Below, one piece after another: positions 1 to 64,000 of a stretch of 64,000 nucleotides of DNA. Source of the stretch: Lysobacter sp. CFH 32150. Lineage in GTDB: Bacteria; Pseudomonadota; Gammaproteobacteria; Xanthomonadales; Xanthomonadaceae. How positions within the stretch are numbered: the stretch's first letter is position 1; each line of letters opens with the position of its first letter. The translations under genes were made by a program, and so were the position numbers. Location: positions 124,001 through 188,000 of the forward strand of contig NZ_JALDWJ010000009.1 in assembly GCF_022758295.1 (NCBI RefSeq), written 5' to 3'. Under the pieces are notes generated by a model. The model searched no databases. It saw nothing but the letters and a program-made list of their open reading frames with translations, and had not been told where the DNA came from.

Positions 1-80
1 TCTTATGTGGACTGATCGTGCTGTCGTCAAACCGCATGACCGCTTCTGGCCGTAAGCGAGCAGACGAACAGCCCCAAGAA

Positions 81-104
81 GCCTCGCAGTGCGGGGCCTT
101 TTCA
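81..104 (+). terminator. Rho-independent terminator
   Basis: A 7-bp stem (GCCTCGC with GCGGGGC, one wobble pair) with an AGT loop is followed by CTTTT. It lies behind a short repeat (about 41-75) of the form CTTCTGGCCGTAAGC...CAGACGAACAG that recurs near 17.3, 22.1 and 24.1 kb. It probably ends a gene lying left of the window and faces the convergent gene at 136-825. Confidence 0.6.
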
Positions 105-135
105 TTGCAATCAAGATCATGCTGGCCGCCAACAC

Positions 136-825
136 CTATGGAATCACGAAGCTTCCTTCGGTGATGGTCTGATTGCCGCTGACATCGATGGCCAGCACTT
201 CGAACAGATGCGTGCCCTTACCGAGCGAGGCAGCGAATTCAAGCGGTAGGGTCACCTGGGTACTCGAATCCGGAAGCGTGACCTGGAAGGTGTCGACGAT
301 GACCTGGTAGCCCACGATGTCGATCGGTCGCGCGGGGAAGCCGCTCGGTGTGCTTGCGACCGGGAGCCAGCTGATGGTGATGCTGTTGCCCACGACCTGC
401 GTCGAGACAACCGGTGCAGCGGGGACGGCATGCGACAGTGTGGCGTTGCGGCCGAAGGGGACGTCGTCGACCGTGCTGCCGGTGAAGCGGTAGCGCCCTT
501 CCGGGAACTGGCCCAGCAGTTGGTTCAAGGGGACGTCGTCGAGCGACGGTTCGGCGCCCTCGAAGAACAGTTCGGTCATGCCCAGTTCGGCGTAGGGTCC
601 ACTGCCTTCCACCATGAAGATGGGGGTGCCGCCCGGGTTGACGATGGCGATGTCCTTCCAGTCTTCGCCGTCAAGGAAGACATGGAAGCCCAGATCGTTG
701 GCCGAGGCGTTGAACTCGATGTAGATCCGCGCGATGGCGAGCTTGGCGGCCCAGGTCGCAGTGGTTGGGCCGAGGACAAGTATCGCGACCGCGAGGGCGG
801 ATAGCAGACGTGTGGGTCGCGTCAT
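136..825 (-). CDS. Secreted protein with a fibronectin type III-like domain
   Basis: This is a 229-residue hypothetical exported protein. The start at 825 is chosen because an AGGAGA ribosome binding site sits 7 bases upstream, and translation then begins with a typical Sec signal peptide (MTRPTRLLSALAVAILVLG, cleavage near TWAA). The longer frame opening at 957 has a charged, non-signal N-terminus and no such site. The last 95 or so residues, beginning around PAAPVVSTQ, contain the ISW and GYQVIVD spacing of a fibronectin type III-like beta sandwich. No catalytic motif is visible. The role is unknown; an extracellular or periplasmic binding function is only a guess. It stands alone, on the opposite strand to whatever precedes it. 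Confidence 0.75.
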   Translation of the reverse strand: MTRPTRLLSALAVAILVLGPTTATWAAKLAIARIYIEFNASANDLGFHVFLDGEDWKDIAIVNPGGTPIFMVEGSGPYAELGMTELFFEGAEPSLDDVPLNQLLGQFPEGRYRFTGSTVDDVPFGRNATLSHAVPAAPVVSTQVVGNSITISWLPVASTPSGFPARPIDIVGYQVIVDTFQVTLPDSSTQVTLPLEFAASLGKGTHLFEVLAIDVSGNQTITEGSFVIP

Positions 826-1139
826 GGCGATGTCTCCTGGTAATAACAGGAACGACGCCTGGCGCCGGCGTAGTCGGGACATCGCCCGTCTGGAGTGGGC
901 GCGCAGGAACAGCTCTTTGTTGCCGACCGGGAGTCCATCGTGGTCGCCATGTCGCACGGCTGCTACCTCGAGGCGATGGCCTCGGGCCCGGCGACGACAT
1001 TAGGGAACGTCGACGGGGAATGCAGCGTGAAGCTTCCATGAAATCAGATGGCAACGCTGACTTTGTCGGCGTGGCGCAGCGCCGTCGCTTAAGCCGCAAC
1101 GGACGCTGTCCTTCCCGACATGTGCCGGTCCGAGCTGCA
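826..1139. other. Intergenic stretch without a supported gene
   Basis: About 310 bases between the secreted FnIII-like gene and the DUF2798 gene. Open frames cross it on both strands but none has a ribosome binding site with a recognisable product, and most are extensions of neighbouring frames. The promoter of the 136-825 gene should lie in its left part; I could not identify convincing -35 and -10 boxes. Confidence 0.5.
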
Positions 1140-1364
1140 TCAAGCGGTCACACGCGCGACGACTTTGCGTACCCACGGCGCAATGAGGGTCACGGCAACA
1201 AACGCGATGGGCCAGGTGGTTGCACAACTCCTGGCCCACTTCGCCAGAAACCCCGGGTGGATTCCCTGGCTAGTCGCCAGGACGAAGGCAGACACGATGG
1301 CGACCATGACGGCCGAGAGAAGCGCGCCGAAAACGATCGGCGCAAAACGAGCGGGGATACGCAT
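1140..1364 (-). CDS. DUF2798 family small membrane protein
   Basis: A 74-residue protein with two predicted membrane segments (about residues 6-28 and 45-65). The N-terminal MRIPARFAPIVFG, the central HPGFLAKW and the terminal APWVRKVV match the DUF2798 pattern of small two-helix inner membrane proteins. The start at 1364 is preceded by GGAG at good spacing. It is 57 bases downstream of the DUF2938 gene on the same strand and is probably co-transcribed with it under control of the divergent MerR regulator. The molecular function of the family is not known. Confidence 0.8.
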   Translation of the reverse strand: MRIPARFAPIVFGALLSAVMVAIVSAFVLATSQGIHPGFLAKWARSCATTWPIAFVAVTLIAPWVRKVVARVTA

Positions 1365-1421
1365 GACATTCTCCAGTTGGAAGTTGTTGATTGAATAAGT
1401 GTGTTGTTGCGAAGCCCGCAA

Positions 1422-1913
1422 TCACGGCATGCACAACGCCTTAGCAATCCAGCCTGCTGCGTACAGACCGAGGCCGAAAATCGCGTGCGTGACGAGGCTC
1501 TGGAATCGGGTGGCGGCAGGGCGCGGCGTGCGGCTTCCGGCAATGCCCGCACCCATGCCCGGTTGCATCACGAAGAACGGCGCCGCGACCGTGCCGATCC
1601 CGACGATCAATGCAGGTCCGAGCGAGGGGTGTTGAACCCACGCTAGCCCCCAGATGCCAAGCAGGATGGCGGCGAACGCAATGCCGATCAGATAGTGGGC
1701 GGTCCATCCGATGAGGCCTTCGCCCTTCACGGGTAGTGCTGCCGCGATGGCGTCATGGCGAAAGCGCCCTCGCGGCATGTGCGCCAGCCAGCGGCCCACC
1801 AGGCGATAGTTCGGAGGAGGGATGTTGAGCAGGTACTTCCGGGCGATCGCCCAAAGGTCCACCGCCGCCGTCGCTCCCACTCCGGTGAGAAGGGTGCAGA
1901 TCAAATAGTCCAT
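1422..1913 (-). CDS. DUF2938 family membrane protein
   Basis: A 163-residue protein with about four hydrophobic segments (near residues 3-18, 72-92, 96-115 and 140-158). It matches the DUF2938 family, whose members are inner membrane proteins of unknown function often found next to MerR-type regulators. Two in-frame ATGs occur at 1919 and 1913; the GGAG motif abuts the first but is 6 bases from the second, so 1913 is preferred. The gene is divergent from the MerR regulator at 1997, and the intergenic region holds a MerR-type promoter pointing at this gene. A stress- or metal-inducible membrane function is inferred from context only. Confidence 0.8.
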   Translation of the reverse strand: MDYLICTLLTGVGATAAVDLWAIARKYLLNIPPPNYRLVGRWLAHMPRGRFRHDAIAAALPVKGEGLIGWTAHYLIGIAFAAILLGIWGLAWVQHPSLGPALIVGIGTVAAPFFVMQPGMGAGIAGSRTPRPAATRFQSLVTHAIFGLGLYAAGWIAKALCMP

Positions 1914-1953
1914 GACCATCTCCAATGCCTTGTCTTTGCGTGGCACAGACAGC

Positions 1954-1984
1954 ACAGTGCCACTTCAAGTCAACTTGAGGTCAA
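1954..1984 (-). promoter_or_regulatory. MerR/SoxR-type promoter with operator palindrome
   Basis: Read on the minus strand, TTGACC is followed by a 19-base spacer and then CACTGT. The overlong 19-base spacer is the hallmark of promoters activated by MerR-family proteins. Inside the spacer lies the near-palindrome CTTCAAGTCAACTTGAGG (1963-1980), which closely resembles SoxR/CueR-type boxes. The site lies between the regulator (starting at 1997) and the DUF2938 gene it should activate. Confidence 0.65.
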
Positions 1985-1996
1985 GGGGCGCGAGAC

Positions 1997-2446
1997 ATGG
2001 ACATTGCCGAGGTAGCGAAGCGATCCGGGATTCCTGCCTCGACCCTACGCTTCTATGACGAAAAGGGCTTGATCGCCTCGGTCGGCAGGCGAGGACTACG
2101 CCGCGTGTTCGATGCCGGTGTGCTGGAACGGTTGGCGCTGATTGCACTGGCGCGCTCTGCCGGCTTCTCACTCGATGAAATCGCCCGCATGTTCGCGTCC
2201 GATGGACGTCCGCAGATCGACCGGCACGCGCTCGCGGCCAAGGCGGAGGAACTGGACGGGACGATTCGCAAATTGAGCGCCATGCGCGATGGCCTGCGAC
2301 ACGCCGCCGTCTGCCCCGCGCCAAGCCACCTCGAATGCCCGACGTTCCGCCGCTTGCTGGCGGGTGCTGCAGCCAGGACCAGCGACGAGAAGAAAAAGAA
2401 GAGGCCGGCGAGGCGGCGGTTGCCCAGCAATCCGCCGCAGGCGTGA
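1997..2446 (+). CDS. MerR family transcriptional regulator
   Basis: A 149-residue DNA-binding regulator. The N-terminal winged helix-turn-helix (residues 2-70) has the family signature AEVAKRSGIPASTLRFYDEKG, followed by the second helix pair (FSLDEIARMF) and a dimerisation helix (about 75-100). Two cysteines (106 and 114) in the C-terminal part, spaced C-x7-C, could bind a metal or sense redox state, but the SoxR CxxC iron-sulfur pattern is absent. The last 20 or so residues are a basic tail. It is divergent from DUF2938 and DUF2798 and probably controls them and itself through the operator at 1963-1980. The inducer is unknown. Confidence 0.85.
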   Translation: MDIAEVAKRSGIPASTLRFYDEKGLIASVGRRGLRRVFDAGVLERLALIALARSAGFSLDEIARMFASDGRPQIDRHALAAKAEELDGTIRKLSAMRDGLRHAAVCPAPSHLECPTFRRLLAGAAARTSDEKKKKRPARRRLPSNPPQA

Positions 2447-2489
2447 CAGCGCGTTACCCAGCACTCCTTCAGGTGTGCGGGATAATTGC

Positions 2490-2512
2490 ATATGAGACTC
2501 ATTCGCATTTAT
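2490..2512. promoter_or_regulatory. Candidate Fur box upstream of hemP
   Basis: The segment ATATGAGACTCATTCGCATT has the TGAGA-n-TCATTC core of Fur operators. It sits about 50 bases upstream of the chosen hemP start and just downstream of a GATAAT (2481-2486) that could be a -10 box. It overlaps an alternative ATG at 2511, which argues that translation starts at 2559. Iron-dependent repression of hemin uptake by Fur is established in related bacteria; its use here is inferred. Confidence 0.5.
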
Positions 2513-2558
2513 GATGGCTCGACACCGCCCAGGAGCGGTCCTTAGACCGGCCAAACCT

Positions 2559-2771
2559 ATGTCCCCACGCGAACCCGATGCGAATGCCCACAGGTCTCGT
2601 GTCACGCCAAGTGCCCCGCGCCCGATGTCGAGTGTTTCCGCTGCAGGGAGTGGCACACAGATTGATAGCAACGCTTTGCTCGGCGGCGCCCGCGAGGTGT
2701 TGATCCGGCATGGCGGCGAGGTCTATCGGTTGCGCCACACGCGGAACGACAAGCTGATCCTGACCAAATAG
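2559..2771 (+). CDS. hemP: Hemin uptake protein HemP
   Basis: A 70-residue small protein. The C-terminal half carries the HemP signature LLGGAREVLIRHGGEVYRLR followed by TRNDKLILTK. HemP/HmuP proteins are small positive factors needed for full expression of hemin receptor genes in several Proteobacteria. An in-frame ATG at 2511 would add 16 residues, but the Fur-like box covers it and the extra residues are not HemP-like. The start at 2559 itself has no strong ribosome binding site, so the exact N-terminus is uncertain. It heads the hemin operon, 140 bases before the TonB-dependent receptor, with a strong hairpin between them. Confidence 0.85.
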   Translation: MSPREPDANAHRSRVTPSAPRPMSSVSAAGSGTQIDSNALLGGAREVLIRHGGEVYRLRHTRNDKLILTK

Positions 2772-2781
2772 GAATCATCCA

Positions 2782-2818
2782 GCCCCCAAAGGTTGCCCTG
2801 AAGGGAACCCTTGGCGGC
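2782..2818 (+). promoter_or_regulatory. Strong intergenic hairpin between hemP and the receptor
   Basis: Positions 2782-2794 pair with 2806-2818 (11 of 13 positions), and an inner CCC/GGG pair closes a TGAA tetraloop. No T-run follows, so it is not a standard terminator. It lies 12 bases after the hemP stop and about 90 bases before the receptor start. It could protect or process the hemP mRNA or modulate read-through into the receptor gene; its role is inferred. Confidence 0.5.
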
Positions 2819-2911
2819 CGCAATGTCACCCAAACCCCTTCTCGAGTAGCCCGCTACCGGCATTGCCGGCCGCCAGCCCTCTCGGTTCTCCCGGAGATCC
2901 GTAGGACTGCC

Positions 2912-5137
2912 ATGCGCCCGACCTTACTCAACGCCGCCCTGTGGATTGCCCTTGGCGTGCCTGCTTACGCTTCTGCCGAGACGCCCGCTGACGCTGCCGT
3001 CGATGTGCACGATCTCGCGACCATCACCGTCACCGCCACGCGCACCGAACGCGCGATCGCGGACGTGCCCAACACGGTCGACGTGATCGATCGCGCTCAG
3101 CTGGACCGCGAACTCGTACGCGACCTCAAAGACCTGGTGCGGTATGAGCCCGGCGTGTCAGTGGGCAGCGGCACTGGCCGCTTCGGTATCGGCGACATCC
3201 GCATCCGCGGTCTCGGCGGCAATCGTGTCCGGATCGAAACCGACGGCATCGCGGTTTCCGACAGTTTCGCGATCGGCAGCTTCTCCAACGCCAATCGCAA
3301 CTTCGTCGACCTGGACACGCTCAAGCGCGTGGAAATCGTGCGCGGTCCGGCCAGTTCGTTGTACGGCTCGGATGCACTCGGGGGTGTGGTCACCTTCGTC
3401 ACCAAGGATCCCGTCGATTATCTGACGGAGGGCAAGGATGCCTACTTCGGCATGAAGTTCGGCTTCGAGAGCGACTGGGATGGCTTGTTCACTGGGGCCA
3501 CGACGGCATTTGGCGGCGAACGCTGGTCGGGCCTGGTGGCAGTCAGCCATCGGCAAGGCCAGGAAACCGACAACCAGGGCGACAACACGACTGCAGGGGC
3601 GCTGCGCACGGCATCCAATCCGCAGTCGCACGATGGCCGCAGCCTGCTGACCAAGCTGGTGTATGCGCCGAGCGCGGACCAGCGCTTCAAGCTGACCATC
3701 GAGGGCAACGAAGGCACCACCGAAACCGATGTAATGCACCTGCGCGGGTTCCAGCCTTCCACGCGAGCCACGACGCTTTCATTGTGGGGCGACGACCATC
3801 AGACACGCGCACGGCTGTCGCTTGCGCACGAAGTCGACGCGCTAGATGCAGCCTTTGCCGACAGCCTTGATTGGCAGGTCTATCGCCAGGACAGCGAGAC
3901 CACACAGGACACGATCGAAGAGCGCATCACCGCGACCGGTGCCGCACAGCGCCGCGAACGGGAGTTCAACTTCGACCAGCGCGTGGTCGGAGCGGAAATC
4001 ACGCTGCACAAGGAGTTTGCGACCGGCGCGATGCAGCACACGTTGACTTATGGCCTGGACTTCAGTCGGACCGAATTGCGGCAGAAGCGCGATGGCCGCG
4101 CCATCGATCTCGCCAGTGGCCGCGTAACCAACGTGGTGGCGCCGGACGTGTATCCGGTTCGCGACTTCCCGATCAGTGAAACCACCGCCAGCGCCCTGTT
4201 TGTGCAGGACGAAATCAGCCTGGCCGATGACGCGGTGCGCCTGGTGCCGGGAGTGCGCGTGGATCGCTTCGAGCTGCGTCCGCAACACGATCCGATCTTC
4301 GCCGAGGACAACCCCGGCATCGTGCCCGCCGACATCACCGAGACCAACGTCTCGCCCAAGTTCGGCGCAGTCTGGAAATTCCACGGCGACTGGTCGCTGT
4401 TCACCAACTACGCACGCGGCTTCCGTTCGCCGCCCTACAACGACGTCAATCTCGGCTTCACCAACCTGCAGTTCGGATACGCCACGATCCCGAATCCGGA
4501 CCTGCGCCCTGAAACCAGCGATGGCTTCGAACTCGGCGTGCGCTACGCCAGTCCGGCAGTGGACCTCAGCGTCGCCGGTTTTCTCAATCGGTACGATGAC
4601 TTCATCGAGTCGGGCGTGGTGGTGAGCCAGCCCCCGCAGTCGCCGTTGCTCGTGTTCCAGTCCCGCAACGTCGCCGAAGCGGAGATTCGCGGCGTGGAGT
4701 TGAAGGCAGGCGTCCAGCTGGGCGAATGGGCTGATGTGTTGCAGGGTTGGTCTCTGCGATCAGCCGCCAGTTGGCAGGAGGGCGATGACAAGACCGCCAA
4801 CCGGCCGCTCGTTTCCATCGATCCGGCGCGGGCTTCGCTCGGCGTCGCCTACGACCAGGAGCGCTGGGGTGTGGAATTGGCAGGTCGCTTCGCGGAACAC
4901 AAGCGTCGTCTTCCTGACGCTGCTCAGTTCGCGCCCCCCGGCTATGGCGTACTCGATCTGCTCGCGCACTGGGACTTCGCGCCAGGCGCGGCCATCAACT
5001 TCGGCGTATTCAATCTCGCCGACAGAAAGTATTGGGACTGGAGTGATGTCGGTGGCGTCGGAGCAAGCAGCCTCGTTCTCGATCGTTACACCCGCCCCGG
5101 ACGCGCGATAGCGATGAGCGTCGCAGTGAGCTGGTAA
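2912..5137 (+). CDS. TonB-dependent hemoglobin/transferrin/lactoferrin family receptor
   Basis: A 741-residue outer membrane receptor that would import heme or heme proteins using TonB energy. A signal peptide (about residues 1-22) is followed by a TonB box-like stretch (DLATITVTATRTE), the plug domain (about 40-165, with RIRGLGGNRVRIETDG and VEIVRGPASSLYGSDALGG), and a beta-barrel ending in the aromatic-rich SVAVSW. The FRAP/NPNL region reads FRSP ... NPDL, and I see no histidine between these motifs, where several heme receptors carry a heme-ligating one. The length is usual for the family. Placement after hemP and before a hemin-transport-like gene supports a hemin substrate. Confidence 0.9.
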   Translation: MRPTLLNAALWIALGVPAYASAETPADAAVDVHDLATITVTATRTERAIADVPNTVDVIDRAQLDRELVRDLKDLVRYEPGVSVGSGTGRFGIGDIRIRGLGGNRVRIETDGIAVSDSFAIGSFSNANRNFVDLDTLKRVEIVRGPASSLYGSDALGGVVTFVTKDPVDYLTEGKDAYFGMKFGFESDWDGLFTGATTAFGGERWSGLVAVSHRQGQETDNQGDNTTAGALRTASNPQSHDGRSLLTKLVYAPSADQRFKLTIEGNEGTTETDVMHLRGFQPSTRATTLSLWGDDHQTRARLSLAHEVDALDAAFADSLDWQVYRQDSETTQDTIEERITATGAAQRREREFNFDQRVVGAEITLHKEFATGAMQHTLTYGLDFSRTELRQKRDGRAIDLASGRVTNVVAPDVYPVRDFPISETTASALFVQDEISLADDAVRLVPGVRVDRFELRPQHDPIFAEDNPGIVPADITETNVSPKFGAVWKFHGDWSLFTNYARGFRSPPYNDVNLGFTNLQFGYATIPNPDLRPETSDGFELGVRYASPAVDLSVAGFLNRYDDFIESGVVVSQPPQSPLLVFQSRNVAEAEIRGVELKAGVQLGEWADVLQGWSLRSAASWQEGDDKTANRPLVSIDPARASLGVAYDQERWGVELAGRFAEHKRRLPDAAQFAPPGYGVLDLLAHWDFAPGAAINFGVFNLADRKYWDWSDVGGVGASSLVLDRYTRPGRAIAMSVAVSW

Positions 5138-5141
5138 CCGG

Positions 5142-5765
5142 ATGCATCGGGACATTGAACCGCGTCGTATCCCCGGAGTCCTGCCGCACCCGCGGCAGCT
5201 CGCTGCGCTGGGTGCGGTGTTGTGCCTGTACCGCGCCCGGCACGGCGCGGCGTTGGCCGGTTGGGCGAAGGCGGCATGCGCGGAAATGGGGGCCGGCATC
5301 GACAGCGACGGGCTGCGCGAGAGCCTGAGTTTCTATGACCGCGATGGCCGCAGTTGTTGGCGCCTGTGTCTGTTGCCGGACAGCGACTTCCGGGCTTGGG
5401 ATCGATTGTCGCGAGCGCTGCCGTCCCGCGTGGACTGCGATTCCAGCATTGGCACGTGTCAACGCATTTGGCGGAGGGTCGCAGGGCAGGTGCATGGCGA
5501 CTGTTGGCGCGCATGTGCGCTGCGACTGCATGTGCTGCCCGTTGCGACGACGGTCAAACCCGTGGAGCAATCAGTGCTGGCGGCAAGTCTCGCACCGTTA
5601 TCCCGGTGCGGCGAAGCAGCAGCGAGACGGATCGCGCGAGCCGAATGTGCGGATGGATCGTTCGTTGTGGCCGATAGCAGCTGTGGGCGTACCGCGTTGC
5701 CCGTAGTTGGCAGCTCGACGTACTCGACACCTCTTTTTGAATGCAGCTCCCAAGGACAAACATGA
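5142..5765 (+). CDS. Putative hemin transport protein
   Basis: A 207-residue protein starting 4 bases after the receptor stop and overlapping the next gene by ATGA, so it is translated as part of the hemin operon. From memory it resembles short proteins annotated as hemin transport protein in the same operon position in Xanthomonas and Stenotrophomonas; key stretches are RIPGVLPHPRQLAALGAVLCLY and SLSFYDRDGRSCWRL. It lacks a signal peptide and the tandem HmuS/HemS repeats, so it is not a full-length heme-degrading HemS. The C-terminal third is rich in Cys, Ser and Ala and poorly conserved in appearance. A cytoplasmic role in heme handling is inferred from context. Confidence 0.65.
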   Translation: MHRDIEPRRIPGVLPHPRQLAALGAVLCLYRARHGAALAGWAKAACAEMGAGIDSDGLRESLSFYDRDGRSCWRLCLLPDSDFRAWDRLSRALPSRVDCDSSIGTCQRIWRRVAGQVHGDCWRACALRLHVLPVATTVKPVEQSVLAASLAPLSRCGEAAARRIARAECADGSFVVADSSCGRTALPVVGSSTYSTPLFECSSQGQT

Positions 5766-6808
5766 AGCAGCTAATGGCAGGACTCGCGATGTGCACCAAC
5801 AAAGCACGGGCAAGTGGATGGCTCCATGCGGCAGCGCTGGCCGTCTGCATGGTGGCTGCCGGCCCGATCACAGCGGCAAGTCCGACGCCCTCAGTCGATC
5901 CAGTGCGAGATCGGGCGTCGATCCTCGCCATGCAGGGTGAGTATCTGGTCGACTTCGCCTTCGACGAGACCGTATTGCTGCAACCGGACTACAAGCGCCG
6001 TGCGGCGCAGCGCAGCGGTGGAAACGAGGTCGTGATCGTGGTCGAGGACACACCGACCAAGATTGTGCTGCAACACATCCTGGTCGATCCAAAAAGTGGA
6101 CACGTCACCAAGCATTGGCGGCAGGACTGGACCTACGAAGCCGCACGACGCTTCGAGTTCAGTGCCAACCAGACCTGGCTGGTGCGCGCGATTCCGGCCG
6201 AACGGACCCAGGGTGCATGGACGCAATGCGTGCACGAGGTCAGTGATGCACCCCGCTATTGCGGCACTGGCCATTGGAGCCATGCGAACGGTGTCGCCAC
6301 GTGGACCAGCGACCTGACTTGGCGTCCGCTTCCTCGGCGGGAATACACCAAGCGTGACGACTACAACGCCATCGCAGCGGTCAATCGCCACACGATTACG
6401 CCGAACGGCTGGACCCACGAGCAGTTCAACACCAAGGTGCTGCGCGAGCCGGGCAGTGCCCAGGTCGAACTGACGCGTGAGTTCGGGTTCAACGACTACC
6501 GCAAGACCAAGGAAACCGATTTCTCGCCAGCCTACCGCTACTGGGACGCAACGCGGGATTACTGGGCCAAGGTGCGCTCACGTTGGAATGCGCAGCTGGC
6601 TGAATCGCCTGGCGTGCACCTGAAGGCCAAGGTCGATGGGATGGCGATGATCGTCCCGTTGTTCGAACAGGCCGAGCGCATTGAGGAAGGCAAGCCCGTG
6701 GATGCGGCGGAGATCGATGCCGTGTTCAACAGGTGGGTCGAGCCGGCAAGCATGGAGGATGCGAGTGCGGCCCGGCATCCGAAGCCGCGTGATGGCTTCG
6801 GCGAATAA
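5762..6808 (+). CDS. DUF6607 family exported protein of the hemin operon
   Basis: A 348-residue protein with an N-terminal signal sequence (hydrophobic core LHAAALAVCMVAAGPITA). The start at 5762 is chosen because AAGGA lies upstream and the ATG overlaps the preceding stop (ATGA). The mature part matches DUF6607: it includes QDWTYEAARRFEF, NQTWLVR, CTQ-like YCGTGHW and the REYTKRDDYN segment. DUF6607 genes often accompany iron-regulated or hemin uptake genes, but the biochemical role is unknown. The protein probably acts in the periplasm or outer membrane. It is the last gene of the hemP-receptor operon, and the palindrome at 6846-6889 can end the transcript. Confidence 0.8.
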   Translation: MKQLMAGLAMCTNKARASGWLHAAALAVCMVAAGPITAASPTPSVDPVRDRASILAMQGEYLVDFAFDETVLLQPDYKRRAAQRSGGNEVVIVVEDTPTKIVLQHILVDPKSGHVTKHWRQDWTYEAARRFEFSANQTWLVRAIPAERTQGAWTQCVHEVSDAPRYCGTGHWSHANGVATWTSDLTWRPLPRREYTKRDDYNAIAAVNRHTITPNGWTHEQFNTKVLREPGSAQVELTREFGFNDYRKTKETDFSPAYRYWDATRDYWAKVRSRWNAQLAESPGVHLKAKVDGMAMIVPLFEQAERIEEGKPVDAAEIDAVFNRWVEPASMEDASAARHPKPRDGFGE

Positions 6809-6845
6809 AGGGGGCAGGTTCACCCTGGCAGCGATCTGGTCTAGA

Positions 6846-6895
6846 GGGGTCGGAGAACATTTCCGTTTCAAAAAATGTTCTCTGACCCCTTTTTT
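6846..6895. repeat. REP-like palindrome acting as a terminator
   Basis: Arms GGGGTCGGAGAACATTT (6846-6862) and AAATGTTCTCTGACCCC (6873-6889) pair with one mismatch around a 10-base loop, followed by a T-run. Related copies lie at 16084-16127 and 26183-26238, with a half copy at 24404-24431. It lies between convergent genes and could stop transcription in both directions. Confidence 0.75.
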
Positions 6896-6904
6896 GGGGG
6901 AGCG

Positions 6905-7384
6905 TCAGCCTCGCCGAGCGGCCTCGATCGCAGCGATATCGATCTTCGTCATCTCCATCATGGCGTCGAACGCGCGCTTGGCCGCCGCTGGATCAGGATC
7001 GGTGATCGCGGCCGTCAGGGCGCGTGGTGTGATCTGCCACGACAGCCCCCATTTGTCCTTGCACCAGCCGCATGCGCTTTCCTGGCCGCCGTTTCCAACA
7101 ATCGCGTTCCACAAGCGGTCTGTTTCGGCCTGATCGTCGGTAGCGACTTGAAACGAGAACGCCTCGTTGTGCTTGAACTCGGGCCCTCCATTCAAGCCGA
7201 GACAAGGGATGCCCATGACCGTGAACTCGACCGTCAAGGTGTCACCCTGCTTGCCCGCTGGATAGTCGCCAGGTGCGCGAAGGACAGCGCCTACTGCGCT
7301 GTCCGGGAACGTCTCGGCGTAGAACTTCGCGGCGTCCAATGCGGTGCCGTCATACCAGAGACAAATCGTATTCTTGCTGACCAT
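6905..7384 (-). CDS. VOC family (PhnB-like) protein
   Basis: A 159-residue cytoplasmic protein of the vicinal oxygen chelate fold, of the type named 3-demethylubiquinone-9 3-methyltransferase domain or PhnB-like. Seen in the sequence are the opening ICLWYDGTALDAAKFYAETF, the mid motif FTVMGIPCLGLNGGPEF, and WCKDKWGLSWQITP. The start at 7384 has AGGAGA upstream; the longer frame to 7468 has no such site. The family has no single known substrate and the methyltransferase name is historical. It is convergent with the hemin operon and apparently monocistronic. Confidence 0.85.
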   Translation of the reverse strand: MVSKNTICLWYDGTALDAAKFYAETFPDSAVGAVLRAPGDYPAGKQGDTLTVEFTVMGIPCLGLNGGPEFKHNEAFSFQVATDDQAETDRLWNAIVGNGGQESACGWCKDKWGLSWQITPRALTAAITDPDPAAAKRAFDAMMEMTKIDIAAIEAARRG

Positions 7385-7546
7385 CTTGGTTCTCCTCGAT
7401 CCAGGGGGATACGCGCATTCAAGCGGCGCAGGCGGACATTCGGCGCGCATGCGTGAACGCGACGTCACTGCGGCTCATCAGGGGGCAATTGCAATGACGG
7501 TGCTGTTCGTTATAAGCATTGCGCTTGATTTCAAAGGAGACGCAGC

Positions 7547-7939
7547 ATGGACCGATTCACCGGCAGTTGCCTGTGCGGCAACGTACGAATCGTGGCGTCG
7601 GGACTCCCATACCGGGTCGGCCTTTGTCACTGTCTCGACTGCCGCAAGCATCATGGAGCCCTGTTTCACGCTTCCGCGGTGTTCCCCCAGGATGCGGTGA
7701 CGATCGATGGCGAAACACGCGACTACGCCGGGCGGTTTTTCTGTCCCCGCTGCGGCTCGTCCGTTTTCGGACGCAGCGCAGACGAAATCGAAGTGAACCT
7801 GGGATCCCTCGATGCCCCCGACCAACTGAGGCCAACCTACGAACTCTGGACCGTCCGTCGCGAGTCCTGGTTGCCACCGTTTCCACTCATGAAACGATAC
7901 GACCGCGATCGTGACGCCACGAGTCGCTTTGAGGAGTAG
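7547..7939 (+). CDS. GFA family (glutathione-dependent formaldehyde-activating-like) protein
   Basis: A 130-residue zinc-binding protein of the GFA/CENP-V fold. The metal-binding cysteines are visible: GSCLCGNVR near the N-terminus, CHCLDCRK around residue 27, and FFCPRCGSSVF around residue 65. A good ribosome binding site (AAAGGAG) precedes the ATG. Members are annotated by similarity to an enzyme reported to speed up glutathione-formaldehyde adduct formation, but most bacterial homologues have no proven substrate. It stands alone between genes on the other strand. Confidence 0.88.
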   Translation: MDRFTGSCLCGNVRIVASGLPYRVGLCHCLDCRKHHGALFHASAVFPQDAVTIDGETRDYAGRFFCPRCGSSVFGRSADEIEVNLGSLDAPDQLRPTYELWTVRRESWLPPFPLMKRYDRDRDATSRFEE

Positions 7940-8010
7940 AAGACATGGATGGCTCAGCGACTGCCATCGACCCGAAGCGGGCGCAGACTGGTTCCAGCGC
8001 CCGCGCCAGC

Positions 8011-8439
8011 TCAGCTCTTTCCCGCAGTCTGGACGCGAGGGAAGTAGCGCATCACGAAGAACAGGTACACCAGCCAGAGTGCGAACCATACAGACGCGAC
8101 GGCAAGAAGCCTGACCGTGAAGAGGATCAAACTCGGGGCCAGGAACAGCAGGACGCATCCGAGCAGCCACAAGCGATCGCCTCGACGCGAGTACTGAGCA
8201 CGTACGACATCGTCGATCCGGCCGCCAAGCGAGGCGCCGTAATAATAGAAGGACGAGAACGCGAATGAGAACGTCGCCACACCCATCACGATCAACGTGG
8301 CTTGATACGAAAAGGCGTCGACTTGGCCGCTTGCGAACTTCGGGTAGAGGAAGAACAGCAGGAACGTGAAGATCGCGATGCTCGATGCCGCGAGCTGATA
8401 CGACCGATTGACATTAGCTGCGGCAAGATCGTCGGCCAT
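8011..8439 (-). CDS. Four-helix membrane protein of unknown function
   Basis: A 142-residue integral membrane protein with about four hydrophobic segments (residues 15-35, 44-68, 83-102 and 106-125). I do not recognise a family. The start at 8439 is preferred because AGGGA lies close upstream; in-frame alternatives are an ATG at 8451 and a GTG at 8487 without a ribosome binding site. The C-terminus ends in a short basic tail. It is transcribed alone on the minus strand. Confidence 0.65.
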   Translation of the reverse strand: MADDLAAANVNRSYQLAASSIAIFTFLLFFLYPKFASGQVDAFSYQATLIVMGVATFSFAFSSFYYYGASLGGRIDDVVRAQYSRRGDRLWLLGCVLLFLAPSLILFTVRLLAVASVWFALWLVYLFFVMRYFPRVQTAGKS

Positions 8440-8572
8440 GGGATCCCTCATCACCTCGCCATAATTCGCAGTGCTCGTGGAGTCCACGAGAAGGGAAAGA
8501 TACTACCTTTAAAAAATTCTCTGGTTCGCGCAAGCCGTGATACCCGGTTCTGGCCGAACGCGGGCATGCGGG

Positions 8573-10321
8573 TTAATGGGTTCGCCCGGTGAGCGAGGGG
8601 ATCTGTTTCGCCAAGGGTGTTTCAGCGCGCTCCACGGTGCTCACCCGGTCCGCTCGGAATCTCCTGGTCCTGCGGCTGCTGATGGTGAGTCCGTCGATCA
8701 GGCCAGCCTCGTTGCGCGTGAACGTCACCGCACCGCGAGAGCTGTTGAAACGATCCCCGCCGACTGCCTCCAGCTCGATCTCATACTCGCGTGGCCAGGC
8801 GAGCTTCAACTTGCCGTCGGAGACCCGAACGACGAATGTCGTCTCGACTTCATCGCTGAGGTACTCGCCGGTATAGCGACTCAAGGCGGAGTCCGAGGGA
8901 AGTGGATCGGCCAGGCGCTTGAAGATTCGGGGAGTGGGCCAAGCATCGAAGATGTGCAGTTCCGGGGTGGCGTTTGCCTCTGCAAGGATGAACCTCCACT
9001 GGCCTCGCGCATCACCAGGACGAAACACATTCCGATCGATGGGAACGAATGCCACTGGAGATCCGACTTGGCGCAGAGCGCCTTCCCGCCATTCAAGTCG
9101 AACGATCTCATCGGTCTTGGGACTCCAGTAGGTCCCTGCCAGGGATGACTGTTCGAGTTCAGGCATCCGCACCGCGGGCGCGAAGGCAGGTTCCTTCATC
9201 CTGTCGCCCAGGTAGATGTCGGCGATCTTGAACGTCAGCTCTTCCGCCGGAGCTGCCTGCGTATTGCAAAGGGCAACGATCTTGGTCCTTTGATCTGGAA
9301 AGTGAACGGAGCTCGCCCGGTATCCGCCTCCCAATCCGTCGTGACTGACGGTTCGCAACCCGCGGTAGTTCCTGATGAACAATCCACCGCCATAGGTGGT
9401 TTCCGTTCCGTCGTTCAGCCTTCCGGATGTCTGCATCCATGTCGCCAAAGGCAGTCCGCCGACGCGGCCATCCATGAGGTTCTGTTGCCACTTCAACAAG
9501 TCCCTCACGGTCGTCAGTACCCCGGTGGATCCATAGTGATCGATGTTCGATGGCGCCCGTTTCCAGCCTCCATCGCGCTGGTGGTAGCCTTGGGCGAGCT
9601 TGGGAACAACCTGCGCGTGATCTACGTTGAAGCGCGTATCTGCCATGCCAAGCGGTTTGAATATCTGTTCTTCCGCATATGCGCTCATGGGTTTGCCGGA
9701 CGCACGCTGGGCGACCAACCTCAAGAGTTCATAGGCCGAGTTTCCGTAAAGGCTCTCCTCTCCCGGTTCGAAGTTGGTGCGGCCTTGTCGAGCCAGGACC
9801 TGCAGCACGTCCGCTTCCGTATAGACGTCGTCGCCACGCCAGCCCGCCAGGTTCAGCAGATACCCATGCTCCCGCAGGCCACTCGTGTGGTGAACGAGAT
9901 GCGCGATCGTGATGGGTTTCCCGTAGTCCGGCAGTTCGGGGACGTATTTGCGGACATCATCCTCGAATGAGAGCTTTCCTTCGTTGACGAGAAGCCCGAT
10001 CGAGAACGCCGTGAACTGCTTGGAGATTGAACCAATGCCGAAGATCGAATCCGGTGAAACCGGGATCGCGTGCTCCAGATTCGCGATGCCATAACCGCGC
10101 ATGTAGTCGATCGTGCCATCGCTCTCGATTGCGACCGCGCAGCCCGGCGTGGCTTCTCCAGACCATGTGGAAAAGAGGGCATCGACCAACTTGTGTTTTT
10201 CGGCGCTCGTCGTTCCCTGGGCCTGTGCCGTGGTCGGCAACGCGATGGAGATCGTCATGGCCGTGGCGAGCGATACCGCCATGGCGATTAGATGTCGTGG
10301 GTTGAACGCGGTTGTTGCCAT
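8573..10321 (-). CDS. Exported serine hydrolase, class C beta-lactamase family
   Basis: A 582-residue protein with a signal peptide (about residues 1-35, ending AQAQ). The beta-lactamase/DD-peptidase domain occupies about residues 42-380: the nucleophile motif is S98-I-S-K101 and the second motif is Y192-G-N194. A long C-terminal extension (about 400-582) is rich in beta strands and includes a Trp-rich segment (GQWRFILAEANATPELHIFD). Proteins of this type include esterases, D-aminopeptidases and penicillin-binding-like enzymes; substrate cannot be told from sequence. It is divergent from the LytS-like kinase at 10433, so the pair may share a regulatory region. Confidence 0.88.
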   Translation of the reverse strand: MATTAFNPRHLIAMAVSLATAMTISIALPTTAQAQGTTSAEKHKLVDALFSTWSGEATPGCAVAIESDGTIDYMRGYGIANLEHAIPVSPDSIFGIGSISKQFTAFSIGLLVNEGKLSFEDDVRKYVPELPDYGKPITIAHLVHHTSGLREHGYLLNLAGWRGDDVYTEADVLQVLARQGRTNFEPGEESLYGNSAYELLRLVAQRASGKPMSAYAEEQIFKPLGMADTRFNVDHAQVVPKLAQGYHQRDGGWKRAPSNIDHYGSTGVLTTVRDLLKWQQNLMDGRVGGLPLATWMQTSGRLNDGTETTYGGGLFIRNYRGLRTVSHDGLGGGYRASSVHFPDQRTKIVALCNTQAAPAEELTFKIADIYLGDRMKEPAFAPAVRMPELEQSSLAGTYWSPKTDEIVRLEWREGALRQVGSPVAFVPIDRNVFRPGDARGQWRFILAEANATPELHIFDAWPTPRIFKRLADPLPSDSALSRYTGEYLSDEVETTFVVRVSDGKLKLAWPREYEIELEAVGGDRFNSSRGAVTFTRNEAGLIDGLTISSRRTRRFRADRVSTVERAETPLAKQIPSLTGRTH

Positions 10322-10432
10322 GAGGGAGCCTTTTCAGATTGAGTTGGCACTACCTTCCAAGGCGACGCATGCGCGCCGGGTTGGGAGGTTCCGGAAGGAA
10401 GCGTAGGGGCCCGACTGGCAATTGGAAGTGGT

Positions 10433-11656
10433 TTGCGACGAAACGTTCTGATCTCGCGCCAAGGCGAGTGGGGCGAGCCAACGGCGGCGAACTTTTGTCG
10501 TATTCTGAAATCGGCAGGGCCAATACGAGCACCTTACCGATCCGTGAAATCGCAAGCCGACCATGACCGCCAACAGCGGTGGCGAACCGAATCGCTGTTC
10601 TGGCTGCTGCATGTCGGGGGCTGGTTGGGCGTCTTTCTCGTCGGCTATCTCTCTCTACTTTCGAACGGCAAACCGGAGGGCTTTGGTCGTGTCTGGTTCG
10701 CCGTAGCTGCGACTGGATTCATCGGCACGCTTTCACTTCGGTATTTGCTCCGCACGTTCAGGGACACGCCTCCACTGAAGCTGGCACTGTTGATGGTGGT
10801 GCCGATCCTGGTGGTGAGTGCATCGATGGGTTTGGCTTATGAAGTGTTCGCTCGACAGGGCTGGTGTGGCGGGTGCCTGCCATTCTCCTTGTCGAGCTAC
10901 TTCAGCTATGTCACGTTCCAGATGTACGTGGTGGTTGGCTGGTGCAGCCTCTACCTGGTGATTACAACGAATCGAAAGCTGCGCAAGCAGACCGAGGCGG
11001 CACTTGCGGCTACGGCGATGGCACACCAGGCGCAGCTCAAGATGCTGCGTTATCAACTGAACCCGCATTTCCTGTTCAACACGTTGAATGCGATATCGAC
11101 ACTGCTGCTCGATCGCGACAACGCCACCGCCAACCGCATGGTCCATAGCCTGAGTGCCTTCCTGCGGCACTCCCTGGATGTCGACCCTGTGCAGCGGGTG
11201 ACCCTGGAAGAGGAAGTTCGCGCACTCGAGCTGTATTTGACGATCGAGAAGGTTCGCTTTGGCGACCGCATGCAAATGAACGTCGAAATTGACCCTGAGT
11301 GCTGGCCAGCGATGGTCCCAAGCCTCCTGCTCCAGCCCATTGTCGAGAACGCAGTGAAGTATTCCGTGGCCAGAAGCAGCCGGGGCGGCACCATCGTGCT
11401 GAATGCCAAACGGGACAACGCTTGGTTGTTGCTCACGGTGCTCGATGATGGACCAGGGAGCCCAAACGAGTTTGACGTGGGTGGCTCCAGCGAAGGGGAA
11501 ATGACCGGCGTTGGTGTTGGGCTGGTCAATACCCGGAATCGATTGCGGGCGCTCTATGGCGATCGCCATTCGTTTCAAGCATCCAATCGAAGTCCAGGTG
11601 GATTTGTTGTCGAAATCAGCCTGCCTTATGAGAAGGGCGGTACCGATCCCACATGA
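10433..11656 (+). CDS. LytS/AlgZ-type sensor histidine kinase
   Basis: A membrane histidine kinase of the LytS (His_kinase, PF06580) class. About four hydrophobic segments (residues 57-180) form the sensor part. The phosphoacceptor region has the class signature QLNPHFLFNTLNAISTLL with His212, followed by the ATPase domain with LLLQPIVENAVKY (N box) and DDGPGSP and GVGVGLVNTRNRL (G boxes). The open frame begins at a TTG; a GTG at 10544 is another possible start and neither has a clear ribosome binding site. The gene overlaps its response regulator by ATGA. The signal is unknown. Confidence 0.87.
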   Translation: MRRNVLISRQGEWGEPTAANFCRILKSAGPIRAPYRSVKSQADHDRQQRWRTESLFWLLHVGGWLGVFLVGYLSLLSNGKPEGFGRVWFAVAATGFIGTLSLRYLLRTFRDTPPLKLALLMVVPILVVSASMGLAYEVFARQGWCGGCLPFSLSSYFSYVTFQMYVVVGWCSLYLVITTNRKLRKQTEAALAATAMAHQAQLKMLRYQLNPHFLFNTLNAISTLLLDRDNATANRMVHSLSAFLRHSLDVDPVQRVTLEEEVRALELYLTIEKVRFGDRMQMNVEIDPECWPAMVPSLLLQPIVENAVKYSVARSSRGGTIVLNAKRDNAWLLLTVLDDGPGSPNEFDVGGSSEGEMTGVGVGLVNTRNRLRALYGDRHSFQASNRSPGGFVVEISLPYEKGGTDPT

Positions 11657-12489
11657 CTGCACCTGGTCCTTCGGGAGGGAAGATTCGGGTGCTCATCGCA
11701 GACGATGAGCCATTGGCCCGGCGCGGGCTGGAACTGAGGTTGGCTTCCGATCCGGACGTCGTCATCGTAGGGCAGGTCGGGGATGGCGAAGCTGTCGTCC
11801 ACGCGGTTCGGGAGTGTGCTCCCGACCTGCTGTTGCTTGATGTCCAGATGCCGGGGATGAGTGGCTTCGAGACTCTAAAGGCCATTCCGGCGCAACTGAT
11901 GCCACTGGTCGTTTTCGTCACCGCATATGATCACTATGCGATCGATGCATTTGAAGCCAATGCAGTCGACTACCTGCTGAAGCCTGTCGATGGCTCTCGC
12001 CTGAGCCAGGCGTTGGACAAGGCGCGCTCGATCCTGGAACGCAGCCACGCGGACGGTCATCGTGCCAGGTTGTTGGCGCTCTTGAGTGCGCTCAGCGGCA
12101 AGCCGGATCTGACGCTGGAAGAGGTTCTGGAGACGGAAGACCCCAGTCGTCTGGTTGAGGCAACCAAGCAAATTTCGTTGAAGGACGGCACGCGTACGAT
12201 CCGCGTATCACCCGGTGGCGTGAGGTGGGTCGACGCTGCTGGTGACTACGTCTGCATCCATACCGATGAGGGCACGCATGTGGTGAGGGCGACCATCGGG
12301 GATCTTGGGCGTCGACTGGATACAACGGGTTTCCTGCGGATCCACCGGTCAACCATCGTCAACGCGCGGCGGGTCGTGTCCTCCCGTCCGCACAGTAATG
12401 GTGAGGCTTTCCTGACACTGGACTGTGGACAGGAATTGAAAGTGTCGAGGAGTTACCGGAAGACAATTTCAGCGCTCGTGCGCTCATGA
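11653..12489 (+). CDS. LytTR family response regulator
   Basis: A 278-residue two-component regulator. The receiver domain (about residues 11-130) carries the acidic pair D17/D18, the phosphorylation site D63 in LLLLDVQMPG, and the conserved Lys in YLLKPVDG. The C-terminal LytTR DNA-binding domain (about 172-276) includes VRWVDAAGDYVCIHT and GFLRIHRSTIVNARRV. It overlaps the kinase gene by 4 bases, so the pair is translationally coupled. Target genes are not evident, though the divergent serine hydrolase is the closest candidate. Confidence 0.92.
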   Translation: MTAPGPSGGKIRVLIADDEPLARRGLELRLASDPDVVIVGQVGDGEAVVHAVRECAPDLLLLDVQMPGMSGFETLKAIPAQLMPLVVFVTAYDHYAIDAFEANAVDYLLKPVDGSRLSQALDKARSILERSHADGHRARLLALLSALSGKPDLTLEEVLETEDPSRLVEATKQISLKDGTRTIRVSPGGVRWVDAAGDYVCIHTDEGTHVVRATIGDLGRRLDTTGFLRIHRSTIVNARRVVSSRPHSNGEAFLTLDCGQELKVSRSYRKTISALVRS

Positions 12490-12527
12490 GTCTCCGATAA
12501 CGCACGAAACGCGATAGCAGGCCTATA

Positions 12528-13175
12528 TCAGCTGGCCGGTGCGGCGTTAATCGCCAATTGAGCGGCGAAAGCCCGCTGGTACGCGGGCCGCGCTTCGCCG
12601 CGGGCGACATAGGCAGCCAGGTTCGGAAATTCGTCCAGGATGCCCGATGCTTTCACCCTGAGCAGTACCGACACCATCATCAGGTCGCCCGCGCTGAATG
12701 CGCCATCGAGCCAGTCGGCATCGCCCAGACGAGCAGACAGCTGGCCCAGTCGATTTCGGACGCGATCCTCGGCCAGAGGCTGGCGCTCCTTACGCCAGGG
12801 CTTATCGCCCTCCAGAACCTTGACGGTAAAGAGGTCAAGGATCACCGGCTCCACGCTGTTGAGCGCGGCAAACATCCATGTGATCGCACGCGCCCGGGCA
12901 TTGGCATCGTCCGGCAACAGACCCGCATGGCGCTCGGCGATATGGAAGACGATTGCGCCTGTTTCGAACAGGGCGAGATCGCCTTCCTCATAGGTTGGAA
13001 TCTGGCCGAAAGGATGAAGCGCCAGATGCGCAGGTTCCTTCATCGCACCGAACGAAACAAGGCGAACCTCGTAGGGTTGGCCCACTTCTTCAAGCGCCCA
13101 GCGAACGCGCGTATCGCGCGCCAGTCCCTTGCCGCCATCGGGTGACCGTTCAAACGCGGTGATCGTGGGGGTCAT
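12528..13175 (-). CDS. Glutathione S-transferase family protein
   Basis: A 215-residue cytosolic GST. The thioredoxin-like N-terminal domain (residues 3-82) ends with the glutathione-binding PFGQIPTYEEGDLALFETGAI segment; the all-helical C-terminal domain covers about 92-205. The start at 13175 has GGAG 7 bases upstream, and the frame further upstream is not GST-like. The substrate is unknown. It is a single gene facing the LytTR regulator tail to tail. Confidence 0.88.
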   Translation of the reverse strand: MTPTITAFERSPDGGKGLARDTRVRWALEEVGQPYEVRLVSFGAMKEPAHLALHPFGQIPTYEEGDLALFETGAIVFHIAERHAGLLPDDANARARAITWMFAALNSVEPVILDLFTVKVLEGDKPWRKERQPLAEDRVRNRLGQLSARLGDADWLDGAFSAGDLMMVSVLLRVKASGILDEFPNLAAYVARGEARPAYQRAFAAQLAINAAPAS

Positions 13176-13343
13176 TGGAAGGCTCCGTGGTGATTGCATG
13201 GCACTGCGCATACTGTTCTCCAAGGACGGCTTCTGGCCGAGTGTGGACATCAGGGAGAGTTGACTGCACGAATTCTAAAATGACGCTTTCGATCCAAAGC
13301 GGACATATGTTTGATTGTCAGGCCACGCCCGCGCGGAGCTGGG

Positions 13344-13940
13344 TCACTTTTCCGCCACCGCTTCCACCTGGATCCGCAGCGCGACCGCCATGTCGAAGCC
13401 GAAATCCTTGCCGGCGTCCATTCCAAACTGCGAACGGTCGATCGTCGTCTCCGCATCCGCACCGCACCAGTCGCGCTTGTCGAGCGGATGGGGCATGCAT
13501 TTGAGGCGCGTGATGCGCAGTTCGACCGGGCGCGTCACCCCGTGCAACGTGAGCATGCCCTGCACGGCGGTGGGCTTGCCGTCTTCGAACTTCGCGAACG
13601 TGCCGCGATAGCTGGCCTTCGGAAAATTTTCCACATCGAACAGCGTTGGCTTGAGCGCTTCGGTGTTCATCAGGTCCAGGCCGTAGTCGATGCTGTCGAT
13701 GTCGATCGTGATGTCGAGCGAACCAGTGCCTGCCGCCTTGTCGATCGTCACCGTCCCCGAAGTGCGGTTGAACTTGCCGCGCCAGTGCGACAGGCCCATG
13801 TGGTCGGCCTCGAAAGACGGATAGGTATGTTGCGGATCGATTTCGTAGCGCGTCTCAGCGGCGCTGGCGTGAGGCGGGTCCATCGCCGTAGTGGCAATGA
13901 GCAGGCTGGCAATCAGCAGCGAAGTCGTCTTGTGGGGCAT
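13344..13940 (-). CDS. YceI family periplasmic protein
   Basis: A 198-residue exported protein: signal peptide (about 1-27, ending HASA), then a YceI lipocalin-like beta barrel. Recognised stretches are YEIDPQHTYPSFEADHMG, GKFNRTSGTVTID, and MLTLHGVTRPVELRI. YceI proteins bind isoprenoid-type or other hydrophobic ligands in the periplasm. A strong GAGGGAGGA site precedes the start. The gene is 18 bases after the SRPBCC gene and likely belongs to the ArsR-led operon. Confidence 0.9.
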   Translation of the reverse strand: MPHKTTSLLIASLLIATTAMDPPHASAAETRYEIDPQHTYPSFEADHMGLSHWRGKFNRTSGTVTIDKAAGTGSLDITIDIDSIDYGLDLMNTEALKPTLFDVENFPKASYRGTFAKFEDGKPTAVQGMLTLHGVTRPVELRITRLKCMPHPLDKRDWCGADAETTIDRSQFGMDAGKDFGFDMAVALRIQVEAVAEK

Positions 13941-13958
13941 GGCGATGTCCTCCCTCGA

Positions 13959-14447
13959 TTACGTCATCGACTGAACAAGCGCGACGAACTGACCGACGGC
14001 GATCTCCGTCCCCTCCGCCCAGCCGGACGTTTTGTTCGTCTCAAAGTCGGCTTCGTTCCGGTGTAACGCCGTGAACACGTAGCGAGTTCCAGTGCCAACT
14101 GCCTCCATCGTCACGACGGCAGTAATCGGAACGTCGTCAAAGACTGCAGGGCGATAGCCAGGAAACAGCATGGAGGTCCAAACGAGCCGCTCCATCGGAA
14201 CGACGTCCAGGAAACAGCCGAGATTGGGAAAATCCTGACCGTCTTCCCCTGCGATGTCGATGCTGAAGATGCCACCAGGACGCAAGTCCATTTCGGCTTT
14301 CGACACACGGCCCCACGCCTTGGGCATGTACCACTCCTTGAGATGCTCCGGTTTGGTCAACGCTTCCCAGACGAGTCGCGTGGGCGCGTCGATGAAGCGT
14401 TCGATAACGAAATCAAGCTTCGGGTTGATCGCGAACTGCTTGCTCAT
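13959..14447 (-). CDS. SRPBCC (AHSA1-like) domain protein
   Basis: A 162-residue single-domain protein of the START/SRPBCC superfamily, AHSA1 subgroup. The first strand and helix are FVIERFIDAPTRLVWEALTK, followed by LKEWYMPK and the tail WAEGTEIAVGQFVALV. Such proteins have a hydrophobic ligand cavity and are often encoded just after an ArsR-type regulator, as here: its start overlaps the regulator stop by 4 bases. Function is unknown beyond ligand binding or stress response, which is inferred from family and context. Confidence 0.88.
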   Translation of the reverse strand: MSKQFAINPKLDFVIERFIDAPTRLVWEALTKPEHLKEWYMPKAWGRVSKAEMDLRPGGIFSIDIAGEDGQDFPNLGCFLDVVPMERLVWTSMLFPGYRPAVFDDVPITAVVTMEAVGTGTRYVFTALHRNEADFETNKTSGWAEGTEIAVGQFVALVQSMT

Positions 14448-14785
14448 GATCTCTTCTCGCTTTTCTTGAGTTGTTTGACGTACGTGTCGAACCGGTCAAA
14501 TCGGGATTCCCACACCTGACGTCGCTCGGCGAGCCAGCCTTCAGCGACCTTGAGCCGCTCCGGAGCGATCTCGTAGGTCCGCACCCGCCCTCGCTTGTGT
14601 GACTTCACCAGCCGGCCCTGTTCCAGCACCGAAAGGTGCTGCACAAACGACGGGAGCTTCATGTCGAACGGTGCCGCCAGCTCGCTGACCGTGGCGGGCC
14701 CGTTAGCTAGTTGGTCCAGGACCTTTCGCCGAATCGGGCTGGACAAGGCATAAAAGATGTCGTCAATGACGGCGGTTTGAGCCAT
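14444..14785 (-). CDS. ArsR family transcriptional regulator
   Basis: A 113-residue winged helix-turn-helix repressor. The recognition region reads ATVSELAAPFDMKLPSFVQHLSVLEQGRLV, followed by the wing KRGRVRTYEI. It lacks the ELCVCDL metal-binding motif of classical ArsR, so it belongs to the SRPBCC-linked subgroup whose ligand is not a metal oxyanion. It leads the operon ArsR, SRPBCC, YceI. A near-perfect palindrome at 14845-14864, about 60 bases upstream of the start, is the likely autoregulatory operator. Confidence 0.9.
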   Translation of the reverse strand: MAQTAVIDDIFYALSSPIRRKVLDQLANGPATVSELAAPFDMKLPSFVQHLSVLEQGRLVKSHKRGRVRTYEIAPERLKVAEGWLAERRQVWESRFDRFDTYVKQLKKSEKRS

Positions 14786-14844
14786 TTCAAAACTCGATTG
14801 GTTGGGTGAGTCGATCTGACGAGGGCAGCCTAGCGCCGTACAAC

Positions 14845-14864
14845 ACTTAGGTCAATACCTAAGT
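14845..14864. promoter_or_regulatory. Candidate ArsR operator
   Basis: A perfect inverted repeat, ACTTAGGT-CAAT-ACCTAAGT, lies 60 bases upstream of the ArsR-type regulator start on its promoter side. A second overlapping dyad (AATAC-CTAA-GTATT, 14855-14868) is also present. ArsR-family repressors bind such 8-4-8 dyads; control of the regulator operon is inferred. Confidence 0.6.
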
Positions 14865-15016
14865 ATTGGTCTTATGGATTGCTCCCACAGAAGCGTCAGA
14901 GGTCTAGCCCCAATAAAGCAAAAAGGAACCTGACGTCTTTTTCCCGATGTCGCTTTAAACCCAGCCGCCCGGAAGCGCATCTTGCTTTCGACGCAATGTC
15001 TAACAGGGAGTCGTGC

Positions 15017-16063
15017 ATGAGCAGGAAGTGGGGTTGGGGACTCGCGTTGGCGGTACCGTTCGCGGCGCAGGCGCAGGTGGATCTGACGGTGCTGGACCGC
15101 GACATGGTCGGGCCGCGTGCGCAGGTGCTGGTGCTGGGCACGGTGCATCTGAGCGGAATGCCCAAGGAGTTCGATCCGAAAGCGCTGGATCCCGTGTTGG
15201 ACAAGCTGGCGGCGTTCAAGCCGGACATCATCACCATCGAGGCGCTGCCGGGCGAGGAGTGCGACATGGCCGCGCGCAATCAGGCAGTCTACGGCGAGGA
15301 CTACTGTTCCTCCACCAAAGCGGCGAAGAAGGCGACCGGATTGGAGATTCCGGGCGCCATCGCCGAGGTCAACAAGACGCTCAAGGCCTGGCCGGCGCAG
15401 CCGACGCCTGCGCAGCGTCGTCGTCTGACCTCGCTGTTCCTTGCGGCCAACGACCGATCGTCGGCCTATGTGCAATGGCTGCAGTTGCCGTCCGCCGAGC
15501 GTCGCACGGGCGATGGCATCGACGACGCACTGATGGCGGTACTGAAGAAGATTGAGGCGAACAACAACGAGAACTACCGGATCGCCGCGAAGCTGGCGGC
15601 GCGGCTGGGCCTGCAGCGCGTGCACGCGGTGGACAACCACACCGGCGACAACACCGACCTCCCCGACATCAAGGCGTTCGGCGAGTCGATACAGGCGGCG
15701 TGGAATTCGGAACGGGCGGAACTCGACGCCACCGAGAAGGCACACGCGGAGTTGTCGAAGCAGAAGAGCCTGCTGCCGCTGTACCAGCACATCAACAGTC
15801 CACAGAACCTGCAGATGCTGGCCGAGAACAACGTCTCCACTGCGATGCGTTTCCCGTCACCGCAGCACTATCCGCAGATATGGGTGGCCGGCTGGGAAAC
15901 CCGCAACCTGCGCATGGTGGCCAACATCCGCGCGGCGTTCCGCGAGCGCCCCGATGCGCGCGTGCTGTCCATCGTCGGCGCGTCGCACAAGCCGTGGTTC
16001 GACAGCTGGCTGGGGCAGCTCTCCGGGGTTGAGATCGTCGATACGGAGCAGGTGCTGAAGTAA
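15017..16063 (+). CDS. DUF5694 family exported protein
   Basis: A 348-residue protein with a short signal peptide (MSRKWGWGLALAVPFAAQAQ). The mature part starts with the motif VLGTVHLSG (about residues 38-46), reminiscent of the GTxH motif in TraB/GumN-like domains, and includes ITIEALPGEEC, HAVDNHTGDN and a C-terminal VLSIVGASHKPWFD. This matches DUF5694, a family of unknown function that may be a TraB-fold hydrolase. The start at 15017 has GGGAG 7 bases upstream; the frame opening at 14879 is not coding-like. The gene is monocistronic and ends just before a REP-like palindrome. Confidence 0.82.
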   Translation: MSRKWGWGLALAVPFAAQAQVDLTVLDRDMVGPRAQVLVLGTVHLSGMPKEFDPKALDPVLDKLAAFKPDIITIEALPGEECDMAARNQAVYGEDYCSSTKAAKKATGLEIPGAIAEVNKTLKAWPAQPTPAQRRRLTSLFLAANDRSSAYVQWLQLPSAERRTGDGIDDALMAVLKKIEANNNENYRIAAKLAARLGLQRVHAVDNHTGDNTDLPDIKAFGESIQAAWNSERAELDATEKAHAELSKQKSLLPLYQHINSPQNLQMLAENNVSTAMRFPSPQHYPQIWVAGWETRNLRMVANIRAAFRERPDARVLSIVGASHKPWFDSWLGQLSGVEIVDTEQVLK

Positions 16064-16083
16064 ATCACCCGATGTAAATCTGT

Positions 16084-16130
16084 GGGTCAGAGAACATTTG
16101 GTTTGAAACACAAATGCTCTCTGACCCCTT
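16084..16130. repeat. REP-like palindrome acting as a terminator
   Basis: Arms GGGTCAGAGAACATTTG and CAAATGCTCTCTGACCC pair with one mismatch around a 10-base loop and are followed by CTTTT. It is the same family as the element at 6846 and lies between convergent genes. Confidence 0.75.
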
Positions 16131-16139
16131 TTGCCGCCG

Positions 16140-16694
16140 CTACCAAACCAAGTCGTCTGGCACCTGGAACTGCGCGTAATACGCATCATCTTCGGAGGTT
16201 GCGGCGGTGGTCTCGTTGCCCGCGTCTTGACCGTGATCAAGCACGATCATGCTGGCGTCGCGTTCGCGCACCTTGTCGCCGGCCGCACGTGGCAGCAGCT
16301 CGTAGCGGTCGCCCAGGCGGGCGATCACCACCGCGCCGGAAGACAGCTTCTTGCGCAGGTCGTCGTTGACGAGCAGGGTGCGGATGGCGCCGTCGGCGGT
16401 GAAGCGGTACTCGCTCTCCCCCGAGCGCGGCACTTTCTTGTCGTCGATGATCTGTCGCGCCTGGGCACGAAGTTCAGTGATGCGTGCCTGGGCTTTGCGC
16501 TCGGCGGCAAGCGCGCGGTCTCGCTCGGCTTTTTCGGCCCGCGCCCGCTCGGCTTCCAGTTGGAATTCGTTGAGTTCTGACGGCCCTTTGGCATGCCGGG
16601 CCTTGTGCTGCTCGCGCGCCACCTCGGCCACTTTGGACTTCTTGACCAGGCCCGCCTTGAGCAACTGTTCCTGGAGCGGATTCGCTTTCGCCAT
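16140..16694 (-). CDS. DUF2058 family protein
   Basis: A 184-residue cytoplasmic protein. The opening NPLQEQLLKAGLVKKSKVAE, the long charged helical stretch (about residues 25-85, Ala/Glu/Arg-rich coiled coil) and the C-terminal SEYRFTADGAIRTLLV with GDRYELLPR are the features of DUF2058 (E. coli YaiL type), of unknown function. The start at 16694 matches the family N-terminus; the ribosome binding site is weak. It is divergent from the YgjP-like gene, with only 72 bases between them. Confidence 0.85.
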   Translation of the reverse strand: MAKANPLQEQLLKAGLVKKSKVAEVAREQHKARHAKGPSELNEFQLEAERARAEKAERDRALAAERKAQARITELRAQARQIIDDKKVPRSGESEYRFTADGAIRTLLVNDDLRKKLSSGAVVIARLGDRYELLPRAAGDKVRERDASMIVLDHGQDAGNETTAATSEDDAYYAQFQVPDDLVW

Positions 16695-16766
16695 GTCGCA
16701 GTTTCTTGTCGGGAATTTCCGGCCCATCATACTTGCCGTCCCCGCCGCCCACCTTCGTCCCTGCTG

Positions 16767-17306
16767 ATGGAACCTTTGAAGTACCTCGCCGGCTACCCGC
16801 AACACGTGCAGGCGCGGGTGCACGAGCTGATCGAGCAGGGTCGGCTGGGCGCGATACTGGCCGATAAGTATGGCCAACCCCACGCCGTGCGTAACGACGG
16901 TCAGCTACAAGACTACGTCCAAGCACTCAAAGACCGGCATCTACGAAAATCGGTACCGTTGGGCAAGGTGATCTACGACAGCAAGCTGCAGGTGATGAAG
17001 CACGCGCTCGGTACCCACACTGCCATCTCTCGGGTACAGGGCAGTAGGCTCAAGGCGAGCCGCGAGATCCGCATTGCCACCGTGTTCCGCGATGCGCCCG
17101 CTGAGTTCCTGAAGATGATCGTGGTGCATGAACTTGCGCACCTGAAGGAAGCCGAGCACAACAAGTCGTTCTACCAGTTGTGCACGCACATGCAGCCTGA
17201 CTACCACCAGTTGGAGTTCGATTTGCGCCTCTACCTGACTCATCTTGAAGTCGGGCAGCGATCACGCATTCCGCAATCTGCTGTCGAAGGGGATATGCAG
17301 TTCTGA
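16767..17306 (+). CDS. YgjP-like M48-type metallopeptidase domain protein
   Basis: A 179-residue protein with the zinc peptidase motif H121-E-L-A-H125 followed by H131 (LKEAEHNKSFYQLC), the pattern of YgjP/WLM-like metallopeptidases. The N-terminal part (KYLAGYPQHVQARVHELIEQGRLG) is typical of this family. No signal peptide is visible, so it is cytoplasmic. The start at 16767 is chosen because the family begins here; an upstream extension in frame is antisense to DUF2058. Substrate is unknown. Confidence 0.87.
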   Translation: MEPLKYLAGYPQHVQARVHELIEQGRLGAILADKYGQPHAVRNDGQLQDYVQALKDRHLRKSVPLGKVIYDSKLQVMKHALGTHTAISRVQGSRLKASREIRIATVFRDAPAEFLKMIVVHELAHLKEAEHNKSFYQLCTHMQPDYHQLEFDLRLYLTHLEVGQRSRIPQSAVEGDMQF

Positions 17307-17310
17307 AGGA

Positions 17311-17378
17311 CTGCTTCTGGCCGAAAGCGGCAGACGAACAGCCCAAAAAAAGCCATCGCCACGGCTCGATGCTTGCCT
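17311..17378 (+). repeat. Dispersed repeat of the terminator-bearing type, degenerate copy
   Basis: CTGCTTCTGGCCGAAAGCGG with CAGACGAACAGCC and an A-run follows the YgjP-like stop, almost identical to positions 41-75. Here the downstream hairpin is weak (AGCC...GGCT), unlike the copies at 81, 22159 and 24094. It separates two convergent genes. Confidence 0.55.
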
Positions 17379-17424
17379 TAACGCCGGCACAGGCTCCGCG
17401 GGTGAGCTACGAAACAGTAATCGA

Positions 17425-18216
17425 TTAGTCATCCACGCTACCCATGGTCAGGTTGACAGTAGTTCCCGTCATCCCGCTCGCCTTGTCGGACGCCATGAAG
17501 ACCGCCATGTTGGCCATCTCCTCGAGCCTCATGACCCGTCGCGGGTGGGACATGCTCGCGAGGTACTGCTGGAACTGTTCCCAGGTCATACCCGTTGCCT
17601 TGGCCTTGATGTCGGAGAGTTCCTTCATCGTGCTTGTCTCCGGCATGCCGTGTGGTCGCAGACCGACCACGCGGATGCCTTGAGGTGCGAGCTCGGCGGA
17701 TAGGTCGCGAGTGAGAGCCTCCTTGGCGGCCATCGCCGGACCGTAGCCTCCGTTCAATCGGGTGCCCATCCGCGAGGGGAGTGCGGTGACGGTCATGATC
17801 ACTCCCGATTTGTTCGGCACCATGCGCCTTGCGGCCAGACGTGCGGTCAGGAAGTACGACATCGTGTAAGCCGTGATCGGCAGGGAGAACTGTCCGGCAT
17901 CCAGCTCGGCCAGAGGCAATCCCAGAATCTTTGCATTCGGTATCCCGACCGCGTTGAACGAGATATCGACGCGTCCCGCCTGATCGATCACGGACTGCAG
18001 ATGCCTGTCCACAGCCTCCTCGTCGAGAGCGTCGACCTCCGCCACCTTGGCGAATCCGCCAGCAGAAGCGATCTCCTTGGCGACAACGTCGACGGGTGCC
18101 TGGTGGCGTCCCGTGAGAAAAACCTTGGCGCCGTCAGACGCGAAGGCGCGTGCGACAGCACTGCCGATCGCACCTCCGGCTCCGTAGATCACCGCAACCT
18201 TGTCTTGAAATAGCAT
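17425..18216 (-). CDS. SDR family protein lacking the usual YxxxK lysine
   Basis: A 263-residue short-chain dehydrogenase/reductase fold protein. The nucleotide-binding motif GAGGAIG (residues 12-18) and the NAVG segment (88-91) are present. In the catalytic region Tyr158 is followed by G-P-A-M, so the lysine expected four residues later is Met162; the nearest lysine is at +7. The C-terminal stretch SGMTGTTVNLTMG is well formed. Catalysis by the standard SDR mechanism is therefore doubtful. It is divergent from an ECF sigma factor with a SnoaL-like domain (160 bases apart), a pairing I recall mainly from Actinobacteria, which hints at transfer. Confidence 0.85.
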   Translation of the reverse strand: MLFQDKVAVIYGAGGAIGSAVARAFASDGAKVFLTGRHQAPVDVVAKEIASAGGFAKVAEVDALDEEAVDRHLQSVIDQAGRVDISFNAVGIPNAKILGLPLAELDAGQFSLPITAYTMSYFLTARLAARRMVPNKSGVIMTVTALPSRMGTRLNGGYGPAMAAKEALTRDLSAELAPQGIRVVGLRPHGMPETSTMKELSDIKAKATGMTWEQFQQYLASMSHPRRVMRLEEMANMAVFMASDKASGMTGTTVNLTMGSVDD

Positions 18217-18376
18217 CGCTGGTTCCTTGCTGTGTCCGGGTGGGCGACGTCCGGATCGTCCGAGCCGTCGATGAGGTAGACACCGCGACGTCGGGAAAGT
18301 GGGCGCCCACCCACCGCCCAGTTCGCCACTCGGCCGGTGTCCATGCAGGATGGAAGTGCGATAAGGAGCGGGAGAG

Positions 18377-19402
18377 GTGACACGAGTGGAGCTGGTGACA
18401 GCCGACCTGATGACAAAGGCGCAGGCCGGAGATGACGAGGCGTTTCGAGCGCTGATCGAGCCGTACCGCCGTGAGTTGCAGGTGCACTGCTACCGGATGC
18501 TCGGATCCTTCCAGGATGCCGAGGACGCCCTCCAGGACACCGTGCTCTCCGCCTGGCAAGGCCTTGCCGGGTTCGAAGGACGCGCCTCGATCCGCACCTG
18601 GCTCTACCGGATCGCCACCAACCGATGCCTCAATGCGCGTCGCTCGGCCAGCCGACGCCCAGCCAAGGAGTGGGACGTGCCCCACGTTGAACCGCCCGAA
18701 CCGACCCGGCTCGGCGAAGTCGTCTGGCTGGAGCCATATCCCGACGCCCTTCTCGAAGGTGCGATCGGCGCACCGCTCGGCCCGGAGGCCCGATATGAGC
18801 AGACCGAATCCATCTCCCTGGCATTCGTGACCGCCCTTCAGACCCTTCCGCCTCGCCAGCTCGCTGTCCTCATCCTGCGCGACGTCCTCGGACTCCGTGC
18901 GAACGAGGTGGCGGACATGCTGGACTCGACTCTCGATTCGGTCGACAGCGCCCTCAAGCGGGCGCGCGCCAGCCTGCAGCGTCGACAATCGACGGCTGCC
19001 GATCGCGAACGACCTCCCGCCCGCGATGCATCCTCCGAGGATGCGATCGTGGCGAAGTTCGCCCGCGCCTACGAGTCGGCCGATCTCGACGCGCTCGTGT
19101 CTCTTCTGACCGATGACGTCTTTGTCTCGATGCCACCGATGCCATTCGAGTACGAGGGCCGAGACGTCGTAACCCGCTTCTTCGCCAGCATCTTCGGCTC
19201 GGGTCGCAGGTTCGATCTTGTTCCGACACGTGCCAACGGCCAGCCGGCGTTCGGAGCCTACTTGCGCGCCCCTGACGGTATTGCGCACGGAGTCGGCCTC
19301 TTCGTCCTCACCCTCTCCGGTGACCGGATCTGTGCCATGACCCGCTTCGAGAACATCGTGCTCCCGTGGTTCGGGCTACCGCGATCGCTGCCGAGTCGAT
19401 AG
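18377..19402 (+). CDS. ECF sigma-70 factor with C-terminal SnoaL-like domain
   Basis: A 341-residue RNA polymerase sigma factor. Region 2 (about residues 10-80) includes YRMLGSFQDAEDALQDTVL and WLYRIATNRCLN; region 4 (about 150-200) includes LPPRQLAVLILRDVLG and LDSTLDSVDSALKRARA. The C-terminal 125 residues form a SnoaL/NTF2-like domain (FARAYESADLDALVSLLTDDV), as in ECF41/ECF56-type or SigX5-type factors where this extension regulates sigma activity in place of an anti-sigma factor. It starts with GTG; AAGGAG lies 8 bases upstream. The divergent SDR gene is the likely regulated partner. Confidence 0.9.
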   Translation: MTRVELVTADLMTKAQAGDDEAFRALIEPYRRELQVHCYRMLGSFQDAEDALQDTVLSAWQGLAGFEGRASIRTWLYRIATNRCLNARRSASRRPAKEWDVPHVEPPEPTRLGEVVWLEPYPDALLEGAIGAPLGPEARYEQTESISLAFVTALQTLPPRQLAVLILRDVLGLRANEVADMLDSTLDSVDSALKRARASLQRRQSTAADRERPPARDASSEDAIVAKFARAYESADLDALVSLLTDDVFVSMPPMPFEYEGRDVVTRFFASIFGSGRRFDLVPTRANGQPAFGAYLRAPDGIAHGVGLFVLTLSGDRICAMTRFENIVLPWFGLPRSLPSR

Positions 19403-19480
19403 CTGACTTTACTGCTGGTCCCAATAGTTGAATGCTTGCCTCGACGTCGAGGCTTAAACGTACGAAGGGTCCTACCAGAC

Positions 19481-19852
19481 ATGAACCGGACAGCGCTCAC
19501 GACCATCGCCCCGCACATCTTTCGAAAGCGGCTCCTGATCGAAGGTTTTTTTCGGATTGAGGTCACTCACGACGCTCTGCTGAATTATTTTCAGCGCATT
19601 ACGCAAGACCTCGGTCTCCGCACTTACGGTGATCCGATCATTCACAAAACAAGTGGCGAGGGCCAGGCCCTCAACGAAGGCTTTGATGGGTTCGTGCCGC
19701 TGATCGATTCCGGAATCTACGTTGCCGCATGGGTCAACCCACGGTTCATGTCGACCATCATTTACACCTGCGGCGAGTTCGACGAAGACCGTGCAGTGGC
19801 TGTTGTCCAGGACTTTTTTGAGCTGTCCGAACACCAAGCCGCGATCTTCTGA
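19481..19852 (+). CDS. AdoMet decarboxylase-like protein of uncertain activity
   Basis: A 123-residue protein that appears related to prokaryotic S-adenosylmethionine decarboxylases (SpeD fold). Shared-looking features are the FVPLIDSGIY stretch in place of the ESHxxxHTWP pyruvoyl site, and IYTCGEFDEDRAV in place of the FTCG...P-E-A-V segment. Ser77 and Cys97 are kept, but the residue before the serine is Asp and the active-site His and HTW are missing, so self-processing is doubtful. The start at 19481 has a weak AAGGG upstream. A terminator follows at 19910. It may be a non-enzymatic homologue. Confidence 0.6.
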   Translation: MNRTALTTIAPHIFRKRLLIEGFFRIEVTHDALLNYFQRITQDLGLRTYGDPIIHKTSGEGQALNEGFDGFVPLIDSGIYVAAWVNPRFMSTIIYTCGEFDEDRAVAVVQDFFELSEHQAAIF

Positions 19853-19909
19853 TCGTCAATGTGTCATTGACGACGCCGTAGTCGCCACGCGACTGAGCGA
19901 CCCAAAAAA

Positions 19910-19932
19910 GCCCCGCAGATGTGGGGCCCTTT
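19910..19932 (+). terminator. Rho-independent terminator
   Basis: GCCCCGC and GTGGGGC pair around an AGAT loop, followed by CCTTT and the TTCATTGCA tail also found after the terminators at 81, 22159 and 24094. It is preceded by an A-run, so it may act in both directions. Confidence 0.6.
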
Positions 19933-20041
19933 CATTGCAGTCGATCGTCGTCGGTCAGTTCCAGTGCTGGCAGTCAGGCTGAGCGGGTTGAACCCGCCCT
20001 GCGATGCTTTGATGGTAGGAGTGACATTTCCGCGGCCGTCG

Positions 20042-20830
20042 TCAGGCGACTGGAACGTGGCCAGCGTGCGCGATCGTGGGTCGTTCGACGCCATCCCGCA
20101 CCACGTCCGCCGCAAGCGCGCGCGCCAGCTCGCGTAGCAGCGTGCCGCCGTCGCCCTGCCATGCGCTGCCGTGCATGCATGCGAGCGTGCGCGGATTCAT
20201 GCTGGCGAGGCGTTCGAGCAGTGCGCCGGTGTTGGGTGCGTGCGCGTAGTAGTCCATCGGCGCGCGGAAGGCTTCGCTGGGGCCGAGGATGTCGCTGCTG
20301 ATCAGCGCTTTCGTACCGTCGCCAGGCTGGGTGAACAGGTCGCCGCAGAAGAACGTGTGCGTGGCGAGATCCATCATCAGCCCGCATTCCCAGCCGTGCG
20401 GCAGGTGCGGGGTATCGAACCAGGTCAGCGAGCGGCGGCCGAGCGACAGCGCCTCGCCGTCGGCGAGTGCGCGCGGGGCGCGGTCGGCGATGTCTTCGAC
20501 GGACACCATCGCCGCGATCTGTCCGCACACAGGTACCGCCTGCGGCGCCACGGCCAGGAACTCGTTGAGCGAACCGCATTCGTCCGACTCGACGTGCGAG
20601 AAGCCGATGTAGCGCAATCGCTCCAACGGCATCACGCGGGCGATCGCCTCGCTGACCAGCGGGAACATCCGGCGCGGGCCGGTGTGGAACAGCAGCGGCG
20701 CATCGTCTACGACCAGGTACTGGTTGAAGTTGAAGGACTGGCCGTCCGGGAGCCGAACGGGCGTGTTGATGCGGTAGATGCCGTCCTCGATCTCGTGGAT
20801 GTTGGTGCCGGACTGGGTGTTGGTGAGCAT
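20042..20830 (-). CDS. MBL-fold metallohydrolase-like protein (diiron ODP type)
   Basis: A 262-residue metallo-beta-lactamase-fold protein. The first metal motif is H79-V-E81-S-D83-E84, i.e. HxExD rather than HxHxDH, as in the oxygen-binding diiron (ODP/flavodiiron) class. Further ligands are H142 or H145 (TPHLPH), D164 (FFCGDLF) and a His in LACMHG near residue 222. No flavodoxin or rubredoxin domain is attached. It could bind oxygen or NO or act as a hydrolase; this is inferred. AAGGAGA precedes the start. It is divergent from an ECF sigma/anti-sigma pair 94 bases away. Confidence 0.87.
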   Translation of the reverse strand: MLTNTQSGTNIHEIEDGIYRINTPVRLPDGQSFNFNQYLVVDDAPLLFHTGPRRMFPLVSEAIARVMPLERLRYIGFSHVESDECGSLNEFLAVAPQAVPVCGQIAAMVSVEDIADRAPRALADGEALSLGRRSLTWFDTPHLPHGWECGLMMDLATHTFFCGDLFTQPGDGTKALISSDILGPSEAFRAPMDYYAHAPNTGALLERLASMNPRTLACMHGSAWQGDGGTLLRELARALAADVVRDGVERPTIAHAGHVPVA

Positions 20831-20924
20831 CGACGTCTCCTTGGGGTTGGTAGCAGGACGTGTGCCCGGGAGGCCGGGCGTTACAGCGATGCCACATCCC
20901 CGCCCCGACGCTATGCTGCGCGCC

Positions 20925-21503
20925 ATGAGCGTGGTGGAAACAGGTGTGGAGGGACTTGAGGCGGTGCTCGCCCGACGCATCGTCGCGGCCGCGCCCGGGC
21001 AGGCGCGCGACGCCGAAGCCGAGCTGTACCGCCTGCTCGCGCCGCGCGCGCGCCGCTACGGCCTGCGTCACCTGCGCGATCCGCACGCAGCCGACGACCT
21101 CATGCAGCACGTCATCTCACTCACCCTCGAGCAGTTGCGCACCGGCCAGCTGAGGGAACCGGAGCGCGTGCTGTCGTTCGTGCTCGGCGCGTGCCGGCTC
21201 ACGGTGCTGGAACTTCGCCGTGGGGCGCGACGTCGCGAGGAGCTGCTGCAGTACTACGGCGAAGCGCTGCTGCCGGATGTCGCCGACGACGCTCCATGGA
21301 CCGGCCACCAGCGCGTGGCCGACTGCCTGCAACGCCTGCCCGAGCGCGAACGATCCGTGGTGCTGCTGAGCTTCATTGAGGAACGCGAAGCCGGCGATGT
21401 CGGCGCTGCGCTGGGACTCTCCGCCGGCAACGTGCGGGTGATCCGGCACCGCGCCATCGCCAGGCTGCGCGACTGCGTCGAGTCGACGGGAGCCAACCCA
21501 TGA
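20925..21503 (+). CDS. ECF-type RNA polymerase sigma factor
   Basis: A 192-residue sigma factor. Region 2 covers about residues 30-95 (HLRDPHAADDLMQHVISLTL, with VLSFVLGACRLTVLEL), region 4 about 130-185 (CLQRLPERERSVVLLSF and LGLSAGNVRVIRHRAIARLR). An ATG at 20913 would add four residues. It overlaps the following anti-sigma gene by ATGA. The regulon is unknown; the divergent MBL-fold gene is a candidate. Confidence 0.85.
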   Translation: MSVVETGVEGLEAVLARRIVAAAPGQARDAEAELYRLLAPRARRYGLRHLRDPHAADDLMQHVISLTLEQLRTGQLREPERVLSFVLGACRLTVLELRRGARRREELLQYYGEALLPDVADDAPWTGHQRVADCLQRLPERERSVVLLSFIEEREAGDVGAALGLSAGNVRVIRHRAIARLRDCVESTGANP

Positions 21504-22066
21504 ATACGATGGACAGCGGCAAACACATCGCCTTCGACCGGCTGGTGGACTACTGGTTCGGCGATGCCGGCGAAGCCGAAACGCAGGCCGTCGACGAGCA
21601 CCTGATGCAGTGCGACGCCTGCGGCGCACAGGCCGATCGCATCGCTACGCTCGGGCACGGCGTGCGCAAAGCGTTCGCGGCGGGCGAGGTGAGCGCAGTG
21701 GTCAGCGCGGGCTTCGTGGCGCGGCTGGCGGAACGGGACATGCACGTGCGTGAATACCGCGTGCTGCCCGGCGACAGCGTCAATTGCACCGTGGCGCCTG
21801 ACGACGAGGTGCTGGTCAGCCGCCTGCAGGCTTCGCTGCAGGGCGTGCATCGTCTCGACCTCATCGCCGAGCCGTCCGATGGCGCCACCGAACACCTGCC
21901 GGATGTCCCTTTCGATCCGTTGAGCGGTGAAGTCGTGCTCGCCATCCGCATTGCCCAGTTGCGCGAGTTGCCGGCGCACGAGATGCAGTTGCGGCTGCTG
22001 GCGGTCGAGGACGACGGCAGTCGCGAGATCGGGCGCTACACGTTCCGCCATAGTCCGTGGCAGTGA
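21500..22066 (+). CDS. Zinc-finger anti-sigma factor-like protein
   Basis: A 188-residue protein whose N-terminal part holds the zf-HC2/ZAS motif H34-x3-C38-x2-C41 (DEHLMQCDACG), the zinc-binding anti-sigma fold. No clear transmembrane segment is seen, so it appears cytoplasmic. The C-terminal 100 residues form a beta-rich domain of unknown type. The ATGA overlap with the sigma gene supports partner control. It is followed by a strong terminator at 22159. Confidence 0.82.
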   Translation: MNTMDSGKHIAFDRLVDYWFGDAGEAETQAVDEHLMQCDACGAQADRIATLGHGVRKAFAAGEVSAVVSAGFVARLAERDMHVREYRVLPGDSVNCTVAPDDEVLVSRLQASLQGVHRLDLIAEPSDGATEHLPDVPFDPLSGEVVLAIRIAQLRELPAHEMQLRLLAVEDDGSREIGRYTFRHSPWQ

Positions 22067-22158
22067 CGCGAACCTGGCGATACCCATCAACGCCATTGCG
22101 AAGGACGACGGATATCGCTCCGCTACTGGCCGCAAGCAACCAGACAAGCTCAAAAAAA

Positions 22159-22183
22159 GCCCCGCACTGCGGGGCTTTTTTTA
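22159..22183 (+). terminator. Rho-independent terminator
   Basis: A perfect 7-bp GC stem (GCCCCGC/GCGGGGC) with an ACT loop and seven T residues ends the sigma/anti-sigma operon. A degenerate copy of the CTACTGGCCGCAAGC repeat precedes it. The stretch from here to 22465 shows no gene I can support. Confidence 0.85.
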
Positions 22184-22465
22184 TTGCATTCCAACCAGCC
22201 CTTTACGCCGGCTCGTTCATTGCGGACGCCCACGTACTTTTTCGACCTTGCGCCTTGGCCGGGTGAGTACCTGGTGAGCCGACGGCGAATAGGGGGCGGG
22301 GCGGTAGAGCACCAAATAGACTCCCGAACCCTGTATTAGTCGCCAGGGCAATGTTGTTCAACTTGGGATCAATGATGCGCCTGCATACGTTCGGTTCGGC
22401 GCTGGTGCGTAAAACAGGGCCTGCACCGCTGCAGGCCCTCGAGCTTGTGCGGATCTGAAGCGAGT

Positions 22466-22696
22466 TTAGACCCCGCATTGCCCGGTAATGCCGCAGCTAC
22501 TGCCGCTGATTACGCAACCACTGCCACCCGCTGTGTATCCGCTCTTGCACCCCATGGTCCCGCCGCCGCCGCTCGTGTAGAAACATTTGTAACAGCCAAC
22601 GGGAAGGGCGGCTGCTGGCGCAGCCGCTGCGACGACGGCGACGACGGAGAACAGCCCCAACACACCGGTAAGCGCCCAAGACTTGAACGAAATCAT
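22466..22696 (-). CDS. Small cysteine-rich exported peptide
   Basis: A 76-residue protein of unknown family. Residues 1-33 look like a Sec signal peptide (hydrophobic core LTGVLGLFSVVAVVAAAAP). The mature part of about 43 residues is very rich in Gly and Ser and contains six cysteines, opening with GCYKCFY and ending GQCGV, which suggests three disulfide bonds in the periplasm or outside the cell. AAGGA lies 7 bases before this ATG, so it is preferred to the ATG two codons upstream. It is the last gene after two lipoprotein genes on the same strand (12-base gap), so it is probably co-expressed with them. Confidence 0.65.
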   Translation of the reverse strand: MISFKSWALTGVLGLFSVVAVVAAAAPAAALPVGCYKCFYTSGGGGTMGCKSGYTAGGSGCVISGSSCGITGQCGV

Positions 22697-22708
22697 ATCC
22701 ATATCCTT

Positions 22709-23152
22709 CTAGATGGTCGATGGTGAACTGCAAGTGCCGATGAATCCCACTTCTTCAGGGTTGACTGTCGTGACGGCTGACTGCTCCTTTATCAGATAGA
22801 AGGAAAGTTTTCCCTTCAGGATAAACATCCGCTCGTCCTGAATCGGCTTGAATCGCCAATGCGATACCGCGAGGCGAACTTGGTCGCCGATGGCTGCGGT
22901 GGGTGCCTCCAGGATGCTCGCATGCAGCAGTTCGCCGTCCTTGCGAAGCGCAACCTCAAGCACAGCCAAGCCGCAATCCCGTTTTCCGAGCACGGTTTGA
23001 TCGAACTTCGGCAGGGCGCTTTGGCTGGCGACTCTGTTCCTGAGCATCGCCTCCGACGTCACGACTTCGACCATCTCCTCCCGTTTCGCGCACGCAGAAA
23101 GGGACGAAACGATGATCAGCCCAGCCACACTCGTCGATAAGCTCCGATTCAT
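22709..23152 (-). CDS. Lipoprotein with TonB C-terminal-like domain
   Basis: A 147-residue lipoprotein: signal peptide with lipobox LSAC (cysteine at about residue 21). The mature part resembles the TonB C-terminal fold: CGLAVLEVALRKDGELLHA, ILEAPTAAIGDQVRLAV and HWRFKPI. It lacks the transmembrane anchor and proline-rich stalk of real TonB, so it is not an energy transducer. Its start overlaps the stop of the upstream lipoprotein gene by ATGA. The function is unknown. Confidence 0.72.
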   Translation of the reverse strand: MNRSLSTSVAGLIIVSSLSACAKREEMVEVVTSEAMLRNRVASQSALPKFDQTVLGKRDCGLAVLEVALRKDGELLHASILEAPTAAIGDQVRLAVSHWRFKPIQDERMFILKGKLSFYLIKEQSAVTTVNPEEVGFIGTCSSPSTI

Positions 23153-23814
23153 TTACGCACCAGATGCGTCAAGATCGCCACACGGCCGTCCTTGGAAAGC
23201 CCGAACTCGATCTCCGGTTCTCGTATCTGGGCAGGTTGGTACCATGGCTCACGCTTCATGGCATAAATCACGTCCTGCCAGCTGTCGACATCGACTGATG
23301 TCCCTTGCGGCCTCCGGTTAACGGCAAGCACTTCGCACAGCGTGGAACGGCATTCCAGACCGATGATGTTGAAGCTGCTGACGCGCTGACGGGAAAAATA
23401 GTCGCGCAAACGCGCTTCGACATAGTCGGCCCAGGAGACATCGCGCTCTTCGGCGAGGAAGGCTGCGTGGTTCTGACGACCTATCGTGGGTGCGCTCCCG
23501 GCGCCGTTCTCCGCTGTCTCGTCGAGGTACTCGGCCATCACTGCTTCTGGCGAAGGTAACGTCGCGGGGCCGTTGGATGGGGAGCTATGAGACTGCGAGG
23601 GGACACCAGCCGGCGGTGCTGCCGAGGAGGCAGATGCGCTTGAGGAAAGTGCCTCCATGTCCGACTCAGCCGCGACGGAGGAATGTGCTGGATCTGTGTC
23701 CGGCGCAGACGCCTGTCGTGGCGCTGTGCGGTCTCCTTGCGTGCAAGATGCGCACAGCAGCGCCAAAGGCAACAGCGCCAGAATCGCGCAACTATTTTTG
23801 GTGGGCTTCTTCAT
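23149..23814 (-). CDS. Lipoprotein of unknown function
   Basis: A 221-residue protein with a lipoprotein-type signal peptide (LLPLALLCASC, cysteine near residue 24). A long low-complexity linker rich in Ser, Ala and Pro (about residues 30-90) leads to a globular C-terminal part of about 120 residues with two cysteines (GLECRSTLCEV) and a Trp-containing end (REPWYQPAQI). I do not recognise the family. It is the first gene of the three-gene operon that ends with the cysteine-rich peptide. Confidence 0.7.
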   Translation of the reverse strand: MKKPTKNSCAILALLPLALLCASCTQGDRTAPRQASAPDTDPAHSSVAAESDMEALSSSASASSAAPPAGVPSQSHSSPSNGPATLPSPEAVMAEYLDETAENGAGSAPTIGRQNHAAFLAEERDVSWADYVEARLRDYFSRQRVSSFNIIGLECRSTLCEVLAVNRRPQGTSVDVDSWQDVIYAMKREPWYQPAQIREPEIEFGLSKDGRVAILTHLVRK

Positions 23815-24093
23815 GCACCGTCTCTGGCTATTTTGATTCTTTGGGATTTCCGCGTGTCAGCGCGTAGCCGTTTCTGGCCACCGCCCTGATGTCGCTTTGG
23901 AGCAAGGCCACGTTGAATCCCGCGTTTTGGAGATACATCGTCCCGATGGTGCAGTTGGTCATCAAGCCAGCTTCTTCCGAAGCTTTTTCGCAGTCCGGCA
24001 GATATTGACAGAAGACGACGATCCCTTGACCCGTTGCCTTGACCAAGCGGCGACTCCCGGCCGTAAACGGCCAGACAGACAGCCTCAAAAAAA

Positions 24094-24117
24094 GCCTCGC
24101 GGCGTGCGGGGCTTTTT
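24094..24117. terminator. Rho-independent terminator in a dispersed repeat
   Basis: GCCTCGC and GCGGGGC pair around a GGCGT loop, with an A-run before and TTTTT after, so it can act in both directions. The repeat CCGGCCGTAAACGGCCAGAC precedes it and the TTCATTGCAGTC tail follows it, as at 81 and 19910. Confidence 0.6.
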
Positions 24118-24137
24118 CATTGCAGTCAGACCAGCGT

Positions 24138-24402
24138 TTACGCCGGCGGCACCGGCTCCGCTTCCACCTTGCGCGGCCCGTTGTTCTCGAAGCGCTTGCC
24201 CGCGTCCTGCGCAGTCCGTGCAGGCCTTCGCCCTTGCCGGCGATCTTCAGGAAGGCATAGCGCTCCAGCGCCATCACCACCACGTCGCTGCCCAACGCCA
24301 TCTCGGTGTCGTTGGCTTTTTCCATCACGCGCTGCAATCGCACCAGTCGCGTGTTGAGCGCATCGTGCGCGGCCAGGTCGCGGCGCATTTCCTCGATGTC
24401 GA
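24138..24402 (-). pseudogene. C-terminal fragment of a split gene, with frameshift
   Basis: Read leftwards from 24402, the frame encodes IEEMRRDLAAHDALNTRL, then RVMEKANDTEMALGSD and ALERYAFLKIAGKGEGL; it then shifts frame near 24220 and ends as KRFENNGPRKVEAEPVPPA at 24138. The N-terminal part is missing: upstream of 24402 the sequence passes directly into a half REP element (24404-24431). The missing N-terminus lies at 26238-26535, and both fragments share a 120-bp nearly identical segment. I do not recognise the intact family. Confidence 0.6.
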
Positions 24403-24567
24403 TGAGAAAATGCACTCTGACCCCTGTTTTTGGGCCTCCCAATCCGCAAGGAGGCCATCGGCAAAGCGGGCGATCAACGGAATGCCGGTATGACCCATTA
24501 CTAGAAGCACATAGCCCAAGCGACCGCTTCCCGCCACGCTGGCCTTCCTTCATCGCAAGGGAATCCC

Positions 24568-26127
24568 GTGCCCACCACCCTCACTCAGCGCGGGCTCGGT
24601 TCCGCCGCGGACCGCCTCCCTGCAATGCGTCTGCGTTGGCTGGCCTTGGCCGCGCTCGCCGCCGCCACCGCCGCGCAAGCGCAGACATCGGCCACGCCTA
24701 ATCCGCTCGCCGTCCTCGACCATGGTTTGCGCCCCAGCGTGACCGCGCCGGGCGAGGCGGTACCACGCTGGTCGCTGGACGAGCGCATGCGCCACTACAA
24801 GGTGCCCGGGGTGGCGGTCGCGGTGCTGAAGGATGGCGAAGTGGTGCAGGTGGCCGGTTACGGCGTGCGCGAGGCCGGTACGCAGGACAGGGTCGATGGG
24901 GACACACTGTTCTCGGTCGGTTCGATCAGCAAGGTCGCAACGGCGACGACGACGCTGCGACTGGTGGCGCAGGGGCGGCTCGATCTGGATCGCAATGTCG
25001 ACGATTACCTCAAGCGCTGGGAACTGCCGGCCTCCGCCGAAGTACCGCAGCCGCGGGTGAGCCTGCGTATGCTGATGTCGCACACCGCCGGGCTGGGCTT
25101 GCACGGGTTCGCGGATTACCAGCCCAATGAACCGTTGCCGACCCTGGTGCAGGTGCTCGACGGACAAAAGCCAGCCAAGGGCGAGGCGGTGCGGTTCAAA
25201 TGGGCGCCGGGCCTAGTCAACGATTATTCCGGCGGCGGCGTCACTGTGGAGCAGGCGGTCATCGAGGATGCGACCGGCAAACCGCTGCAACGTCTCGCCG
25301 AGGAACAACTGTTTGCGCCGCTGCGCATGCGTCGCAGCACGTTCGAGAGCCCGCTGTCCGCCGCGCGCGGCAACATCGCCAAAGCGCACAACAGCGACGG
25401 TGCGCCGGCCGCGTTGCCGCGCGGCTGGGAAAGTTTCGCCGAGGCCGGGGCGTCGGGCCTGTGGACCAGTGCGAACGATCTGGGGCGGCTCGTGGGCGGC
25501 CTGATCAAGAGCTACCAGGGGCGTACCGATTTCCTGCTGCAGCCACTGGCCACGGCGATGATGACGCCAGTGTCACCGGGCCCGTTCGGCCTGGGACCGC
25601 GCCTGGGCGGTGTCGGCCTGGGACGGCATTTCTTCCACATGGGCGCCAACGACAGCTACCGGGCCTACTTGGAGGGGTATCCGGAAACCGGCGACGGTTT
25701 TGTGATCCTCACCAACGGCACTAATGGCACCCAACTGTCCTTCGAGATCCGCAACGCGCTGGCTGACGCGATCGGCCTGGGCGCGCGTCCGTTGCTGCGT
25801 AGCGTGGCGCCGCGCGTGCCGCCATCGCCGGACTATGCCGGCAGCTACCGGCTCGACGCCACCGTGCCGATGGATCTGCGCCGCGCGTCGGCCGACAACT
25901 TCGACTACGAATCCCTCCAGGTGCGTATCACTGGCGATGCAGCAGAAATCGTACTGCCGGGTCAGGACAAGCCGCAGCCGCTGCTGCCGCTGGGGCCGGC
26001 GCAATTCGTGCAGGCCGGGCTTTACATGTTCGTGTTCGATTTCCGCCGCGATGCCTGGGGCAAGGTGCGCGGAGTGTCGGTGTCGATACCGGAGGCGGAT
26101 TCGGTGGCGTACTACGTGCGCGAATGA
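24568..26127 (+). CDS. Exported serine hydrolase, beta-lactamase family
   Basis: A 519-residue protein (shorter if it starts at ATG 24625) with an Ala-rich signal peptide (core WLALAALAAATAAQAQ). The nucleophile motif is S119-I-S-K122. The second motif position reads Y220-S-G, not YxN, a departure from classical beta-lactamases seen in some esterase-like members. A C-terminal beta-rich domain covers about 415-519. The GTG start at 24568 has AAGGGA upstream, whereas ATG 24625 has none. The gene is enclosed by the two halves of a split gene and by REP-like elements, suggesting it arrived or was rearranged there. Confidence 0.87.
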   Translation: MPTTLTQRGLGSAADRLPAMRLRWLALAALAAATAAQAQTSATPNPLAVLDHGLRPSVTAPGEAVPRWSLDERMRHYKVPGVAVAVLKDGEVVQVAGYGVREAGTQDRVDGDTLFSVGSISKVATATTTLRLVAQGRLDLDRNVDDYLKRWELPASAEVPQPRVSLRMLMSHTAGLGLHGFADYQPNEPLPTLVQVLDGQKPAKGEAVRFKWAPGLVNDYSGGGVTVEQAVIEDATGKPLQRLAEEQLFAPLRMRRSTFESPLSAARGNIAKAHNSDGAPAALPRGWESFAEAGASGLWTSANDLGRLVGGLIKSYQGRTDFLLQPLATAMMTPVSPGPFGLGPRLGGVGLGRHFFHMGANDSYRAYLEGYPETGDGFVILTNGTNGTQLSFEIRNALADAIGLGARPLLRSVAPRVPPSPDYAGSYRLDATVPMDLRRASADNFDYESLQVRITGDAAEIVLPGQDKPQPLLPLGPAQFVQAGLYMFVFDFRRDAWGKVRGVSVSIPEADSVAYYVRE

Positions 26128-26182
26128 ATCCGGACAGGCGCAAAAAAACCGAGGCGCGGGCACGCGCCTCGCGTGAAAACAG

Positions 26183-26238
26183 GGAAAACAGGGGTCAGAG
26201 AACCATTTCATAAAAATGTACTCTGACCCCTGTTTTCC
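26183..26238. repeat. Extended REP-like palindrome
   Basis: Perfect 18-bp arms GGAAAACAGGGGTCAGAG (26183-26200) and CTCTGACCCCTGTTTTCC (26221-26238) enclose a further imperfect dyad (AACCATTTC...AAAATGTA). It is the longest member of the family seen at 6846 and 16084 and abuts the split-gene fragment on its right. Confidence 0.75.
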
Positions 26239-26535
26239 GTCGCTGCCCAACGCCATCTCGGTGTCGTTGGCTTTTTCCATCACGCGCTGCAACCGCACCA
26301 GCCGCGTGTTGAGCGCATCGTGCGCGGCCAGGTCGCGGCGCATTTCCTCGATGTCGAGGTCGCGCGACAGCATCCCGGTGTTCTCGGCCATCACGTCCAG
26401 CGCCTTGCGGCAGAACGCCTCCGACGCGTCACCCCTCTTGACCACCCACTGGCGCATCCGGGGAACAGAACGAGGAGGCCAGGAACCTTCCGAGGCCGCA
26501 GAAGAGGCCATCGATGCATGGAACAACTTCGTCAA
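26238..26535 (-). pseudogene. N-terminal fragment of a split gene
   Basis: Read from 26535 leftwards: MTKLFHASMASSAASEG, then MRQWVVKRGDASEAFCRKAL and IEEMRRDLAAHDALNTRL, reaching MALGSD before running into the REP palindrome at 26238. The last 120 bases repeat 24283-24402 with two mismatches seen by eye. Together with the fragment at 24138-24402 it would make one helical protein of about 145 residues. The intact family is not recognised. Confidence 0.6.
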
Positions 26536-26545
26536 CTACAGTTGA
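26532..26545. promoter_or_regulatory. Perfect short palindrome upstream of hsdM
   Basis: TCAACT-AC-AGTTGA lies 52 bases before the hsdM start, in the expected promoter region. It could be an operator for a regulator of the restriction-modification operon, but no controller gene is seen nearby. Confidence 0.35.
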
Positions 26546-26596
26546 GCTAGCCTGTCGGCCAAATCTGCCAAAAACCTTCGAATTCGCAGGAATGTA

Positions 26597-28549
26597 ATGA
26601 ACCAATCCGCGCTATCCGCTTTCATTTGGTCTGTCGCCGACCTGCTGCGTGGCAATTACAAGCAATCCGACTACGGCAAGGTCATCCTGCCGTTCACCCT
26701 ATTGCGTCGCCTGGATTGCGTGCTGGCTCCGACCAAGGCGGCGGTGCTGGCCGAATACGCCGACCGCAAGAAGCTCAAGATTGACCTCAAGCCGTTCCTG
26801 ACGAAGAAGAGCAAGCACGGCTTCTACAACACATCGAAGCTGGACTTCGTCACGTTGCTGGCCGACCCCGGCAACATCCGCAAGAATATGGCGTCCTACC
26901 TCGCCGGGTTCTCGGACGACGTGCGCGACATCTTCGAACGCTACGACTTCTCCCGCCAGATCGAGAAGCTGGACGAGGAGAACCTGCTGTACCTGATCGT
27001 GCAGAAGTTCGCCAAGGTGAACCTCAGCCCCAAGCACGTCAGCAACGTGCAGATGGGCATGATCTTCGAGGAGCTGATTCGCAAGTTTGCAGAACTGTCC
27101 AACGAGACCGCGGGCGAGCACTACACCCCGCGCGAGGTCATCCGCCTGATGGTGGACCTGTTGTTCAACCCTGACGACAAGGTGCTGACCAAGCCCGGCA
27201 CCGTGCGCTCGATGTACGACCCGACCGCAGGAACCGGCGGCATGTTGTCGGTCGCCGAGGAATACCTGCGCGTCCTTAACCCTGACGCCAAGCTGGTGGT
27301 GCACGGCCAAGAGTTGAACCCAGAGTCCTACGCCATTTGCAAGGCGGACATGCTGATCAAGGGTCAGAAGATCGAGAGCATCGCGCTGGGCAACACCCTG
27401 TCGCACGACGCCCACGCCGGCGCGCATTTCGACTACGGACTGTCCAATCCACCGTTCGGTGTGGAGTGGAAGAAGGTCGAGAAAGCAGTTCGTGACGAGC
27501 ATGAGAAGAAAGGCTTCCACGGCCGCTTCGGCCCGGGCCTGCCGCGCGTGTCCGACGGCAGCCTGCTATTCCTGATGCACCTGCTCAGCAAAATGCGCCC
27601 GGTCAGCCAGGGCGGCGGCCGCGTCGGCATCGTGCTCAACGGCAGCCCATTGTTCACCGGTAACGCCGGATCGGGCGAGAGCGCCATCCGCCAATGGGTG
27701 CTGGAGAGCGATTACCTCGATGCCATCGTGGCCCTGCCCACGGACATGTTCTACAACACCGGCATCAGTACCTACGTGTGGATCCTGTCCAACCACAAGC
27801 CGAAGGCGCGCAAGGACAAGGTCATTCTGATCAACGGCGTCGACTTCTTCCAGAAGATGCGCAAGAGCTTGGGTTCCAAGCGAAAGGAACTGGGACAAGG
27901 CGACATCGATCGCATCGTCAAGTTGTATGGCGACTACGCGCCGACCGAGCACAGCAAGATCTTCGACACCCGCGATTTCGGCTACTCCACCATCACCGTC
28001 GAACGCCCATTGCGGCTCAACTTCGCCGTTAGCGCCGAGCGCCTGTCGCGACTGGATACGAGCAAGCCGCTGGCGAAACTCGGCGATGACCTCGACGCGC
28101 TCAAGCAAGCCTTGGCGAAGCTGGGCGCGAAGAGGCAATGGAGCAGCCGTGAGGCGTTCCTGAAGGACGCGAAGAAGACCATTGCCGCTGCCGGCGTGAC
28201 GCTGGCGCCGCCGCAACTCAAGGCCCTGTGGGAAACGTTGGGCGAACGCGACGAACACGCCGAAGCCTGCACCGACAGCAAAGGTCGCCCCGAGCCGGAC
28301 AGCGACCTGCGCGACACCGAGAACGTGCCACTGTCCGACGACATCCAGGCTTACTTCGAGCGCGAGGTGTTGCCACATATGGCTGACGCATGGATCGACC
28401 ATGACAAGACCCGGATCGGTTATGAGATTCCGTTTACCCGTCACTTCTACCAGTACGTGCCGCCGCGGCCGCTGGAGGAGATCGATACCGAGCTGAAGGC
28501 GTTGTCGGCGGAGATCATGGAGTTGCTGGGGGAGGTCGCTTCTGCATGA
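26597..28549 (+). CDS. hsdM: Type I restriction-modification system, methyltransferase subunit
   Basis: A 650-residue HsdM that methylates adenine at the site chosen by HsdS. The N-terminal helical domain (about 5-150) begins FIWSVADLLRGNYKQSDYGK. The methyltransferase core has the AdoMet-binding DPTAGTGGM (208-216) and the catalytic NPPFG (284-288); YTPREVIRLM (about 176) is the usual linker motif. The C-terminal part (about 490-650) is helical. AGGA precedes the ATG. The gene overlaps hsdS by ATGA. The length is on the long side for the family but within its range. Confidence 0.96.
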   Translation: MNQSALSAFIWSVADLLRGNYKQSDYGKVILPFTLLRRLDCVLAPTKAAVLAEYADRKKLKIDLKPFLTKKSKHGFYNTSKLDFVTLLADPGNIRKNMASYLAGFSDDVRDIFERYDFSRQIEKLDEENLLYLIVQKFAKVNLSPKHVSNVQMGMIFEELIRKFAELSNETAGEHYTPREVIRLMVDLLFNPDDKVLTKPGTVRSMYDPTAGTGGMLSVAEEYLRVLNPDAKLVVHGQELNPESYAICKADMLIKGQKIESIALGNTLSHDAHAGAHFDYGLSNPPFGVEWKKVEKAVRDEHEKKGFHGRFGPGLPRVSDGSLLFLMHLLSKMRPVSQGGGRVGIVLNGSPLFTGNAGSGESAIRQWVLESDYLDAIVALPTDMFYNTGISTYVWILSNHKPKARKDKVILINGVDFFQKMRKSLGSKRKELGQGDIDRIVKLYGDYAPTEHSKIFDTRDFGYSTITVERPLRLNFAVSAERLSRLDTSKPLAKLGDDLDALKQALAKLGAKRQWSSREAFLKDAKKTIAAAGVTLAPPQLKALWETLGERDEHAEACTDSKGRPEPDSDLRDTENVPLSDDIQAYFEREVLPHMADAWIDHDKTRIGYEIPFTRHFYQYVPPRPLEEIDTELKALSAEIMELLGEVASA

Positions 28550-29862
28550 GGACTTATCCCGAATATCGCGATACGGGCCTACCCGAGATCGGCACGATAC
28601 CGACGCACTGGGATGCTGGACCAATTAAGCGCGGCTACGAAGTTGTACTGGGCAAGATGCTCAAGCGGGCGCCAGCAACCACTCTTGATCTGGAGGCGCC
28701 GTATCTCAGAGCCGCGAATATCCAGCCAACGGGGCTGGACTTGGATGACCTGAAAACGATGTGGTTCAGTTCAACGGAACTGCACCGTCTGCAGATCGAG
28801 CAAGGTGACCTTCTCGTAAGCGAAGGCGGTGATGTCGGTCGGGCAGTCATAGCAGGGCCTGTTAATGGAGAGCTTGGCTTTCAGAATTCGGTCAATCGGG
28901 TTAGAGCTTATGAGCCCAACACCGCGCGCTTCCTCTACTACTGGCTCCGGGCAGTAAAGGATGCTGGATACATTGATGCGCTGTGCAACAAGTCGACAAT
29001 CGCTCACTTCACGGCCGAGAAAGTTCAGTCTGCCCTAACTCCTTACCCGACTGGTGATGAACAAATTGAGATAGTTCGCTATCTCGACCGCGAAACCTCT
29101 CGCATCGACACCCTGATCACCAAGCAGCAGCGGCTAGTCGAGCTGCTTCAGGAAAGGCGCCAGGCCCTTATCACCCGCGCCGTCACCAAGGGCCTCGACC
29201 CGGCTGTGTCGATGAAGGACAGCGGCGTGGAGTGGCTGGGCGAGGTGCCGGCACATTGGCATGTGCACCCACTCAAACGCATTAGCGCGCTTACCGTTGG
29301 AATCGTCGTTGAACCCGCGAAGCATTACGTTGAATCCGGTGTTCCGACTCTGAGATCGCTGAACATACGGCCAGGATTTATTGATCAATCCAACCTTGTA
29401 TACATCTCGGATGATTCCAACCGCCTGCTGTCCAAGTCAAGGCTCAGGTCTGGAGACTTGGTTGCGGTGCGGACTGGCCAGCCAGGGACCACTGCGGTCA
29501 TCCCTGCGGAACTAGATGGGTGCAACTGCATTGATCTGATCATCATCCGGAAGCCGGTCGAAGGCTGCCAAAAATATCTTTGTTGGTATTTGGCGGCCGA
29601 TGTGGCAGTCCGGCAGTTCTCAGAAGGGTCAGGTGGCGCAATCCAACAGCATTTCAATGTAGGAACGGCGATGAACCTCCTCGTCGTTGTGCCCCCAACG
29701 GACGAGCAAGTTGAAATCGCCGACTTCCTCGATAGCGAAACGACAAAAATCGACCACCTGATCGATCAAACTCAAAGAATGGTCGCTCTTTCGAGGGAGC
29801 ATCGGGCGGCTCTGATATCGGCCGCTGTCACCGGCAAAATCGACGTGAGGCAAGCCGCGTGA
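28546..29862 (+). CDS. hsdS: Type I restriction-modification system, specificity subunit
   Basis: A 438-residue HsdS with two target recognition domains (about residues 15-170 and 225-385), each followed by a conserved helical spacer: first EIVRYLDRETSRIDTLITKQ, then EIADFLDSETTKIDHLIDQT. Both half-subunits end with similar helices (RRQALITRAVTKG and HRAALISAAVTGK), the usual internal duplication. The two recognition domains are noticeably more A/T-rich than the neighbouring genes, as expected for domains exchanged by transfer. The DNA sequence recognised cannot be predicted here. Confidence 0.95.
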   Translation: MRTYPEYRDTGLPEIGTIPTHWDAGPIKRGYEVVLGKMLKRAPATTLDLEAPYLRAANIQPTGLDLDDLKTMWFSSTELHRLQIEQGDLLVSEGGDVGRAVIAGPVNGELGFQNSVNRVRAYEPNTARFLYYWLRAVKDAGYIDALCNKSTIAHFTAEKVQSALTPYPTGDEQIEIVRYLDRETSRIDTLITKQQRLVELLQERRQALITRAVTKGLDPAVSMKDSGVEWLGEVPAHWHVHPLKRISALTVGIVVEPAKHYVESGVPTLRSLNIRPGFIDQSNLVYISDDSNRLLSKSRLRSGDLVAVRTGQPGTTAVIPAELDGCNCIDLIIIRKPVEGCQKYLCWYLAADVAVRQFSEGSGGAIQQHFNVGTAMNLLVVVPPTDEQVEIADFLDSETTKIDHLIDQTQRMVALSREHRAALISAAVTGKIDVRQAA

Positions 29863-29947
29863 GACGAGGGTGTGCTGGTTAACTTGATGAGCAAGTTGGT
29901 TGGCGGCTAAATAAACGATCAACGGCAAGAAGAATCAGGGGAAGTAA

Positions 29948-31048
29948 ATGCCGATTTACCGAGTAACCGATAGCTCCCTTCAGCCCGTTGCCGAAACAAC
30001 CTTTGCCAGCGAACGTCTGCTGGAACGCCGCGACTTGCAACGATTGTTGCGTGCCGATATCAGCCCATTGGGCGAAGACATCATGGTGATCGCGGAGGAG
30101 TTCGCGGAGTGGGACGCCAGCCAGCGACGCATCGACCTGCTTTGTTTGGACCGGGATGCCAGCCTTGTCGTGGTGGAGCTCAAACGCACCGAAGACGGCG
30201 GTCACATGGAGCTCCAAGCTATTCGCTACGCGGCGATGGTCTCCAGCATGACGCTGGAGCGGGCGGTGGCGACTTATGCGCGCACCCTCGGTGGGGATGA
30301 TGCCGAGGCCAAGGCACAGCGCGAGATCCTAGAGTTCCTCGATCTTCCCTCGGTTGATGAAGGTGCCTTGTCTGACAAGGTTCGGATGATCCTTGTGGCC
30401 GCTGATTTTTCGACCGAGTTGACCACTTCCGTTATGTGGCTCAACAAGCAGGAGCTGGACATCACATGTATTCGCCTGAAGCCGTATCGATTGGATGGGC
30501 AAGTGCTGTTGGATGTCAGTCAGATCATTCCGCTACCTGAAGCGGCGGACTATGTCGTACGCGTGCGTGAGCGTGAGCAGGAAAAGCGCAAGGTGGTCAA
30601 TGGTAGGCAGCAGATTCTCAGGCAGTTCTGGGCTCAGCTGATCGATCGATCCAGGCCGAAAACTAACCTCTTGACGAACCGCAGTGCGACGACGGACCAC
30701 TGGCTAAGTGCCGGTATTGGCCGCTCTGGATTCGGCCTAAATCTCAGTCTTGCCCAGGACTTCGGGCGCGTGGAGTGCTACGTACGATTGCCCGGCGACG
30801 ACGGTGAGCGTTCAGATCGGGCTTTTGAGCAGCTATTCGCTCAGAAGGAAGCGATCGAGAAAAAGTTTGGTGCTCCTCTCGAATGGCAATCCCTTCCCAA
30901 CCGAATCGGCTCTCGTCTCTGTTTCGAGTTTCCGGGCGGCTGGACATTGCCCGAAGAACAGTGGCCTGACTATCAGGACATCCTTATCGACGCGATGGTG
31001 CGGTTGGCGAATGCGTTACGGGAACCCGTCCAGCGACTAAACGTCTGA
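29948..31048 (+). CDS. DUF4268 protein with PD-(D/E)XK nuclease-like domain inside the hsd operon
   Basis: A 366-residue protein. The N-terminal half (about 1-150) has a nuclease-like core: D63 in RIDLLCLD, then E77-L-K79 in VVVELKR, followed by a helix with Gln and Tyr (LQAIRYAAM), the PD-(D/E)XK pattern. The C-terminal half (about 220-366) matches DUF4268: QILRQFWAQLIDR, then YVRLPGDDGERSDRAFEQLF and a final WPDYQDILIDAMVRLANAL. GGGGAAG lies before the ATG. It sits 85 bases after hsdS and 12 bases before hsdR, so it is in the operon. It may be an accessory nuclease or modulator of the system; this is inferred. Confidence 0.85.
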   Translation: MPIYRVTDSSLQPVAETTFASERLLERRDLQRLLRADISPLGEDIMVIAEEFAEWDASQRRIDLLCLDRDASLVVVELKRTEDGGHMELQAIRYAAMVSSMTLERAVATYARTLGGDDAEAKAQREILEFLDLPSVDEGALSDKVRMILVAADFSTELTTSVMWLNKQELDITCIRLKPYRLDGQVLLDVSQIIPLPEAADYVVRVREREQEKRKVVNGRQQILRQFWAQLIDRSRPKTNLLTNRSATTDHWLSAGIGRSGFGLNLSLAQDFGRVECYVRLPGDDGERSDRAFEQLFAQKEAIEKKFGAPLEWQSLPNRIGSRLCFEFPGGWTLPEEQWPDYQDILIDAMVRLANALREPVQRLNV

Positions 31049-31060
31049 GGTAGCTCCCAC

Positions 31061-34000
31061 ATGAACCTGCATAAGGAACTCAATTTCGAGCGCGAGATCT
31101 GCCAGCACCTCGCCGCGCACGGCTGGCTGCATTCAACGAACGACAAGGGTTACGACAAGGCTCTGGCGTTGTATCCCGAGGACCTCATCGGCTGGCTCAA
31201 GGACACCCAGAAGGACGAGTGGGCCAAGCTGGAGGCCTGGCACAAGGGCGATACCGAGAGGCAGCTGCAGCAGCGCGTCGCGCAACTGCTCGACAAGGTC
31301 GGTCCGCTGGAAGCGCTGCGCAAGAGTTTCAAGGACCACAGCGCACGTTTCGACCTGTGTCAGTTCCGCCCGGCTCATGGCCATAACCCTGATTCGCAGG
31401 CGCGCTATGCCGCCAATCGCTTGCGAGTGGTGCAGCAGGTGCACTACTCGCAGCACCACAACAACTCGATCGACCTGGTGTTTTTCATCAACGGTATTCC
31501 GGTGGCAACCGCTGAGCTGAAGACCGATTTCACCCAGACGCTGGCGGATGCCACGCGCCAGTACCGCGACGCGCGCCTGCCGCGTGACCCGGTGGCCAAG
31601 CAGGACGAGCCGCTGCTGGCGTTCAACCGCCGCGCGCTGGTGCACTTCGCGGTCAGCACCGATCGGGTGGCAATGGCCACTAGGCTGGCCGGCAAGGGCA
31701 CGTTCTTCCTGCCGTTCGACCAGGGCCATGACGAGGGTGCGGGCAACCCGCCCAGCGATGGCTATCGCACTGCCTATCTGTGGGAACGGGTGCTGCAACG
31801 TGATGCGTGGCTGGAGATCCTCGGCAGCTTCCTGCATCTGGAACGCAAGGAAGAAGTCGACAACAAGGGCAGCAAGAAGATCAAGGAGACGCTCCTGTTC
31901 CCGCGTTTCCACCAGTGGGAGGCAGTGAACAAGCTGGTGTCGACCGCACGTACAGAAGGTGCGGGCCACACCTATCTGGTCATGCACTCGGCCGGCTCGG
32001 GCAAGACGAATTCGATCTCGTGGCTGGCACATCGTTTGGCTGTGTTGCACGACACGCACGACGACAAGGTGTTCGACGGCGTCATTGTTATCACCGACCG
32101 CGCAGTGCTGGATGCGCAGCTGCAGGAAGCGATTGCGCAGATCGAGCACAAGACCGGTTTCGTCAAGACCATCGAGGCCAAGGACGGTGCCAAGTCGGGA
32201 CAGCTCAAGCAGGCTTTGATCGATGGCACGCCAATCATCGTGGTGACGTTGCAGACCTTCCCATTCGTGCTGGAGGCGATCAAGGGCGAGGCCGACCTCA
32301 AGAGCCGAAGCTTCGCGGTGATCGCTGACGAGGCGCATTCCTCACAGACCGGCGCCGCGGCCCGCAAGCTCAAGGAAGTGCTGACAGCGGAAGAACTAGA
32401 GGAGGGCGTCGAGGTCAGTGCCGAAGACCTGATGCTGGCCGAGATGGCGGCACGCACGCTACCGGGCAACATCAGCTTCTTCGCCTTCACCGCCACACCC
32501 AAGGCCAAGACCATCGAGTTGTTCGGTCGGCGACCGGATACGGCGCGCCCGGCCTCGGACGACAACAAGCCAGAACCGTTCCATGTCTATTCGATGCGCC
32601 AGGCGATCGAGGAGGAGTTCATCCTCGACGTGCTGCTCAACTTCACTCCGTACAAGCTGGCCTACAAGCTGGCGCACAACGGCAAGGATTACGACGACAC
32701 CGCCGTCTTGAAGTCCGAGGGAATGAAGCAGCTGGCGCGTTGGGTGCGCCTGCATCCGTACAACATCAGCCAGAAGGTCGCGATCATCGTCGAGCACTTC
32801 CGCCAGCACATCGGCGGGCGGTTGGATGGACAGGCCAAGGCCATGGTGGTGACTGCATCGCGCAAGGAGGCCGTGCGCTACAAGCTGGCGATGGACAAGT
32901 ACCTGGCCGAGAACAAGTACGGGCATATCCAGGCGCTGGTGGCGTTTTCCGGCGAGGTCCATGACCTGGATAGCGGGCCCGACAAGTTCACCGAGAACAA
33001 CATGAATCCGGCGTTGGGCAAACGCGACATCCGCGAGGGCTTTGCAACTGGAGAGTTCCAGTTGTTGTTGGTGGCCAACAAGTTCCAGACCGGCTTCGAC
33101 CAACCCAAGCTTGTGGCGATGTACGTGGATAAGCGGCTGGCGGGTGTGAGCGCGGTGCAGACGCTGTCGCGCCTGAACCGCATGTACCCAGGCAAAAAGG
33201 AAACTTTCGTGCTCGACTTCGTCAACGATGCGGATGAGATCCGCAAGTCGTTCGAGCCGTACTACCGTACTGCGCAGCTGGCCGGCGTGTCCGACCCGAA
33301 CCTGATCCATGACTTGCAAGCCAAGCTAGACGGCAAGCTGATCTACACGCCCAGCGAAGTCGATGGCTTTGCCAATGCGTGGTTCGACCCAAAGGGCACG
33401 CAGAAGGCATTGCAGCCGTTCATCGCACCCGCTGTGGATCGTTTTCGCGGTCAGCTGGATGACGCACGCAAGTCTGACGATAGCGAGGCCGAGGATGCAC
33501 TGGAACAGTTCGTCCGCGACCTGGGCAGCTTTGTGCGGATGTACGACTTCCTCTCGCAGATCATCAACTATGGCGATACCGATCTGGAGAAGCGCTACCA
33601 CTTCTTCAAATGCTTGATCCCGTGGATTCGCGAGCAGGGCCGTGGCGAAGCGGTCGACCTGTCCGGCGTCAAGCTGACGCACTACAAGCTGCGAGAAGGA
33701 CAGGAGGGCGGCATTCCCCTCGGAGTCGATGATGACCCGGCCACATATCAGCTCAAGCCGATCACAGAACTCGGCAGCGGGGAGGCGCATCAGGATGAGA
33801 AAGTGCGGCTGTCCGAACTGGTCAAGAAGCTCAACGATTTATTCGAGGGTGATCTGACCGACAGCGATACTGTGGCTTATGTGCAGCACATCACCGGCAA
33901 GTTGTTGGAGAACGATACGTTGGCGCAGCAGGCGGCGAGCAACACCAAGGCGCAGTTCGCGTTAGGCGACTTCAACGCCGCTCTCGAAGATTCGGTCATT

Positions 34001-34147
34001 GAAGGGTTGGACAACTATCAATCCATGGCCGAGCAAGTCCTAGGGGATCAGCGAAAGAAGCAGCAATTCGCGGATCTGGTGCTGGACTTGGTCTATGACG
34101 CTTTCAAGCAAAAGGCAGGGGTTGGTGGTATCGAGTCTTCACGGTAG
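31061..34147 (+). CDS. hsdR: Type I restriction-modification system, restriction subunit
   Basis: A 1028-residue HsdR, the translocating endonuclease. The nuclease domain has D138 (SIDLVFF) and E152-L-K154 (ATAELKTD). The helicase motor follows: Walker A AGSGKT near residues 311-316, DEAH at 423-426 (VIADEAHSSQTG), FFAFTATPK near 478, and the second RecA-like domain with FQTGFDQPKLVAMYVDK and QTLSRLNRMYPGK. The C-terminal 250 residues are helical and include LSQIINYGDTDLEKRYHF. All motifs look intact, so the enzyme should be active. Confidence 0.96.
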   Translation: MNLHKELNFEREICQHLAAHGWLHSTNDKGYDKALALYPEDLIGWLKDTQKDEWAKLEAWHKGDTERQLQQRVAQLLDKVGPLEALRKSFKDHSARFDLCQFRPAHGHNPDSQARYAANRLRVVQQVHYSQHHNNSIDLVFFINGIPVATAELKTDFTQTLADATRQYRDARLPRDPVAKQDEPLLAFNRRALVHFAVSTDRVAMATRLAGKGTFFLPFDQGHDEGAGNPPSDGYRTAYLWERVLQRDAWLEILGSFLHLERKEEVDNKGSKKIKETLLFPRFHQWEAVNKLVSTARTEGAGHTYLVMHSAGSGKTNSISWLAHRLAVLHDTHDDKVFDGVIVITDRAVLDAQLQEAIAQIEHKTGFVKTIEAKDGAKSGQLKQALIDGTPIIVVTLQTFPFVLEAIKGEADLKSRSFAVIADEAHSSQTGAAARKLKEVLTAEELEEGVEVSAEDLMLAEMAARTLPGNISFFAFTATPKAKTIELFGRRPDTARPASDDNKPEPFHVYSMRQAIEEEFILDVLLNFTPYKLAYKLAHNGKDYDDTAVLKSEGMKQLARWVRLHPYNISQKVAIIVEHFRQHIGGRLDGQAKAMVVTASRKEAVRYKLAMDKYLAENKYGHIQALVAFSGEVHDLDSGPDKFTENNMNPALGKRDIREGFATGEFQLLLVANKFQTGFDQPKLVAMYVDKRLAGVSAVQTLSRLNRMYPGKKETFVLDFVNDADEIRKSFEPYYRTAQLAGVSDPNLIHDLQAKLDGKLIYTPSEVDGFANAWFDPKGTQKALQPFIAPAVDRFRGQLDDARKSDDSEAEDALEQFVRDLGSFVRMYDFLSQIINYGDTDLEKRYHFFKCLIPWIREQGRGEAVDLSGVKLTHYKLREGQEGGIPLGVDDDPATYQLKPITELGSGEAHQDEKVRLSELVKKLNDLFEGDLTDSDTVAYVQHITGKLLENDTLAQQAASNTKAQFALGDFNAALEDSVIEGLDNYQSMAEQVLGDQRKKQQFADLVLDLVYDAFKQKAGVGGIESSR

Positions 34148-34195
34148 CGCGCCCAAGGCGAACGAAGGGCAGGTTCATTTCCACACCGGCGGCAA

Positions 34196-34939
34196 TCAGT
34201 CCTTACGGCAAACCAGCAGCACCTCATCCACCTCTGCAGTACCAACCATCCCCGAAACCAACGCAAGCGGCTTCTGGAACCGCGCAAACAGCGGCAGCGT
34301 CCGGTTGTACCACCGCATCGCCTGCTCGCGCCGATGGGTGAGGAACCACATGCCCAGGTCCAGCAGCCACGACGACTTCGGTTGCATGCCGTAGATCGCG
34401 CTGTGTTCGAGGGTGAAACCGTGTGCGCGGATCTTTGTCAGTAACTGTTCCGGTTCGTAACGGCGGTAGTGGCCGACGAAGTCGTCGAACGCGGTCCAGC
34501 TCGCCGGATGCAGTGGCGCTGACAGCAGCACGGCCGCGCCGGGTTTGGCGACGCGGGCAAGTTCGGCGAGTACGCCATCGTCGTCGACGACGTGTTCGAT
34601 GATGTCCATGGCGCAGACTGCATCGAACGTGGCATCGGGGAAGGGTAGTGCGGTCACGCGGCCTTGCACGGCATTGGCGCCGTTGGCTTGCAGGCGCTGC
34701 AGTGCTGGCGGGCTGATGTCTACGAAGTGGGTGCCGTGAAGGGGAAATCGTGGTCGTAGGCCAGGGGCTACTTCGAGGCGGTGTGTGGCGTTGGAGGTTA
34801 GGCGGCTGACTAGTGGCCAGGTGTTGAAACGTTGAGGGTCGGTTAGGCGCGCGCTGCTCCATAGGCCGTCGTAGAAGCGGCGGTTGTGCTCGAGCAGGTC
34901 ATGCTCGGCATCCATTGGCTGGGGCGGGGATGCGTTCAT
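34196..34939 (-). CDS. Class I SAM-dependent methyltransferase
   Basis: A 247-residue methyltransferase. Motif I is LEVAPGLRPRFPLHG (about 54-68), less glycine-rich than usual; motif II is FVDISPPALQRL, and the post-motif DATFDAVCAMDIIEHV (about 103-118) is characteristic of Methyltransf_11 domains. The C-terminal 70 residues are hydrophobic (SSWLLDLGMWFLTHR, FARFQKPLALVSGMV), suggesting membrane association. The start is uncertain: ATG 34939 is chosen, ATG 34915 and TTG 34966 are possible, none with a good ribosome binding site. Its substrate is unknown. Confidence 0.82.
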   Translation of the reverse strand: MNASPPQPMDAEHDLLEHNRRFYDGLWSSARLTDPQRFNTWPLVSRLTSNATHRLEVAPGLRPRFPLHGTHFVDISPPALQRLQANGANAVQGRVTALPFPDATFDAVCAMDIIEHVVDDDGVLAELARVAKPGAAVLLSAPLHPASWTAFDDFVGHYRRYEPEQLLTKIRAHGFTLEHSAIYGMQPKSSWLLDLGMWFLTHRREQAMRWYNRTLPLFARFQKPLALVSGMVGTAEVDEVLLVCRKD

Positions 34940-35022
34940 TGGGGCGCCGGGGTGTCCAGTGGCCAATGCATAGGCGTGAGGGTAAGGGGTTTTTCACGCG
35001 ACTTGGGCCGTCGGCGTTGCTT

Positions 35023-35067
35023 GGGGCTCTGATCGCGACTTACGTCGCTCCCACAGGGGCTCCCACA
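35023..35067. repeat. Dispersed repeat, copy 1
   Basis: GGGGCT followed by TGATCGCGACTTACGTCGCT and CCCACAGGGGCTCCCACAG. A near-identical copy lies at 35442-35487 and a shorter one at 41018-41045. Copies 1 and 2 flank the small coiled-coil gene. Confidence 0.7.
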
Positions 35068-35143
35068 GGGTTTCATGACATCGGCATTCACGTGCCCTAG
35101 GTACCATCGGGCGGTGGTCACCTTTCCCGCGAAGGAGCTCGTC

Positions 35144-35410
35144 ATGTCCGAGGAAAACCCGAAGACCCCGCTCGATCACGTCACCGATACGCTGTCGCAG
35201 CTCAAGGAGATGCGGCATTACTCCAAGAACAACGTGGAGATGCTGACGCGGGAGTGGCTGCTGTTCGACGGTGAGCTTTCCAAGCTGAAGCAGACCGAGA
35301 AGATCGAGGATCTGATGGAGCGTCAGGGTCAGTTCTATGAGGCGTTGGAGAAGGTGATTGGGGATTTGGAGGAGTTGGCGGTTAAGTTGCAGCCTCCGCC
35401 GGAGGAGTAG
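35144..35410 (+). CDS. Small acidic coiled-coil protein of unknown function
   Basis: An 88-residue cytoplasmic protein, almost entirely charged and helical: a heptad-like stretch (VTDTLSQLKEMRHYSKNN) and a long C-terminal helix ending DLEELAVKLQPPPEE. An AAGGAG site sits 8 bases before the ATG, which fixes the start. I do not recognise a family. It lies alone between two copies of the same dispersed repeat, so it may be a recent arrival. Confidence 0.72.
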   Translation: MSEENPKTPLDHVTDTLSQLKEMRHYSKNNVEMLTREWLLFDGELSKLKQTEKIEDLMERQGQFYEALEKVIGDLEELAVKLQPPPEE

Positions 35411-35441
35411 GTCACGACGATCCGAAGGGGTCATGCTAGTC

Positions 35442-35549
35442 GGGGCTTTGATCGCGACTTACGTCGCTCCCACAGGGGCTCCCACAGATCGTAGGGCGGG
35501 TCTTGACCCGCCATCGCGGCGACCGAAAAGCGGTGGGCTGAAGCCCACC
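35442..35549. repeat. Cluster of dispersed palindromic repeats
   Basis: Copy 2 of the CGCGACTTACGTCGCT repeat (35442-35487) is followed by the palindrome GGCGGGTCTTGACCCGCC (35495-35512) and by GGTGGGCTGAAGCCCACC (35532-35549). The second element recurs inside the ABC permease gene at 41798-41815. The whole 35411-35683 interval carries no other gene. Confidence 0.7.
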
Positions 35550-35683
35550 TACGGGCTGGCCGATTGTCGATGCGCAAGGCGTTGGTAGCCACGGAGCCCG
35601 ACGTTGCGCCTGCATCTGCAGTGGCTGAGCGCTGCAGCCTCGGGACTCGACCACATCGCGATGCAGCGAACGAGGAGATACCC

Positions 35684-37372
35684 ATGGTCAACGGCAAGCG
35701 CACTGGTTCCGGAACAGATACGACATCAGGGGCGCGCGCACGTCGTCCTGCCTTGCGGGTCTTCGGCACCGGCTTGGCGATGCTGGCCCTGTTGATGGGC
35801 GTTGGCACGGCGAACGGGCAGGGGCAGCAGCATGCCGGGCACGCGCTGGGGACGGTGGATTTTCCTGTTAGCTGCTCCGCGCCGGCGCGGGCGGAATTCA
35901 ACCGCGCGATGGCGCTGTTGCATCACATGACGTATCCGCAGGCGCGTACGGCGTTCGAGCAGGTGGTTGCGACCGATCCCGACTGCGCGATGGCGCATTG
36001 GGGCGTGGCGGTGACGCTGTTCCAGCCGTTATGGCCGACACGACCGCGTCCGCCCGAACTGCAGCGGGGATGGGAGGAAGTGCAGAAGGCGAAGGCGTTG
36101 CAGCCGCCGACCGAGCGGGAGCGGTTGTTCGTGGCCGCGGCGGAGGCGTTCTTCCTCGAACCGGAATCGTCCGACTATTGGCTGCGCATCCGCCGGTGGC
36201 AGGAGGCGACGGCCAAGTTGTATGCGGCGTTGCCTGACGATTCCGAAGTGGCGGCATTCCAGGCGCTGGCGCTGCTGGCCACCGCGCCTGCCAATGCCCT
36301 GTCGCGCACCAACCCGGACAAGGCCGCCGCCATCCTGTTGCGCGTGTACGAAAAGAATCCGGACCATCCGGGTGCGATGCACTACCTCGTCCACGCCAAC
36401 GACGTGCCCGGTCGCGAACGCGAGTCGCTCGACATCTTGCGCAAGTACGAGCACGTGGCGCCGAACAATCCGCACGCATTGCACATGCCGACGCATATCT
36501 ACACGCGTCTGGGCGACTGGGATGCGGTGGAGCGCGGCAACCTGCGCGCGGCGGAGGCGGCGCTGCAGCACCCCGCCGGCGACAAGGGGCAATTCGTCTG
36601 GGACGAATTCCCGCATGCGATCGAATATCTGGTCTATGCGTATCTGCAGCAGGGCGATGACGCGTCCGCCGCTGCGCAGTTGCAACGGCTGCGCGCGACG
36701 GCGCACCTGGAACCGAGTTTCAAGACGGCGTTCCACCTGGCGTCCACGCAGGCGCGCTACGCACTGGAGCGGCGGGCATGGAACGAGGCGGCGGCGATTG
36801 TTCCGCGCGAGCCGGCGATCCTCGACTGGGACCGCTTCGCATGGCCGGAAGCCATCGCGCAATTCGCGCACGGTTTGGGTGCGGTGCGCGTGGGCAAGGC
36901 CGATGATGCGAAAGCGGTAGTCGCGCGGCTGGAGGTGCTTGAAGCGGCGACCCGCAAGGCGGGTGAGGATCTGTTCGCCCGCAACATCCAGGTGCTCCGC
37001 CTCGAATTGAGCGCGTGGATCGCCAACGCCGCAGGGCAACGCGAATCCAGCGTGGCGCTGATGCGCGAGGCCGCCGAACTCGAGACTTCAACGCCGAAGC
37101 ACCCGGTGACACCGGGGCCCACGCTTCCGGCGTACGAGCAATTGGGCGATTTGCTGATGGAGCAGAAGCAACCTGGCGAAGCGCTCGCGGCGTACCAGCG
37201 TGGGATGACGCTTTATCCGAACCGTTTCAACAGTGTGCTGGGTGCGGCGCGGGCGGCGAGTGCGCTCGGCGACAAGGCACAGGCGCGTGGATTTTATGAA
37301 GCGTTGATCAAGATTGCGGGGAAGGGAACGCGAGCGCCGGCGTTGCAGGAGGCGCGGGCGGCCGGTAGCTAG
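35684..37372 (+). CDS. Exported tetratricopeptide repeat protein
   Basis: A 562-residue protein with a signal-type hydrophobic segment (about residues 20-45, VFGTGLAMLALLMGVGTANG) and several TPR-like helical repeats. Clear ones are FNRAMALLHHMTYPQARTAF (about 70-90), DPDCAMAHWGVAV, and PGEALAAYQRGMTLYPNRFN near the end. The segment HPGAMHYLVHANDVPGRE with two histidines is typical of this family of large TPR proteins. GAGGAGA lies 6 bases before the start, chosen over the frame opening at 35564. It probably acts in the periplasm in protein-protein contact; the partner is unknown. Confidence 0.85.
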   Translation: MVNGKRTGSGTDTTSGARARRPALRVFGTGLAMLALLMGVGTANGQGQQHAGHALGTVDFPVSCSAPARAEFNRAMALLHHMTYPQARTAFEQVVATDPDCAMAHWGVAVTLFQPLWPTRPRPPELQRGWEEVQKAKALQPPTERERLFVAAAEAFFLEPESSDYWLRIRRWQEATAKLYAALPDDSEVAAFQALALLATAPANALSRTNPDKAAAILLRVYEKNPDHPGAMHYLVHANDVPGRERESLDILRKYEHVAPNNPHALHMPTHIYTRLGDWDAVERGNLRAAEAALQHPAGDKGQFVWDEFPHAIEYLVYAYLQQGDDASAAAQLQRLRATAHLEPSFKTAFHLASTQARYALERRAWNEAAAIVPREPAILDWDRFAWPEAIAQFAHGLGAVRVGKADDAKAVVARLEVLEAATRKAGEDLFARNIQVLRLELSAWIANAAGQRESSVALMREAAELETSTPKHPVTPGPTLPAYEQLGDLLMEQKQPGEALAAYQRGMTLYPNRFNSVLGAARAASALGDKAQARGFYEALIKIAGKGTRAPALQEARAAGS

Positions 37373-37534
37373 CTAGTGATGGGCGCATCGCCCACTGCTC
37401 AACCCATCCTACGAACTGTCGGTGGAGTTGCAGCTTCTGCCGCTGTTGCGCGGAAGGAAGAACCGAGCAAGGTCACTAGATGACCAGCCATTCGGTTGTT
37501 GAAAGCCCCGCCTTCGCGGGAATGACGAGCAAAG

Positions 37535-37558
37535 GCCCTGCATCGCGGGGCTTTTTTT
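37535..37558. terminator. Rho-independent terminator
   Basis: GCCCTGC and GCGGGGC pair around an ATC loop, followed by seven T residues. A CGCCTTCGCGGGAATGACG repeat of a type common in xanthomonads precedes it. It separates the TPR gene from the convergent membrane protein gene. Confidence 0.7.
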
Positions 37559-37584
37559 GTCCAGCATCGTTGCAAGGCCGAGCC

Positions 37585-37962
37585 TTAAACAGCAGGCGAT
37601 GCGAAGGCGACCACCGCCAGCAACGTAAAGGCGATAGCTGCGGTGATGGCGTGTGCGATGACGAGCCAGGCAGGCAGCAGGCGCTGGTGCCATTTGTAGA
37701 CGAGGCTCATCACGGCGCCGCCTGAGGCAGCGGCGAGGAACAACAGCAGCGCGAGTATCGCCAGCGACGGCACGGACATCATGCAGATCGCATAGATCAG
37801 CAAGGTCAAGCCGGATGCGGCGAGCAAGCCGTGCAGCATGGCTAGCCATGCAGGGGGATTGGTCTTGGTTGCAAAACGAATCCCCGCCATGAGCAGTCCG
37901 CCCAAGGCTGTGATCCCCAGCAGAATCGTCGCGACTTGCAGCATGTGCGCAGTCCCGGTCAT
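37585..37962 (-). CDS. Four-helix membrane protein of unknown function
   Basis: A 125-residue integral membrane protein with four hydrophobic segments (about 6-26, 38-60, 65-86 and 97-120). Short polar loops contain RFATKTNPPAW and YKWHQRLLPAW. I do not recognise a family. The start at 37962 lacks a strong ribosome binding site; an in-frame ATG at 37944 is possible. It is convergent with the TPR gene and divergent from the secreted-protein pair starting at 38183. Confidence 0.68.
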   Translation of the reverse strand: MTGTAHMLQVATILLGITALGGLLMAGIRFATKTNPPAWLAMLHGLLAASGLTLLIYAICMMSVPSLAILALLLFLAAASGGAVMSLVYKWHQRLLPAWLVIAHAITAAIAFTLLAVVAFASPAV

Positions 37963-38182
37963 TGAGCGTACGGAGCCTAGCTCGCTGGCGGTGAGCGTCT
38001 CGTGTGTGACCTGTCGTCACCGCGTGAGGCGACTTCGCCCTTCGTAAATCCCTGTCCTGCACTGTCCGGCCCAGCCGCAGCTCCGCGTTGTGCCCCTGTG
38101 AGCACCGCACCGAGGTGCTGTGCCCGTCGCGGCGCCAGTGTCGCCGCCCATAAGGACATACGGCGCAAGCCAGGGAGGTTCC

Positions 38183-39100
38183 ATGTCATTCAGTACTTTC
38201 ACGTCCGGCAATACCCGCCGAGCGCGGGTCGGTGGTGGCCGATCGCCACTCATTCCTCCGCTACTCCTGTTGTCCGCGTTTGTCGGTCAAGCGGCCTGCG
38301 CGCAGGAGCAAAGTGTGGAGTCGCTGCGCGAGCGTTCGGCCATCGTCATCCAGGGCAAGGTCCTGAAGACGCACGCCAGCGACGAGCCGTTGCTGGCGGC
38401 GTCCGATCAGACCGTGGTGGTTTCGGTGTTGCGTATGGACGCTGGCAGCGAGATCGCCGGTGATCAGACCGGACGCACTGCCACCGTCATCCTCGCTGAT
38501 TCGAAGCGGCTGAAAGTCGGGGAAGTGGCGTTGTTTTTTGGCAATCCGCGGTTCGTTGGGCGAACGTTGACGATCGCCGACGAAGGCGAGGTCGTATCCC
38601 GGGCAGGCGCTCAGGCGCTCTCTTCCGAAATGGAACGTGGCGCGCAAGCACGTCGGGATCGACCCGTGCATGACCGTCTCGCCACTGCGGCCCTGGTGTT
38701 CCGCGGCCATGTGGAGAAGATCCAGCCGCTCGATGCCCGCGCGACCAGGCGCAAAGGCACGTCAGAGCCGTCCAGCGAGCACGATCCGGAATGGCGGGTC
38801 GCGACGGTTCGCATCGAGTCGGCGCTGCAAGACGGCAAGGCCGGAAGGACGGTGAACATCCTGTTTCCGTCCAGTCGCGACATCGTCTGGTTCAACGCCC
38901 CCAAGTTGAGGGCTGGGCAGGATGCCGTTTTCATCGCGCATGCACCGGATCGGGAGAACCACGAGGAATACGGCGATATCGCCCGCCTGATAGGCCGGCA
39001 ACGGGCCTACGTGGTGACTGCACCATCCGATGTACTGCCATCGCAGGATGAAGCGCGTGTTCGCAACCTGCTTGCGCGCGCCAAGGAGAACAATCCATGA
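38183..39100 (+). CDS. Exported protein of unknown function
   Basis: A 305-residue protein with a signal-like segment (about 22-42, PPLLLLSAFVGQAACAQ). The mature part seems to hold two similar halves: IVIQGKVLKTHA...TVVVSVLRMD and LVFRGHVEKIQP...ATVRIESAL, suggesting a duplicated beta-domain. GGGAGG precedes the ATG; the frame opening at 38120 has none. It overlaps the next gene (BNR-like secreted protein) by ATGA, so the two products likely work together. No family was recognised. Confidence 0.75.
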   Translation: MSFSTFTSGNTRRARVGGGRSPLIPPLLLLSAFVGQAACAQEQSVESLRERSAIVIQGKVLKTHASDEPLLAASDQTVVVSVLRMDAGSEIAGDQTGRTATVILADSKRLKVGEVALFFGNPRFVGRTLTIADEGEVVSRAGAQALSSEMERGAQARRDRPVHDRLATAALVFRGHVEKIQPLDARATRRKGTSEPSSEHDPEWRVATVRIESALQDGKAGRTVNILFPSSRDIVWFNAPKLRAGQDAVFIAHAPDRENHEEYGDIARLIGRQRAYVVTAPSDVLPSQDEARVRNLLARAKENNP

Positions 39101-40923
39101 GGACCATCATCCACACGTCGGCGCTGGCGCTTGCCCTCGCCGCGTGCACGCTGCCTGCATTCGCCGCCAAAACCCGCCTGGTCAACATGGTGCCCAACTC
39201 GCGTAGCGGCGAGACCGTCCAGGATGCGGAACCCACCATCACCACCGACCCTAACAATGCGGCGCGGATGGCTGGTGCGGCTTTCACCTGGGACAACCTG
39301 ACCGGGGCGCCCATGGTCACGGCGACTGCGCCGATCTACATGTCCAACGACAACGGCAACAACTGGTCGATGGCATTCATCGTGCCCAGCCTGCTGGGAT
39401 CGGGGTTTCCAACCGGAGACATCACGCTCAGTTTCAGCTCGACGCTCAGCGGTGCGCCAGCGCACACCACGAGTTGGCTGTACGGCGGCATCCTCAGGTC
39501 CACCAACAGCGGCCGGCCGATGACGGTGCTGCGCGCGCAGGATGCTTACTCTTCGACGTTGATGACCGTCATGGACACGCGCACCGGCAATGTCGATCAG
39601 CCACATACCATCTCGCAAACTGGTGCCGGGCAGGACAAGCTCTACGTCGGGTTCAACGATGGATACGGGTGCGGGGTTCCGTCCGGTCGCACGTCCACGC
39701 TCGATGTTTCGCAGGACGCGAAAATCGCGGGACCGACCTTCGCGCTGGACGTGATCGAAGCGCGCAACACCGCCTGCCAGGACGGGTTTGCGCAGGTCGC
39801 GGCGCCGCACAGTGATGGCACCGTGTACGCGGCGTTCCTGCATGACTGGAGCAGTTCACCGCGACTGGTCGTGGTGCGCGATGACAACTGGGGCATCGGA
39901 CCTTCGCCTTTCGCCGACCTCACCGATCCCAGCGATTCCGTCGCGGGCCGCTTCGTCACCGGCGCACTGACCCTGGCTTCCGGCAACATGGGCCAGAACC
40001 GCCTGGGTGCGAGCAACGTTTCGATCGCGGTTGACCCGAGCAATAGCGACCGCGTCTACGTCGCCTGGGGAGATTCGAATGGGGCCAACAGCGAGACGAT
40101 CCATGTGCGGCGATCGATCAACCGCGGCGTGGACTGGTCGGATGACCTGCTGACGGTGACCAGTGCGATGAATCCGCAGATCGCGATCAACGACAGCGGG
40201 GTCACCGGTGTCCTGTACCAGAGCGTGGTGTCGGGTAACTGGGAAACCCGTTTCACCCGTTCCACTGACCTGGATGCGACAAACTTTCCAACCCCGGGCA
40301 CGCTGCTTGCACGCCAGAGCGCCAGCACGCCCGCAGCAACTTACTGGCCTTACATCGGTGACTACGCGTCCCTGGTCGCCTCCGATAGCAACTTCGTCGG
40401 CATGTTCTCCACGAGCAACTATCCGGACAAGGCCAACTTCCTGGACGGGGTCAAATTCCAGCGTGAGGTGGATTGGGTGGCGCACAAGCTGTATGCGGAT
40501 GCCGCGCACACCATGGAGGTCACGCCGTCCATTGACCCCTACTTCTTTGAAGTCAAGTCGGGCATCTGCGACAGGTCGCCGGGCTTCTGCAACATCTGCG
40601 TCCGGCGTCCGGAGCTGTGCCTCGGAATCTATGACCCCTGGTGGTGGTTGAAGTGCCCGATGTGCGGCATCGACATCTTCATCAATCCCGGCGAAGAAGT
40701 CATGCGCGTCAGCGTGTTCGATTCCCGCGGCAAGCAAGTCGGCCAGTTCAAGCGTCTTTCGCAACCGGTCGTCGAGAAGGGCGTTGCGTACCACTACAGC
40801 ATCCACCTGCAACCGGAGAAAGGCGTCGGGTATGTGCTGAAGGCTGATGTTGGACGAGGGACGCGGCTCAAGGGCAATTTCAGGCCGGCGTATATCGTCA
40901 GGACGACTAAAGCGGTGAGGTGA
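39097..40923 (+). CDS. Secreted sialidase-like (BNR-type) beta-propeller protein
   Basis: A 608-residue protein with a signal peptide (core LALALAACTLPAFA). Asp-box/BNR-like motifs SNDNGNNWS (near 80) and RRSINRGVDWSDD (near 330) and repeated DP(S/N)NxDRVYVAW-type strands suggest a sialidase-type beta-propeller, although the arginine triad of true sialidases is not evident. A Cys-rich insert (CDRSPGFCNICVRRPELCLG near 490) and a C-terminal beta domain follow. It is coupled to the preceding gene by ATGA overlap. Carbohydrate or surface binding is inferred. Confidence 0.78.
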   Translation: MRTIIHTSALALALAACTLPAFAAKTRLVNMVPNSRSGETVQDAEPTITTDPNNAARMAGAAFTWDNLTGAPMVTATAPIYMSNDNGNNWSMAFIVPSLLGSGFPTGDITLSFSSTLSGAPAHTTSWLYGGILRSTNSGRPMTVLRAQDAYSSTLMTVMDTRTGNVDQPHTISQTGAGQDKLYVGFNDGYGCGVPSGRTSTLDVSQDAKIAGPTFALDVIEARNTACQDGFAQVAAPHSDGTVYAAFLHDWSSSPRLVVVRDDNWGIGPSPFADLTDPSDSVAGRFVTGALTLASGNMGQNRLGASNVSIAVDPSNSDRVYVAWGDSNGANSETIHVRRSINRGVDWSDDLLTVTSAMNPQIAINDSGVTGVLYQSVVSGNWETRFTRSTDLDATNFPTPGTLLARQSASTPAATYWPYIGDYASLVASDSNFVGMFSTSNYPDKANFLDGVKFQREVDWVAHKLYADAAHTMEVTPSIDPYFFEVKSGICDRSPGFCNICVRRPELCLGIYDPWWWLKCPMCGIDIFINPGEEVMRVSVFDSRGKQVGQFKRLSQPVVEKGVAYHYSIHLQPEKGVGYVLKADVGRGTRLKGNFRPAYIVRTTKAVR

Positions 40924-41017
40924 TCATCGCGATGAGCTTTCGCACAGACGCCGCCTTCTGGTGGCGTTTGTGTTTGTCCAGGAAGGCAATACCCAGCAGC
41001 ACTGTCGGGGAGAATTG

Positions 41018-41045
41018 ATCGCGACTTACGTCGCTCCCGCAGGGT
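41018..41045. repeat. Dispersed repeat, copy 3
   Basis: GATCGCGACTTACGTCGCTC followed by CCGCAGGG, the shorter relative of the copies at 35023 and 35442. It lies between the BNR-like gene and the convergent ABC permease gene. Confidence 0.65.
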
Positions 41046-41058
41046 CTCTCGGTGAGCG

Positions 41059-43656
41059 TCAGCCTTGCAACTCGCGCAGCGTCACGCTGGGCGGGGCATC
41101 CAGGACGCGTCGCGTTGCGAACAGACCTGCCAGCAACGCGGCGAGCATGCCGAGGCTGCCGCCGACGATGGCGAGGGTCCAGTTGGGTTCCCACGGCAGG
41201 TCGAAGACGCGGTTGGCGACGACGCCAGAGAGGATCGATGCGGCGATCGCGGCGACGAGGCCGGAGATCAGGCCGATGGCGGCGAACTCCGACGCTTGCG
41301 CCAATCGTAGTTGTCGGCGGCTGCCGCCGAGGACGCGCATCACGCCGCCTTCGAGCAGGCGCTCGTCCTGGCTGGCACTGATCGCGGCCAGCAGCACCAG
41401 CACGCCGGCGGCAAGCGAGAACCAGAACACCACCTGCACCACGGTTGAGACCTGGTCGCCGGTGGCGCGCACCTGTTTGAGCACGGCGTCGATGTCGATC
41501 ACCGACAGGTTGGGGAAGCGATCGACCAGGCCTGCGGTAAAACGTGCGTCCGATTGCGGGACGGTGACGGCGGTGACATAGCTGGCGGGGTACGCATCGA
41601 GTGCACCGGGCGAGGCGATCACGAAGAAGTTGGGGCGGAAGCTTTCCCAGTCGACACTGCGCAGGCTGGTGATCGGTGCTTCAAAACGCTGGCCGGCGAT
41701 GTCGAAGGCGATGCGGTCGCCGAGTTTCCAGCCCAGCGATTCGGCGAAGCGTTCTTCGACCGAGAGCTGTGGTGTGCTCGGTGCGTTTGCGCCGTAGGGC
41801 GGGTCTTGACCCGCCGTCGGAGTCGCACCCCAGAACTTCCCGGCGGTGATCTTGTTGTCGGCGCGCAGCGTGGCGGCAGTGGAGAGATTGAACTCGCGTT
41901 CGGTGCGGCGCCGTTCCATCGCGCCATTGCCTTCAGTGCTGCCGTCGTTATCGCGCCGCACCGGTAGCGCTGCGACCGGCGTGCCGTTGCGTGCGAGATA
42001 TCTGCCGCGGGTCATTGGATACAGGGTGGGTGCAGGCAATCCCTGCTCGGCGATGAAATCCCGCACCGGCTGCACCTGGTCGGGCTGCACGTTGATGATG
42101 AAGCGGTTGGGCGCGTCCTTCGCCAGCGACAGTTGCCAGCGGTCGAGCAGATCGGTGCGTACGAACGTCAGCAGCAGCAGCGCCATCAAGCCGAGGCCGA
42201 GTGCGGAGACCTGCGCGATGCTGGTGGCGGCACGGCGGCTGACGTTGGCCAGGCCGTAGCGCAGGCTGCCGCGCAGGCGCGGACGCAGGCGTCGCACCAC
42301 CACGATCAAGATCCACGCCAGGAATGCCAGCACCGCGAGCGTGCCGGAGATGCCGAGCAACATCGCGCCACCGAGCGTGGCATCGCCGGCCTTCCACCAC
42401 AGCAGTGCGGCCATGCCGGCGATACCGGCGAGGGCAACCAGCCAGGCGCTGGGTTCGGTGGTGTCGAGGTCGCGGCGCAAGACGCGCAGCGCGGAGACGC
42501 GTCGCAATGCCAGCACCGGCGGCGTGGCGAACGCGAGCAACACCACCATGCCGACGCCAAGGCCTTGCAGCGCCGGCAACCAGCCAGCGGGTGGGATCGA
42601 CAACGACAGCGTGCTGGCGAGCCAGCCGGCGACCGCCCACTGCAACGCGAATGCGATCGCCACGCCGAGTGCGCTGGCGAACAAACCGAGCATCAGCAGT
42701 TCGCCGACGTGGATGGCGACCAGCGTGCGCTGGCTGGCGCCGAGGCAGCGCATCACGGCGGCACCGGAGAGATGGCGTTCGCTATGCCGGCGTGCAGCCA
42801 TCGCCACGGCGACGGCGGCGAGCACCACCGACACCAGCGCGGCGAGGCCGAGGAAGCGGCCGGCGCGATCGAGTGCGGAGCGGACTTCCGGGCGCGCCTG
42901 CCCGATGGTTTCCAGACGCTGGCCACGCGCGAGCGCCGGCTTGGCCTTCGCGACGAAACGTTCGATGGCGGTCGCGTCGCCGGCGACGACCAGGCGATAC
43001 GACAGGCGGCTGCCTTCCTGCACCAGTCCGGTGGCGGGCAGGTCGGCGAGGTTGAGGAAGACTTTCGGCGCGACGTTGAAGTAGTCGAGCGAGGCGTCGG
43101 GTTCCTGCAGCACCAGCGCGGTGAGGCGCAGTTTCGCTTCGCCGAGATGCACGGTGTCGCCGATGGAGGCGCCGAGCGCGTCGGCACCAGCGCGGCTCAT
43201 CCACACGGTGCCGCGCTGTGGTGCGTCGCGGGTGTCCCGTTCGATCTTGTTTTGGTCGACGACGCGGAATGCGCCGCGCAACGGGAAGTGCGGGCCGAGT
43301 GCGCGCAGGTCGCCGAGGCGGAGGTTGGACACGTCGCCTTCGCCGACGCCGCTTTGACGAACGCGAACCATGCTGTTGAGTTCGATCGTCTCCGCGGTGC
43401 GCAGGCCGGGTGCATTGGCGGCATCACGTATCGCGCCGGTGATCGGTGCATCGCCGCGCACGACGGCATCGCCGCCCATCAAACGGTTCGCTTCGATCGC
43501 GAGCGCGCGTTCGGCGCGATCGGTGACGAAGCCGACGGCAGTGACTGCGACCACCGCGAGCGTCAGCGCGGCGAGCAAGATGCGGATGTCGCCCGCCTTG
43601 AGGTCGCGCCGCAACTGGCGCCACGCCAGGCTGAGCGCAGGCAAGTGCAGGTTCAC
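41059..43656 (-). CDS. FtsX-like ABC transporter permease (YbbP type)
   Basis: An 865-residue permease with two FtsX-type modules: a first transmembrane helix (about 25-45) with a large periplasmic domain (MacB_PCD-like, GGDAVVRGDAPITG), three helices near 260-390, further helices near 400-500, a second periplasmic domain, and C-terminal helices near 720-850. It starts with GTG and overlaps the ATPase gene. In E. coli the YbbA-YbbP pair sits beside tesA, exactly as here. Residues about 612-622 (AGQDPPYGA) are encoded by an inserted dispersed palindrome (41794-41820). Function is unknown; lipid or lipoprotein handling is suspected. Confidence 0.9.
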   Translation of the reverse strand: MNLHLPALSLAWRQLRRDLKAGDIRILLAALTLAVVAVTAVGFVTDRAERALAIEANRLMGGDAVVRGDAPITGAIRDAANAPGLRTAETIELNSMVRVRQSGVGEGDVSNLRLGDLRALGPHFPLRGAFRVVDQNKIERDTRDAPQRGTVWMSRAGADALGASIGDTVHLGEAKLRLTALVLQEPDASLDYFNVAPKVFLNLADLPATGLVQEGSRLSYRLVVAGDATAIERFVAKAKPALARGQRLETIGQARPEVRSALDRAGRFLGLAALVSVVLAAVAVAMAARRHSERHLSGAAVMRCLGASQRTLVAIHVGELLMLGLFASALGVAIAFALQWAVAGWLASTLSLSIPPAGWLPALQGLGVGMVVLLAFATPPVLALRRVSALRVLRRDLDTTEPSAWLVALAGIAGMAALLWWKAGDATLGGAMLLGISGTLAVLAFLAWILIVVVRRLRPRLRGSLRYGLANVSRRAATSIAQVSALGLGLMALLLLTFVRTDLLDRWQLSLAKDAPNRFIINVQPDQVQPVRDFIAEQGLPAPTLYPMTRGRYLARNGTPVAALPVRRDNDGSTEGNGAMERRRTEREFNLSTAATLRADNKITAGKFWGATPTAGQDPPYGANAPSTPQLSVEERFAESLGWKLGDRIAFDIAGQRFEAPITSLRSVDWESFRPNFFVIASPGALDAYPASYVTAVTVPQSDARFTAGLVDRFPNLSVIDIDAVLKQVRATGDQVSTVVQVVFWFSLAAGVLVLLAAISASQDERLLEGGVMRVLGGSRRQLRLAQASEFAAIGLISGLVAAIAASILSGVVANRVFDLPWEPNWTLAIVGGSLGMLAALLAGLFATRRVLDAPPSVTLRELQG
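41794..41820. repeat. Dispersed palindrome inserted in frame within a coding gene
   Basis: GTAGGGCGGGTCTTGACCCG followed by CCGTCGG, containing the 18-base palindrome GGCGGGTCTTGACCCGCC. The same element occurs between genes at 35491-35512. Here it lies inside the ABC permease gene without breaking the frame. Confidence 0.75.
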
Positions 43657-44399
43657 GCCGACACCAGCCGGCCGCCGTCCAGACGCAGCATGCGGGTGCA
43701 GCGGCTGGCGAGATGTTCGTCGTGGGTGACCAGCACCAGCGTGGTGCCGGCTGCGGTGTTGAGATCGAACAGCAGGTCGATGATGGATTGGCCGGTGCGG
43801 GTATCGAGATTGCCGGTGGGCTCGTCGGCGAACAGCAGCGCTGGCCGCGTCACGAAGGCGCGCGCCAGCGCCACGCGTTGCTGCTCGCCGCCGGAGAGCT
43901 GGCGCGGGTAGTGGCCGAGGCGTTCGCCGAGACCGACCTGCTTGAGGATCGTGCGCGCCGGCGATTCGGCATCGATGTCGCCGCGCAACTCCAGCGGCAG
44001 CATTACGTTTTCCAGTGCAGTGAGCGACGGCAGCAACTGGAAGCTCTGGAACACGAAACCGACTTTCTCGCCGCGTACACGAGCGCGGCCGTCTTCGTCG
44101 AGCTTGGACATCGGCTCGCCTTCGAGCACGACGTTGCCGCTGCTGGGGATATCGAGCCCGGCCATCAGCGCCAGCAGGGTGCTCTTGCCAGAGCCGGAGG
44201 CGCCGACGATCGCGACGGCGTCGCCGCGATCAATGGCGAAGTTCACGCCATCGAGGATGGTGAGCTCGCCCGCGGGCAGCGGGACGCGCTTACCGAGGCC
44301 GGTGACCTCAAGGGCGCGCCGGGGCATGGCTGCAGAATGTGCCGGCACCATGGCTTCGGCTTGGATGTGCGCGGTATCGTCCCTATTCATCGTGTGCAT
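43653..44399 (-). CDS. ABC transporter ATP-binding protein (YbbA type)
   Basis: A 248-residue ATPase of the LolD/MacB/YbbA class. Walker A is GASGSGKST (near 65), the Q-loop FQSFQLLPSL (near 117), the signature LSGGEQQR (near 168), Walker B LLFADEPTGNLD (near 190) and the H-switch VTHDEH (near 225). It overlaps the permease start, so both are translated together. It is divergent from the tesA-like esterase. An ATG at 44390 is an alternative start. Confidence 0.93.
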   Translation of the reverse strand: MHTMNRDDTAHIQAEAMVPAHSAAMPRRALEVTGLGKRVPLPAGELTILDGVNFAIDRGDAVAIVGASGSGKSTLLALMAGLDIPSSGNVVLEGEPMSKLDEDGRARVRGEKVGFVFQSFQLLPSLTALENVMLPLELRGDIDAESPARTILKQVGLGERLGHYPRQLSGGEQQRVALARAFVTRPALLFADEPTGNLDTRTGQSIIDLLFDLNTAAGTTLVLVTHDEHLASRCTRMLRLDGGRLVSA

Positions 44400-44477
44400 C
44401 CATCGTGGGTGCAGCCCTCTTCATCGGGGGTTGGAATGCGGCCTTGCAGTCTGGCCACAGGTTTGGAGAGAGCGTGC

Positions 44478-45149
44478 ATGAAACAACGAAATGAGGCTCC
44501 GCGGCGCTGGCTTCAATGGACCGTGCCATTGGTACTGCTGGTGGTATCGCTGTTCGGTGCGACGCACGCAGCCCTGCCGGCGAAGGTGCAACCGCTGCCG
44601 CCGCCGACGGTATTGGTCTTCGGAGATTCGTTGTCGACCGCGTATGGGCTGGACGCCGCGCAGGGCTGGGTCGCACTGACCGCCGAACGCATCGCGCAGA
44701 CGCGGCCGGGCTGGCGGGTGGTCAACGCCAGCATCAGCGGCGAGACCAGCGCTGGCGGTGCTGCGCGCGTGGTGCGCGAGGTGGCCCGGAATCGCCCAAC
44801 GGTGGTGGTCATCGCGCTGGGCGCCAACGATGGCCTGCGCGGCCTGCCGCTGCGGCAGACGCGCAGCAACCTGGCCCGCATGATCGGCGCCGCGCAGGGC
44901 GTGGGGGCGAAAGTGTTGCTGGTCGGCATGCGCATGCCACCGAACTATGGCGCCGAGTACACGCGTGAGTTCGAGAAGACCTACCCCGATCTCGCCGCGT
45001 TGTTCGACACGGCCCTGTTGCCGTTCCTGCTGGAGCCGATCGCGCGCGACCGCGATGCGTTCCAGGCGGACAACCTGCACCTGGTGGCGGGTGTGCAGCC
45101 GTTGCTGCGCGATCATGTGTGGCGTGCGTTGGAGCCGTTGCTGAAGTAG
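44478..45149 (+). CDS. tesA: Periplasmic arylesterase/acyl-CoA thioesterase I (GDSL family)
   Basis: A 223-residue SGNH hydrolase with an N-terminal signal segment (about 13-32). The catalytic blocks are clear: Ser51 in VFGDSLSTAYG, Asn117 in ALGANDGL, and Asp198-His201 in DNLHL. It hydrolyses ester or thioester bonds in the periplasm, like E. coli TesA. GGAG precedes the ATG at 44478. The divergent arrangement with YbbA-YbbP is conserved from E. coli, supporting the name. Confidence 0.92.
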   Translation: MKQRNEAPRRWLQWTVPLVLLVVSLFGATHAALPAKVQPLPPPTVLVFGDSLSTAYGLDAAQGWVALTAERIAQTRPGWRVVNASISGETSAGGAARVVREVARNRPTVVVIALGANDGLRGLPLRQTRSNLARMIGAAQGVGAKVLLVGMRMPPNYGAEYTREFEKTYPDLAALFDTALLPFLLEPIARDRDAFQADNLHLVAGVQPLLRDHVWRALEPLLK

Positions 45150-45169
45150 GCGAAAGCGGTAGGCCACGG

Positions 45170-45406
45170 TTATTCGTAGCGACTTGCGACCGAACTGTCC
45201 CCGGTTCGCGTCCGTTCGAGCACGGTGGTGGGCAGGCCGGTTTCGAGGAAACGCCGATGGGCCAGCGCGTCGGCGGCCTTGAGCGCCCAGAAGCGGCTCG
45301 ACAGGACTTCGGCGATGCGTTCGCCATCGATCAGCAGCCAGCCATGCTGGGTGGGGGAGACGGTGATCAGGACTGCTTCCGCTGCAGACTTCGGGGGAGA
45401 GGTCAT
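45170..45406 (-). CDS. Small conserved protein of unknown function
   Basis: A 78-residue cytoplasmic protein. The fold-like pattern VLITVSPTQHGWLLIDGERI followed by a helix (FWALKAADALAHRRF) resembles the beta-hairpin-plus-helix of DUF2188-type small proteins, but I cannot assign it firmly. An in-frame extension to 45502 is proline-rich and unlikely. It is convergent with tesA, 20 bases apart. Confidence 0.6.
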   Translation of the reverse strand: MTSPPKSAAEAVLITVSPTQHGWLLIDGERIAEVLSSRFWALKAADALAHRRFLETGLPTTVLERTRTGDSSVASRYE

Positions 45407-45527
45407 GGCCGCAGTTTGACGATCGGGCTGCATGGGGACAGCTGGCGGTCGGCAGGGTGACTTAGGGCAGATGGCGCGGGGTGGACGTTGTGGATACGTC
45501 ACGTGCTTCGGCTTCTGTGCATGCGTG

Positions 45528-46625
45528 TTACGCGGCCAGGCGCTGCCACAGCCAGGACATCGCCGCCGCGCCGATCACCATCGAGAGCAACGGCATCGCG
45601 ATACCGACGTACCAGCGCTGGCGCCGCAGCAGGAACAACCCCGGCAACACCGCGCACACCACTGCCAACTGGCCCAGCTCGACACCCAGATTGAAGCCAA
45701 GCAGCGTCAGCAATCGGGTGTCGGGCGGCAGGCCCAGTTCCCCGAGTGCACCGGCAAAGCCGAAGCCGTGGATCAGGCCGAAGCCGAACCCCACGACCCA
45801 CGCACGACGCGTCACCAATGGATGGATGTTGTTGGCGGCGGCCAGCAACACGCTGCCCGCGATCGCCGGTTCGACCCAGCGTGAGGCCGGCGTCACCCAG
45901 CCCAGCGCCGCGAGGCTCAGCGTGAGCGAGTGCGCCAGCGTGAACGCGGTGACGATACCCAGCACTTGCATCACGACGCGACGCAAGTCCTCCGCCGGCA
46001 ACCACTCGCCACGCTGGCGCAGCAGCGCCGCGGGCAACAGCAACGACAGCAGGAAGGCGAGGTGGTCGTAGCCGATCGCGATGTGGTGGAAGCCCTCGCG
46101 CAGGAAGTCGGCGAACGGACGGCTGGGTGCGGTGCCGAGGACGACCTCGCGTGCATCGGCACGACCAGTCGCCGTGCGGACGGTCGTGCCCTCGCGTAGC
46201 GTGATCAGCGCGCGATGCTGCGGATCAACCGCGAACAGCAGGCCGTAGCGAACCCGCACGCTCGATCGGGAGGGGCACTGGGCCACCATCTGCAGCGTGG
46301 CGTAAGTCCCATCGTCGTAACGGCGGGTGGCAAGCCCGCGCGGGCGCAGCGCACAGGCGCCGGCATCGGTCGACAGCGAAAGGCCGGAGACTACCCATTG
46401 CTCCAACGGCTGCTGCATCGCGTGCAGTTCGCCCCAGGTCACTCGCTCGTCAAGGTTGGTATCGAGCGGTAGGGAGAGGGCGAGGTCGCGGATCGCCAGG
46501 TCCAGTTCGATCTGCGCTTCGCCATCGGGCATCCGCGTGATGTCCAGATGCGCGACCGACAGCGTATGCGCGTGCAGCGGCCACGATGCGAGCAGCAGCA
46601 ACCATGGGAACAGTCGATGTGGCAT
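45528..46625 (-). CDS. HupE/UreJ family membrane protein
   Basis: A 365-residue protein: signal peptide (about 1-20), an exported beta-rich domain (about 21-170), then a HupE/UreJ-type membrane domain with about six to seven helices. The family signature GFHHIAIGYDHLAFLLSLLL (near 178) is followed by FTLAHSLTLSLAALG and GLIHGFGFAGALGELGLP. Histidines in these helices suggest nickel, cobalt or other metal transport, as in HupE. It overlaps the upstream TPR gene by one base (TGATG) and is part of the DUF4331 module. Confidence 0.9.
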   Translation of the reverse strand: MPHRLFPWLLLLASWPLHAHTLSVAHLDITRMPDGEAQIELDLAIRDLALSLPLDTNLDERVTWGELHAMQQPLEQWVVSGLSLSTDAGACALRPRGLATRRYDDGTYATLQMVAQCPSRSSVRVRYGLLFAVDPQHRALITLREGTTVRTATGRADAREVVLGTAPSRPFADFLREGFHHIAIGYDHLAFLLSLLLPAALLRQRGEWLPAEDLRRVVMQVLGIVTAFTLAHSLTLSLAALGWVTPASRWVEPAIAGSVLLAAANNIHPLVTRRAWVVGFGFGLIHGFGFAGALGELGLPPDTRLLTLLGFNLGVELGQLAVVCAVLPGLFLLRRQRWYVGIAMPLLSMVIGAAAMSWLWQRLAA

Positions 46626-47746
46626 CAGCGTGCACCCTCCGGCGTCGGTGGCAACGACAGGTGTTGCGCGGTCGCCCAGGCGTGCAGTGCTTGCAAAGCT
46701 TCCGGACGATGTGCCGCGATGGCGGTACGACGCAGCAGCTCGACATCCTCGTAATCGCGCTGGCTGTGGAAGTTGCGTTGCGCCAGGCGCAGCGCGGCGG
46801 TCGGGTCGCCGCGCGCGACGAGCAGGAACTCGGCCTCATCGCGCAACTCCGGCGGGCTGCCCGCCGCGTGCGCGGCAGCGAAACGCCGCGCCTGGGCTGC
46901 GACCATCGGCGCGGCGGTGCGTGGATCGATGCGATGCGCGGCCAGCGTGCGTTGCAGCTGCAATCCATCGTGATTGGCTTGTGCGACGAGTAACGGCGCT
47001 ACTTCGCGATCACGGCCCACGCTACGCAGGTAGCGCGCATACGCCGCGAGTGTGCGCACGTCGTCCGGTGCCAGCGCCAGCGCGCGCCGGAACCAGGCGT
47101 CGGCATTGCGATCACCGGCGCGTGCGGCGACTTCGGCACGCATCACCAACGCGTAGTGCTGGCTTTCATCGGCGACTGAGCTGGCTTCCAACCAGCGATC
47201 GAGCGCGGCGGCGGCCGCCGCGTAATGTCCGCTGCGCAACGACATCAGTCCCACGCATAGCAGGCCGTTCCCGGCATCGACGCTGAGCACCAGCGCGGTG
47301 CAGTCCGCGCGCGCCAGATCCAGCCTGCCGCGCACCACATGGATCTGTGCGCGTGCCAGGCGTGCGGCGCCGTCGCGCGGCGACTGGGCAATCACCCGAT
47401 CGAGCCAGGCCACTGCCGCAGCGAAGTCGTGACGGTGCTGGGCGCTGAACGCACGCGCCTGCAGCACGCTTGAATCCTGCGCGTGGGCCGGAATACGCGC
47501 CAGCAACGACTCGGCGCGTGCCGCCAGCCGCGCATCGCCAGTCTGCGCAGCCGTCGTGAGCCATTGCTGGATGCGCAGGGGCGATGCAGCGGGGGTCGCG
47601 GCGTTCGCCGGCATCAGTCGCGCGTAGCCGCGCGGCAGGTGTTCGAGCACGACACTCGGATTGCCTGGCACCACGGCCGCGGGACGCTGCGCCCATGCCG
47701 TGGGCATCATGATCAGGGTCGCGATCAGAGTCAGTGTGCGCAACAT
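46625..47746 (-). CDS. Exported tetratricopeptide repeat protein of the DUF4331 module
   Basis: A 373-residue protein with a signal peptide (MLRTLTLIATLIMMPTAWAQ). Helical repeats include FAAAVAWLDRVIAQSPRDGA (about 120), HYAAAAAALDRWLEAS and ADAWFRRALALAPDDVRTLA, which fit TPR consensus. Its stop overlaps the HupE-like start. Similar TPR genes lie between DUF4331 and HupE/UreJ genes in other Proteobacteria as I recall. It would act in the periplasm as an assembly or adaptor protein; this is inferred. Confidence 0.85.
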   Translation of the reverse strand: MLRTLTLIATLIMMPTAWAQRPAAVVPGNPSVVLEHLPRGYARLMPANAATPAASPLRIQQWLTTAAQTGDARLAARAESLLARIPAHAQDSSVLQARAFSAQHRHDFAAAVAWLDRVIAQSPRDGAARLARAQIHVVRGRLDLARADCTALVLSVDAGNGLLCVGLMSLRSGHYAAAAAALDRWLEASSVADESQHYALVMRAEVAARAGDRNADAWFRRALALAPDDVRTLAAYARYLRSVGRDREVAPLLVAQANHDGLQLQRTLAAHRIDPRTAAPMVAAQARRFAAAHAAGSPPELRDEAEFLLVARGDPTAALRLAQRNFHSQRDYEDVELLRRTAIAAHRPEALQALHAWATAQHLSLPPTPEGAR

Positions 47747-47822
47747 CGTGAGGACTCCTGTGCAATCCGGCAGCGCGTACAGCTCGCTGCCGGATTGCGG
47801 TGCGTTTCATCCGTGACGCGCG

Positions 47823-49217
47823 TTAGTTGCTGGGCGAGCCCGGGATCGGCGTGTTGAGGTATGGGAACGTCGACCGGAAGTCGCTTGCCTTGAGCGCTGC
47901 GCCATCGGTGTACGGCAACTGGCCGGACGGGGCATCGGCGGCGGGCAACAGCACGCCCATCGCCACCCGCAACTCGATGTCGACCACGTCATCGCCAGGA
48001 CGCCGCCCGTTGGGGAAACCGGCGGTATCACCGGCGAGTACGCCGAGGGTCTGCTGCACCGCGGCTGCCTTGGGTGCGATCGCGGTGTTGAGCCGCATCA
48101 TTTCCGCGGGCTTGACCGAAGCCGGCTGGTTGAGGCCCGGCACGCCGGTGAGGAAGGCGGCGACCAGATCGGTGCGTGGATACTTCGTCGGCGCCTGCAC
48201 GCCCGGGAACAGGATCTGCAGCAGGATCGGCAGACTCGGGTTGGTGACGTACTTGGCGAAGTTCGCATCGTTGCCTGGTAGCGAGGCGTTGAACTTGTCC
48301 TTGTCGGGCAATCCGATCACCACTTCATTCACCAGCGGCGCGGACAGGCGCGACACCTGGCGGTAGTGAAAGCCCACGCGCGTGTAGGCCGTGGTCCAGG
48401 CGCCAACGATCGGGTTGCCGGACTGGGTCAGGCAGGCGATCGGCAATTCGAGTGCGAGCGTGGTGATGTTGGCATCGTCGAGGAGGTTGCGTTCGCCATC
48501 GGGTGGACCGACCGGGTTGGTGTTGACCAGGTCAAATACTTCACCGAGGTTGACCGCAAAGCCTTCCTTGCGCTGCCCCACGAATACGCGGCCTTCGCCC
48601 GCGCACTGGTTCACGCCGATGCGCGAGATGTGGCGATCTGCATAGGTGGCGTAGTCGGCGATCGACTTGGTGCCGATGTTGTCGAACGGCTTCTTGAACA
48701 GGTAACCGCCTGTGCCGAGATTGCGGGCCACGCCGACCCGGCCGCCTTCCTTGACGGTGACCACGGCGTAGGCTTCGTCAACGTTGCGATTGGCTTCCTG
48801 CGCCGCGGTGGCGCCGAACGAGCCGATATTGCTCAACGGCACCGCCACATCGACACCGTTCACTGGCACGGTGAGGTTCTTGAAGCGGTTGTAGAACTTG
48901 AAGAAATAGGAAATGTCAGCGTTGGCATCGCCGTCGTTGTCGATATGGATGGCGTAGAGCGCGTTCGGGTCCATCAGGAAATAGTTCGGACCACCATAGG
49001 GCGCCTGCAACGGCTGGTAGTTGGCGAGGAAAGTGACGTAACCGGCGCGGCCGGATTCGTAGCTGCGGAACATGTAGAAATCGGTGCCGTCGACCTTGGG
49101 GCTCTGGGTAATCAGCGGAGCTTCGCGATGGCTCGAGCCGAGCGCGACGCCTGCCGCGGACACCAGGCCCGCGATGGCAATGGCGAGCGTGGCGTGTTTG
49201 GCGATGAGCTGTTTCAT
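47823..49217 (-). CDS. DUF4331 family exported protein
   Basis: A 464-residue secreted or periplasmic protein. The signal peptide ends near GVALG, directly followed by the DUF4331 hallmark SSHREAPLI; further family features are DGTDFYMFRSYE, DNDGDANADISYFFKFYNR, and RRPGDDVVDIELRVAMG. AGGAA lies 7 bases before the ATG at 49217. Function is unknown. It begins the DUF4331-TPR-HupE operon and is divergent from an ECF sigma factor; a GCATCC-N16-CGAAA promoter-like motif lies upstream. Confidence 0.92.
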   Translation of the reverse strand: MKQLIAKHATLAIAIAGLVSAAGVALGSSHREAPLITQSPKVDGTDFYMFRSYESGRAGYVTFLANYQPLQAPYGGPNYFLMDPNALYAIHIDNDGDANADISYFFKFYNRFKNLTVPVNGVDVAVPLSNIGSFGATAAQEANRNVDEAYAVVTVKEGGRVGVARNLGTGGYLFKKPFDNIGTKSIADYATYADRHISRIGVNQCAGEGRVFVGQRKEGFAVNLGEVFDLVNTNPVGPPDGERNLLDDANITTLALELPIACLTQSGNPIVGAWTTAYTRVGFHYRQVSRLSAPLVNEVVIGLPDKDKFNASLPGNDANFAKYVTNPSLPILLQILFPGVQAPTKYPRTDLVAAFLTGVPGLNQPASVKPAEMMRLNTAIAPKAAAVQQTLGVLAGDTAGFPNGRRPGDDVVDIELRVAMGVLLPAADAPSGQLPYTDGAALKASDFRSTFPYLNTPIPGSPSN

Positions 49218-49311
49218 GACGGGTTCCTCGAGTGGGCGCAGGTGCGGAGTGCACTTGCGGGTCGAACAACCAGGCGCCTGCGCATTGCGGTGACCTGCTG
49301 TCCGTGTGTGC

Positions 49312-49338
49312 TTTCGAGGCAACGCCGCATTCGGATGC
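49312..49338 (-). promoter_or_regulatory. Candidate ECF-sigma promoter for the DUF4331 operon
   Basis: On the minus strand GCATCC (49333-49338) is followed by a 16-base spacer and CGAAA (49312-49316). The divergent sigma gene has the same GCATCC with the same 16-base spacer and CGTAT. It lies about 95 bases upstream of the DUF4331 start. Confidence 0.5.
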
Positions 49339-49376
49339 AGCCGCTTGTCGGTGCGCTTGCAAGTCGTGATCCAGCT

Positions 49377-49403
49377 GCATCCGGAGGGGGACTGGCTCCG
49401 TAT
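49377..49403 (+). promoter_or_regulatory. Candidate ECF-sigma autoregulatory promoter
   Basis: GCATCC (49377-49382), a 16-base spacer and CGTAT (49399-49403) lie about 120 bases before the sigma factor start. Both boxes resemble ECF-type promoters (SigK-like: CATCC and CG-A-T). The 49218-49521 interval holds no gene besides these two divergent motifs. Confidence 0.5.
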
Positions 49404-49521
49404 ATCCCGGTCGAAGACGTGCCATTTGCATGGACGCTGGCCGCGGCGATTGCTGGGCTTCGTTTGTCCTAAACGGCGATGGCGCTGCCGCTGGCCGCCT
49501 GTGCCCTGTGAGGTGCCTTGG

Positions 49522-50097
49522 ATGTCCCATTCATCGCTTCAGCTGAGTGCCGATCCCAGCGAGAACCTGACGGCGCTGCTGGCGGAAGTCGCCAACGGCA
49601 GCCGCAGCGCGTTCGAGGCGCTGTACCGCGCAACCTCGGGCAAGCTCTTCGGCATCTGCATGCGGCTGCTTTCCGATCGCGCCGAAGCTGAAGACGTGCT
49701 GCAGGAGGTCTACGTCAGCGTCTGGCACAAGGCGGCGCAGTTCGACGCCGCGCGCGCCAGTGCGATCACCTGGCTCGGGATGATTGCGCGATACAAGGCG
49801 ATCGATCGCCTGCGCGTGCTTCCGGCGTCCCACCGGCACGCGCCGATCGAATGGGCGGACGACGTCGCCGATCCGCTGGCTTCGCCCTTGCAGTACACCG
49901 AGACGACGACACAGCGCGCACGCCTGGACGACTGCATGGAACAGCTCGACGACCGCCGTCGCATGCTGATCCACACTGCTTTCTTTGAAGGGATCACCTA
50001 TGAGGAACTGGCGGTGCGCAGCAGCTCCCCGCTTGGTTCGATCAAGAGCTGGATCCGCCGCGGCCTGATGCAACTACGGGCGTGCCTGGAACAATGA
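49522..50097 (+). CDS. ECF RNA polymerase sigma factor, SigK-like
   Basis: A 191-residue sigma factor. Region 2 (about 25-95) has ALYRATSGKLFGICMRLLSD, EDVLQEVYVSVWHKAAQFD and AITWLGMIARYKAIDRLR; region 4 (about 135-188) has FFEGITYEELAVRSSSPLGS and IKSWIRRGLMQLRACLEQ. A following RskA-type anti-sigma gene overlaps by ATGA. GAGGTG lies upstream of the ATG at 49522. It probably controls itself and the divergent DUF4331 operon. Confidence 0.92.
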   Translation: MSHSSLQLSADPSENLTALLAEVANGSRSAFEALYRATSGKLFGICMRLLSDRAEAEDVLQEVYVSVWHKAAQFDAARASAITWLGMIARYKAIDRLRVLPASHRHAPIEWADDVADPLASPLQYTETTTQRARLDDCMEQLDDRRRMLIHTAFFEGITYEELAVRSSSPLGSIKSWIRRGLMQLRACLEQ

Positions 50098-50855
50098 ACA
50101 TTCGCGACCCCCAATTCGACGAAGACTCCGGGCACGAGCCACCCAGCGCAGACGTGCAGGCGGCGGAGTACGTGCTCGGCGTGCTCGATGCGACACAGCG
50201 GCGGCAGGTCGAAGCGCGGATCGCGGCGACTCCGGCGTTCGCACGCCTGGTGGACGCGTGGGAGCAACGCCTCGGCGCCTTGCTCGACGCCATCGAACCG
50301 ATGGCCGCCCCCGCGCATGTGTGGCCGCGCATCCGCACCCGCCTGGGCTGGTCGCCGGTGGAAGGTAGCTCGCGCGGCGCGTGGCAGAGCGTCACCTTCT
50401 GGCGCGCGACGACGGCCTTGGCCGCTGCCATTGCGGTGGCCGCGGTGTTCCTCGGCCGCGTGCCGCAGGCGCCTGCACCGGTCACGCCACCCGTGGTGAT
50501 GCAGCCCAGTGAGCCGGCGCAACCGGTGACCACGCTGGCACGCGACGATGGCACGCCGGGTTGGCTGGCCTCGATCGATGTCGTGCGCGGCATCGTGAGG
50601 ATCGTGCCCGTACCCGCGCCGGCCGACGCCCAGGGGCGCGTGCCCGAACTGTGGGTGATCCCACCGGGCGAGGCCCCGCGTTCGCTGGGCCTGGTGTCGG
50701 TCGACAAGACGCAGCTGGTCGTCGTGCCGCAGGCATTGCTGCGCGCGCTGGCGAAGGGCTCCACTCTGGCGATCTCGCTGGAGCCACCGGGCGGCGCACC
50801 GCAGGGCGTGCCGACCGGGCCGATCATCGCCAAGGGCGGGATCCAGGCGATCTGA
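50094..50855 (+). CDS. RskA-like membrane anti-sigma factor
   Basis: A 253-residue protein. The N-terminal helical part (about 18-75, EYVLGVLDATQRRQVEARIA) is the anti-sigma domain; a transmembrane helix follows at about 100-122; the C-terminal RskA-type domain (about 145-250) has PELWVIPPGEAPRSLGLV. The start at 50094 overlaps the sigma stop. As in SigK/RskA pairs it would hold the sigma factor at the membrane until released. A strong terminator follows at 50877. Confidence 0.9.
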   Translation: MNIRDPQFDEDSGHEPPSADVQAAEYVLGVLDATQRRQVEARIAATPAFARLVDAWEQRLGALLDAIEPMAAPAHVWPRIRTRLGWSPVEGSSRGAWQSVTFWRATTALAAAIAVAAVFLGRVPQAPAPVTPPVVMQPSEPAQPVTTLARDDGTPGWLASIDVVRGIVRIVPVPAPADAQGRVPELWVIPPGEAPRSLGLVSVDKTQLVVVPQALLRALAKGSTLAISLEPPGGAPQGVPTGPIIAKGGIQAI

Positions 50856-50876
50856 GTGCTGTCGCCGCAAAGCAAA

Positions 50877-50900
50877 GGCCCCGCAATGCGGGGCCTTTTT
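50877..50900. terminator. Rho-independent terminator, bidirectional
   Basis: A perfect 8-bp stem GGCCCCGC/GCGGGGCC with an AAT loop and TTTTT on the right; AAA on the left gives a T-run on the other strand. It ends both the sigma/RskA operon and gcvP, which converge here. Confidence 0.85.
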
Positions 50901-50919
50901 CATATCCACACAGCTGAAG

Positions 50920-53784
<2,865 letters not shown>

Positions 53785-53851
53785 GTCAGGGCGTCTCTTG
53801 GGCCGAGGTCGCGGGTGCGGTTGCGGCAGGAAGTGCTCATTGAGAGCGAGG

Positions 53852-54072
53852 CGCCCCTCTGTCCTTTTGCCTGAGAGTTTGGAAGCGTGGGGAGGGGGAG
53901 GAATCCCGCTGCGCTTCTTGCCCCTTCGGCGCCGGTTCCATGCCGATGACAGGCAGGCCGGTCTCTCCAGAGTGTGTGCACGCGGCGGTTGTGGGGCCTG
54001 AGCGATTCCGGGCGATTGCGCCTTCGGCAGCGGCATGGTTCCTTTCGGAATCGGCCGCTTCTCCCACCGTGT
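53852..54072 (-). promoter_or_regulatory. Tandem glycine riboswitch
   Basis: On the minus strand two glycine aptamers follow each other. The first (about 54072-53985) has GGGAGAAGCGG, GCCGAAGGCGCAA and CGCTCAGGC, then ACCG closing with CGGT. The second (about 53972-53855) has CTCTGGAGAGACCGG, GCCGAAGGGGCAAG and CTCAGGCAAAAGGACAGAG, a full match to the conserved core. The linker between them is short. Such riboswitches turn on glycine cleavage genes when glycine is high. About 65 bases separate it from the gcvP start. Confidence 0.9.
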
Positions 54073-54083
54073 GCTGCGGGGGA

Positions 54084-54112
54084 ATTATAGCCCGGGCGGG
54101 TTGCCGTCCGAA
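54084..54112 (-). promoter_or_regulatory. Promoter of the gcvP riboswitch transcript
   Basis: A perfect TATAAT (minus strand, 54089-54084) lies 17 bases after TTCGGA (54112-54107). Transcription would begin near 54077, just before the first aptamer. Confidence 0.65.
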
Positions 54113-54126
54113 GCGGGGGCGGCTGC

Positions 54127-54213
54127 CCCCGTAGGAGCGGCTTATAGCCGCGAGCTCTTCACAGTCCTTGCGCCAGGCGAAAAAGCTCGCGGCTATAAGC
54201 CGCTCCTACGGGG
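54127..54213. repeat. Long stem-loop repeat, copy 1
   Basis: Arms of 29 bases (54131-54159 and 54181-54209), opening GTAGGAGCGGCTTATAGCCG, pair almost perfectly around a 21-base loop, with flanking CCCC/GGGG. Copies lie at 58460 and 59885. It lies between the riboswitch promoter and the H-NOX gene. The rest of the 54214-54445 stretch shows no gene. Confidence 0.85.
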
Positions 54214-54445
54214 AGCGCGGGCGGGGACGCTTTCCGCGCACGTCGTGCGTCGAATGAACAGACCGTACGTAGCCGGGATGGTGCGCAGGGCTTCCAACAG
54301 CGAAGCGGGTCAGCCTGAGTTCTTCCCCATGCCGGCGCCAGAGGCGACCACCGATCATCCCGTGGTGACATGGAAGATGCTATTGACGCCTGGCTGTAGT
54401 TGTGATCCGCTCGCCGCGGGATGCGGGCTAGGGAAAGGAGTTGCC

Positions 54446-54991
54446 ATGAAAGGCATGGTCTTTACCGAGTTCATGGAGATGGTGGAAAGCAAGTTTGGCC
54501 TCGAACTTGCGGACCGAATCCTGACTACTTGCGACCTTCCCAGTGGTGGAAGCTATACCGCGGTCGGAACCTATGACCATCACGAGTTGATGACGCTCGT
54601 CCAGCTGCTCAGCCTGGAAACAAATATCCCCATCCCAGATCTTGTCCGCGCCTTCGGTCATCATCTGTTCGGGCGCTTCACTGAAATGTACCCGCGCTTT
54701 TTTCAGGGCGTGAGTTCCAGCTTCCAGTTCCTGGAACAGGTGGACGCGTATGTCCACGTCGAGGTACTCAAGCTTTACCCCGAGGCGGAATTGCCGAAGT
54801 TCACAAGCCAGCGGATGGACGAAAATCGACTGGCTTTCGAGTACCGCTCCCGGCGACCGTTCGGGGATCTGGCCGAAGGGTTGATCGCTGGATGCGCCGA
54901 ACACTTCGGTGAACAGATCCAGATTCAGCGTGAGCCTCTCGCCGCGGAATCCGGAACCGCTATCCGCTTTCTCATCACGCGCCTGGGGTGA
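54446..54991 (+). CDS. H-NOX (heme NO-binding) domain sensor
   Basis: A 181-residue single-domain heme protein. The proximal heme ligand is His104 (AYVHVEVLKLYPEAELP) and the heme-propionate motif YxSxR is Y133-R-S135-R-R137. It opens with MKGMVFTEFMEMVESKFG, typical of bacterial H-NOX. It would bind NO (and possibly CO) in the cytoplasm and pass the signal to the GGDEF-EAL protein encoded 3 bases downstream. A strong AAAGGAG site fixes the start. No separate kinase is seen. Confidence 0.94.
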   Translation: MKGMVFTEFMEMVESKFGLELADRILTTCDLPSGGSYTAVGTYDHHELMTLVQLLSLETNIPIPDLVRAFGHHLFGRFTEMYPRFFQGVSSSFQFLEQVDAYVHVEVLKLYPEAELPKFTSQRMDENRLAFEYRSRRPFGDLAEGLIAGCAEHFGEQIQIQREPLAAESGTAIRFLITRLG

Positions 54992-54994
54992 TCC

Positions 54995-57058
54995 GTGGAT
55001 GAGGCCAGCTTGCTCAGAAGACAGCTGGAGCGGGAAAGGCGGGCCCGCAAGGAGGCCGAGGTCTTCATCGAAGCCAAGAGCCTGGAGCTCTTCCTGTCCC
55101 GTGAGGAACAGAAGCGAGCGTTCGCTGCCCTGCAGGAGCAGGCCGACATCGTCAATGCGGCCAATGCGCAGCTCCAGTTGGAGATAAGTCGCCGCCTCCA
55201 GGCCGAGAGCATCGAGCGGCTTCTGGAACGGATCGTGAAACAAGCCCCGCTTGAATCGATCCTCGAAGATGTGGCCTCCATGGCCGAACAGCAGGCCAGC
55301 TCCGGGCGGTGCTTCATTGTGACCGACCACGACAAACGGCTGTTCCAAGCCCAGAACGGCGAATTCTCGCCAGAGATTTCCGACTGCGCCGATCCCGGAA
55401 TCGTGACCGAACTGCTCCAACCCTGGTCGGCAATTTCGCATTCCGTTCAAGTCATCGAAGACACGACCCGGGACCGTTACTGGAAGCCGCACCAGGCGTC
55501 AGGCGCCTTGGCGGGACTTGAATCTTGCTGGGCCTTGCCGCTTGTGACACGGGATGGGGAGCAGATAGGGACCTTTTCCCTGCATCATTCGCAGGCGCGC
55601 TCCCCCGATGCCTCCGACATCAAATTGATGCAGATGCTGAGTGGTCTGGCGGCAATGGCCATCAGGCACCGTCAACTCGCGGACACGCTGAGACATCAGG
55701 CTCACTACGACACGTTGACCGGTCTGCCAAACCGCCTGTTGTTCCGCGACCGGCTTGAGCAGGCCGTGGCCCATGCCGCCCGCGATGGTCTCTTCGTCGG
55801 CGTGCTGTTCCTCGATCTGGATGGATTCAAGCAGATCAACGACACCCTCGGGCACAAAGTGGGTGATCAGGTTCTGCAGGAGGTCGCGCGTCGCCTGAAG
55901 AGGCGCCTTCGCCGTAGCGACACCCTTGCCCGGATGGGCGGGGACGAGTTCATGGTCGTGCTTCCTTCCCTGAAGACGCCCGCGAATGCGGCGAAGTTGG
56001 CGCAACAGTGCCTGAATATCCTTCGCAAGCCCATGCATTTGCAAGGCCATGAGCTTTTTGTCGGCGCCAGTATCGGCATCAGCGTTTTTCCCGAGCATGC
56101 GCAGAGCGTCGATGAGCTGCAACGCCAGGCCGACGTCGCCATGTATGTCGTCAAGCAGGGCGGGAAGAACGCGTTTCACTTCTATACGCCCAATCTCTCG
56201 ATGCATTCGCTGGAGAGTCTCGACCTGAGGAGCCACCTGCACCGGGCGCTCGAAAGCAAGCAGTTCGAGCTTCATTACCAGCCCCAATTCTGGCGCGATG
56301 GCAGGTTGCGCGGCCTGGAGGCGTTGCTGCGTTGGAATCATCCCGAGCTGGGCATGGTGCCCCCCGGGAAATTCATTTCGATTGCAGAGGAGTCGGGACT
56401 GATCGCGCCCATCGGAGAGTGGGTGCTGCAGGAGGCCTGCCGCCAGATGGCAGCCTGGCAGCGGGCCGGCTCCCACGATCTGATCATCTCCGTGAACGTC
56501 TCGAATATTCAATTTGAACGCGCGACCTGGCTGGAAACCGTGGGGCAGGCGCTCGCGCAAAGTGGCTTGGAACCTGCCCTGCTTGAACTGGAGTTGACCG
56601 AGAGCGTCGTGATGCATGACGTCCTGGCGGCTGCCGCCATGCTCGAGAAGCTGCGAAAGCTGGGAGTGCGGATTGCCATCGACGATTTCGGAACCGGTTT
56701 CTCGTCGCTTACCTCGCTCCAGCATCTGCCCGTCGACACGCTCAAGATCGACCAATCCTTCGTTCGCGAGATCGATCGTGTCCCCCTCGCCGAGTCCAAG
56801 TCGGCAATCATTCGGACCATCATCGTCCTGGGCCACGAGCTGGGATTGCAGTTGATCGCTGAAGGGGTGGAAACGAAATCGCAGGCCGATTATCTGCAGG
56901 AATTGGAATGCGATGCTTTGCAGGGCTACCTGCTAGGCAAACCCATGCCGGCATATGTCTGCAATGACTACCTGCGATATTCAGGCTGGAACCGGATACC
57001 TCGTGATTCGCAAGTTGCGCCTTCGGTAACAGGGACAGTCTTCGATTCGGCGGGATAG
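54995..57058 (+). CDS. GGDEF-EAL cyclic-di-GMP protein with GAF-like domain (H-NOX partner)
   Basis: A 687-residue cytoplasmic protein. A coiled coil (about 1-65) leads to a GAF-like domain (about 68-225), then GGDEF (about 230-395; the motif GGDEF at 315-319 is intact) and EAL (about 410-665; EALLRW at 442-447, with ELTES, DDFGTGFSSL and AEGVETKSQ). Both cyclase and phosphodiesterase sites look active. It starts with GTG, 3 bases after the H-NOX gene. In similar pairs the H-NOX with bound NO modulates the enzyme, linking NO to biofilm or motility; here this is inferred. Confidence 0.93.
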   Translation: MDEASLLRRQLERERRARKEAEVFIEAKSLELFLSREEQKRAFAALQEQADIVNAANAQLQLEISRRLQAESIERLLERIVKQAPLESILEDVASMAEQQASSGRCFIVTDHDKRLFQAQNGEFSPEISDCADPGIVTELLQPWSAISHSVQVIEDTTRDRYWKPHQASGALAGLESCWALPLVTRDGEQIGTFSLHHSQARSPDASDIKLMQMLSGLAAMAIRHRQLADTLRHQAHYDTLTGLPNRLLFRDRLEQAVAHAARDGLFVGVLFLDLDGFKQINDTLGHKVGDQVLQEVARRLKRRLRRSDTLARMGGDEFMVVLPSLKTPANAAKLAQQCLNILRKPMHLQGHELFVGASIGISVFPEHAQSVDELQRQADVAMYVVKQGGKNAFHFYTPNLSMHSLESLDLRSHLHRALESKQFELHYQPQFWRDGRLRGLEALLRWNHPELGMVPPGKFISIAEESGLIAPIGEWVLQEACRQMAAWQRAGSHDLIISVNVSNIQFERATWLETVGQALAQSGLEPALLELELTESVVMHDVLAAAAMLEKLRKLGVRIAIDDFGTGFSSLTSLQHLPVDTLKIDQSFVREIDRVPLAESKSAIIRTIIVLGHELGLQLIAEGVETKSQADYLQELECDALQGYLLGKPMPAYVCNDYLRYSGWNRIPRDSQVAPSVTGTVFDSAG

Positions 57059-57196
57059 TCCCGGGTATCCCCCGGATGAAGTCCAGGGTCCACCCGGGCT
57101 ACGGGTGCGTGGTTGTTCTACATCCGCAACCCATCGTCTGGCTGACGATGCTGCGTAATTCCGTACCATGGGCGCCCGCTCTCCCCGCAGGACCAC

Positions 57197-58447
57197 ATGA
57201 ACGCGCGAACTGGTGTCTCCATCCGCCGCCTGGCCCTGCTGCTCGGTGGCCTGGCCATGTTCGGGCCGTTCTCGATCGACACCATCTTCCCGGCGTTCCC
57301 GGCGATGGGGGCGCAGCTCGGGGCCGACAAGCTGGCGATGCAGCAGACGATCAGCGTCTACCTGCTGGCCTATGCGTTGACCAGCGTGGTGCATGGGCCA
57401 CTGTCGGATGCGATCGGGCGGCGCAAGGTCATCCTCGGCGGACTGGTCATCTTCACGTTGGCCTCGGTGGGCTGCGCGCTGTCGATGGACCTCGGCACGC
57501 TGCTGTTCTTCCGCGCGGTGCAGGGGTTGAGCGCGGGCGTGGGACTGATCGTCGGCCGTGCGGTGATCCGCGACGTGTTGCATGGCGACGATGCGCAGCG
57601 GTTGATGAGCCAGGTGTCGATGATCTTCGGCATCGCGCCGGCGATAGCGCCGATCATCGGCGGCTGGATCCTGGGCTGGAGTGCGTGGCCGGTGATTTTC
57701 TGGTTCCTGGTCGCGTTCTCGCTGGCGCTGCTGGTGGCGACTTGGCTGCTGCTGCCGGAAACGCATCCGCGCGAAGTGCGTTTGCCGCTCAAGGCGAAGC
57801 CGCTGCTGCGCAACTACGTGGCGATCTTCCTCAATCCGCGTTTCCAGCGGCTGGCGGCGGCGGGCACGTTCAATTTCGGTGCGTTGTTCCTGTACATCGC
57901 CTCGGCGCCGGCGTTCGTGATCGATCATCTGAAGCTCAACGAACGCCAGTTCGGCTGGTTCTTCGTGCCGATGATCGGCGGCATGATGCTAGGCGCGTTT
58001 TTCTCAGGCCGCATCGCGGGCAAGATCAGCGGCACACGGCAGACGGCGATCGGTTTCGCCTGCTGTGGCGTCGCGATGGCGGCGAACGTGCTTTACAACG
58101 TGTTCGCCACGACGCCGACGGTGCCGTGGGCGGTGTTGCCGATGACGCTCAATGCCTTCGGTATCGCGCTGGTGTTCCCGATCCTCACGCTTGCGATCCT
58201 CGACATGTATCCGCGGCAGCGCGGCAGTGCATCGTCGCTGCAGGCGTTTACAGCGCTGGTGTCGAACGCGGTGATCGCGGGTGTGCTGTCGCCGTGGTTG
58301 AGCCACAAGCCGTTGCACCTGGCGATCGGCGCGGCGTGTTTCACCGCACTGGGCTGGGCGTTCTGGCGCTGGCAGATGCACGTGGGTCGCAATCTGCCAG
58401 CGTGCCCGCCGGAATCGGCCGCAGTGGAAACGCCCGAGGGGATGTAG
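57197..58447 (+). CDS. MFS multidrug efflux transporter, Bcr/CflA family
   Basis: A 416-residue inner membrane antiporter with 12 predicted helices. Helix 1 has GPFSIDTIFPAFPAMG, helix 2 to 3 the motif A loop GPLSDAIGRRKVILGG, and helix 4 to 5 FRAVQGLSAGVGLIVGRAVI with motif C-like SMIFGIAPAIAPIIGGW, all typical of Bcr/CflA drug exporters. CAGGA precedes the ATG. It is monocistronic; a long palindrome follows. The substrate is unknown. Confidence 0.92.
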   Translation: MNARTGVSIRRLALLLGGLAMFGPFSIDTIFPAFPAMGAQLGADKLAMQQTISVYLLAYALTSVVHGPLSDAIGRRKVILGGLVIFTLASVGCALSMDLGTLLFFRAVQGLSAGVGLIVGRAVIRDVLHGDDAQRLMSQVSMIFGIAPAIAPIIGGWILGWSAWPVIFWFLVAFSLALLVATWLLLPETHPREVRLPLKAKPLLRNYVAIFLNPRFQRLAAAGTFNFGALFLYIASAPAFVIDHLKLNERQFGWFFVPMIGGMMLGAFFSGRIAGKISGTRQTAIGFACCGVAMAANVLYNVFATTPTVPWAVLPMTLNAFGIALVFPILTLAILDMYPRQRGSASSLQAFTALVSNAVIAGVLSPWLSHKPLHLAIGAACFTALGWAFWRWQMHVGRNLPACPPESAAVETPEGM

Positions 58448-58459
58448 CCGCAGCTGTGT

Positions 58460-58537
58460 GTAGGAGCGGCTTACAGCCGCGAGCTCTTCAGGCGTCTCGA
58501 CAACGCCAAAAGCTCGCGGCTGTAAGCCGCTCCTACG
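58460..58537. repeat. Long stem-loop repeat, copy 2
   Basis: TAGGAGCGGCTTACAGCCGC with GAGCTCTT pairs with AAAAGCTC and GCGGCTGTAAGCCGCTCCTA. It lies between the convergent MFS and APC genes and could stop transcription from both sides. Confidence 0.85.
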
Positions 58538-58556
58538 GAGTCACGAGGTCGCGGGT

Positions 58557-59834
58557 TTATGGATTGGCGCGCTGGCGTCGGCGTTGCCAGAAATAGATCG
58601 GCAATCCCGCCAACACCAGCACGCCACCCCACAACAACGACTCGCTGCCGGTGCCGATCAGCGCGTACAGGCTGTAGAGCAGGGCGAGCGCGGCGATTAC
58701 ACGGCCCCTGGTTTCGCCGGTCCGCAACCAGGCGGCGCTGCTCGCGACGTACGGCAACAGTGTCGCCGCGGTCGACAGCAGGATGGAGAAGGTGAACAGC
58801 TGCACCAGCGAGTCGCTGTAGTTCGACAGCACCAGCAGCGACGCCAGCGTGCTGCTGACCACCACGCCGAACACCGGCGTGCCGCGCGCATCGAGTTTCG
58901 CGAACCGCTGCGGCAGCAACCCGTCGCGCGCTGCGGCGAGCGGCACCTGCGCCGAGACCAGCACCCAGCCGTTGAGCGCGCCAAAGCACGAGATCGCCGC
59001 GACGGCGGCAACGCCGATGCCGGCGGCCGGGCCCCATAAGCTGCGCGCGGCATCGGCCATCGGGGCTTGCGAATTCTTGACCACGTCCGCCGGCAACAAC
59101 CCGATCACCGCGGTGCACGCGAGGATGGTGGCGATGCCTGCCAGCAGCGTGCCGAGCACGGTCGCGCGCGGGATGGTGCGTTCGGCGTCCTCGATCGCGC
59201 CGGCCGGCACGGTGGCCGCTTCCAGGCCGAGGAAGGCCCACAACGTCAGCGCGACCGTGGCCTGGATGACGTTCGGCAACGACTCGCTGCCCGGATCGAA
59301 GGGGCGGTAATAGCTGGTATCGACGAACCACAGCGCGATGCCGCCGAACAGCAGCAGCGGGAACAACTTCAGCACGGTGGTGAGCAACTGCATGCGGCCA
59401 GCCTGGCGCACGCCGGCGAGGTTGACCGCGGCGCAGATCCACAACGCGCCGAGCGCGCAGGCGGCCGAACGCAGTGGCGTCGCCGTCATGCCGGGGAAGA
59501 TCGAGCCGATGCTGCCGGCAAACGCCACCGCGATCGCGGCGTTCGCGCACCAGACCGAGGTCCAGTAGCTCCATGCGATCACGAACCCGGGCAGTTCGCC
59601 GAATGCATTGCGCACGAACACGTACGGTCCGCCCGTCTGTGGCCAACGCATCGCCAGTTTCGAAAACGTCAGCGCCAGCAGGATCGCGCCACCGAGGGTG
59701 ATCGCCCAACCGAACAGGCTCGCGGCCCCGTACGGCGCCAACGACGCGGGCAACAGGAACACGCCGCTGCCGATCATGCTGCCGACCACCAGTGCGGTGG
59801 CCGACCAGAGGCCGAGAGGGCGGCTTGTGCTCAT
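58557..59834 (-). CDS. APC family amino acid permease
   Basis: A 425-residue transporter with about 12 helices. The first helix carries the amino acid-binding SMIGSGVFLLPASL (near 20-33), and WAFLGLEAATVPAGAIEDAERTIPRAT (near 200) is the typical helix 6 region. The start at 59834 has AGGAG 11 bases upstream; the longer TTG start at 59855 is less likely. Its neighbour is a Rieske oxygenase on the same strand, separated by a long palindrome, so common transcription is unsure. The substrate is unknown. Confidence 0.9.
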   Translation of the reverse strand: MSTSRPLGLWSATALVVGSMIGSGVFLLPASLAPYGAASLFGWAITLGGAILLALTFSKLAMRWPQTGGPYVFVRNAFGELPGFVIAWSYWTSVWCANAAIAVAFAGSIGSIFPGMTATPLRSAACALGALWICAAVNLAGVRQAGRMQLLTTVLKLFPLLLFGGIALWFVDTSYYRPFDPGSESLPNVIQATVALTLWAFLGLEAATVPAGAIEDAERTIPRATVLGTLLAGIATILACTAVIGLLPADVVKNSQAPMADAARSLWGPAAGIGVAAVAAISCFGALNGWVLVSAQVPLAAARDGLLPQRFAKLDARGTPVFGVVVSSTLASLLVLSNYSDSLVQLFTFSILLSTAATLLPYVASSAAWLRTGETRGRVIAALALLYSLYALIGTGSESLLWGGVLVLAGLPIYFWQRRRQRANP

Positions 59835-59884
59835 CGGGACGCTCGCTCCTGCCAATGCGGTGGTGGTGCTTATGCTGCTTATAC

Positions 59885-59957
59885 GTAGGAGCGGCTTATA
59901 GCCGCGAACCCTTGCTCGCCGCGTACATGAGAGCTCGCGGCTGTAAGCCGCTCCTAC
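59885..59957. repeat. Long stem-loop repeat, copy 3
   Basis: GTAGGAGCGGCTTATAGCCG at 59885 pairs with CGGCTGTAAGCCGCTCCTAC ending at 59957. The inner GAGCTC part is kept only in the right arm, so the stem is shorter than in copies 1 and 2. It lies between the Rieske oxygenase and APC permease genes. Confidence 0.8.
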
Positions 59958-59960
59958 GGG

Positions 59961-61058
59961 TTACGCTTGTGCTTCGCGGTACACGCGGCGCAGCAGTTCG
60001 TGAAAGTGGTGCACGGCGTTTTCGCGCAGAGGATTCAGGCGTCCAGGTTCGTACGAACCCGACGACAATCCGCGCTGCACGTCTTCGCAGATGGTCAGGT
60101 CCTCGAACTGGACCTCGTCGCTGAAGTTGAGGTCGGCCAGGCGGCGTGCCGCGGCTTCCTCGGATTCGTCCAGCGTGTAATAGAAGTCGAACTCGACGCG
60201 GCAACGGTCGACGCCTTTCGGGATCACGCGGTTGGTCTGCAGGCGGCCGGGCAGGATGTTGAGCATCGTGTTCGGCCACATCCAGTAGTAGAGCGCGTCG
60301 CCGTCGCCGTAGAGGCCGTCGCCGCTTTCCAGCGGACTGAACTGGTACGAGTACCACTCGGCGGTGTCGGTGATGTAGCTGCGGTAGTCCAGCAGCTTGT
60401 TCAAGCCCGGGTGGATGTGCGGGACGTGATAGCCCTCGAGGTAGTTGTCGACGTACACCTTCCAGTTGCAGGCCACGTCGTAGCCGACGCGGCGGTGGTG
60501 GCCGTAGCGCTCGAGCCCGCGGTTGGCGCCCAGGCGCGCGTCGATGCCGGCGACGAACGCATCGAAGTCCGGTGCCTGCGTCGCATCCACCGCGGCGAAC
60601 ACCATGCCTTGCCACACGTGCACCGCGAGTTGCGGCAAGCGCACGTCGCCGACGTTGAAGTCGGGCGCGGAGCCCATTTCCGGTGCCGACTTGAGCACGC
60701 CGTCGAGGCCATAGGTCCAGCCGTGATAGCGGCAACGCAGCGACTTCGCCGCGAGGCCGTCGCACTGCGCGATCGGTCCGGCGCGATGCCGGCACACGTT
60801 ATGGAACACACGGATTTCGCCATCCGCACCACGCACCGCGATGACCGGCAGGCCGCCGAAGTCCGCGATGGCGTGATCGCCCGCATTCTGCAGCTGGCAG
60901 ACGTGGGCGATCAGTTGCCAGCCCCGGTCGAACACCGCGCGGCGATCGAGCGCGACCATCGCCGGATCGGTGTAGTAGCGCGCGTGCAGGGCGCGTGCGT
61001 GGTCGAGCGGCTGAGGGGCGAGGGTGGCGTCGTTGCTGGGGATGGTTTGCTGGGTCAT
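59961..61058 (-). CDS. Rieske-type aromatic ring-hydroxylating oxygenase, alpha subunit
   Basis: A 365-residue non-heme iron oxygenase. The Rieske cluster ligands are C89-x-H91 (NVCRHRAG) and C109-x2-H112 (CRYHGW). The mononuclear iron site lies in DNYLEGYHVPHIHPGL, with His211 and His216 as likely ligands. The C-terminal part has EDLTICEDVQRGL, as in choline monooxygenase- and stachydrine demethylase-like enzymes, so an N-methylated amino compound is a possible substrate. No reductase gene adjoins it. The start at 61058 is the family start. Confidence 0.9.
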   Translation of the reverse strand: MTQQTIPSNDATLAPQPLDHARALHARYYTDPAMVALDRRAVFDRGWQLIAHVCQLQNAGDHAIADFGGLPVIAVRGADGEIRVFHNVCRHRAGPIAQCDGLAAKSLRCRYHGWTYGLDGVLKSAPEMGSAPDFNVGDVRLPQLAVHVWQGMVFAAVDATQAPDFDAFVAGIDARLGANRGLERYGHHRRVGYDVACNWKVYVDNYLEGYHVPHIHPGLNKLLDYRSYITDTAEWYSYQFSPLESGDGLYGDGDALYYWMWPNTMLNILPGRLQTNRVIPKGVDRCRVEFDFYYTLDESEEAAARRLADLNFSDEVQFEDLTICEDVQRGLSSGSYEPGRLNPLRENAVHHFHELLRRVYREAQA

Positions 61059-61095
61059 GTCTGGAGTATATGCGCGGCCAAATCGATCGGTCTGG

Positions 61096-63294
61096 CTACC
61101 TGGAGACTTCCCACGACAGGTCCGCGACGGAGGCGACAGCCTGCTGGGTCGTGTGGTTGGCCGATTTCCAGATCGTGTTGCCACCCGCGACGGTGGTGTC
61201 GCGCCACAGCACGTCGCTGTGGCCGTCACCGTCGTAGTCGCCGATACCGACGATGTGCCATGCCAGGTTGGTGACCCCGGTCATGGACTGGACAGTGGCG
61301 GCATTGGCCGACCGCCAGATCACGTTGGCCCCGGTGGCACTGTTGCGCCACACCACGTCATCGCGGCCGTCCGCATTGATGTCGCCGATGCCGACGATGC
61401 GCCATGCCAGGTTGGTGACGCTGGTCATCGCCTGATAATTCGCGGCATTGCCGGAACGCCAGATCGCATTGCTGCCGGTGCGGCCGTTGCGCCAGACGAT
61501 GTCCGCGCGGCCATCGCCATCCACGTCGCCGGCTCCCGCGACTTTCCAGTCCAGATCGGCGACCTTGGTCAGGGCCTGCACGGTGGATGCGTTGGCCGAC
61601 CACCAGATCGTGTTGGCGCCCGTACTGCCATGCCGCCACAGGATGTCCGCGTGACTGTCGCCATCGAAGTCGTCGACGGCCGCGACCTGCCAGGCCACGT
61701 TGGCGGCCGACGTCGCTTGCTGGGTGGCCGCCGATCCTGATCTCCAGATCATGTTGGCGCCGGTGTTGGTGTTGCGCCAGAGGATGTCGACTTTGTTGTC
61801 ACCATTGAAGTCGCCGGTGCCCGCGATCTTCCAGGCCAGGTCGCCAACCTTCGACATGAGTTGCCGCGTGTTGGCATTCGCCGACAACCAGATCGTGTTG
61901 GCACCGCTCGTGGCATGGCGCCACAGGATGTCAGAGTTGCCATCCCCGTTGAAATCCGAACGCACGGTGCTGCTGGTCTTCGCCAGTTCGCCGAGGAACG
62001 CAAGGCCGAGCCTGGCGAAATTGACACTGCTGGCGGCGGTGCCGCCCATCTGCGGCAAGGTGTCGAAGGTGGTGTGCAGGTACGTGAAGAACGTCGGTTC
62101 GAACATCATCGCCGACGGATAGCCGGCGTTGGTCCACGACGCGTGGTCGGAACAGCCATAGCCGCAGGTGTAGGTGCCCCGGGTCAATCCGGTCGGCGCC
62201 AGGTAGGCGTCGAACACGTCGGTGGTGAACTGCTGCATCCCGGGATTGGAGTAGTCGGTGATCAGCCGCATCGCGACGGTGCTGCCGGCCGCGTAATTGG
62301 TCATGTCCAGCTGCAGCACGCCGACGACGTTCTTGTTTTGGTTCCGGAACGATTGCGCGATCGCATGCGAGCCGCGCAGGCCGACTTCTTCGGCCGCATA
62401 GCCCATGAATTTGACGGTGCGCTTGGGCTTCCAGCCGCTGCCGAGCGCGATGCGGATCACCTCGGTCAGGGTGGCGATGCCGGAGGCGTCGTCGTCGGCA
62501 CCCGGGGCGTTCATCGCGTTGCCGGTGCCGCTGTTGGAGATCGAATCCAGGTGACCGCCGAGCACCACGATCTCGTCCGGCAGCTCGGATCCCTGGATGG
62601 TCAGGATCACCGAGGGTTGGGTGCTGCAATTGGTGCAGCCGGTGTAGAGCTCGGCACTGACGTCGGCGCGCCCATTGCCCAGCGCCAGCCAGGTGTCGCG
62701 GATCCAGGTCGCCGCGGCCAGGCCGTAGCTGCTGGCGTAGTAGCGGTTCGGATACGCGGTCGACAGGTGGTGGATGGTGGCGCGGATATTGGCTTCCTGC
62801 ACCTGCGGCAGCCAGCCGCCGACCGTGGCCTGGTTGTCGATCGGATGGGCGACCAGCAACTGGGTGGCCATCGCCTGCGCCGAACGATCCGCGCGGATGA
62901 ACGCATCGGCTTCGGCACGCGAGCGGAACGCGAAGTAGCCGCCACAACGCCGCTCCCGTTCGTGGATCTGGTGGCTGACGTCGTCGAGCTGGTGGGCCTG
63001 GATCTCGGCGATCACCAGGTCGTTGCCGATGCTGTCGCGACGGGTGACCGAGTCGCGGGCCATGACCTGGATGCCGCCCTGGAACAGTTTTCGGGAAGTG
63101 ACGATGTGGACCGGGGCGAACGGATCGTCGCGCAGCCCCATCGCAGCCAGGTCACTGGTGGCGTGGTCGTGGCGGGCAGCGACGGACTGCGCCATCGCTG
63201 TGCCGCACAGCAGTGCAAGGCCCAGCAAAGAAGCAAACAGGGTGCGCGATTTCACCGGGGAGGGTCTCAGGCGGCAAGGGCTAGGCTGGTTCAT
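61096..63294 (-). CDS. Secreted M28 aminopeptidase with six C-terminal VCBS/FG-GAP-like repeats
   Basis: A 732-residue exported zinc peptidase of the Vibrio leucyl aminopeptidase type. A signal peptide (about 16-36) and a propeptide (about 37-150) precede the catalytic domain (about 175-440): H248-x-D250, the bridging Asp in GADDDASG, E302-E303, D330 and H407. Residues 446-732 form six repeats of about 46 residues, each with DxxGDGxxDILWR and a TGxNxIW core, a predicted beta-propeller or calcium-binding array. The start at 63294 gives the signal peptide; the ribosome binding site is weak. Confidence 0.92.
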   Translation of the reverse strand: MNQPSPCRLRPSPVKSRTLFASLLGLALLCGTAMAQSVAARHDHATSDLAAMGLRDDPFAPVHIVTSRKLFQGGIQVMARDSVTRRDSIGNDLVIAEIQAHQLDDVSHQIHERERRCGGYFAFRSRAEADAFIRADRSAQAMATQLLVAHPIDNQATVGGWLPQVQEANIRATIHHLSTAYPNRYYASSYGLAAATWIRDTWLALGNGRADVSAELYTGCTNCSTQPSVILTIQGSELPDEIVVLGGHLDSISNSGTGNAMNAPGADDDASGIATLTEVIRIALGSGWKPKRTVKFMGYAAEEVGLRGSHAIAQSFRNQNKNVVGVLQLDMTNYAAGSTVAMRLITDYSNPGMQQFTTDVFDAYLAPTGLTRGTYTCGYGCSDHASWTNAGYPSAMMFEPTFFTYLHTTFDTLPQMGGTAASSVNFARLGLAFLGELAKTSSTVRSDFNGDGNSDILWRHATSGANTIWLSANANTRQLMSKVGDLAWKIAGTGDFNGDNKVDILWRNTNTGANMIWRSGSAATQQATSAANVAWQVAAVDDFDGDSHADILWRHGSTGANTIWWSANASTVQALTKVADLDWKVAGAGDVDGDGRADIVWRNGRTGSNAIWRSGNAANYQAMTSVTNLAWRIVGIGDINADGRDDVVWRNSATGANVIWRSANAATVQSMTGVTNLAWHIVGIGDYDGDGHSDVLWRDTTVAGGNTIWKSANHTTQQAVASVADLSWEVSR

Positions 63295-63374
63295 GGCGCG
63301 AGTATCGCGCGATCGGGTGACCAAGCAGAAGGCCGGCTTGCGCCGGCCTTCGTTGTCGAACATGGGGTGCGTAT

Positions 63375-64000
63375 TCAGCCCTGTTTCGTCGCCGGTTTCG
63401 CCGCTGCCGTGGCCGTGCCCGACGCCTGCCAGCCGCAGGTCTGGCCTTCGTTTTGTTCCTTCAGCCAGGTCTGCAACGGAGCGAAGTATTCGAGGATCGC
63501 CGAGGCGTCCATCTTCTCGCCGCCGGTGAGTTCCTTCAGCGTCTTCTGCCACGGCTGACTGGCACCCTTGCTCAACATCGCCAGATATTTCGCGCCAGCC
63601 TCCTTGTTGCCATAGAAGCTGCATTCGTACAGCGGGCCCTTGTAGCCGGCCGCGTCGCACAGCGATTTGTAGAACTGGAACTGCAGCACGTGCGAGAGGA
63701 AGTAGCGCGTGTAAGGTGTGTTGCCCGGCACGTGGTACTTCGCGCCCGGGTCGAAGTTCTCCTCGCCACGCGGTGTCACCGGCGCCACGCCCTGGTACTT
63801 CGCCTTCAGTTCCCACCACGCCTTGTTGTAGTTGTCCGGCTTGATCGAACCGTCGAACACGCCCCAGCGCCAGCGATCGATCATCAATCCGAACGGCAGG
63901 AACGACACCTTCTGCAGCGCCATACGCATCTGCGAGTTGATCAGCGATTCGTTGCTCTGCTGCTGCTCGCCGACCAGGCCGATCGAGCGCAGGTACTGCG
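63375..64000 (-). CDS. M2 family peptidyl-dipeptidase (ACE-like), C-terminal part
   Basis: The C-terminal 208 or so residues of an angiotensin-converting enzyme homologue; the gene continues beyond the right edge, so the zinc motif HEMGH is outside the window. Seen here are MALQKVSFLPFGLMIDRWRW, KYQGVAPVTPRGEENFDPGA and YTRYFLSHVLQFQFYKSLC, all near the end of the catalytic domain in this family. It ends with an Ala/Thr-rich tail. Bacterial members, common in xanthomonads, release dipeptides in the periplasm. Confidence 0.92.
   Translation of the reverse strand, partial: QYLRSIGLVGEQQQSNESLINSQMRMALQKVSFLPFGLMIDRWRWGVFDGSIKPDNYNKAWWELKAKYQGVAPVTPRGEENFDPGAKYHVPGNTPYTRYFLSHVLQFQFYKSLCDAAGYKGPLYECSFYGNKEAGAKYLAMLSKGASQPWQKTLKELTGGEKMDASAILEYFAPLQTWLKEQNEGQTCGWQASGTATAAAKPATKQG

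Follow-up and report, generated by a model that had tools for sequence, protein, structure and literature searches.

The gene lying between hsdS and hsdR of a type I restriction-modification operon of Lysobacter sp. CFH 32150 is, as judged by profile match, a member of PDC-S11, an already listed candidate defence family. We read it, with a probability of roughly 0.6, as an anti-phage DNA nuclease that acts on its own and travels as cargo between hsdS and hsdR. In this reading its NucS-type PD-(D/E)XK domain would cut DNA using D63, E77 and K79, DUF4268 would bring two copies of the protein together, hold a protein or peptide partner by which the nuclease is targeted or triggered, or do both, and through the operon the gene would be expressed and transferred together with the type I system, the nuclease serving as an independent second layer against phages and plasmids that escape methylation-based restriction. 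We infer DNA as the substrate, metal-dependent cleavage, dimerisation, a trigger and the anti-phage activity; autonomy is suggested by copies without hsd genes on three of seven plasmid regions with the DUF4268 form and by a solo copy in E. coli, and a defence role by the PDC-S11 match and the recurrent defence contexts. An anonymous "DUF4268 protein" thus becomes a design, a predicted NucS-type cutter joined to a chaperone-like, probably protein-binding fold, in which the C-terminal part varies between relatives. New in this work are the DUF4268 fold, the count of moves into or out of hsd operons, the shared slot, and the constraint on the solo and embedded forms.

Organization of the operon and family assignment

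The features of the locus, numbered along the window (the whole stretch of 64,000 nucleotides that was analysed), are as follows.

26597-28549, + strand: hsdM, type I methyltransferase subunit, 650 aa (Pfam N6_Mtase and HsdM_N; PADLOC MTase_I, E 5e-290)
28546-29862, + strand: hsdS, specificity subunit, 438 aa (Pfam Methylase_S; PADLOC Specificity_I, E 3e-109)
29948-31048, + strand: embedded PD-(D/E)XK and DUF4268 putative nuclease gene of the PDC-S11 family, 366 aa
29948-30532, + strand: predicted NucS/EndoMS-type nuclease domain, residues 1-195 (model residues 21-181 match 5gke_A with a VIA-align Z of 11.5; sequence alignment)
30134-30136, 30176-30178 and 30182-30184, + strand: predicted catalytic codons D63, E77 and K79 (alignment)
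30542-30652, + strand: predicted long connecting helix, residues 199-235 (AlphaFold model; pLDDT <50 at residues 197-202)
30620-31024, + strand: DUF4268 domain, residues 225-359 (Pfam; predicted chaperone/YbjN-like fold by Foldseek and VIA-align)
31061-34147, + strand: hsdR, motor/nuclease subunit, 1028 aa (Pfam HSDR_N, SWI2_SNF2 and T1R_D3-like; PADLOC REase_I)

The operon opens with hsdM, and hsdM, hsdS and hsdR are all confirmed by both Pfam and PADLOC. The nuclease ORF is intact, starts with ATG 85 nt after the end of hsdS and stops 12 nt before the start of hsdR; the sequence-only reading had placed a PD-(D/E)XK plus DUF4268 gene there, and coordinates and Pfam agree with it. The Pfam DUF4268 match has an E value of 7.2e-24, above cut-off, and residues 29-98 resemble NucS_C (E 1.4e-4; 22.3 bits, slightly below the Pfam cut-off of 24), the same N-terminal region also showing a weak Pfam resemblance to HSDR_N. 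Among the Pfam matches of the protein up to E 1 there were none to the GmrSD domains DUF262 (GmrS) and DUF1524 (GmrD), to the Shedu family, or to the class I type III secretion chaperone and YbjN sequence families. Promoter and terminator scans gave no more signal than shuffled sequences.

The PADLOC profile of PDC-S11 (PDLC04909) matches residues 1-362 with an E value of 1e-115, so that the kind of gene is already known. The sections of the two sources that deal with PDC systems describe them as unvalidated, putative defence systems found by guilt-by-embedding (PMC10855318) or as PADLOC phage defence candidates (PMC12813430). PDC-S11 was present in 10 strains of a panel of 100 P. aeruginosa strains, and 90% of these were phage-resistant, which is a correlation only (PMC10855318, same section). 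The literature on PDC-S11, as sampled by a search lying outside most subscription journals and bioRxiv, gave in its accessible parts occurrence and correlation and no activity data. With PDC-S11 the gene shares the whole-length profile match, the single-gene composition and the origin of the candidate class in embedding within known defence operons, which is where the window gene and relatives of it are found; no difference from PDC-S11 was detected.

Conservation and predicted fold of the nuclease domain

Residues E51, D63, E77, K79, Q90 and Y94 show no variation across the 80 sequences aligned, all longer than 300 aa and comprising 42 with DUF4268 (own sequence included) and 38 without it. 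The catalytic set is invariant also in a wider set of 49 tree rows, own sequence again included, which reaches down to about 34% identity. The earlier placement of D63, E77 and K79, followed by a helix with Gln and Tyr, proved right: Q90 and Y94 lie on that helix, in a pattern that we take to be the QxxxY motif. The core fold, the D-(X)n-E-X-K arrangement and the QxxxY helix that characterize the PD-(D/E)XK superfamily are all found when the model, VIA-align and the alignment are considered.

The AlphaFold model, built from 32 sequences, consists of a NucS/EndoMS-type PD-(D/E)XK domain, a long helix and then DUF4268; its mean pLDDT of 88.1 together with a pTM of 0.55 means that each domain is well predicted and their relative placement is not. 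In VIA-align, model residues 21-188 matched NucS/EndoMS structures 5gke_A (Z 11.5; 3.0 A over 113 residues) and 2vld_B (Z 11.3; 2.6 A over 108 residues), and D63, E77 and K79 pair with D160, E174 and K176 of 2vld, as read off sequence alignments. A sequence search of solved structures returned only NucS, with E 0.93 for the single sequence and 0.12 for the profile, so that the relation to NucS rests on folds; the NCBIfam NucS equivalog cut-off was missed by far (21.6 bits against 216). Fold and D/E/K catalytic positions are thus shared with NucS/EndoMS, but the N-terminal domain of NucS is absent here, only residues 126-240 of the NucS chain align, and the nuclease domain is itself N-terminal and followed by DUF4268. 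Shedu SduA also has a PD-(D/E)XK defence nuclease domain (Z 7.3), but its accessory domain is of another kind. The prediction of the sequence-only reading that the protein may be an active nuclease is strengthened by the invariant catalytic set and the modelled NucS fold, and we consider the embedded protein probably an active PD-(D/E)XK nuclease.

The viral structure library contained a single match with E <0.001, Gp54 of Bacillus phage G (rmsd 16.7), and one of 50,697 phage records gave a match, unannotated and to the N-terminal domain only.

The DUF4268 domain and the alternative C-terminal part

When residues 217-366 of the model were compared with VIA-align, class I type III secretion chaperones, YbjN and DR_1245 occupied ranks 4-19 (Z 8.7-7.4), led by 1xkp_B (Z 8.7), 3kxy_D (8.3), 1jyo_A (8.2) and 6vu7_D (8.0). 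These rows all belong to one fold group, with alignments of 113-126 residues at 6-14% identity; VIA-align warns that Z <8 may reflect a common arrangement, and 5 of the 16 chaperone/YbjN rows reach Z 8. Foldseek gave YbjN with a probability of 1.00 (E 5.7e-3), and its PDB list below the NucS rows mixed YbjN and chaperones with unrelated proteins (an Arp2/3 subunit, glutamate decarboxylases). The likeness of the predicted domain to class I type III secretion chaperones and YbjN is therefore borderline by the tool's own measure and one of fold only, the domain differing from these proteins in its fusion to a nuclease, in the low identity and in matching none of their sequence families. Class I type III secretion chaperones work by dimerising and by holding other polypeptides, and on this ground we consider protein binding or dimerisation a more likely role for DUF4268 than the reading of DNA.

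A group of relatives, called class B below, shares approximately residues 1-215, the nuclease domains being 51-58% identical, and continues with another C-terminal part, for which no Pfam match was found in four proteins scanned; the VIA-align rows for class B span residues 16-204 only. It is conceivable, though quite unlikely in our estimate, that the chaperone-like DUF4268 clamps a phage polypeptide, for example an anti-restriction protein, and so switches on the fused nuclease. If this were true, the cassette would be an ordinary restriction system combined with a guard firing when restriction is attacked, and class B members would carry another sensor on the same nuclease.

Genomic contexts of the relatives

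A contig scan yielded 180 relatives; the 80 best were retained, and the fractions given here hold for these 80 rather than for the whole family. They fall into class A, full-length (L002-L042, 41 loci), and class B (L043-L081, 39 loci). Among these best 80 of 180, 14 of the 41 class A genes lie between hsdS and hsdR, and one more (L037) precedes hsdR with no visible hsdS, which brings the count to 15 of 41, where "hsd" denotes a match to the window's own hsd family. Some embedded class A loci have a further gene in the same gap. No class B gene (0 of 39) occupies the slot; one copy (L053) lies 0.9 kb after hsdR and another (L071) is preceded, at a distance of about 380 nt, by an hsdS remnant, with no match to hsdR. 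The difference between 15 of 41 and 0 of 39 (Fisher 1.3e-5, the classes being different clades) hints that DUF4268 may matter for the hsd context.

Neighbours were scanned for 13 of the 26 class A loci outside the slot, and in nine the gene is part of or close to another type I, type III, DUF3584/DUF7281 or PDC-S01 locus. Six (L003, L005, L007, L010, L017, L042) lie within or close to other type I operons, one has a type III methylase and a UvrD-type helicase nearby (L029), one has PDC-S01 and a helicase fragment (L002), and one has DUF3584 and DUF7281 proteins (L023), a locus that we presume to be Wadjet-like. An SNF2-type helicase lies 1.7 kb from a further copy (L040), and no defence gene was seen among the scanned neighbours of L012 (a single neighbour), L032 and L033. 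Five of seven scanned class B loci have a defence-type neighbour, namely a type I R gene (L057, L074), a type I M gene (L080), a type III gene (L066) or a Dsr1-like gene (L077); the scan found none at L044 and L073.

Ten plasmid regions were inspected, seven with the DUF4268 form and three with the N-domain and another C-terminal part. The order hsdS-gene-hsdR occurs on four of them (E. coli, Paracoccus, Vibrio and Roseomonas), and the DUF4268 form without hsd on three (Cereibacter, Klebsiella and Pseudomonas), where searches with the Hsd proteins of the window, E. coli and Vibrio found no hsd gene. HsdR of the Vibrio and Paracoccus operons, about 25% identical to that of the window, represents another type I family, so at least two distant families make use of the slot.

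Several loci had further peculiarities. In L009 (11099-12397) a second PD-(D/E)XK gene (PDDEXK_4) directly follows the nuclease gene and precedes hsdR. In L023 (2526-13192) the nuclease gene stands between the DUF7281 gene and a gene of 692 aa, downstream of the DUF3584 gene, and the downstream gene in L022 is similar in size to that of L023. On the Roseomonas plasmid (L102, 9999-11695) only about 200 aa of hsdR are left, an IS5-family transposase gene comes next, and the nuclease gene upstream is intact.

Mobility of the association with hsd genes

On the tree of 49 rows the slot label requires 11 changes, nine of them forced by well-supported branches. Twenty rows were labelled as in the slot, including four plasmid rows labelled by annotation, two of which (L105 and L107) belong to the distant type I family; 24 were labelled as not, including copies in or near other type I operons, and five class A loci with too-short flanks as unknown. 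The mean for shuffled labels was 15.8 changes, with 8 of 500 shuffles going down to 11 or fewer, so the label is clustered, yet has been gained or lost many times. HsdR (E <= 1e-60) was present in 48 of 369 genomes of the window's bacterial class, and a match to the nuclease gene (E <= 1e-10) was found in one of these 48, the window's own genome, and in none of the other 47. The association with hsd is therefore recurrent and not obligate. It is also neither rare nor random, rarity or randomness being what the sequence-only reading had named as refuting its idea: among the best 80 of 180 relatives it is seen at 15 of the 41 class A loci, and in E. coli in 56 of 56 near-complete cassettes.

Mirror-tree distances correlated with r 0.775 for the gene and HsdR and 0.975 for HsdM and HsdR, values confounded by shared ancestry and two distant rows and not relied upon. 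An HsdM tree needed four changes, three of them forced; it has long branches and joins gene-bearing rows of broad origin to gene-less rows from a single class, and serves as background only. A residue signature of embedded copies, considered as a possible interface, was rejected: only position 219 beat the shuffles (4 of 300 as high), and this is a variable linker site in a comparison whose shuffles ignore relatedness.

The hsdS-hsdR gap as a cargo slot

We surveyed 20 regions upstream of hsdR of the window's family, chosen from the better-scoring places. Where hsdS was visible (19 regions), the hsdS-hsdR gap measured at least 600 nt in 12 and at most 250 nt in seven. Nine of the 12 long gaps hold a gene with a Pfam match, and the other three only short or unassigned ORFs. 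The cargo comprises DUF4357 with sub-threshold GIY-YIG, SH3_3 with an IS200-like transposase, DUF3800, Schlafen AlbA_2, Fic, GmrSD_N with Fic, a D12 methylase, an AAA_21 ATPase and an HTH_3 protein; Abi_2 was found in one hsdM-hsdS gap of the same survey (L083-L101). The part of the RptR paper that bears on this (PMC12255303) places darTG2 between hsdS and hsdR and calls the site a potential recombination hotspot. The survey adds evidence that the hsdS-hsdR gap is a cargo slot reused by unrelated defence genes.

Embedded and solo forms in E. coli

Of 5,426 E. coli genomes, 57 carry a cousin sharing 34% identity with the window protein, at 37 chromosomal and 20 plasmid places. Its hsdR (at least 80% coverage) was found in 56 genomes, the same 56 records as the gene when the lists were compared by eye, and hsdR begins 14 nt after the end of the gene in each of 56 near-complete cassettes. 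These cassettes are close kin and so represent one association, retained on chromosomes and plasmids. Two further genomes have only a 3' fragment of hsdR and no gene, and one has hsdM without hsdR or the gene. The stretch from hsdS through the gene to hsdR often matches in two or three pieces, as would fit an exchange of HsdS target domains.

The 57th copy is solo, at 86.2% DNA identity, beside mobH and traD, with no hsd match within 10 kb. The embedded and solo proteins are 93.0% identical (dN/dS 0.050), and nine cassettes gave pN/pS values of 0.061 for the gene and 0.068 for hsdR, which indicates similar constraint on the protein with and without hsd: both forms are under purifying selection. 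The natural cassettes and the solo copy allow a direct comparison of embedding with autonomy.

In cassettes L104 and L112-L119 synonymous diversity declines downstream, with 0.18 at the 5' end of the gene, 0.066 at the 3' end and 0.016 in hsdR, as though the start of the gene were carried along when HsdS is exchanged.

Alternative explanations

The protein might instead be a latent reserve effector, which the type I complex keeps inactive and releases when a phage inhibits restriction, in the manner of PrrC of EcoprrI, with DUF4268 as the contact with Hsd subunits or the phage inhibitor. We hold such a latent state improbable. An effector gene within the hsd operon is what the locus shares with PrrC and with darTG2 of the EPEC type I locus, prrC being so placed in the relevant sections of PMC3874165 and PMC2610378. 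In E. coli the gene accompanies hsdR in 56 of 56 near-complete cassettes, which functional coupling could explain as well and which to that extent speaks against a cargo gene, as does the correlation of gene and HsdR distances, confounded as it is and far weaker than that of HsdM and HsdR; the recurrence of hsdS-gene-hsdR in at least two distant type I families and the predicted protein-binding type of the DUF4268 fold would likewise suit a latent effector. Its weak side is the freedom of the family: copies occur without hsd or beside type III or Wadjet-like loci, 9-11 moves into or out of the slot are seen on the tree, and no residue cleanly marks the embedded copies. PrrC orthologues are invariably linked to type Ic systems according to the section of PMC2610378 concerned, whereas this family includes copies with no hsd in the stretch; moreover, the embedded protein is of DNA-nuclease type, with neither an ABC ATPase nor a toxin-antitoxin pair. 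We give a similarly low probability to a modification-dependent, type IV-like nuclease acting on phage DNA whose modified bases let it escape the type I system, with DUF4268 reading the target. The relevant part of PMC4619093 states that DUF4268 most often accompanies DUF262 and DUF1524 in the GmrSD family, and the same nuclease domain can precede a different C-terminal part; the predicted DUF4268 fold, however, resembles protein-binding chaperones and no known modified-base reader, and the GmrSD domains are absent from the protein.

The mismatch endonuclease NucS/EndoMS is the top structural match, as would be expected of a NucS-type DNA-repair or housekeeping nuclease merely located in the operon, but the patchy distribution (one of 48 HsdR-bearing genomes, and the cousin in 57 of 5,426 E. 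coli genomes), the defence and mobile contexts and the NCBIfam NucS score make this very improbable. The same low standing belongs to a regulator or auxiliary subunit of HsdR. The position 12 nt upstream of hsdR would suit it, and the sequence-only reading had named control of HsdR among its possibilities, a proposal that finds no support: 47 of 48 genomes with this HsdR have no match to the gene (E <= 1e-10), the gene persists without hsd on three plasmids and beside mobH and traD in E. coli, unrelated cargo fills the same gap elsewhere, no clean residue signature parts embedded from other copies, and the invariant catalytic set would be needless for a mere regulator. The second defence line that it had also envisaged stands as a candidate role, supported by the PDC-S11 match and the recurrent defence contexts. 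The evidence as a whole favours an autonomous cargo nuclease.

Repeats around the operon

A 120-nt direct repeat, 98% identical, is present just upstream of hsdM at window positions 24283-24402 and 26238-26357. The two copies flank an ORF (24568-26127) that appears by eye serine hydrolase-like, and an inverted repeat lies at 26183-26238. A 46-nt repeat was found at 35023-35068 and 35442-35487; it is a dispersed palindromic repeat, the 24-bp core having 74 occurrences across the genome when two mismatches are allowed, against none for the reversed control, often as close inverted pairs.
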